Shown in pieces: positions 1 through 34,045 of a DNA stretch of 34,045 nucleotides (its first letter is position 1; every line of letters starts with the position of its first letter). The position numbers and the translations under genes are program-made. The notes beneath the pieces were generated by a model. The model did no database searches and was not told the DNA's origin. It saw only the letters and a list, made by a program, of their open reading frames with translations. The DNA comes from Clostridiales bacterium (GTDB lineage Bacteria; Bacillota; Clostridia; Christensenellales; QAND01): positions 1 to 34,045 of the forward strand of contig SVGV01000005.1 of NCBI GenBank assembly GCA_015056185.1, in the 5' to 3' direction.

Positions 1-1
1 C

Positions 2-3000
2 AATGAAAACCCTGGCCGGGTATTTACCTTTGATAACACCGCAAAAGACCTTTACGTAAAGGTGATGGATCTTGACGGCAACGAGATCCTCAATACCCTG
101 ACCGGCGAAGGTTCCGATGCACTCACCATCACTTATTACGGCATCCAGACCAACGGCAAGGTGTACAACAGTACCGACGCTCCCAAGCATGCCGGTGCCT
201 ACACCGCTGCTGCCGCCTACATTGAAAAGAATGAGGCAGGCGAGCTTCTGAAAGTTGGCTTTGGCGGAGCAGTGATGGCAATTAAACCCGCCACCTCCTC
301 CATTGAGGTACAGGATGCGGTGCATGTGTTTGACAACACCGCACTGAGCCTGAAAGACCTCATCACTGTGAAATCCGCAGTTGAGGGCATCACCCCCGAT
401 GCGACCATCATCACCGCTGCCATCGCAGCAAACCGCGATTTCAGCGTCGATGGCCTGGCTGCCATCGATGGCATGGTCAACATTGACTTCCCCAGGTTCC
501 TGGATGATGTGCTGAAAAACGTCAGCGCCCTTAAGGATGGGTACTCCACCGGTTTGCGTGTGGATGACATGATGGCCATGGTTGATGGATACGCAGAAAA
601 GCTGATCGAGCTTGGTGTACCTGAAGAGCTGATCGCAAAGCTGGAGGAGATCCTTGCTGAGCTGCCCGATCAGATCATCGTAACTTTCCACGAGCAGGCA
701 AACGTAAACCCCTACCATGTGGGCGTTTACCTTGTGGCAGGCATCGTGACCGACAGCGACCACATCCCCAGTGCTGACTTTGGCCTGGCTGTCATCGTCC
801 CCGATGGCAGGGAAGTGGACCTGGAGTTTAAGTACATTGACAGCAACAACATCTTTACGGTAGACACCATCAAAGTGGTGGATCTTGGTGCAAAGGCCAT
901 GCTGGATGGCGTGGAGTGCCCCGAGGCTACTGAACAGATCATCAACGTATTTACCGGTTTTGATGCAAACGGCAATGCTGTAGTCACGAACGACTACACT
1001 ACTTTGAAGCCCGGTGTTTACACTCAGACTTCTTATATCTACTCTGTGGCCAACCGGTTCTACTATGGTATGCCCATCAGCCGTACCATCGTGGTCAGTG
1101 CCAATATGTATACTGTTGAATTCAGAGATGGCAACGGCAACAAGAACCATGACCGCAAATTCACCTTTGACGGCAGTGAGAAATCTCTGGGCCAGGTGGT
1201 CGTATTGAACCAGTACGGCGAAGAGGTCGTCATCGATGAATTCGATACCCTTACTGTGTACTACATTGGCGTAGATACTGCTATGAACAGCTATCATGGT
1301 ACGGAGCTCCCCGTAAATGCAGGTGTATACAGCGTTGCTGCCACCTACATCGACCGGGATGAGACCGGCGCTGTCATCGGCATTGGTGCCGCTGTGGGCG
1401 CCCTGGCCATCGAACAGGCGGTTTCTGAAAGCTATCTTACCGATACCGAGGTGGTTTACGACGGCAACGAGCATCTGCCCCTTGGCGAAAACAAGGACGG
1501 CGTCAGCGCCATCGTTGCCATCCGCACTGAAGATGGTGTGAACATCATCCTCCCCGAGGCACTCAGCGAACTGGCTGAGCATCTGCCCGAAAGCGTAGAT
1601 GCAGTCAAGCTCAAGGATGCTCTTGCAAAGGCTGTGGAACTGGCAAGCAAGCTGGAGCTTTCCGAAAAACTGCTGAATAAGCTTGATGCTTTTGCTGACC
1701 TCATTGCAAAAGAACTCCCCGATGGCATTGTGACCATCGGCGGCAAGAATCCCGCTGACATTGGCAAGTACAAAGCATACGCTTTGACCTTTGCCCCCAA
1801 CTATCTGCCTGCCATTGAGGAAGCTGTTTTGACCATCAAAGCCATCGAGCTGCCCATCAGCCTTGGCGAGATGGATGTGACCTACGGCGAAGATGTGACC
1901 GCACCTGAGGCAAGCTATGATGAAGATCTGCTGCTGCCCGGTGATCAGGTAGTGGTGGAAGTCACCACCGATTACGCTGCCGGTGCCGATGCAGGTGAAT
2001 ACGAAGTAACCGTTAAAGTTACCATCGTGGATGAAAACGGTAATGATCGCAGCGAATACTATGACCTCAGCGTAGAGGGCATGGTAGAGAGCATCACCGT
2101 AAAAGCCCGTAAGGTAACCGTAACGGTGGATGACAAGACTGTTACGAAGTACGAAGCCATGCCCGTATTCACCGGTCTGGTGGAAGGCGTGCTGGCAGGA
2201 GATATCCTGAACATCACCTATAAGAGCGATGCTGTTGATACCAACACCGTGGGCGAGTTTGCCATCACGGCCGAGGTAGAAGCAAACGCCAACTACGATG
2301 TAACCGTTGTGGATGGCGTGCTGAAGGTAGAGGCCATTGAGCCTATCGAGCTGCCCATCAGCCTTGGCGAGATGGATGTGACCTACGGCGAAGATGTGTC
2401 TGCCCCTGAGGCAAGCTATGATGAAGATCTGCTGCTGCCCGGTGATCAGGTAGTGGTGGAAGTAACCACCGATTACGCTGCCGGTGCCGATGCAGGGGAA
2501 TACGAAGTAACCGTTAAAGTTACCATCGTGGATGAGAACGGCAATGATAAGAGCGAATACTATGATCTCAGCGTAGAGGGCATGGTAGAGAGCATCATCG
2601 TTAAAGCCCGCAAGGTGACCGTCACGGTGGATGACAAGACTGTTACGAAGTACGAAGCCATGCCCGTATTCACCGGTCTGGTGGAAGGCGTGCTGGCAGG
2701 AGATATCCTGAACATCACCTTTAAGAGTGATGCTGTTGATACCAACACTGTGGGCGAATTCGCCATCACGGCCGAGGTAGAAGCAAACGCCAACTACGAT
2801 GTAACCGTTGTGGATGGCGTGCTGACCATCGAAAAAGACCCCAACGAGGATATCTTTAAGGGATACCCTGTACCCCTGGGCAAGAACGACATCACCGGCG
2901 GCATCCGCGAAGGGATGGTCATCGATGTTGATGGCACCTCCTACAAGCTTGATGACACCTTAACCGCTTACTTGCCCACCAAGACCTCCAAACTGGTCAC

Positions 3001-3637
3001 TGCTTATACCTATAACAAGGTTGCGAATGACCCCCATGAGGTTTATCCCACCCATATGTATGTATGGGAGCTGACCTTCACCGGCGAAAAATACACCGCC
3101 AAGAGGATCAAAGAACTGGATGACATCATGCAGTATGCCGGCTCCTCCATCCGCATTACCGGTAAGAAGGGCATCCGCATGATCACCTCCATCCCCAAGG
3201 CCGCCAGGAACAAGCTGATCAGCAGCAATCTGGCCGGTTATAAGCTGCAGGAATACGGCACCGTTGTATACTGGGCCGACAAGGTTGAAGGTTCCGTAGT
3301 GCTGGGCGGCAAGGGCGCCATGTCCAACTACGCATACAAGCGCGGCGTGGCAGACCCCATCTTCGCTCAGAACAGCAGCGTGGTGCAGTACACCAACGTA
3401 CTGGTTGGCTTCAGCAATGCTCAGTGCAAACCTGATTTGCTCATGCGCCCCTACATGGTACTGAAGAACAGCAAGGGCGAGACTGTGACCCTCTACGGCG
3501 GCACGGTACAGCGCAGCATTGGCTACATTGCCTACCAGAACAGGAAGGTATTTAAATCCGGTACTTCTGCCTTCAGCTACATTTGGAACATCATCCACTA
3601 TGTATACGGCAACAAGTACGATGCTGATTACAGGTAA
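2..3637 (+). CDS. Large extracellular repeat protein with MBG/Ig-like repeats, 5'-truncated by the window edge
   Basis: The frame of ORF 62..3637 stays open to base 2 (NENPGRVFTFDNTAKDLYVKV upstream of the listed start), so the true start lies outside the window. It contains KARKVTVTVDDKTVTKYEAMPVFTGLVEGVLAGDIL MBG-like repeats, has no LPXTG-type tail, and ends ...HYVYGNKYDADYR. Confidence 0.8.
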   Translation, partial: NENPGRVFTFDNTAKDLYVKVMDLDGNEILNTLTGEGSDALTITYYGIQTNGKVYNSTDAPKHAGAYTAAAAYIEKNEAGELLKVGFGGAVMAIKPATSSIEVQDAVHVFDNTALSLKDLITVKSAVEGITPDATIITAAIAANRDFSVDGLAAIDGMVNIDFPRFLDDVLKNVSALKDGYSTGLRVDDMMAMVDGYAEKLIELGVPEELIAKLEEILAELPDQIIVTFHEQANVNPYHVGVYLVAGIVTDSDHIPSADFGLAVIVPDGREVDLEFKYIDSNNIFTVDTIKVVDLGAKAMLDGVECPEATEQIINVFTGFDANGNAVVTNDYTTLKPGVYTQTSYIYSVANRFYYGMPISRTIVVSANMYTVEFRDGNGNKNHDRKFTFDGSEKSLGQVVVLNQYGEEVVIDEFDTLTVYYIGVDTAMNSYHGTELPVNAGVYSVAATYIDRDETGAVIGIGAAVGALAIEQAVSESYLTDTEVVYDGNEHLPLGENKDGVSAIVAIRTEDGVNIILPEALSELAEHLPESVDAVKLKDALAKAVELASKLELSEKLLNKLDAFADLIAKELPDGIVTIGGKNPADIGKYKAYALTFAPNYLPAIEEAVLTIKAIELPISLGEMDVTYGEDVTAPEASYDEDLLLPGDQVVVEVTTDYAAGADAGEYEVTVKVTIVDENGNDRSEYYDLSVEGMVESITVKARKVTVTVDDKTVTKYEAMPVFTGLVEGVLAGDILNITYKSDAVDTNTVGEFAITAEVEANANYDVTVVDGVLKVEAIEPIELPISLGEMDVTYGEDVSAPEASYDEDLLLPGDQVVVEVTTDYAAGADAGEYEVTVKVTIVDENGNDKSEYYDLSVEGMVESIIVKARKVTVTVDDKTVTKYEAMPVFTGLVEGVLAGDILNITFKSDAVDTNTVGEFAITAEVEANANYDVTVVDGVLTIEKDPNEDIFKGYPVPLGKNDITGGIREGMVIDVDGTSYKLDDTLTAYLPTKTSKLVTAYTYNKVANDPHEVYPTHMYVWELTFTGEKYTAKRIKELDDIMQYAGSSIRITGKKGIRMITSIPKAARNKLISSNLAGYKLQEYGTVVYWADKVEGSVVLGGKGAMSNYAYKRGVADPIFAQNSSVVQYTNVLVGFSNAQCKPDLLMRPYMVLKNSKGETVTLYGGTVQRSIGYIAYQNRKVFKSGTSAFSYIWNIIHYVYGNKYDADYR
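1844..2824 (+). repeat. Two near-identical tandem copies (unit about 501 bp / 167 aa) inside the surface protein gene
   Basis: ATCGAGCTGCCCATCAGCCTTGGCGAGATGGATGTGACC occurs at 1844 and again at 2345, with IELPISLGEMDVTYGEDV...NANYDVTVVDGVL repeated with only a few substitutions. The second copy ends around 2824. Confidence 0.93.
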
Positions 3638-3652
3638 CAAGGAGGGGCCGAA

Positions 3653-4729
3653 ATGAATCGGAAACGAACTGTCATCATTTGCCTGGTACTTTGCCTGCTG
3701 CTCATTGGCGGTATTGTACTGATGAACCTGAAACCCCAGGAAAATGCACCTGTTGAACCCCCCAAGGCCGAGGTGGAATACCAGATCGGCCTTGCCCGGG
3801 GCTATTACGGATGTGCCCTTTACACCACTTTTGAGCGCGGCGATGAAGTGGAAGTAGTAGGGGAGTTACGGGATTTTTATGTGATCGCCGGGGAAAAAGT
3901 GAACCTGCTGATCGAAAAGCGCTTTTTGCGCCCCGAAACCGAGGCGGCTCCCGGTGAATCCGACGGATACACCAAAGCCGGCACCTCTGTTTACAGCACT
4001 GCTTATCTGCGGGGCGAAGCCATTGCCAGCCTTGGCAAAAACACCAAGATCCGCGTGCTGGATAAAAAGGCCGGCTGGATGATGATCGAATGGGAAGGCG
4101 GCACCGGGTTTATCTCTTCCGGTCAGTACAGCAAAAACTATATTCAGGCGCCCAAACCCAGCAAGCCCAGCAACAACGGCCCCCAGGATGGCGGTGACAT
4201 CGTACTGGATTCCTCCGATCTGTCTTTGGATGTTACCCCCATCGGTACCTATCTTGGACCGGAGTACGGCGAGTTTGAAGCCTGCAAAGGCACCATCCTT
4301 TCCCCTGAAACGGAAGCTTATTTGTACCTTTACGATCGGGATGAAGAAGTAAAGGTGACCGAGGTTGGCGAAGAGGAATGTACCGTATACTTTGAAGATG
4401 ACCTCTTTGCAAAGCTGCCCCGCTATTTGGTATGGCTTGAGGGCGACGAAGAGTATGAATCCTGGGAAGGCTACGCAGCAGAAGGAGCAGCGGTGTATTC
4501 TGAATTGCAGAAATGGCATAGCGATAAGAAGCTCAAACGAAATGATCGCGTAACGGTCATCGATGAACTGCCCACCTGCTATGTGGTGGAGATCGATGGT
4601 GAGATCGGCTATATGGCGATCTCCGGCGTATCCAAAACGGAGATCAAAGTGAAGCCCAGCAGCGGCGGCGGTAACTCCGGCGGCGGTGGCTTCGGCGGTG
4701 GCGGAGAATGGACGCCCCCCGCACTGTAA
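3653..4729 (+). CDS. N-terminally membrane-anchored protein with multiple SH3b-like repeats and a Gly-rich C-terminal tail
   Basis: 358 aa. N-terminal TM MNRKRTVIICLVLCLLLIGGIVLMN. SH3b-like segment KAGTSVYSTAYLRGEAIASLGKNTKIRVLDKKAGWMMIEWEGGTGFI. Tail SSGGGNSGGGGFGGGGEWTPPAL. AAGGAGG Shine-Dalgarno just upstream. Confidence 0.75.
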   Translation: MNRKRTVIICLVLCLLLIGGIVLMNLKPQENAPVEPPKAEVEYQIGLARGYYGCALYTTFERGDEVEVVGELRDFYVIAGEKVNLLIEKRFLRPETEAAPGESDGYTKAGTSVYSTAYLRGEAIASLGKNTKIRVLDKKAGWMMIEWEGGTGFISSGQYSKNYIQAPKPSKPSNNGPQDGGDIVLDSSDLSLDVTPIGTYLGPEYGEFEACKGTILSPETEAYLYLYDRDEEVKVTEVGEEECTVYFEDDLFAKLPRYLVWLEGDEEYESWEGYAAEGAAVYSELQKWHSDKKLKRNDRVTVIDELPTCYVVEIDGEIGYMAISGVSKTEIKVKPSSGGGNSGGGGFGGGGEWTPPAL

Positions 4730-4740
4730 AAAGAGAAACA

Positions 4741-4780
4741 AAAAGGGTAAGAAGATCATCTTCTTACCCTTTTGTTTTAT
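4741..4780. terminator. Bidirectional intrinsic terminator between convergent genes
   Basis: Perfect inverted repeat AAAAGGGTAAGAAGAT / ATCTTCTTACCCTTTT (4741-4756 / 4758-4773), followed by a T-rich stretch and A-rich on the other side. Confidence 0.85.
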
Positions 4781-4783
4781 GAT

Positions 4784-5668
4784 TCATTCTGTATCTTCTT
4801 CTAATTGAACCTTGTATGCCCGGATCGCATTTGTGCCGGTGCGCATCATGCAGATGGAGATCACCACGATGGTCAGGTAAACCGCTGTGCCTGTTGTAAT
4901 GTTCATATAGTTCTGCAAGGGTCCGCCATCACCGAACTCGCTGAACATAGCGATCTGCAAAAAGAAGATGGATACCAATGCGGTGGAAAAGGCGAGGATC
5001 TTGCTGGCGGAGTAGATGGGATTGCGCAGCCTGCGGTACCGGATCAAATTGTAGATGGCCATGGAAAGGTTGTAAAAGGTAAACGCAGCCGCCCCATAGA
5101 TGAGAAAGCCGGGGTATTCGATCACCTGATTTTTTGCAATGGCGTAGTAGCTGACGGAGCTAAGGGCAACGGTCAGCACAAACAAAAGGAACCCGTACAG
5201 ACGATACCTTTGGTAGTCGCTTACGGGGCTGATCTTTGCTTTGCGGGTGTGGGTAAACAGCAAACAGCGCATAACGACCAATATAATATAGTAAAATGCA
5301 ACGGATCCAAACCAAATGGAACGGTAGTAGATGGCTGCAAGGGATTTCAGCGCGCAGAATAAGACGGTTATACCAAGGGAAATGCGGATGGAAACCTCCG
5401 CCTTAAAATGCAGGTCGGTTTGGTACCGGGCAAAAAAGGTGTTTTGATGCAGCCGGTTTCTTAGTTTTTTAAAAAGGAAAAATGCCCTGATCGAAAGAAT
5501 GATAAGGGCATAGAAAGAAACGGTGTAAATGGAATAGGCGGGAATGGTCTTTTCCCACCCATTCACAAACACCATGATCAATGCTGCACTGCATAGTGCC
5601 GAAAGCAGTAAAACGATGATCCAGTGGGGGTGCAAAGCCTTTTTGAGGCCCTGAATGAATCGGGACAT
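4784..5668 (-). CDS. Polytopic membrane protein of unknown function
   Basis: 294 aa with several hydrophobic segments (WIIVLLLSALCSAALIMVFV, AIYYRSIWFGSVAFYYIILVVM, LYGFLLFVLTVALSSVSYYAIA, TAVYLTIVVISICMM). Follows the two small ORFs of the same operon. Confidence 0.75.
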   Translation of the reverse strand: MSRFIQGLKKALHPHWIIVLLLSALCSAALIMVFVNGWEKTIPAYSIYTVSFYALIILSIRAFFLFKKLRNRLHQNTFFARYQTDLHFKAEVSIRISLGITVLFCALKSLAAIYYRSIWFGSVAFYYIILVVMRCLLFTHTRKAKISPVSDYQRYRLYGFLLFVLTVALSSVSYYAIAKNQVIEYPGFLIYGAAAFTFYNLSMAIYNLIRYRRLRNPIYSASKILAFSTALVSIFFLQIAMFSEFGDGGPLQNYMNITTGTAVYLTIVVISICMMRTGTNAIRAYKVQLEEDTE

Positions 5669-5678
5669 GTTAAATAAC

Positions 5679-6050
5679 CTACTTTAATCTTTTATAAAGG
5701 GGGATGAGGGAGAGCAGCATCAGCATGCCGATCAGTCCTACGATGATGCCCCAGATCATCATCCCCTCAAACACCATGGTCATACAGAGGCCGGTGCCGA
5801 AGGTCAAAACACCCAAGATCAACAATGCGACGGATACGGCAGTGCGCTTATCGAAGGAAAACATCCCTTTTCCCTGCATTTTGCGCCGCACCAAAAGGGT
5901 GATCAGCAGTGTTACAATGCCCACGATACCCAAAATGACACCCTGCTGAAATGCATTCCATTCAGGGATGAGGCACATGCACATACCTAAGGAAAACAGC
6001 ACAGCGCCGATGGTGGCTAATACCAATGTTACATAGTTTTCGCGCTTCAT
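5679..6050 (-). CDS. Small four-TM membrane protein of unknown function
   Basis: 123 aa with about four hydrophobic helices (VTLVLATIGAVLFSLGMCMCLI, GVILGIVGIVTLLITLLV, TAVSVALLILGVLTFGTGLCM, MMIWGIIVGLIGMLMLLSLIPL). Tightly spaced with its neighbours. Confidence 0.75.
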   Translation of the reverse strand: MKRENYVTLVLATIGAVLFSLGMCMCLIPEWNAFQQGVILGIVGIVTLLITLLVRRKMQGKGMFSFDKRTAVSVALLILGVLTFGTGLCMTMVFEGMMIWGIIVGLIGMLMLLSLIPLYKRLK

Positions 6051-6052
6051 AG

Positions 6053-6286
6053 TTATTTGACTCCGTTGTTCTTGATCTGCTCATTTAAGCGGGCACGGGC
6101 ATCTTCCGCGGTTTCGCCCTCTTTCGTTAAAAAGGTATCGATGAACTTATCTTCGATCTTTTTATAGCCGGATACCACACCGTCTTCGATCTTCTGATAG
6201 CCGGAAACAACGCCGGTCTCGATTCTTTTATAGCCTTCAACAACGGTATTTGCGATCTTCTGATTGGTTTCTTTTACGCTAGACAT
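6053..6286 (-). CDS. Small 11-residue-repeat protein of unknown function
   Basis: 77 aa. Tandem undecads TNQKIANTVVE / GYKRIETGVVS / GYQKIEDGVVS / GYKKIEDKFID. AGGAGG Shine-Dalgarno (minus strand) around 6292-6297. Confidence 0.8.
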   Translation of the reverse strand: MSSVKETNQKIANTVVEGYKRIETGVVSGYQKIEDGVVSGYKKIEDKFIDTFLTKEGETAEDARARLNEQIKNNGVK

Positions 6287-6311
6287 GAAAAATCCTCCTT
6301 TAACTCAACAC

Positions 6312-6340
6312 TTGTTTATGATTGTGATTAAGAGTATAAT
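6312..6340 (+). promoter_or_regulatory. Promoter for the tetR-family gene
   Basis: TTGTTT (6312-6317)-N17-TATAAT (6335-6340). The -10 overlaps the minus-strand -10. Confidence 0.65.
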
Positions 6341-6348
6341 CTTCACAA
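6322..6348. promoter_or_regulatory. Candidate operator for the TetR-family regulator
   Basis: Inverted repeat TTGTGA(6322-6327)-N15-TCACAA(6343-6348) centred on the two overlapping -10 boxes. Confidence 0.4.
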
Positions 6349-6361
6349 AATCAGACGACAA
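6333..6361 (-). promoter_or_regulatory. Promoter for the leftward three-gene operon
   Basis: On the minus strand TTGTCG (6356-6361)-N17-TATACT (6333-6338), about 45 nt upstream of the 6286 start codon. Confidence 0.6.
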
Positions 6362-6403
6362 TCATCAATATCAAAACAATTGTTGGTTTAATGAGAGGGA
6401 AGT

Positions 6404-6967
6404 ATGAACACACCCAATAACAAACGGCGCAAAGAATCCAGAAACAAGATCGAATCGGAGTTCATCAGAATGCTGCAGGAACAGGAGCTTTCTGAGATTA
6501 CGGTAACGGATATCTGTAAGCGTGCAAGCGTAAACCGCACGACTTTTTATGCCAACTATCTGGATGTTTACGATTTGGCCGAAGCGGTGCAAACAAGGCT
6601 GGAAGAAGAGGTTTTGGATCTCTATCGGGATGAACTGGAGCAGAAACATGGCAATAAAAACTTCTTAAAGCTGTTTTACCACATCAAGGAGAACCCCATC
6701 TTCTATAAAACCTATTTCAAACTGAACTCCTCCAAAGGGTTCCGCTTTGTAGGGTATGATCTGGAATTCGCAGAGATGCGCTTTGATAACCGGTTTATTG
6801 AGTACCATATCGAGTTCTTCGGTAATGGGCTGAACGCGGTCATCAGAAAATGGCTGCAAAACGATTGCAGAGAGACCCCTGAGGAGATTTTTGAGATCAT
6901 CAAGTCAGAATATAATGGGGTGACCCTTATTAAACTCACCAATGATTTGGAAGCAAAGTCGCATTAG
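6404..6967 (+). CDS. TetR/AcrR-family transcriptional regulator
   Basis: N-terminal HTH IESEFIRMLQEQELSEITVTDICKRASVNRTTFYANYLDVYDLAEAV is a typical TetR_N. Confidence 0.88.
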   Translation: MNTPNNKRRKESRNKIESEFIRMLQEQELSEITVTDICKRASVNRTTFYANYLDVYDLAEAVQTRLEEEVLDLYRDELEQKHGNKNFLKLFYHIKENPIFYKTYFKLNSSKGFRFVGYDLEFAEMRFDNRFIEYHIEFFGNGLNAVIRKWLQNDCRETPEEIFEIIKSEYNGVTLIKLTNDLEAKSH

Positions 6968-6971
6968 AAAC

Positions 6972-7000
6972 TTGAGTTGGACCGATTGTTGTGCTATAAT
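6972..7000 (+). promoter_or_regulatory. tRNA-Leu promoter
   Basis: TTGAGT (6972-6977)-N17-TATAAT (6995-7000), 14 nt upstream of the tRNA. Confidence 0.75.
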
Positions 7001-7013
7001 GCATCTGTTATAA

Positions 7014-7100
7014 GCCGCTGTGGTGGAATCGGCAGACACAAGGGACTTAAAATCCCTCGGGGGCAACTCCGTATCGGTTCAAGTCCGATCAGCGGCACCA
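7014..7100 (+). tRNA. tRNA-Leu (anticodon UAA)
   Basis: Acceptor GCCGCTG/CAGCGGC. Anticodon arm AGGGA-CTTAAAA-TCCCT. Long variable arm. T-arm GGTTCAAGTCC. Encoded ACCA 3' end. Confidence 0.95.
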
Positions 7101-7133
7101 AAAACCTCTCTTGCATTGTAAGAGAGGTTTTTT
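7101..7133 (+). terminator. Intrinsic terminator after tRNA-Leu
   Basis: AAAACCTCTCTT-GCATTGT-AAGAGAGGTTTTTT hairpin plus T-run. Confidence 0.9.
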
Positions 7134-7237
7134 ACTTCTAAAAATAAGCAGGATGGGCAGATTAACGCCTGATTGGCTCTTTACCTGCCGGATCATGTGC
7201 GCGGGAAATAGGGCTGTTTTCACCTATTGAATAGTAT

Positions 7238-7266
7238 TTGCCACATATTACATGTGATGCTATAAT
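7238..7266 (+). promoter_or_regulatory. Promoter for the 7298/8214 gene pair
   Basis: TTGCCA (7238-7243)-N17-TATAAT (7261-7266). The spacer carries the inverted repeat CACAT-N5-ATGTG (7242-7256). Confidence 0.65.
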
Positions 7267-7297
7267 TTTTAAAAAGTTTTAGAATGGAGCGATCTAT

Positions 7298-8239
7298 TTG
7301 CATTTTAAAGAGATCACCCTGGCAGATCGGGAGGTGCTCAGCGAATACCTTGGCATTTGGTCTATGGATAATGCAGAGCATTCCTTTGCCAATTTATATT
7401 TCTGGCGAAAGGCCTACCAAATCAAATATTGTATTAAGGATGAGGTGCTGTACATCCGCTTTCAGCATGATATCGGGGATGAGCCGCCCATCTTGTTTTC
7501 CCCCTTGCCCAAAAGGATGGATGTGGACTACTGCAAGATCATGAACGATACCATCGCCTATTGCCATCGGGAAGGGATCGAGTTTAAACTGCAGAGCGTA
7601 GTGCAGAAGATGGTGGATTACATCCGCATGAACTGCATGGATATCTTTGATATCGTCCATGAGCGGGATTTCTGCGAATATGTGTATAACGTAAGCGATC
7701 TTACAAACCTTGCGGGCAAAAAGTACCACAAAAAGCGTAATCACATCGCACGGTTTTTGGAAAACAACCCGGATCATGAATTTGCACCCATCACCCCCGC
7801 CGATATCGATGACTGCAAAGCCATGTATATGGAATGGCACAATGAGCGTGCCGCAGAGGGGATGGAAAACCTGGACCTTGAACAGTTTGCTATGTTTGAG
7901 GCCTTGGATAACATGGAAAACCTGGGACTGCAGGGTGCCCTTGTGCGCATCGGCGGGAAGGTGAAGGCCTTTACCATCGGAGAGCGCATCTCTGACAAAA
8001 CGGTGTTGATCCATGTGGAAAAGGCGGATCAATCCATCCAGGGGCTGTACCCCTTTATCAATCGGGAGTTTTTAAGGCATTTTTACAGCGATATGCAGTA
8101 TGTAAACCGGGAAGAAGATTTGGGCATCCCCGGTCTGCGCCGGTCTAAGGAAAGCTATTACCCGGCGTTTCTCATCGACAAATACATGGTCACCCTGAAG
8201 GAAGGAATCACCTATGAGACGCTGCACCCCGAAGGATGA
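7298..8239 (+). CDS. DUF2156 / phosphatidylglycerol lysyltransferase C-terminal-domain-like protein
   Basis: 313 aa. TTG start with upstream AATGGAGC. MHFKEITLADREVLSEYL...NLYFWR and KKYHKKRNHIARFLENN fit the DUF2156 family pattern. Confidence 0.75.
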   Translation: MHFKEITLADREVLSEYLGIWSMDNAEHSFANLYFWRKAYQIKYCIKDEVLYIRFQHDIGDEPPILFSPLPKRMDVDYCKIMNDTIAYCHREGIEFKLQSVVQKMVDYIRMNCMDIFDIVHERDFCEYVYNVSDLTNLAGKKYHKKRNHIARFLENNPDHEFAPITPADIDDCKAMYMEWHNERAAEGMENLDLEQFAMFEALDNMENLGLQGALVRIGGKVKAFTIGERISDKTVLIHVEKADQSIQGLYPFINREFLRHFYSDMQYVNREEDLGIPGLRRSKESYYPAFLIDKYMVTLKEGITYETLHPEG

Positions 8240-9320
8240 AAATAAACTGAAGGATATGTGGGCGGTTTGCTTTGGCGATCCGCCCAGTTATATTGAGTTC
8301 TTTTTTAAAAACCGGTTCATCCCAGAGCGGACGGTTTGTTTGGAACATGGGGAGGAGATGCCCTGCGCCATGCACATCGTGCCTTATCAGGTGGATGTCC
8401 GGGGGGAGGAATTTGAGAGCGCCTACCTGGTTGGCGTTGCCACTATGCCTGAGTACCGCATGCAGGGTTACAGCAAGCGATTGATCCGGGAAGGCCTTGA
8501 TCTATGGCGGCAATATGGGGTGCGGTTCAGCCATTTGTACCCTTTTAAGCATTCTTTTTATGCTCATTTGGGCTATGGGATCGCAAATCAGCGGTATTTG
8601 GCGGGCATGACGGCACAGGATGCCTCAAAATTGCCCAATACCGATGTTGTACGCCCCCTCGCCATGGGCGATTTTGATGCGTGCCTTTTATGCTATCAGG
8701 CGTTTTTAGAGGGAAAGACCTCTTACGTAGTCCGTGGTCTTAATGACATGGCCGGGCGGTTAAAGGAGCATCTGTTGGATAGCTTTGGTTTTATCGCTAT
8801 GCGCTCTGGCAGCATCTGCGGTTACGCCCTGTGCTATGTGGATCATGATGTGCTCTATGCGGATGAATTGGTTTATGCTGATCATAATGCCCTGAGCTCG
8901 CTTCTTTTTGCGATGGGTTCACACCAAAAAGCGGGGGAGATGCGCGTTACCATCCCTTTGTGGGATCAGCTGCCGACTGATTGGCCCATCACCTTCACAA
9001 AGGAAGATTACGCCATGGTGCGCATCATTGGGCTTGACGGGCTGAGCATCCCCACAGAGGATCATGTGGATGGGGAAGTACGCTTTTATTTAAAAGATGA
9101 TTACCTTACCTGGCAGGAGGGTACCTACTGCGCCAAAGCAAAAGACGGCCGGGTGACCTTTACAAAAGTGGATGAACCCGCCCAGCACACCATCGATATT
9201 TTGTGGCTGTCGGAAGCAGTAAGCGGCAGCTACTGCACCGCGGCGGAAGAAAACAGCGCCCATAGTGCCATCCGCAAGATGCTGAATAAACGGGACTGCA
9301 TGATGTTTGAAAAATACTGA
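8214..9320 (+). CDS. GNAT-family N-acetyltransferase (Eis-like architecture)
   Basis: 368 aa. GNAT core VGVATMPEYRMQGYSKRLIREGLDLW. Overlaps the preceding gene by 26 nt. Confidence 0.82.
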   Translation: MRRCTPKDENKLKDMWAVCFGDPPSYIEFFFKNRFIPERTVCLEHGEEMPCAMHIVPYQVDVRGEEFESAYLVGVATMPEYRMQGYSKRLIREGLDLWRQYGVRFSHLYPFKHSFYAHLGYGIANQRYLAGMTAQDASKLPNTDVVRPLAMGDFDACLLCYQAFLEGKTSYVVRGLNDMAGRLKEHLLDSFGFIAMRSGSICGYALCYVDHDVLYADELVYADHNALSSLLFAMGSHQKAGEMRVTIPLWDQLPTDWPITFTKEDYAMVRIIGLDGLSIPTEDHVDGEVRFYLKDDYLTWQEGTYCAKAKDGRVTFTKVDEPAQHTIDILWLSEAVSGSYCTAAEENSAHSAIRKMLNKRDCMMFEKY

Positions 9321-9326
9321 TCTTTA

Positions 9327-9355
9327 TTGGCTTTTATATATCAGTGTGGTATATT
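9327..9355 (+). promoter_or_regulatory. Promoter upstream of paaK-iorAB
   Basis: TTGGCT (9327-9332)-N17-TATATT (9350-9355). Confidence 0.5.
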
Positions 9356-9433
9356 AAACTATAAATATTTTATGGTGAAACGGTAATACGGCAGAGCTTT
9401 TTTCCATTTCTCCAGGATAATGAGGTGTGAGGT

Positions 9434-10738
9434 ATGATTTTTTCTCCGGCCATCGAGTGCGCCGAACGCAGTGAGATCGAGGCGATCCAGCTTGATCGCC
9501 TGAAAAGTACGGTAAAACGGGTTTATGAAACGGTTCCTTATTACAAAGAAAAACTGGATGCAGCAGGGGTAAAGCCTGAGGATATTCAGTCTCTGGATGA
9601 TCTTAAGAAGATCCCCTTTACCACCAAGGCGGATATGCGGGCCAATTACCCCTACCGCCTGTTTGCTGTACCCATGAAAGATATCGTCAGGATCCACGCC
9701 AGCAGCGGTACCACCGGCACCGCCACCGTGGTGGGCTATACCAAAACGGATCTGGATAACTGGGCTGAGTGCGTCGCCCGTGTGGTCTGCCAGGCCGGTG
9801 CCACTCCCGATGACATCGCCCAGATCTCCTTTGGGTATGGCTTATTTACCGGTGCGCTGGGTTTGCACTACGGCCTTGAAAAGCTGGGTGCAGCGGTGAT
9901 ACCGGTATCTGCCGGCAACACCAAGCGGCAGATCCAGCTGATGCAGGATTACGGCACCACCCTTTTGGTGGGTACCCCTTCGTACGCACTGTACATCGGT
10001 GAGACCGCAAAACAGATGGGAGTGGACCTCCACGAGCTGCCCATCCGCCTGGGCGTTTTGGGTGCAGAAGGCCATACGGAAGAGATGCGCAAAGCCATTG
10101 AGGACCTCTATGGTATGCGTGTGTTTGAAAACTACGGTTTGAGCGAAGTCATGGGCCCCGGCGTAGCAGGGGAGTGTACCGAACAGGTCGGTATGCACAT
10201 CGCGGAGGACCACTTTATTGTGGAGATCATCGACCCGGAGACCGGCGAAAACAAAGCCCCCGGTGAGATGGGCGAGGTGGTCATTACCACCATCACCAAG
10301 GAAGGCCAGCCCTTGCTGCGGTACCGCACCAGGGATATCTCCAGCATCAGTTATGAAAAATGTGCCTGCGGGCGTACCAGCGCCCGGATGCACAAAGTCC
10401 TTGGCCGCAGCGATGATATGCTGATCATCCGCGGGGTCAATGTATTCCCCAGCCAGATCGAAAGCGTGATCCTTTCTGTACCCGGCGCCGGCCCCAACTA
10501 TGAGATCATCGTCACCAAAGAGAACCATATGGATCGCCTGGAGGTGCTGGTGGAAGTCAATTCCGCTGAGCTGCTCGCGAAATTTGCGGAATTGGAGCGC
10601 ATCACCAACAGCATTCGTTCCCGTCTGAGAGAAGAGATTTTGCTGGATGTAAAGGTAAGCCTTGTGAACCCCATGAGCTTAAAGCGCTTTGAAGGCAAAG
10701 CAAAGCGTGTGACCGATTTGAGAGATAAGGGTGAGTAA
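9434..10738 (+). CDS. paaK: Phenylacetate-CoA ligase family protein
   Basis: 434 aa. AMP-binding motif IHASSGTTGTATVVGYTKTDLDNW, YGLSEVMGPGVA and RSDDMLIIRGVNVFPSQIE. Confidence 0.93.
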   Translation: MIFSPAIECAERSEIEAIQLDRLKSTVKRVYETVPYYKEKLDAAGVKPEDIQSLDDLKKIPFTTKADMRANYPYRLFAVPMKDIVRIHASSGTTGTATVVGYTKTDLDNWAECVARVVCQAGATPDDIAQISFGYGLFTGALGLHYGLEKLGAAVIPVSAGNTKRQIQLMQDYGTTLLVGTPSYALYIGETAKQMGVDLHELPIRLGVLGAEGHTEEMRKAIEDLYGMRVFENYGLSEVMGPGVAGECTEQVGMHIAEDHFIVEIIDPETGENKAPGEMGEVVITTITKEGQPLLRYRTRDISSISYEKCACGRTSARMHKVLGRSDDMLIIRGVNVFPSQIESVILSVPGAGPNYEIIVTKENHMDRLEVLVEVNSAELLAKFAELERITNSIRSRLREEILLDVKVSLVNPMSLKRFEGKAKRVTDLRDKGE

Positions 10739-10739
10739 G

Positions 10740-12464
10740 ATGAGTTTGATCCTCCTTGGTAATGAAGCTTTGGCCCAGGGTGCAAAAGACGCCGGAGTGA
10801 AAGTGGTATCTTCCTATCCCGGTACGCCCAGTACTGAGATCACCGAGACCATCGCTGCGTTGGGCGGTGTATACGCGGAATGGGCCGCCAACGAAAAGGT
10901 TGCCGCCGAGGTAGCCATGGGTGCAGCGGTGGGTGGTGCCCGTGCCATGTGCTGCATGAAGCATGTTGGTTTAAACGTAGCCAGTGAGGTGCTGTTTACC
11001 GGCGCCTATACCGGCATCAACGGCGGCCTTGTATTTGTGGTTGCCGATGACCCCGGTATGCACAGCAGCCAGAACGAGCAGGATACCCGCTTTTACGCCA
11101 TGAGCGCCCATGTGCCCATCCTGGAGCCCAGCAGCGCCCAGGAAGCTTATGATTTCATCCGCCTGGCCTTTGAAATGAGCGAAAGCTGCGATATCCCCGT
11201 CATCATCCGGATGACCACCCGCATTGCTCATACCCGGGGCATCGTAGTGCCCAGAGAGATGGCAGATGCACCTGTAAAGCCCTATGTGAAGGCACCTCAA
11301 AAATACGTGATGATGCCCAACAACGCACGGCCCCGTAAGTATACCTTGATGGCTAATTTGAAAAAGGTGCTGGAGTTTGCAAAAGAAAATGGCATCAACC
11401 GTGTGGAAAAGGGCAGTGATAATACCGGCTTCATCTGTGCCGGCGGGGTATACCAGTATGTAAAAGAAGCTGCCCCTGAAGGGAGCATCTATAAAGTGGG
11501 TATGCCTTACCCCATGCAGTGCGATGAAGCAAAGGCTTTTGCAGATTCCGTTGCCGACCTCTACGTGGTGGAAGAGCTGGAACCTGTGATGGAACTTCAG
11601 CTGAACTCCTTTGGCATCTTCCCCAAGGGTCAGGATACCTTCAGCAAATTTGGCGAATACACCGCAGAATCCGTTGCCTGTGCCATTCAGGGCGAAGCCA
11701 TGGCGGCCGATACCATTACCGATTTGCCCGGCAGACCCCCCGTATTATGCCCCGGCTGCCCCCACAGAGGCGCTTTTACCGCTATTAAGCGGCTTAAGCT
11801 CAATGCCTTTGGCGACATCGGCTGCTATACCTTGGGGGCCAACCCGCCCCTTAGTGCCATGGACAGCACCGTTTGTATGGGTGCCAGCATCGGCATGACC
11901 CACGGTGCAGCCCTTGCCCAGGGGGAAGAATTCAACAAGCACGCTGTTGCGGTGATCGGGGACTCCACCTTCTTCCACAGTGGTCTCGATGGCCTGGCCA
12001 GCGTTTGCTATAACCAATCCAACATCACCGTTTTGGTGCTGGATAACGGCACCACCGGTATGACCGGCCATCAGGATAACCCCAGCACGGGTATGACCCT
12101 CGGCGGCAATGCGGTAGCACCCATCGCCATTGAAGATGTGGCCAAGGCCGTTGGTGCGAAGAATATCTATATCGTGGATCCGCTGGATCTGCCTAAGATG
12201 CAGGCTACGTTAAAAGAAGCTGTAGAGGCGGATGGTGTGAGCGTCGTCATCGCACGGCATAAATGCGTGCTCATCGACCGCAGCAAAAAGCCCATGTATG
12301 AGGTGGATCAGCAAAAGTGCATCGGATGCGGCATGTGCCTGCAATCCGGCTGCCCCGCTATGCGCAAGGAAAACGGTAAGGTGAACATCGATCCTTCCAT
12401 GTGCAGAGGCTGCAACCTGTGTGTACACCTTTGCCCCGTGGGTGCCATCAAAGGAGGGTGCTGA
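10740..12464 (+). CDS. iorA: Indolepyruvate ferredoxin oxidoreductase, alpha subunit
   Basis: TPP enzyme (LCPGCPHRGAFTAIK, GASIGMTHGAALA) with two C-terminal 4Fe-4S motifs CIGCGMCLQSGCP and CRGCNLCVHLCP. ATG 10740 is preferred to GTG 10731. Confidence 0.95.
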   Translation: MSLILLGNEALAQGAKDAGVKVVSSYPGTPSTEITETIAALGGVYAEWAANEKVAAEVAMGAAVGGARAMCCMKHVGLNVASEVLFTGAYTGINGGLVFVVADDPGMHSSQNEQDTRFYAMSAHVPILEPSSAQEAYDFIRLAFEMSESCDIPVIIRMTTRIAHTRGIVVPREMADAPVKPYVKAPQKYVMMPNNARPRKYTLMANLKKVLEFAKENGINRVEKGSDNTGFICAGGVYQYVKEAAPEGSIYKVGMPYPMQCDEAKAFADSVADLYVVEELEPVMELQLNSFGIFPKGQDTFSKFGEYTAESVACAIQGEAMAADTITDLPGRPPVLCPGCPHRGAFTAIKRLKLNAFGDIGCYTLGANPPLSAMDSTVCMGASIGMTHGAALAQGEEFNKHAVAVIGDSTFFHSGLDGLASVCYNQSNITVLVLDNGTTGMTGHQDNPSTGMTLGGNAVAPIAIEDVAKAVGAKNIYIVDPLDLPKMQATLKEAVEADGVSVVIARHKCVLIDRSKKPMYEVDQQKCIGCGMCLQSGCPAMRKENGKVNIDPSMCRGCNLCVHLCPVGAIKGGC

Positions 12465-12465
12465 T

Positions 12466-13041
12466 ATGAAACTGAATGTATTGATCTCCGGTGTGGGCGG
12501 TCAGGGCATCCTGCTGTGCGGTAAGATCCTGGGCAGCTATGCCTTAAAGATGGGTCTGGATGTAAAGGTATCCGAAGTACACGGCATGGCCCAGCGCGGC
12601 GGCTGCGTAGTGACCCATGTCCGCATGGATGAAAAGGTGTATTCCCCCCTGATCAAACGGGGTGAAGCGGATGCCATCCTGGCCTTTGAGCCCATGGAAG
12701 CCCTTCGGTACATCGATTATATTGCAAAAGACGGTGCCATCGTCACCGCGGCGGACAAAGTGCTGCCCATCTCTGTTGCTATGGGCAATGGGGAATACGC
12801 CAAAGATATTTTAGATCGCGTCAACAGCCGCTGCAGCCGCGTTTTAGTGGTGGATGGTGCCAAGCTGGCCAAAGAGGCCGGCAGCCTGATGACGCTGAAT
12901 ATCGTATTATTAGGTGCATTTACCGCTATGGTAGGCCTTGACCGCAGTGCTATGGAAGCCGCTATCGCCGAAAGTGTGAAGCCTCAGTTTGTAGAAATGA
13001 ACCGGGTCGCCTTCGGCCTGGGGTATGACCTTGTGAAATAG
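12466..13041 (+). CDS. iorB: Indolepyruvate ferredoxin oxidoreductase, beta subunit
   Basis: MKLNVLISGVGGQGILLCGKILGSYA...HGMAQRGGCVVTHVRM. Likely ATG 12466 after AAAGGAGGG, one base after the iorA stop. Confidence 0.94.
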   Translation: MKLNVLISGVGGQGILLCGKILGSYALKMGLDVKVSEVHGMAQRGGCVVTHVRMDEKVYSPLIKRGEADAILAFEPMEALRYIDYIAKDGAIVTAADKVLPISVAMGNGEYAKDILDRVNSRCSRVLVVDGAKLAKEAGSLMTLNIVLLGAFTAMVGLDRSAMEAAIAESVKPQFVEMNRVAFGLGYDLVK

Positions 13042-13053
13042 GGAGGATCCACA

Positions 13054-13491
13054 ATGTTAAAACAGATTTCCGTATTTCTTGAAAATAAAAAGGGTGTTTT
13101 GGCCCGTGCAACAAAGCTGCTTGGCCGTGAAGGGATCGATCTGATCGCCCTTTCCATTGCAGATACCACGGATTTCGGCATCATGCGCTGCCTGGTCAGC
13201 CGTCCCGATGATGCCCTGAAGGTCCTTTCTGAAAATGGGTTTTTAGCCAGCACCACCGAGGTACTGGCGGTGGCCGTGCCCGATACCCCCGGCGGACTTG
13301 CCGGCCTGTTGGACCTCATTGAAGCAGGTGACATCAATGTGGATTACCTGTATTCCTTTGTGCGCAACCCCAATGAAAACGCATTGATTTTGTTAAAGCC
13401 CGATGATGTGGATGCCTGCCGCAAATTATTTGCGGAAAAGGGGATTGTAACCCTGAGTGATGAAGAGGTTTATGAAGGTGCTGGGAAATAG
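13054..13491 (+). CDS. Tandem ACT-domain protein
   Basis: MLKQISVFLENKKGVLARATKLLGREGIDLIALSIADTTDFGIMRCLVS, followed by a second ACT-like half. Confidence 0.88.
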   Translation: MLKQISVFLENKKGVLARATKLLGREGIDLIALSIADTTDFGIMRCLVSRPDDALKVLSENGFLASTTEVLAVAVPDTPGGLAGLLDLIEAGDINVDYLYSFVRNPNENALILLKPDDVDACRKLFAEKGIVTLSDEEVYEGAGK

Positions 13492-14620
13492 TTCTAACCA
13501 TTTAAGAGAAACCGTTGCCGAAGTGAACTGCATTGCTTTGGCCCATAACTTGAAGTTTTATCGTCAGCGTACCGAAACCCGGCTGATGGCTGTTATAAAG
13601 GCGGATGCCTACGGCCACGATGCATTGATGTGCGCCCGGGTCTGCATGGCCAACGGTGCTGATTGTCTGGCGGTTGCTACCCCTGATGAAGCTATCGTCC
13701 TTCGTGAGGGCGGCATCTCAGCTGATATTTTGGTACTGGGCCCCGTTTTGGGCAAAGACGCCATGGAAGCCATGGTAAAGGAAAACGTCTCCTTTACGGT
13801 GTATTCCATGGAACAATTGCTGGATGCTGAAGCTGCCGGGAAGCGGTTGGAAAAACAGGCTCGGATCCATATAAAAGTGGAAACGGGTTTTAACCGCATC
13901 GGCATTGAAAAGGATGAGATCATCCCCTTCTTGGAACAGCTGAAAACCTGTGAAAACGTGGCGTTGGAGGGGCTCTACACCCATTTTGCTACAGCAGATG
14001 ACCCGGAAGATGACAGCTTTGTTCATGTGCAGTACCGGCGCTTTTCAGAGGTGGAAGAGATCGTCCGCAGTTATGGCCATAGCCCCATGGTGCATGTGTG
14101 CAACAGCGCAGCTATTTTACGCTACCCGGAATACCACAGGGATGCTGTGCGTCTCGGCATCAGCTTATACGGCTATCCTTCTTCGGCGGATTTAGACCTC
14201 GGCTATGATTTATGGCCTGTGATGAGTGTAAAAAGCGTAGTCAGCAGGGTGAGGGATGTTTTGCCCGGTGAGGTGATCGGCTATAACTGCACCTATCATG
14301 TGGATGCACCCATGAAGGTCGCTGCGGTGCCCATCGGCTATGCGGATGGTTACCCCAGGGCCCTTAGCAACAGCGGCGCGGTGCTCATCGGCGGAAAACG
14401 CTGCCCCATCGTAGGCCGCGTCTGCATGGATCAGCTGATGGTGGATGTGAGTGGGATCGATGTAAAGCAGGGGGATCCTGTTGTGCTCATGGGCAAACAG
14501 GGGCAGGAAGCCATCTGGGCGGATGAGATCGCAGCTCTGGTTGGTACCATCCCTCATGAGATCATTACTGGGTTTACCGCCCGGCTTGTGAAGGTGCATG
14601 TGTTTGACTTCCAAAGGTGA
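13472..14620 (+). CDS. alr: Alanine racemase
   Basis: PLP lysine motif MAVIKADAYGHDA, GYADGYPRALSN, GRVCMDQLMVDVS. Alternative starts at 13457/13460. Overlaps the ACT gene. Confidence 0.93.
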   Translation: MKVLGNSSNHLRETVAEVNCIALAHNLKFYRQRTETRLMAVIKADAYGHDALMCARVCMANGADCLAVATPDEAIVLREGGISADILVLGPVLGKDAMEAMVKENVSFTVYSMEQLLDAEAAGKRLEKQARIHIKVETGFNRIGIEKDEIIPFLEQLKTCENVALEGLYTHFATADDPEDDSFVHVQYRRFSEVEEIVRSYGHSPMVHVCNSAAILRYPEYHRDAVRLGISLYGYPSSADLDLGYDLWPVMSVKSVVSRVRDVLPGEVIGYNCTYHVDAPMKVAAVPIGYADGYPRALSNSGAVLIGGKRCPIVGRVCMDQLMVDVSGIDVKQGDPVVLMGKQGQEAIWADEIAALVGTIPHEIITGFTARLVKVHVFDFQR

Positions 14621-15161
14621 TTTACGGGGGCACTTCCGCGCTTTAAGGCGGGAGCTGCCCTCTTATAATAGGGAACAATACCAAAAGAAAATGGTAGATG
14701 CTCTGCTTTCATTAAAAGAGGTGGCATCGGCCAACTGCGTGATGCTCTATTATGCAAAATGGCCGGAAGCGGATATCATCCCATTAGCTCCGCTGTTGTG
14801 GCAAAAGGGGATCAAAACTGCGCTGCCGGTGGTATCCGGTGAGGATCTTTTGTGCATTCGCTATGATGCCGATACCGAATTGCTCCCCGGTGCTTACGAT
14901 ATTTTAGAGCCTCAGCCGGAAAACGGTACGGTAATCCCTGATGTTTATTTGGTGCCCGGTGTGGCATTCACCAAAGAGGGTTACCGCCTGGGCCAGGGCG
15001 GCGGATACTATGACCGGCTGTTAAAGAACAGCAGTGCAAAGAAAATTGGCGTATGCTTCGGCTGCCAAATTGCAAAAACACTGCCGGTGGATCCGTGGGA
15101 TATTAAAATGGATGCCGTTGTAACGGAGGATGCCGTTTACAGGGAGAAACATCGGCTTTAA
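14598..15161 (+). CDS. 5-formyltetrahydrofolate cyclo-ligase
   Basis: DVYLVPGVAFTKEGYRLGQGGGYYDRLL signature. Overlaps the alr end. Confidence 0.9.
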   Translation: MCLTSKGDLRGHFRALRRELPSYNREQYQKKMVDALLSLKEVASANCVMLYYAKWPEADIIPLAPLLWQKGIKTALPVVSGEDLLCIRYDADTELLPGAYDILEPQPENGTVIPDVYLVPGVAFTKEGYRLGQGGGYYDRLLKNSSAKKIGVCFGCQIAKTLPVDPWDIKMDAVVTEDAVYREKHRL

Positions 15162-15203
15162 AACTGGTATTGCCTATGCTATAATGTTATAAATTAGGAG
15201 AAT

Positions 15204-15758
15204 GTGATGCGTATTACTGCCGGACAGTTCCGTTCCCGGGTGGTGGATGCCCCCAGGGGCGAGGATACCCGCCCAACTTCCTCCATCGTGCGGGAAGCCA
15301 TGTTTAATATTCTTGCGACGAAGCTTTCGGGAGCCCGCGTACTGGATCTGTTCTGCGGAAGCGGCATCCTTACCTTTGAGGCCATCAGCCGCGGCGCAAA
15401 AGAAGCCGTGATGGTGGACGCCTCCCGCGAGGCGGTGCAGGTTGCAAAGCGCAATGCGGCATCGCTTAAAATAACCGATTGCTGCAGGATCTACCAAAAC
15501 GATTATCTGCGTGCGCTGGATGTATTAAAACGAAACGGCAAGCGGTTTGATATCGGCTTTTTTGACCCGCCGTACAAGGCAGGGTACTACCAAAAAGCAT
15601 TGGACGCGGCCTTTGACGGCGTGTTTGAAGAGGACGCCATCTGCATTTGTGAATACAGCACCCAGGATGGATTCCCCTTTACGGGAAGCATCTGGGAAGT
15701 GGCGGATGACCGCAAATACGGCAGTCGTTCCATTGCTATAGTCAGGAGAAAACAATGA
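15204..15758 (+). CDS. rsmD: 16S rRNA (guanine966-N2)-methyltransferase
   Basis: MRITAGQFRSRVVDAP...TRPTSSIVREAMFNIL...VLDLFCGSGILTFEAISRGA...FFDPPY. Confidence 0.93.
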   Translation: MMRITAGQFRSRVVDAPRGEDTRPTSSIVREAMFNILATKLSGARVLDLFCGSGILTFEAISRGAKEAVMVDASREAVQVAKRNAASLKITDCCRIYQNDYLRALDVLKRNGKRFDIGFFDPPYKAGYYQKALDAAFDGVFEEDAICICEYSTQDGFPFTGSIWEVADDRKYGSRSIAIVRRKQ

Positions 15759-16249
15759 AGATCGCCATCTACCCCGGGAGTTTTGACCCCGTTACCAGCG
15801 GTCATATGGATATCATCCAGCGGTCCTCCCGGATTTTTGATAAACTCATCGTTGCTGTGTTGGAAAATAAGCGCAAGACCCCATCTTTTACGGTGGAGGA
15901 GCGGATGGAGATGATCCGCAAAGCATCCGCTGATCTGCCCAATGTGGAGGTCGGCACCTTTTCCGGCTTGACGGTGGATTACGCACGTCTTTGCAACGCC
16001 AATGCCATCGTCCGAGGGCTGAGGGCGATCTCGGATTTTGAATCCGAACTTGCCATGGCCGCTATGAACAAACGCATGGCGCCGGAACTGGATACCGTGA
16101 TCTTGTTTACAAGCTCCGAATGGAGCTTTATATCCAGCAGTGTAGTAAAAGAGATGTGCTCCTTTGGGGGCGACATCCACGGCCTGGTGCCGGATTGCAT
16201 TGCGGAAGAAGTACAAAATAAACTGCAAGGGTGTGGAGGCATCAAATGA
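15755..16249 (+). CDS. coaD: Phosphopantetheine adenylyltransferase
   Basis: MKIAIYPGSFDPVTSGHMDIIQRSSRIFDKLIVAV...FISSSVVKEMCSFGGDI. Confidence 0.97.
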   Translation: MKIAIYPGSFDPVTSGHMDIIQRSSRIFDKLIVAVLENKRKTPSFTVEERMEMIRKASADLPNVEVGTFSGLTVDYARLCNANAIVRGLRAISDFESELAMAAMNKRMAPELDTVILFTSSEWSFISSSVVKEMCSFGGDIHGLVPDCIAEEVQNKLQGCGGIK

Positions 16250-16785
16250 ATATTTACGAACTGATCGATCTTCTGGAAGATGAACTGGAAAACAGCCCTA
16301 ACATCCCCCTGACTAACAAAAAACGGGTGGATTTAGAGCAGATCTACGGCATTTTGGATGAAATGCGGGAAGAAGTACCTGAAGAGGTTCGTAAAGCGGA
16401 ACTGGTCTTACGGGAGAAGCAGTTCATTTTAGACGATGCCAAGGTACAGGCAGAGGCTACCATCCGTGAAGCGGAGCGCCGTGCTCAGCAGATGGTGGAA
16501 GAAAACGAGATCACCCAGATGGCTCAGCGCCATGCAGAGGAGATCATTGCGGCGGCCCAGCGCAACAGCAAAGAGATCCGCGTCAGTGCACGCGCCTATG
16601 CTGACGATGTGCTGGGGGATCTGGAATCCTACGTAAAGGAATACCATGACCTCATCCGCAAAAACCGGGATTCCCTTAATGTAAAAGCCCGGGATAACAA
16701 CGCAGCCCCTCAGCGCGAACAGGCGGATGAGAGGGAAGAGCGCGCCCAGAGTGATAATCGCGGGCGCGGCAGAAAACGCGGTTAA
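16246..16785 (+). CDS. Coiled-coil protein (V/F-ATPase subunit b-like) of unknown function
   Basis: MNIYELIDLLEDELENSPNIPLTNKKRVDLEQIYGILDEMREEVPEEV, then long Ala/Glu/Arg-rich helices and an RGRGRKRG tail. ATGA overlap with coaD. Confidence 0.7.
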   Translation: MNIYELIDLLEDELENSPNIPLTNKKRVDLEQIYGILDEMREEVPEEVRKAELVLREKQFILDDAKVQAEATIREAERRAQQMVEENEITQMAQRHAEEIIAAAQRNSKEIRVSARAYADDVLGDLESYVKEYHDLIRKNRDSLNVKARDNNAAPQREQADEREERAQSDNRGRGRKRG

Positions 16786-16792
16786 CTTTTTT

Positions 16793-16820
16793 AAAAGGCC
16801 CATAAAGGGCCTTTTATTTT
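16793..16820. terminator. Bidirectional terminator between convergent genes
   Basis: AAAAGGCCC-ATAAA-GGGCCTTTT followed by ATTTTTT. The right arm overlaps the ylbJ-like stop codon (16814-16816). Confidence 0.85.
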
Positions 16821-17944
16821 TTGTGTTTGTAAGACCTTAAATTGTAAAGGGACATGGCCGCGCCCAAAAAGCTGATGACCAGCACGCCGATGATCATGAT
16901 GGTGGTATTGCCGCCAAGGGTCCGTTCAAAAGAGGGGGTAAGGGCGACGGAGGCAGGGGCTGCTTGTGGGAAGAGATACAGCAGGAGGGAAGAATAGAAT
17001 AATGAGAAAACCGCTGACGTCAGTTTGCTCACTAAGAACAGCCCCGGTTTGATGCTGCATCTGCGAAGGTAATTGAAGCTCTGTGCAAAGATGCTGCCCC
17101 CGCCTAAGGTGATGATGAAGGTACAGGAAATCACTTTGCTGCTTATGGGGCCAAAAGCCATTGCCGCCCGGGTGCAGCCATCCGTCATCTCAACCATTCC
17201 GCAGAGGATGGGGGTAATGGTACTTGGGTGGATCCCCAAAGGGGAAAGGACCGGTGTAAGTACCCCGCCGATGAGATTCAGAACACCTGTGGCGCTGAAG
17301 ACAGAGATCAACGAAGAGAAGAAGATGAGGTATCCCCCCACCGTCCAAAGGGATACGGCGGAATCTGCAATGGAATCCAAAACAATGGTGGTGATGGATC
17401 CCGGTACCTTTGGCTTTATGGTTGAATTACCTGGACTATCTTTGGGAGAATGATAAAAGGGCTTTAACAGAAATGCAGCGGTGAGTACGCTGCAATAATG
17501 GGCAGCGGCGATGATGATGCCGCAGCCGGGTATTTTAAGCATCCCTGCGGCGACGGCGGCCATCATAAAGCTGGGGCCGCAGCAGGAGGATAATATGGCA
17601 GTACCCCGGGCCTGGTGCTGAGTCAGCATGCCGTATTCGTACAATTCCGCTGTTAGCCTGGCGCCGGTGGGGTAGCCCGAAAGTGCTCCCATGAAAAAGG
17701 GGAAGGCACTTTGCCCGGGCAATCCAAAGGGCTTCAATAGTGGTGTAAGGTAACGGGTGATGGATCGCGCAAGTCCGCTTTTTAATAAGATGGATGTACC
17801 CACATAATAGGGTAAAAGGGCAGGCAGAACGGTATCTAAAAAGGTGGAAAGCCCCTGTTTGGCACCGAAGAGTGCCTGGGTTGGGTACAGCATCAGCAGT
17901 GCAGGTAAGGCGCATAGGGCAATGCGCAAAAGGCGTTTTGTCAT
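16814..17944 (-). CDS. ylbJ: YlbJ-like nucleoside-recognition/sporulation integral membrane protein
   Basis: MTKRLLRIALCALPALLMLYPTQALFGAKQGLSTFLDTVLPALLPYYVGTSIL...MGALSGYPTGARLTAELY. ATG at 17944 after GGGGGG; longer listed ORF start not preferred. Confidence 0.85.
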   Translation of the reverse strand: MTKRLLRIALCALPALLMLYPTQALFGAKQGLSTFLDTVLPALLPYYVGTSILLKSGLARSITRYLTPLLKPFGLPGQSAFPFFMGALSGYPTGARLTAELYEYGMLTQHQARGTAILSSCCGPSFMMAAVAAGMLKIPGCGIIIAAAHYCSVLTAAFLLKPFYHSPKDSPGNSTIKPKVPGSITTIVLDSIADSAVSLWTVGGYLIFFSSLISVFSATGVLNLIGGVLTPVLSPLGIHPSTITPILCGMVEMTDGCTRAAMAFGPISSKVISCTFIITLGGGSIFAQSFNYLRRCSIKPGLFLVSKLTSAVFSLFYSSLLLYLFPQAAPASVALTPSFERTLGGNTTIMIIGVLVISFLGAAMSLYNLRSYKHKK

Positions 17945-17989
17945 AAAGATCCCCCCAATGTTATAGTGTATTTCATGGAGGTTTCCGCT

Positions 17990-18787
17990 ATGAAAGAGAA
18001 TGATAGAAAAAAGGTGGGCCTGGCCCTTGGCGGAGGTGCCGGTAGAGGCTTTGCCCACATTGGTGTTTTGCAGGTGTTAAAAGAAGCAGGCGTACCCATT
18101 GACTGCATCTGCGGGTGCAGTATGGGGGCCTTTATTGGCTCAGTCTATGCGGCGGGAAGCGACCTTAGCATGATGGAAAAGCTGAGCATCCACCTGACGG
18201 ATAAGGATTTCTTTGATGTCACTTTACCCAGAAGCGGGTTAATAAAGGGGGAACGGTTCCGCCAATTATCCAAGCTGTTGACAAAGGATAAAACCTTTGA
18301 TGAGCTTAGCATCCCCTTTTCCTGCGTGGCCTGTGATCTTGAGGAAGCCAAGACGGTGGTATTCCAAACGGGCAAGGTGTATGAAGCTGTACGGGCAAGC
18401 ATCAGCATACCGGGGGTGTTTCAGCCCCATTATATCGATGGCAAAATGTATGTGGATGGCGGGGTGCTGGACATCATCCCTATTGAACAGACCAGGCAAA
18501 TGGGGGCGGATTACGTGATCGCGGTGGATGTGAGTGCGCCCTGTGAATTCCGAAAGATCAAACCCAAGGTGTACGATATTTTAATGCGCGCCAATGATAT
18601 CGTGGGGTACCGATATAAACAGACGAAGATCTACAGCGGGGATGTGCTGATCCAGCCGGATCTAAAGGAGATCAACCCCTATACCAATGCAGATGCAGCC
18701 CTTGCCATCGAGCGGGGCAGGGAAGCTGCAAAGGCAGCTATGGCAAAAATAAAAAAGGACCTTGCGGCCCTTTCGATTATGGAGTGA
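17990..18787 (+). CDS. ylbK: Patatin-like phospholipase / RssA-YlbK family serine hydrolase
   Basis: VGLALGGGAGRGFAHIGVLQVLKEAGVPIDCICGCSMGAFIG, with catalytic G-x-S-x-G-like CGCSMGA and YVDGGVLDIIP. Likely ATG at 17990 after GGAGG. Confidence 0.9.
   Translation: MKENDRKKVGLALGGGAGRGFAHIGVLQVLKEAGVPIDCICGCSMGAFIGSVYAAGSDLSMMEKLSIHLTDKDFFDVTLPRSGLIKGERFRQLSKLLTKDKTFDELSIPFSCVACDLEEAKTVVFQTGKVYEAVRASISIPGVFQPHYIDGKMYVDGGVLDIIPIEQTRQMGADYVIAVDVSAPCEFRKIKPKVYDILMRANDIVGYRYKQTKIYSGDVLIQPDLKEINPYTNADAALAIERGREAAKAAMAKIKKDLAALSIME
18743..18773 (-). terminator. Intrinsic terminator for tmcAL, encoded antisense to the 3' end of ylbK
   Basis: Minus-strand RNA AAAGGGCC-GCAA-GGUCCUUU followed by UUUAUUUUUG: 8-bp stem with one G-U pair, GNRA tetraloop, U-tract. 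Confidence 0.7.
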
Positions 18788-19901
18788 CGATGAGCGGTGT
18801 GGTGTAATCGGCACCGCTGTTTTGGTGGGTGGCTATGGAGTAAAGCTCCGTAGCCATCAGCTCTTTTTGGAACAGGGGAACTGATGAAAAATCTTTAGAA
18901 GAAGAGATAACAGGTACAGTGCAGTTTTTTGTAAGCTTGCCTAAAAGGGATCGCTCTTTCCCCTGAACCCCCAATACACGGATATAAGGCGGGGTTTTGC
19001 GGTATGGGTCAAGCTCGGCTTTGGTGATGCCCAAGAGGGCACAGCAGATGATCCGCCGGACCCTTGCACGGGTATACCTGCCGCTGGAGACGGCATCCAT
19101 CATGGAAGGGAGATCGTGATGTTGTTTTGCAGCGGTGATAATGCGGTTGTGTAGGCCCTCCGACACATCCTCCACCATGGCGAGGGAATCGGGATCCATG
19201 GTGCGCAGCCGGTAGAGGATCAGCTGGGTAAGGTCCTCAAGCTTTGCAGGAGTGAGAGAGGTAAGGTCCCTTTGCACGTACCCGGGGACGCCATTGGGCT
19301 GTTGACCCAGGTGGATCTCTCCTCTGCAGGAGGTGGCAGTGGGGGAATCCGCCCCACGGTGAAGGGGCAAAAGGGCGGGGGACCAATGAAGTTCCGCCAT
19401 GGCTTTTAAGTATTCCACCCCCAAAAGGCTGTTGGGGGAAAATGCCTCTAAAGGCAGATCCGTAAGGCTCTCTTTTGCGGCCTGCTCCATGGCGCGGGGG
19501 TAGGAAAGCCCGGCGGCCAGGTGCGCTTTTAAAGCCAAAGAAAACCCATCGCTTTGCTGCAGCCTAGCCATGGATTGCAGGGTGCTGACATCCTGCACCT
19601 CCATGCCAAATGAAACGGCATCTACCATACCGGTGGCATAAAGGGAAGCTATGGCACCCCGTGCAAACCCCTGAGCGGATTGCAGAGAATAGAATACGGG
19701 CAGCTCCAAAACAAGATCTGCCCCGGCTAAAAGTGCCCATTTGGTGCGGATCCATTTGGAATACACGGCGGTTTCGCCCCGCTGCACAAAAGAACCGGAC
19801 ATAATGCAGATAACCTGATGCCCCTGTCCTTTTAAATACTGTATTTGCCTTTCATGCCCCTTGTGAAAAGGGTTGTATTCGCATACGATCGAACAGACCA
19901 T
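18777..19901 (-). CDS. tmcAL: tRNA(Met) cytidine acetate ligase (YlbM/TmcAL)
   Basis: MVCSIVCEYNPFHKGHERQIQYLKGQGHQVICIMSGSFVQRGETAVYSKWIRTKWALLAGADLVLELP is the classic family N-terminus. Confidence 0.93.
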   Translation of the reverse strand: MVCSIVCEYNPFHKGHERQIQYLKGQGHQVICIMSGSFVQRGETAVYSKWIRTKWALLAGADLVLELPVFYSLQSAQGFARGAIASLYATGMVDAVSFGMEVQDVSTLQSMARLQQSDGFSLALKAHLAAGLSYPRAMEQAAKESLTDLPLEAFSPNSLLGVEYLKAMAELHWSPALLPLHRGADSPTATSCRGEIHLGQQPNGVPGYVQRDLTSLTPAKLEDLTQLILYRLRTMDPDSLAMVEDVSEGLHNRIITAAKQHHDLPSMMDAVSSGRYTRARVRRIICCALLGITKAELDPYRKTPPYIRVLGVQGKERSLLGKLTKNCTVPVISSSKDFSSVPLFQKELMATELYSIATHQNSGADYTTPLIVTP

Positions 19902-20000
19902 GGATCCTCATCCTGTTTTTTCTTTATTATAACATGTTGGGGCAAAAGATGATGGAGTATGGGAGAATTTTCGTCAATTTCCTTGAAGAGTGAAGTTTGA

Positions 20001-20009
20001 TGGTATAAT
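20001..20009 (+). promoter_or_regulatory. Extended -10 promoter element for pta-ackA
   Basis: TGGTATAAT upstream of the AAAGGAGAACAATCAAAATG start of pta. A -35-like TTGAAG has suboptimal spacing. Confidence 0.5.
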
Positions 20010-20057
20010 ATAGATGCGGAATCAAATAATGCCACCATTGAAAGGAGAACAATCAAA

Positions 20058-21052
<995 letters not shown>

Positions 21053-21068
21053 GAGGGGGAAGAGCATA

Positions 21069-22259
21069 ATGAAAATCCTTGTTATCAACGCCGGCAGCTC
21101 CAGCTTGAAATACCAGCTCATCGATATGGATGGAGAACAGGTACTGGCAAAGGGCCTGGCTGAGCGCATCGGTATTGCAAACAGTTTGTTAAAGCATAAG
21201 GGCATCAACGGCGAAGCCGAGATCCAGAAGGATATGAAGGATCACAACGATGCTATTCACATGGTGCTGGAAGCCCTGATGGATGAGAAACACGGCGTAG
21301 TGAGCGATCTTGGTGAGATCGGCGCTGTTGGCCATCGTGTAGTACACGGCGGCGAGAGCTTCTCCGCTTCCGCACTCATCGATGTTTCCGCCTTGAAGGC
21401 CATCGAAGAGAACATCGATTTGGCTCCCCTGCACAACCCTGCCAACATCATGGGCATCAAGGCTTGTGTAGCCGCCATGCCCGGCACCCCCCAGGTAGCC
21501 GTGTTTGATACCGCTTTCCATGCCAAGATGCCTGAAAAGGCCTTCTTGTATGGCGTTCCCTACGAAGCTTATACCGAGCACAAAGTGCGTCGCTATGGCT
21601 TCCACGGCACTTCTCATCTGTTTGTTTCCCACCGTGCTGCAGAGCTCATGGGCAAGGACATCAAAGATGTGAAGATCATCACCTGCCACCTGGGCAACGG
21701 CAGCTCCATCAGCGCAGTTGACGGCGGCATCAGCGTGGATACCAGCATGGGCCTGACCCCCCTTGAGGGCGTCATCATGGGCACCCGCAGTGGTGACTTG
21801 GACCCCGCCATCATCAAATATTTGATGGAGAAACTGGGCCTCACCATCGAAGAGATGGATACCTACCTCAACAAGAAGAGCGGTATGCTGGGCCTTAGCG
21901 GCGTATCCAGCGACTTCCGTGACATTTTGGCTGCTGCTAACGAAGGCAACAAGCGTGCTGCCATCGCTCTGGAAGCATTTAGCTACCGCGTAAAGAAATA
22001 CGTTGGCGCTTATGCTGCTGCTATGGGCGGCGTGGACTGCATCGTCTTTACCGCCGGTGTTGGCGAGAACGACGGCGGCGTCCGTGCGAAAGTTCTGCGC
22101 GATATGGAATGGATGGGCGTGAAGTTCGATGAAGAGATTAACGCTACCAAGCGCGGCGAGGTCGAACTGAGCACTGCTGACAGCAAGGTGAAGGTATTCG
22201 TCATCCCCACCAACGAAGAATTGGTCATCGCCCGGGATACCCTGGCACTGGCCAAATAA
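21069..22259 (+). CDS. ackA: Acetate kinase
   Basis: [20 protein letters not shown]...GHRVVHGGE...[10 protein letters not shown]...[12 protein letters not shown] 21069. Confidence 0.98.
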
Positions 22260-22270
22260 GGAGCGCGCTT

Positions 22271-23185
22271 ATGCGAGTAGGCGCGACCTCAGTTGTATAC
22301 ACCCTGCGCTATGGGGAAGAAGAAGTAATGCGCCGTATGGCCAACATAGGGTACGACAGTGTTGATTTTAACCTGTATTCCTTTTGCGGCAAGGACCATC
22401 ACAGCAAAGACTACTTTCCCATGGCGGAGGATAATTGGAGGGATTGGGCCGCAGAGGTAAAAGAGCATGCCAAACATGCCGGCATTGCCATCGGCCAGGC
22501 CCACGCACCCCAGTTTTGCATGATGCCCCAGGATGGCAGCTACCGGGAGCCGGAAGAGATCTTCTACCGGTGCATCGAAGCCTGTGCCATCATGGGGGTA
22601 CCTCATTTGGTGTTTCACCCCATCTTTTTTCGGGCGAGGATCAAATCCGAAGAGCTGTTAGAGGAGATCATGAAGTACAACATCTGGTGGTTTTCCCACC
22701 TGGTGCCGGTAGCGGAGAAATTCGGCGTGAAGATGGCGCTGGAAAACTCCTTTGATTTCCCCAAATGCCAGCTGCCCGGTGACCCTCGGTATAACTTCAC
22801 CACGGCGGAGGATATGATCACTTTGGTGGACGGGCTTAACAGTGATATTTGCTGCTTCTGCCTGGATACGGGCCATGCCAATATTTCTGCTCAGGATGTA
22901 CCCGGTATGGTGCGGGCCTTTGGCAGCCGCCTTGAGGTGCTGCATTTAAACGACAACTATGGCATGATCGGGCCGATCTATTCCGACATCCATACACTGT
23001 TGGGATTTGCACGGGTGGAATTCCCCGAGGTTTTAAAAGCACTGCGTGAGGTAAACTACAAGGGCATCTATAACATGGAGATCCGTGCCAGCATGGATAA
23101 AATGTCCGACGATGTGCTGGATCTTACCATGAAATACGCTGCCGACGCCATGAGGCTGTACGCAAAAGAGCAGGGCATCTTGTAA
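22271..23185 (+). CDS. Sugar phosphate isomerase/epimerase-like TIM-barrel protein
   Basis: 304 aa. GQAHAPQFCM, KMALENSFDFP, CFCLDTGHANISAQDVPGMVRAFGSRLEVLHLNDNYG fit the AP-endonuclease-2/xylose isomerase-like TIM barrel. Confidence 0.85.
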   Translation: MRVGATSVVYTLRYGEEEVMRRMANIGYDSVDFNLYSFCGKDHHSKDYFPMAEDNWRDWAAEVKEHAKHAGIAIGQAHAPQFCMMPQDGSYREPEEIFYRCIEACAIMGVPHLVFHPIFFRARIKSEELLEEIMKYNIWWFSHLVPVAEKFGVKMALENSFDFPKCQLPGDPRYNFTTAEDMITLVDGLNSDICCFCLDTGHANISAQDVPGMVRAFGSRLEVLHLNDNYGMIGPIYSDIHTLLGFARVEFPEVLKALREVNYKGIYNMEIRASMDKMSDDVLDLTMKYAADAMRLYAKEQGIL

Positions 23186-23232
23186 TCGGCAGAAGAAAGG
23201 AAATATCTGCGGATATATCTGTGCGCTTTCTG

Positions 23233-23261
23233 TTGACAAACCCGTAAGCGATGGATATAAT
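23233..23261 (+). promoter_or_regulatory. Perfect-consensus sigma-A-type promoter
   Basis: TTGACA (23233-23238)-N17-TATAAT (23256-23261). Confidence 0.9.
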
Positions 23262-23277
23262 CTATTGATGTGAAATT

Positions 23278-23745
23278 ATGAAAGATTTCTTGTTGGACAT
23301 TCGGGAAGTACTGGCAAAGGCGGAAGATGTGCTTACGTTTGCATTGGCGGGCGAGGTGGATCTGCCCGAGGATTGCCAGGTAGAGGGGGATGTGACCCTC
23401 AGCGGTATTTGCCGTAACATTGGCGGGAGCATGTTCCTTTTGGAAGGAAAGCTCAGCTATGTTGCAAAAGGCATCTGCGCACGCTGCCTGATGAGTGCAT
23501 CGGCTGCGGTGGAAGCGGATTTTGCTGAGCGGTTTGCCCGCAACCCGGAAGATGAAGACATCTTTTCTTTCACGGGGGATACCTTGGATCTATCCGAGGC
23601 CGTCCGGCAGGCTGTTTTGCTGGAGTATCCCGAAAAGTTGCTCTGTAAAGCGGATTGCAAGGGGATTTGCCCCGTCTGCGGGCAGATTCTTAATGAAAGA
23701 GACTGCGGCTGCACCGCCATGGGCAGCGATCTCGAAGAAGATTGA
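23278..23745 (+). CDS. ylbN: YceD/DUF177 family protein (YlbN-like)
   Basis: MKDFLLDIREVL...CARCLMSASAAVEADFAERF...LLCKADCKGICPVCGQILNERDCGC. Located directly before rpmF, as is typical. Confidence 0.9.
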   Translation: MKDFLLDIREVLAKAEDVLTFALAGEVDLPEDCQVEGDVTLSGICRNIGGSMFLLEGKLSYVAKGICARCLMSASAAVEADFAERFARNPEDEDIFSFTGDTLDLSEAVRQAVLLEYPEKLLCKADCKGICPVCGQILNERDCGCTAMGSDLEED

Positions 23746-23766
23746 TTAATTTGGAGGTGTATGGAG

Positions 23767-23970
23767 TTGGCAGTACCCAAGAGAAGAGTTTCCAGTACCA
23801 GGAGGGATAAGCGTCGTACCCATGACAAACTGACCCCCCCCACTGTAGTAACTTGCCCCCAGTGCAAGGCACCTATCATGCCCCACACTGCGTGCAAAGC
23901 TTGCGGTTACTATGACGGCGTCAAAGTAATGCGCACTCGTGATGAGATCAAGGCCGCAAATGCCGAATAA
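23767..23970 (+). CDS. rpmF: 50S ribosomal protein L32
   Basis: AVPKRRVSSTRRDKRRTHDKLTPPTVVTCPQCKAPIMPHTACKACGYYDGVKV. TTG 23767 gives MAVPKRRVS; the alternative is ATG 23761. Confidence 0.95.
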   Translation: MAVPKRRVSSTRRDKRRTHDKLTPPTVVTCPQCKAPIMPHTACKACGYYDGVKVMRTRDEIKAANAE

Positions 23971-23984
23971 TTTGTATTGAAACA

Positions 23985-24012
23985 GGGCAGCTTAGACTGC
24001 CCTTTTCTTTTA
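23985..24012 (+). terminator. Intrinsic terminator after rpmF
   Basis: GGGCAG-CTTAGA-CTGCCC followed by TTTTCTTTT. Confidence 0.85.
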
Positions 24013-24040
24013 TCATCCAACTAAACTGAAAGGGATGGAT

Positions 24041-24721
24041 ATGATGAAACCCATTATTGCCATTAGCTGCTCCTTTGATGAAAAGCAGTTTCGCATGAAT
24101 GATACCTATACCGGCGCTGTTGAAAGGGCAGGGGGCATCCCTGTCATCGTACCCTATATTGCAGATGAAGACGTGCCCGGTGTGCTGAACATGGTGGATG
24201 GTTTGCTTCTTTCCGGCGGGATGGATGTGGATCCTAAACATTATAACGATGAAGCACACCCCAAAACGGAAGCTACCACTCCGGAACGGGATCGTGTGGA
24301 GTTTGCCTTGTTTGAAGAAGCCTGCCGGCTGAATATGCCCATCTTCGGCATTTGCAGGGGAATCCAGATGATCAACGTTGCGTTGGGCGGAAGCCTCATT
24401 CAGGATATCCCCGATGCGGTGGGTACCGTACACACCAAGGTGGATCATCCTGTGACGGTGGAAGAAGGCAACTACCTTTATGAGATCGCCGGCAAATCGT
24501 TTATCAGCAACAGTTCCCATCATCAGTCCATCAAGGAGCCCGGCAAGGGGCTGACCCCCATTGCATGGACGGAAGACGGGATCATTGAAGCGGTAAAGCA
24601 CGAACGGGACGACCTGTTTGGGGTACAATGGCACCCGGAACGGATGGAGTGCGAGGTATCTGACGGGTTGTTTAAACGGTTTGTTGCTTTTGCAAAAGCA
24701 TACAAAGATGCAAAAGGTTGA
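24041..24721 (+). CDS. Gamma-glutamyl-gamma-aminobutyrate hydrolase-like class I glutamine amidotransferase (peptidase C26)
   Basis: DGLLLSGGMDVDP, IFGICRGIQMINVALGGSLIQDIPD, NSSHHQSIKEPGKGL, FGVQWHPERM. Start ATG 24041 or 24044; listed ORF starts at 24035. Confidence 0.9.
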   Translation: MMKPIIAISCSFDEKQFRMNDTYTGAVERAGGIPVIVPYIADEDVPGVLNMVDGLLLSGGMDVDPKHYNDEAHPKTEATTPERDRVEFALFEEACRLNMPIFGICRGIQMINVALGGSLIQDIPDAVGTVHTKVDHPVTVEEGNYLYEIAGKSFISNSSHHQSIKEPGKGLTPIAWTEDGIIEAVKHERDDLFGVQWHPERMECEVSDGLFKRFVAFAKAYKDAKG

Positions 24722-24782
24722 AGTCTGACCCCTACATACAGTATAATAATTAGAAGTTTAGACAAAATATGGAGTGGTCTCT

Positions 24783-25796
24783 ATGATTTATTTGGCAGTG
24801 GACGCCATGGGTGGGGATCATGCCCCTGCCGCCATCTTGGATGGCAGCATTTTGGCATTGAACCAAGACCCTGAATTATTCTTATATTTTTGCGGTAAGG
24901 AAGATGTGATCAAAGCGCACCTTGCTGATAAAACCTATGATCAATCCCGGGTGGAGATCGTGCCCGCTGATGAGATCGTTGGCAACGATGAGCACCCGGT
25001 GGAAGCGGTACGCCGCAAGAAGAACGCATCCGTGGTGGTCGCTTTAAACCTTGTAAAGGATGGCAAAGCCCAGGGTGCGGTATCAGCCGGGAGCACCGGC
25101 GCCTTCCTTGCCGGCAGCACCTTTATTGTAAAGCGCATCCGCGGGATCCAGCGCCCGGCATTGGCGCCCTTGATGCCGCGAATGGACGGCAAGGAAGTGC
25201 TGCTCATTGACTGCGGTGCCAACGTGGACTGCCGTCCGCAGTTTTTGCCCCAGTTCGCTTTGATGGGATCCGCCTATATGGAAAAGGTAATGGGTGTAAA
25301 GAACCCCAAAGTAGGTCTTTTGAACAACGGTGCGGAAGAAGGCAAGGGCAACGAGTTGACCAAAGAGGCTTACCCTCTTTTGCAGCAGTGCGGCGTGAAC
25401 TTTGGCGGCAATGCGGAAGCGCGGGATATCGTGACTGCAGATTTTGATGTGGTGGTATCCGACGGTTTTGCGGGAAACATTGCGTTAAAGAGCAGTGAGG
25501 GCATCGGCGTGATGTTGTTCTCCCTGTTAAAGAAGGAAATGACCAGGAACCTTCGCAGCAAGATCGGCGCGCTTTTGTTAAAGCCTGCACTGAAAAACCT
25601 GATGAAGTATGCCGATTACACCAGCTACGGCGGCGCTATTTTGCTTGGTGTGAATGCACCTGTGGTAAAAGGCCATGGCAGCAGCAACGCAAAGGCATTT
25701 TGTGCTGCAGTACATCAGACGGCAAAAATGGTTAGAATGGACGTGGTGGGCACAATTAAGGCCGCCATGGAAAATATAAAGGGCGAGGATGCATAA
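24783..25796 (+). CDS. plsX: Phosphate acyltransferase
   Basis: MIYLAVDAMGGDHAPAAILDGSILAL...SAGSTGAFLAGSTFIVKRIRGIQRPALAPLMP. Confidence 0.96.
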   Translation: MIYLAVDAMGGDHAPAAILDGSILALNQDPELFLYFCGKEDVIKAHLADKTYDQSRVEIVPADEIVGNDEHPVEAVRRKKNASVVVALNLVKDGKAQGAVSAGSTGAFLAGSTFIVKRIRGIQRPALAPLMPRMDGKEVLLIDCGANVDCRPQFLPQFALMGSAYMEKVMGVKNPKVGLLNNGAEEGKGNELTKEAYPLLQQCGVNFGGNAEARDIVTADFDVVVSDGFAGNIALKSSEGIGVMLFSLLKKEMTRNLRSKIGALLLKPALKNLMKYADYTSYGGAILLGVNAPVVKGHGSSNAKAFCAAVHQTAKMVRMDVVGTIKAAMENIKGEDA

Positions 25797-26479
25797 TGTC
25801 CTTAAAAGGTTACGAAATACTGCAGGAAAAACTGGGCTACCGCTTTAGTGATGTATCCACCTTAAAGCGCGCTTTGACCCACAGCAGTTTTGACGGAGAC
25901 AAGTTTAAGAATAACCAGCGTCTGGAGTATTTGGGCGATGCCGTTTTGCAGCTGATCATCAGTGATGAGCTGTTTAAAACCGAGAGCTTTTCCGAAGGGC
26001 AGATGACCCGTCTGCGTTCTTTGATCGTCCGTGAAGAGGCGCTGTACCAGGCGGCTAAAGCCTTTGGCCTTGGCAATATGCTGATCTTAGGCAAAGGCGA
26101 GGAGCTTTCCGGCGGGCGGGAGAAATCCTCCATCCTGGCGGATGCCATGGAGGCTGTGATCGGCGCAGTGTACTTTGACGGCGGCATGGAAGCTGCCAAA
26201 GAAGCGGTGCTTCTTTTGATGGATCATGCCATCGATAACGCACTAAAAGCCGAAAGCGATGTGGATGATAAGACCCTGCTGCAGCACTATTGTGCCACGG
26301 AGTTTGGCGAAGATGTGACCTATGTAACGGTGGAAAGTGAAGGCCCGCCCCATAGGCGCATGTTTACCATCCGTGCCATGCTTGGCGAAAGGGAGCTTAG
26401 CAGCGGCACCGGCTACAGCAAAAAGCGGGCCGAGATGGAAGCTGCCAAAAAGAGCCTTGAGCTTTTGAAGAAACGATAA
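25796..26479 (+). CDS. rnc: Ribonuclease III
   Basis: ALTHSSF...NQRLEYLGDAVLQLIISDELF...DAMEAVIGAVYFDGG, plus a C-terminal dsRBD. Confidence 0.96.
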   Translation: MSLKGYEILQEKLGYRFSDVSTLKRALTHSSFDGDKFKNNQRLEYLGDAVLQLIISDELFKTESFSEGQMTRLRSLIVREEALYQAAKAFGLGNMLILGKGEELSGGREKSSILADAMEAVIGAVYFDGGMEAAKEAVLLLMDHAIDNALKAESDVDDKTLLQHYCATEFGEDVTYVTVESEGPPHRRMFTIRAMLGERELSSGTGYSKKRAEMEAAKKSLELLKKR

Positions 26480-26506
26480 TTTATTTGGGTAATTTGGAGG
26501 TTCGGC

Positions 26507-29500
26507 GTGCATTTAAAACGCATCGACATACATGGGTTTAAGTCCTTTGGAGATAAATCCTACATCGATTTCAGCCCCGGCATCACGGCCATCGTGGGGC
26601 CTAACGGAAGCGGCAAAAGCAATGTGGCTGATGCCGTTCGTTGGGTTTTGGGCGAACAATCCGCAAGGGCCCTCCGGGGTACCAAGATGGAGGATGTGAT
26701 CTTTGCGGGTACCAATGAGCGCCGCCCTCTTTCTTACTGCGAAGTTATTTTGACTTTTGATAACGCCGATGGCGCTCTGCCCGTGGAATACAGCGAAGTT
26801 GCGGTATCCCGCAGGCTGTACCGCAGCGGCGATAGCGAATATGCCATCAATAAATCCCCCTGCAGGATGCGGGATATCCTCTCTGTGTTTTACGATACCG
26901 GTGTAGGCAGGGATGGCTACAGCATCATCGGCCAGGGCAAGATCGAAGAGATCTTATCCCCCAAGGGGGAGGAGCGTCGTGCAGCTTTTGAAGAGGCTGC
27001 TGGCGTAATGAAGTATAAAGTTCGTAAGCAGGAAGCTCAGAGAAAGCTTAGTAATGTGGAAAACAGCCTGATCCGCGTGGGGGATATCATGGCGGAGCTG
27101 GAAAACTCCCTGGAGCCCCTTGCAGCCCAGGCAGAAACCGCAAAGGAGTTTTTGGCGCTGCAATCCCGGTTAAAAGACCTGGATATCACCCTGTTTTACG
27201 AGCAGCATCAGCGCAGTACCGCCCGCATCAAAAAGCTGGATGGGGACATCGGCGAGCTGGAACGGTATGAGGAAGAAAGTAAAGCCCGTGAAGCTGATCT
27301 GCGGGAGGAGGAAGAACTCCACCGGGAGAAGCTTACGCTCATGGAAGGGCTTTTGGAAGCCGCCAGGGATAAACGCTTTGTGCTGGCCCAAAAGATGAAC
27401 ACCATAAATGCGGATCTTGCCCTGAGTGCTCAAAGATATGAAACGGCAAAAGAGAATCTTGCCCGTTTATTGGCTGAGCGGGACAGCGATGAGGCATTGC
27501 TTTTCGAGGTGCTGCGCACCATGGAGATGCTCAGCGGTACCCGCGAGGTGGATACCAAAGCCGCAGAAGATGCACTGAACCGGGATATTTTCGCCCGGGA
27601 TGAGCGGAAAGCAAAGCTGTTTGAACAGGAAAGGCTGCTGGATGCGAAGAAGCAGGAGCATTTGGATGCCCTGGCCCAGGAAGGGGAAAAGAAATCCCTT
27701 TTGGCTCGTCAGGCAGCCATCTATGAACAGGCTGCCCAACGGCTGGAGCAGATCTCATCCATGCTGCAAGCAGGCCAGGATGAATTAAGCCAGCTGGAAA
27801 TAGAAAAGGCGGAGGCAGAGCAGGAAGGCGCCGGCGTGATGGAAGCCCTTGGCCAATTGGAAGAGCAGGCAAAGGATGCCGAAGCTGAGTACCATGTCAT
27901 TTTGGAGCGCATTCAGAATGCCAATATTGCCATCGCCGGTGAGAGGGAAAAGGCCCGCGGTGCGGACCATCGTGGGGCGATCCAGCGGGAGCTGAAACGT
28001 AATTTTGAGGGTTACCCCCAGACCATCCGCCTTTTGATGCAGGATGTGCGGGAAAAGGCGCAGCCGGTGGGATCCGGGGTATACGGGCCTGTTGGTGATC
28101 TGATCAAAACCGATGCAAAGTACGAAAAAGCCATCGGACAGGCGCTGGCTGCATCGGCACAGAATATTGTGGTGGAAGATGAAGAGACGGGCAAAGCGTT
28201 GATCAGCCATCTCAGGCGCAACGATTACGGACGAGCCACCTTCTTGCCCTTAAATGCTATTAACCCCAGGGTGTTCGGCAGCGACATCAACCGGTATTTA
28301 TCCATGGATGGTGCTATCGGTACTGCGATGGAACTCATCCGCTGTGATGACCGGGTAAAGAAAGCTGCGGAGTATCTTTTGGGGCGTACCCTTGTGGTGC
28401 GGGATATGGATTGCGGCATTGCCATTGCAAGGGCAAGCGGCCGCAGCTTCCGTTGTGTGACGCTGAGCGGTGATCTTTTAAACCCCGGCGGAACCATGAC
28501 GGGCGGAAGCAACCGAGACAGGGGATTCCTATCGAGGGATCGATTGATCCGTGAGGCGGATGAGGAAAAAGCCGCTGCATTGGAACGCATTGCCCTGTAT
28601 GAAAAGAAAAAGCAGGAGCTGATCGAAGAAAGCGAACTTGTAAAGGTGCGTGTGGGCGAAAGCCAGCAGGCACTCCAGCAGGGGCGCATCCATTTGGCCC
28701 AGGTGAAGGAAAAAACCGATGCCATTGTGTTTCAGCTTGAGCGCGCAGCGGGGAATGTGAACCGCTTAAAGGTGGAAGAACAGCGCATCCGTGTGATGAT
28801 GGATGAGGCAAAGCCTAAGGCGGCAACGGGAGCGGCCAAAGATTTACAGGCCCTTATAACCGAGATCGATTCCCTCAGCCGCTTTGTGATGGCGGAACGC
28901 AGCGTGATCGACGGAATGGATCGGGATATCGCCGAGCGACAGATCAACCTCAGTGCCCTTTTGAGCGAACAAACCGCTGCGGAAAAGGAACTTATGCGCC
29001 TTGGCCGTGACCGTGACAGGCTGCAAAGCACACTTGCATCGGCAAAAGATGAGATCGAAGAGCTGGAGCAGAAGATCAATAACTGGCAGGAAGAACGCGT
29101 CGGTACGGAACAAGCACTTTCTGAGCTTAAAACGGAATCGGATGAAAACGATGGCGTGCTGGACCAGCTGGGTAAGGAAAAACAGCGACTTGAGATCCTT
29201 ACACGGGCTGCCTTTGCTAAAAGGGAAGAGCTCATCGGAGCGGCGGAGGAAAACCGGGACCGCAGGTACCGGATGGGGAACCAGCGGGAGCGGCTTTTGG
29301 CTGAGCTGGAGGCCCTTGAGACCCGTATGTGGAACGACTATGAAATGACCGTTGCACTGGCTGAGCAGCATAAGCTTGAAATCAAGATCAGCGATGCCAC
29401 AAAAGAAGCAGGGGAGATCCGCAGGCGCATCACGGCCATGGGCCCCGTAAACCCCGGCGCCATCGAAGAATACAGCCGTGTGCAGGAACGGTACAGCTTT

Positions 29501-30037
29501 TTGATGACCCAGAGCACCGACCTTGAAAAGGCGAAAGCGGATCTGACAAGGCTCATCGATGATTTGATGGGCGAAATGCAAAAGCGCTTTTTGGATCAGT
29601 TTAAGATCATCAATGAGAACTTCAAAAAGACCTTCCGCGCTTTGTTTAAGGGCGGGGAAGCCAGGCTTGAGCTCAGCGATGAGAATAACGCCATGGACTG
29701 CAACATCGATATCATCGCACAGCCCCCGGGAAAACGGCTGCAGAACATCTCGCTCCTTTCCGGCGGCGAGCGTGCTTTGACCGCCATTGCCATCCTCTTT
29801 GCCATGCTGGATCTGAAGGCAACTCCCTTCTGCATTCTGGATGAGATCGAAACGGCATTGGATGATGAAAACCTGCGGTTGTTTGCCGATTACCTCGGCA
29901 ATTATAAGCGAAGCACCCAGTTTATTGCCATTACCCACCGCAGACCCACCATGGAAGCTGCCGATGCTTTATATGGCGTTACCATGGAGGAAAAGGGCGT
30001 CAGTAAACTGGTTTCTGTGCGATTCCAGGATGTATAA
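26507..30037 (+). CDS. smc: Chromosome segregation protein SMC
   Basis: [58 protein letters not shown]...hinge...[18 protein letters not shown]...[17 protein letters not shown] start. Confidence 0.98.
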
Positions 30038-30049
30038 GGAGGGACCCTC

Positions 30050-30919
30050 ATGCTGCAAAACACCAAATCCGGCTTGTTGAAACGCTTAGCCCGGTTTTTT
30101 ACCGGAGCTCTTTCCGATGATTTTTACGATGAACTGGAAGAGGCCCTAATCCTGTGTGATGTGGGTGCCGAAACCACCATTGAGGTGGTGGATACCCTTC
30201 GGGATCGGGTGAAGGCCAAGGGCATCAAGGATGCGGACAAAGCAAAGGATGAACTGGTTGAGATCATCACCGAGGTGTTGACCCCTGCCGGTGCTGACCC
30301 CGAGTTTACCTACCCCCTTTTGATGCTGGTGGTGGGCGTAAACGGTGCAGGCAAGACCACCGCCATCGGCCGCCTTGCGTACCAGTTTAAGCAGCAGGGC
30401 AAAAAGGTGCTTCTTTGCGCCGGCGATACCTTCCGTGCCGCTGCCATCGAGCAGCTGGATCTGTGGGCCAAGCGGGCCGATGTGCAGATCGTCAAAAGCA
30501 CCATGGGTGCGGATCCCGCTGCCATCGTGTATGATTCCATCCAGGCGGCAAAGGCCCGCGGGGTGGATGTGATCTTGTGTGATACCGCCGGCAGGCTGCA
30601 GAATAAAAAGAACCTGATGGACGAACTCAATAAGATCACCCGGGTCGCCAAACGGGAGTTCCAGGGTGAGATCAAAACCCTGCTTGTATTGGATGCCAAC
30701 ACCGGGCAAAACGGGTTGATGCAGGCCAAAGAATTCGGCCAGGTCGCTCAGGTGGACGGTATGATGATCACCAAGCTGGACGGCACCGCAAAAGGCGGCG
30801 TAGCGCTGGCTGTGGCCAACGAATTGAAGTACCCCGTATGGTTCTGCGGTGTAGGCGAGGGCATGGAGGATATTACCCCCTTTGACCCTGCTGCATTTGC
30901 CAGAGATATGATCGGCTAA
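30050..30919 (+). CDS. ftsY: Signal recognition particle receptor FtsY (short form, NG domain)
   Basis: VVGVNGAGKTTAIGRLAYQFKQQGKKVLLCAGDTFRAAAIEQL...DTAGRLQNKKNLMDEL...TKLDGTAKGGVAL. Confidence 0.96.
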   Translation: MLQNTKSGLLKRLARFFTGALSDDFYDELEEALILCDVGAETTIEVVDTLRDRVKAKGIKDADKAKDELVEIITEVLTPAGADPEFTYPLLMLVVGVNGAGKTTAIGRLAYQFKQQGKKVLLCAGDTFRAAAIEQLDLWAKRADVQIVKSTMGADPAAIVYDSIQAAKARGVDVILCDTAGRLQNKKNLMDELNKITRVAKREFQGEIKTLLVLDANTGQNGLMQAKEFGQVAQVDGMMITKLDGTAKGGVALAVANELKYPVWFCGVGEGMEDITPFDPAAFARDMIG

Positions 30920-30936
30920 AAGCCCATAAATAAAGG

Positions 30937-30963
30937 AAAAAGGCGCAGTTTTGCGCCTTTTTC
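30937..30963 (+). terminator. Intrinsic terminator after ftsY
   Basis: AAAAAGGCGCA-GTTT-TGCGCCTTTTT. Confidence 0.85.
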
Positions 30964-30965
30964 TA

Positions 30966-30994
30966 TTGACAAACATTGCTTGCCATGTTAAACT
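30966..30994 (+). promoter_or_regulatory. Promoter for ylxM-ffh
   Basis: TTGACA (30966-30971)-N17-TAAACT (30989-30994), immediately after the ftsY terminator. Confidence 0.5.
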
Positions 30995-31035
30995 CCACAA
31001 GGTGTAAAGCAAAACGCCTTTACAGCGAGGAAAAC

Positions 31036-31362
31036 ATGGAAGAACGAGTTTGGATCAATCTGCTAATGGATTTTTACGGTGGCTTACTCACCAAGCACCA
31101 GCGGGATACCCTGGAACTCTACTTGATGGAGGATCTTTCCTTAGGGGAGATCGCAGAAGAGACAGGGATCACACGCCAGGGGGTTCGGGATGCCATCGTC
31201 CGCGGGAAGGCTGCTTTAAACCAGGCGGAGGAAAACGCGGGCATCGTAAAGCGGTATTTGGAATTCCGGGAACGGATGGAAGAAGTACGGGCCATGGCAG
31301 AGGGCAACGAAAGCCTGATCACAAAGCTGGATGCTGCAATGGAAATTTGGGAGGGAGAATAA
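31036..31362 (+). CDS. ylxM: YlxM-like HTH protein (SRP-associated putative DNA-binding protein)
   Basis: MEERVWINLLMDFYGGLLTKHQRDTLELYLMEDLSLGEIAEETGITRQGVRDAIVRGKAAL. Directly upstream of ffh. Confidence 0.9.
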   Translation: MEERVWINLLMDFYGGLLTKHQRDTLELYLMEDLSLGEIAEETGITRQGVRDAIVRGKAALNQAEENAGIVKRYLEFRERMEEVRAMAEGNESLITKLDAAMEIWEGE

Positions 31363-32700
31363 ATGGCATTTGAAGGTTTAGCTGAAAAACTGACAGGCGT
31401 ATTTAAAAAGCTCTCTAACAAAGGCATGCTGCGGGATTCCGATGTAAAGGAGGCCATGCGCGAGGTGCGTCTGGCCCTTTTGGAAGCGGATGTTAACTTT
31501 AAAGTTGCAAGGCAGTTTGTCAACAAGGTTTCCGAAAAGGCAGTGGGGGAGGACGTTTTAAAGAGCCTGTCCCCCGGCCAGCAGGTCATTAAGATCGTCC
31601 ATGAAGAGCTGACCGAGATGATGGGCGGCGCCAATGCAAAGCTTGCTGTGAGCAGCAAGCCCCCGACCGTCATCGTGCTGTGCGGTTTGCAGGGTGCGGG
31701 TAAAACCACCTTTGCCGCAAAGCTCGCCCTTTATTTAAAGAAACGCAGCAAAAAGCCTTTACTGGCAGCTTGTGATATTTACCGCCCGGCGGCCATTGAC
31801 CAGTTAAAGACCGTTGGCAAGGCAGCCGGAGTACAGGTGTTCTCCTTAGAGGGGGCAAAACCGGTGCAGATCGCTCAGGCGGCAGTGAAGCACGCAAAGG
31901 ATGAACTGCTGGATACCGTCATCATCGATACCGCCGGCCGCACCCATGTGGATGGCGACATGATGGAGGAGATCCAAAACGTTTGTGCCGCCTTAAACCC
32001 CACCGAGACCCTTTTGGTGGTGGATGCTATGACGGGCCAGGAGGCCGTTAACATTGCATCCAGCTTTGATGGCAGTGTGGACTTAACCGGCATCGTGCTG
32101 ACCAAGCTGGATGGCGATACCCGCGGCGGCGCAGCCCTCAGTATGCGGGCCGTAACGGGCAAGCCCATTAAGTTCTCCAGCATCGGTGAAAAGCTGGAAG
32201 ACCTTGAGATCTTCCACCCGGACCGCATGGCCTCCCGCATCCTGGGTATGGGGGATGTTCTGACGCTCATCGAAAAGGCCCAGGAATCCTTTGATATGGA
32301 GCAGGCCAAAAAGCTGGAAGAAAAGCTCCGCAAAAACGAATTTACCCTGGTTGACTTCATGGATCAGATGGCTCAGGTGCGCAATATGGGCGGCACGGAG
32401 CAGCTGATGGGCATGATCCCCGGGATGAAGAATATGAAGATCCCTCAGGACGCTGAGCTGGATAAAAAGAAGATGGCTCGTATGGAGGCCATCGTACAGA
32501 GCATGACGATGCAGGAACGGCTCAGGCCCGAGATCATCAATGCCTCCCGCAAGAAGCGCATTGCTAAGGGCTGCGGCCAGCAGGTGAGCGATGTAAACCG
32601 GTTGCTCAACCAGTATGAGTCCATCCGCAAGATGATGCGCATGATGCGCGGCAAAGGCGGCAAGATGGGCAGAAGAGGCGGTTTTAAATTGCCCTTTTAA
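31363..32700 (+). CDS. ffh: Signal recognition particle protein Ffh
   Basis: GLQGAGKTTFAAKLALYLKK...DTAGRTHVDGDMM...TKLDGDTRGGAALS, plus Met-rich M domain. Confidence 0.98.
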   Translation: MAFEGLAEKLTGVFKKLSNKGMLRDSDVKEAMREVRLALLEADVNFKVARQFVNKVSEKAVGEDVLKSLSPGQQVIKIVHEELTEMMGGANAKLAVSSKPPTVIVLCGLQGAGKTTFAAKLALYLKKRSKKPLLAACDIYRPAAIDQLKTVGKAAGVQVFSLEGAKPVQIAQAAVKHAKDELLDTVIIDTAGRTHVDGDMMEEIQNVCAALNPTETLLVVDAMTGQEAVNIASSFDGSVDLTGIVLTKLDGDTRGGAALSMRAVTGKPIKFSSIGEKLEDLEIFHPDRMASRILGMGDVLTLIEKAQESFDMEQAKKLEEKLRKNEFTLVDFMDQMAQVRNMGGTEQLMGMIPGMKNMKIPQDAELDKKKMARMEAIVQSMTMQERLRPEIINASRKKRIAKGCGQQVSDVNRLLNQYESIRKMMRMMRGKGGKMGRRGGFKLPF

Positions 32701-32754
32701 AGGCAGTTTGACATAATTCAAAATTGTTTAGGAACATATGAAGGAGGAAATGGT

Positions 32755-33000
32755 ATGGCAGTCAAAATCAGACTCAAGAGGATGGGTGCAAAGAAAGCTC
32801 CCTTTTATCGCGTAGTGGTGGCCGATAGCCGCACCCCCAGGGACGGCCGGTTCATCGAGGAGATCGGTTACTACAACCCTCTGACCGACCCCGCAGAGAT
32901 CAAGATCGATGTTGAGCGCGCTCAGTACTGGGTAAAGAACGGCGCTCAGCCCTCTGACACCGTACGTGCTATCTTGAAGAAGACCGGCGCAATCAACTGA
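32755..33000 (+). CDS. rpsP: 30S ribosomal protein S16
   Basis: [43 protein letters not shown]. Confidence 0.98.
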
Positions 33001-33008
33001 GGAACGAC

Positions 33009-33242
33009 ATGGAAGAACTGATCACCTTTATCGCCCAGAATCTGGTGGATCATCCCGAAGATGTGAAAACCGTTGTGAAGGGTACGGAAAGCGACATCAC
33101 CATCGAGCTGACCGTTCACCCCGATGACATGGGCAAGATCATCGGCAAGCAGGGCAGAATGGCAAAGGCCATCCGCACCATTGTGAAAGCTGCTGCCGTA
33201 AAAGAAGGAAAGCAGATCCACTACAATGTCGAGATCATTTAA
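33009..33242 (+). CDS. khpA: KH-domain RNA-binding protein (KhpA/YlqC)
   Basis: KH GXXG-containing VHPDDMGKIIGKQGRMAKAIRTIVKAAA. Sits between rpsP and rimM. Confidence 0.92.
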   Translation: MEELITFIAQNLVDHPEDVKTVVKGTESDITIELTVHPDDMGKIIGKQGRMAKAIRTIVKAAAVKEGKQIHYNVEII

Positions 33243-33762
33243 CGACGATTACGTCCGCATCGGCTTTGTGTTAAAGCCCAAAGGCATCAAAGGGGAATTG
33301 AAGGTTCAGCCTTTGACCGATGATGTGATGCGGTACCGCAACCTTACGGAAGGCTATATTGAGCGGGAAGGGAAGTTCACCCCCTGCAAGATCACCGTAA
33401 ACCGCATCGATCCCGATGCCGTGTACCTTTACATCAGCGGTGTATACACCATGGATGACGCCGAAGCTCTCAGAAGTGCATACCTTTGTGTTAGCAAAGA
33501 AAACAGCGTGAAGTTACCCAAGGATACCTGGTTTATTAAGGATCTGGAAGGGATGGACGTGTTTTGTGCGGATGAGCGCCTGGGCACCTTAACTGAGGTG
33601 CTGCAGACCGGCGGCGTGGATGTGTATGTGGTACAGAGCGAGGAAGGCAAGCGCATCCTCTTCCCGGCGTTAAAACGGGTGATGGCTTTGGTGGATGTTG
33701 ACGAAAAACGCATGGTCCTCATACCTGAAAAGCTCAGTGAGGTGGCCGTCTATGAGGATTAG
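33226..33762 (+). CDS. rimM: Ribosome maturation factor RimM
   Basis: VRIGFVLKPKGIKGELKVQPLTDD...WFIKDLEGMDVFC. Overlaps khpA by 17 nt. Confidence 0.93.
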   Translation: MSRSFNDDYVRIGFVLKPKGIKGELKVQPLTDDVMRYRNLTEGYIEREGKFTPCKITVNRIDPDAVYLYISGVYTMDDAEALRSAYLCVSKENSVKLPKDTWFIKDLEGMDVFCADERLGTLTEVLQTGGVDVYVVQSEEGKRILFPALKRVMALVDVDEKRMVLIPEKLSEVAVYED

Positions 33763-34045
33763 TGTACTGACCCTTTTCCCTGATATGATCCGTTCTGTAG
33801 TAAACGAAAGTTTGCTTGGGCGGGCCATGGCGAAGGGCATCCTCGAAGTGGTGGTTTACGACATCCGGGAGTATGCAAAGAACAAGCATCGGCATACGGA
33901 CGATTACCCCTTTGGGGGCGGCAGTGGTATGCTGATGACCGCACAGCCCATCTTTGACTGCATGGAGGCCGCCATGGCCGCGTGCAAATCCAAACCCCAC
34001 AGGATCTTTCCATCCCCCAGGGGTAAGGTGTTTGACAACGATGCA
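33752..34045 (+). CDS. trmD: tRNA (guanine37-N1)-methyltransferase, 3'-truncated by the window edge
   Basis: ATG at 33752: MRISVLTLFPDMIRSVVNESLLGRAMAKGILEVVVYDIREYAKNKHRHTDDYPFGGGSGMLM, open to the window end. Confidence 0.95.
   Translation, partial: MRISVLTLFPDMIRSVVNESLLGRAMAKGILEVVVYDIREYAKNKHRHTDDYPFGGGSGMLMTAQPIFDCMEAAMAACKSKPHRIFPSPRGKVFDNDA

Follow-up and report, generated by a model that had tools for sequence, protein, structure and literature searches.

A conserved TetR-linked operon of gut Clostridia and Bacilli that may protect the membrane with a transporter fold lacking metal-site residues

In this study, we analyzed a stretch of 34,045 nucleotides from a Clostridiales bacterium (hereafter, the window means this whole stretch) and found a compact three-gene operon that diverges from a TetR-family gene and recurs in many other genomes. 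Its products are a small protein made of 11-residue repeats (REP) and two membrane proteins (TM4 and TM7), the larger of which is predicted to have the fold of CDF transporters without their metal-site residues. The best explanation, for which we consider the grounds for belief and for doubt about equal, is that the operon and its regulator form a ligand-released, autoregulated module that protects the membrane. The initial annotation regarded the module as membrane-associated and induced by stress or a ligand, which is a reasonable inference from what we observed. It is a more tentative idea that we are dealing with an undescribed membrane-protection machine, in which a metal-blind CDF-fold scaffold would carry a detachable amphipathic helix of 11-residue repeats in place of the cytoplasmic domain, under interchangeable TetR, two-component or AraC regulators in gut Clostridia and Bacilli, and with REP alone in Bacteroidales.

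Organization of the locus

All four open reading frames of the initial annotation were recovered at the same coordinates. The operon lies on the minus strand and consists, in order, of REP (6053-6286; 77 aa, 11-residue repeats followed by a conserved tail), TM4 (5679-6050; 123 aa, two related hydrophobic hairpins) and TM7 (4784-5668; a 294-aa polytopic membrane protein with a CDF/ZnT-like six-helix core), and the intergenic gaps of 2 and 10 nt were found again. The divergent tetR gene (6404-6967, plus strand) encodes a TetR family repressor of 187 aa, which has a TetR_C_8 domain and is DhaS-like. The start calls of tetR and REP were consistent with homologs or with an upstream signal: the TetR N-terminus MNTPNNKRR is near-invariant among homologs, and an AGGAGG is located 7 nt upstream of the REP ATG. 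The terminator thought to close the operon is also present, as a predicted intrinsic terminator with a 15-bp stem at 4741-4773; it acts in both directions and is therefore shared with the convergent gene of an SH3-domain protein (3653-4729).

Regarding the surroundings, a tRNA-Leu(UAA) gene is located at 7014-7100, directly downstream of tetR. Near the start of the window, a large repetitive protein with four MBG_2 domains (62-3637) is followed by the above SH3-domain protein, which has an N-terminal hydrophobic segment; the two are probably a pair of surface proteins.

Regulator, operators and promoters

The regulator matched the Pfam family TetR_C_8 with 41.9 bits (cut-off, 26.1), and its TetR_N match was below threshold (15.5 vs 24 bits). 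Profile comparison matched it to TetR structures, among which the DhaS-type regulators were the nearest solved ones. The window TetR shared 23-60% identity with 33 homologs at equivalent loci. Cys155 was found in 34 out of 34 sequences, and Cys38 and His135 were near-invariant; the invariant Cys155 may hint at electrophile or redox sensing, and the three residues together at a possible thiol-based mechanism.

The gap between tetR and REP contains two putative operator dyads of the form CAACA-N2-TGTTG, which are inverted copies exactly 68 bp apart. Candidate operator B (6300-6317, plus strand; core dyad CAACACTTGTTT at 6306-6317) overlaps the tetR -35 element and is located just downstream of the REP -10 element, and candidate operator A (6374-6391, minus strand; core dyad at 6374-6385) is located upstream of the REP -35 element and in the tetR leader. 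The predicted promoter of REP-TM4-TM7 (6333-6361, minus strand; TTGTCG-17-TATACT) keeps its position relative to the operators in homologs, where it usually reads TTGTTT-17-TATACT, and the arrangement of the predicted tetR promoter (6312-6340, plus strand; TTGTTT-17-TATAAT) is repeated in homologous gaps. The two -10 elements overlap on opposite strands, and the divergent promoters are flanked by the two dyads. Each dyad thus lies immediately beyond the start point of one promoter and, relative to the other promoter, at its -35 element or above it, which would explain the fixed spacing. Such placement predicts that TetR represses both its own gene and the REP operon.

The distance between dyads was exactly 68 bp in 21 of the 36 tetR gaps and 67-69 bp in 25. 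We paired the dyads by their symmetric core together with a distance rule, a good pair being one in which both dyads reached at least 8/10. Good pairs at 67-69 bp were present in 22 of the 36 gaps and in none of 7200 shuffles, and among hold-out loci from genomes outside the motif definition a pair was identified in 9 out of 10, compared with 1 of 500 shuffled loci. When the 1.47-Mb genome was searched with the pattern, only the two dyads described here, both with zero mismatches, had fewer than three; TetR therefore looks like a local regulator. On the basis of these conserved operators, promoters and gene neighborhoods, the initial proposal of a TetR-controlled operon is strongly supported, and it is very probable that TetR controls REP-TM4-TM7.

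Occurrence of the module in sequenced genomes

To date, our scan of 84,980 species genomes has yielded 108 REP relatives, 80 of which were retained as loci, mostly in metagenome-assembled genomes of gut Clostridia and Bacilli and also in some Bacteroidales. For 81 loci, window included, we then compared gene maps and the results of iterated profiles for all four proteins; some of the loci are near-duplicates, and all counts refer to loci rather than independent events. REP had a TM4 relative beside it in 52 of the 81 loci, and TM7 was present in 41. We counted a divergent TetR for 32 loci, a number that leaves out a few further loci with a TetR frame overlapping REP. Two-component genes stood in for TetR in 17 loci, 13 of which had both TM4 and TM7. 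An AraC-type regulator was divergent or nearby in 10 loci, mainly of Bacteroidales and without membrane genes. These AraC-linked Bacteroidales loci (L043, L039, L041, L048, L049, L060, L064, L066 and L071) place REP in a second phylum, without its membrane partners.

The commonest arrangement, observed in 23 loci, is that of the window, namely a divergent TetR with TM4 and TM7, and in some of these the gene order is TM4-TM7-REP. In the second arrangement (TM4-REP-RR-HK-TM7-TM4-like), a response regulator and a histidine kinase replace TetR, and the TM7 gene directly follows, and often overlaps, that of the kinase. REP and TM4 were also found without TM7 in many loci. Hence, the gene-neighborhood survey bore out a conserved association with TetR across divergent genomes. 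Such co-inheritance recurs in dozens of them and is therefore not due to chance, and the presence of interchangeable regulators before the same proteins implies a common stimulus-driven output.

In single-sequence searches REP was patchy: 8 out of 399 genomes from the phylum contained it, as did 11 out of 297 from the order, a count that includes the window genome. The family is represented by two other genomes, and neither REP nor TM7 was found in them. The GC content of the operon plus tetR (4784-6967) is 0.453, compared with 0.526 in the remaining window; this AT-richer composition, together with the absence of REP and TM7 from both other family genomes, suggests that operon and tetR were acquired horizontally. 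As for other roles, mobile cargo was rejected, as no REP homolog was found in plasmid or phage collections, and so was an anti-phage defense system, as the PADLOC models gave no match.

We also examined the genes next to REP and TM4 relatives. A cardiolipin synthase gene adjoins REP in four loci (L045, L073, L079 and L081), that of L079 scoring above the TIGR04265 cut-off. Lantibiotic-protection-type ABC ATPases with ABC-2-like permeases were present in L024, L044, L079 and L081, an FtsX/MacB-type pair with its own two-component system lies beside the TetR version in L008, and OmpR-type two-component systems also occur among the neighbors. Judged by their neighbors, REP and TM4 relatives appear to be linked to the envelope. 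There is a report of a two-component system that senses the envelope and induces cardiolipin synthase (PMC8144471). In the Bacillus anthracis EdsRS paper, a term search for accessory membrane genes gave no match. Inside REP/TM4/ABC clusters there are further genes for small hydrophobic or amphipathic proteins without an assignment, and one for a putative lipoprotein (L044, 5735-5998 and 6495-6710; L079, 7932-8195; L014, 5329-5556).

Other loci have quite different partners. A 3beta-HSD/epimerase-like (HpnA-like) reductase accompanies REP in L025 (3931-5279) and L038 (1961-3277), which also lie beside the same TetR type, and is fused to it in L046/L051 (1-1120); this partner may be a clue to the class of the TetR ligand. 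Sugar transporter and glycosidase genes (MFS/GH1) were found with REP in L047 and L069, and outer-membrane-type genes lie beside it in Bacteroidales. Considering such partners, a metabolite might be what TetR senses, and the role of REP might be that of a general accessory.

TM7 as a predicted pseudo-CDF

According to the initial annotation, none of the three products had an assignable motif. This held for REP and TM4 but not for TM7, in which profiles and structure prediction revealed a CDF/ZnT fold. The description of TM7 as polytopic was correct and could be refined to eight transmembrane helices, arranged in the AF2 model (pLDDT 90.1) as a two-helix N-terminal hairpin and a six-helix core. 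When this model was compared with the PDB by Foldseek, ranks 1-29 were all CDF proteins (prob 1.00, TM about 0.53), with individual E-values of only about 1e-3; for a second model, of a fusion homolog, ranks 1-20 were all CDF as well. By hhalign, the TM7 family matched 30 genuine CDF proteins of related genomes with a prob of 95.7 and an E-value of 8.9e-9, compared with 0.012 for an unrelated membrane family used as control. PF01545 (Cation_efflux) was matched by 12 of the 36 TM7 homologs at E < 0.1 (best, 2.9e-7), and among ten members scored individually L040 reached exactly 26.6 bits, the Cation_efflux gathering score, over nearly the full profile. The window TM7 alone matched neither Cation_efflux nor any other family. 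Because a sequence-profile search against PDB chains was also empty, the fold assignment rests on Pfam cross-hits, HMM-HMM alignment and structure comparison, from which TM7 very probably has a CDF fold. DUF4271 was rejected for TM7, since its score of 21 bits was below the cut-off of 29.7 and it was absent from other members. The family checks by Foldseek and HMMs thus left a single match, at the level of the fold and with the active site lost.

In CDF proteins, metal site A is formed by BxxxB pairs (H/D/N/E) in TM2 and TM5, and none of the 36 TM7 homologs keeps either pair. The corresponding positions are Y126, L130, L225 and T229 in the window, and Y/F, L, I/L/T and small or polar residues in all 36 sequences. 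The ferredoxin-like cytosolic C-terminal domain is absent from TM7 too, the protein stopping shortly after TM6. Since the site-A residues and the cytoplasmic domain are both missing, TM7 is, judging from its sequence, a pseudo-CDF that would keep the CDF fold but not the metal chemistry that goes with it.

In five distinct loci (L012, L021, L114, L121 and L125), TM7 and REP are fused in an uninterrupted frame. The fusion point is the TM7 C-terminus, with REP where the CDF C-terminal domain would be. CDF topology and the positive-inside loop pattern place this terminus in the cytoplasm, and the REP part of the fusions should therefore be located at the inner face of the membrane.

REP and TM4

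The REP repeat has the consensus VVxGYKKIEDG, usually in two or three clear units, and is followed by a conserved tail (KFVDxFLTKEGETxEDAxxRL). The 11-residue period noticed at first was borne out, with DNA copies spaced 33 and 33, and 109 of 116 successive spacings in 81 homologs were exactly 11 residues. For the repeat region, the maximum of the hydrophobic moment falls at 97.1 degrees, near the 11/3-helix angle of 98.2 degrees, and was not equaled by any of 10000 shuffles. REP is a modest amphipath with a net charge near zero. In the AF2 model of a natural TM7-REP fusion, it forms one 58-residue helix followed by a short one, with a confidence of about 69-84 in the repeat part and about 91-96 in the tail. 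These features are compatible with one long amphipathic helix on the membrane surface and equally compatible with a hendecad coiled coil.

No Pfam, NCBIfam or PADLOC family matched REP above threshold, and homology to PspA/IM30 or LiaH was not found in these three collections; a sub-threshold match to SLIDE (E 0.09) was probably due to chance. A literature search did not find the REP repeat strings, and on 11-residue repeats and CDF loss it returned only general material. TM4 contains the hairpin motifs GMCMCLIPEWN and GLCMTMVFEG, and its only Pfam matches were scattered, below threshold and different between members. Both REP and TM4 thus appear to be without a characterized or curated family.

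Proposed function and alternative explanations

In the membrane-protection model, TetR would in the resting state occupy the two dyads, 68 bp apart, and silence tetR as well as REP-TM4-TM7, until a small compound, probably hydrophobic or reactive, releases it. REP would then be made and would settle on the membrane from the cytoplasmic side as one long amphipathic helix of the 11/3 type. By analogy with the fusions, the cytoplasmic C-terminus of TM7 could also hold unfused REP, at the place where ordinary CDFs have their C-terminal domain. TM7 would serve as a transport-inactive CDF scaffold and TM4 as its small partner, and the three proteins together might counter the compound by coating, bracing or remodeling the membrane, on a working principle like that of LiaI-LiaH/PspA with unrelated parts.

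The main rival to this model, which we regard as rather unlikely, is an export pump, in which TM7 would export an organic, non-metal substrate on its CDF scaffold with TM4 and REP as accessory subunits. TetR genes are most commonly found beside the gene of a protein with a transporter fold. The window locus has this layout, as in many TetR-efflux pairs, the TM7 core has all six CDF helices, and some loci have detoxification-type neighbors. However, conserved charged or His residues were not found in the membrane parts of the modeled TM7 helices, and the acid-rich columns lie at helix ends or in loops, so that an obvious site for proton or substrate coupling is absent; in addition, many loci have REP and TM4 but lack TM7.

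An improbable alternative is that REP is a portable tag or stabilizer on varied TetR, AraC and two-component regulons, the membrane genes being just one set of clients. Its association or fusion with the epimerase-like reductase would fit this explanation, and so would the MFS/GH1 and Bacteroidales outer-membrane-type partners. Against it, most REP loci also contain a relative of TM4, of TM7 or of both, and fusions with TM7 are the commonest of those seen. It is hardly probable, too, that the locus is a signal relay with TM7 and TM4 as membrane sensors feeding the adjacent regulator and REP as a cytoplasmic linker. Although the position of TM7 after the histidine kinase gene and that of REP at the TM7 C-terminus in fusions could be read in this way, a one-component TetR requires no membrane sensor, the TetR version places the membrane genes under TetR as output rather than input, and REP also accompanies AraC and unrelated enzymes. 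Finally, metal homeostasis by TM7 as a divergent but working CDF transporter, which the fold and profile similarity might suggest, is very improbable and was rejected as the leading view, considering that site A is lost in 36 out of 36 sequences together with the cytoplasmic domain, that the same genome encodes an ordinary CDF elsewhere, and that ZnT6, having lost its BxxxB motif, does not transport zinc (PMC10932157).

If the membrane-protection model is true, this conserved, self-contained and inducible module would brace the membrane in a new way, with an inactive transporter fold and an 11-mer helix, and a transporter fold would have been recruited to a non-transport job. Gut Firmicutes are exposed to bile acids, to drugs and to peptides of host and bacterial origin, and little work has been done on the systems with which they respond to envelope stress. 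Because the operators are conserved, a reporter should allow direct screening for the inducer.

Comparison with known systems

The closest functional precedent is LiaI-LiaH/PspA, as in the LiaRS system of Bacillus subtilis, which is likewise an inducible small operon for an amphipathic helical soluble protein and a small membrane partner (PMC8144471). LiaH is anchored at the membrane by LiaI (PMC8144471), and the TM7-REP fusions are suggestive of the same principle of recruitment by a membrane partner. In contrast with LiaH and PspA, REP is built of 11-residue repeats, and homology to Lia/Psp proteins was not found; the regulator of the window is a TetR, and the large membrane partner has a predicted CDF fold.

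TM7 has the six-helix transmembrane core of CDF proteins (YiiP, ZnT1/7/8; PF01545), as judged from profiles, HMM-HMM alignment and structure comparison. It differs from them in lacking the site-A residues and the ferredoxin-like C-terminal domain, which REP replaces in the fusions, and in the extra N-terminal hairpin of its long form. ZnT6 is also a CDF protein without the BxxxB metal motif (PMC10932157), but it is a eukaryotic zinc-transporter paralog, whereas TM7 is bacterial and belongs, with REP and TM4, to an operon family of its own. The nearest characterized relatives of the window TetR are the DhaS-type regulators (TIGR02366, 2iu5 and 4mk6); it scored far under the DhaS equivalog cut-off of TIGR02366 (44.4 vs 129 bits), and unlike DhaS-type systems its locus has no dihydroxyacetone kinase genes and has conserved operators of its own. 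The 11-mer amphipathic helices of synuclein and perilipin have the same periodicity (11/3 helix) as REP, a likeness for which we claim no homology; the REP consensus VVxGYKKIEDG and tail are unlike KTKEGV, and the computed moment was 0.43 for REP vs 0.25 for a textbook synuclein stretch. To the extent that the tools used here can show it, both the components and the way they are combined are new; the regulator itself is an ordinary one, and there are precedents for how the module would work.
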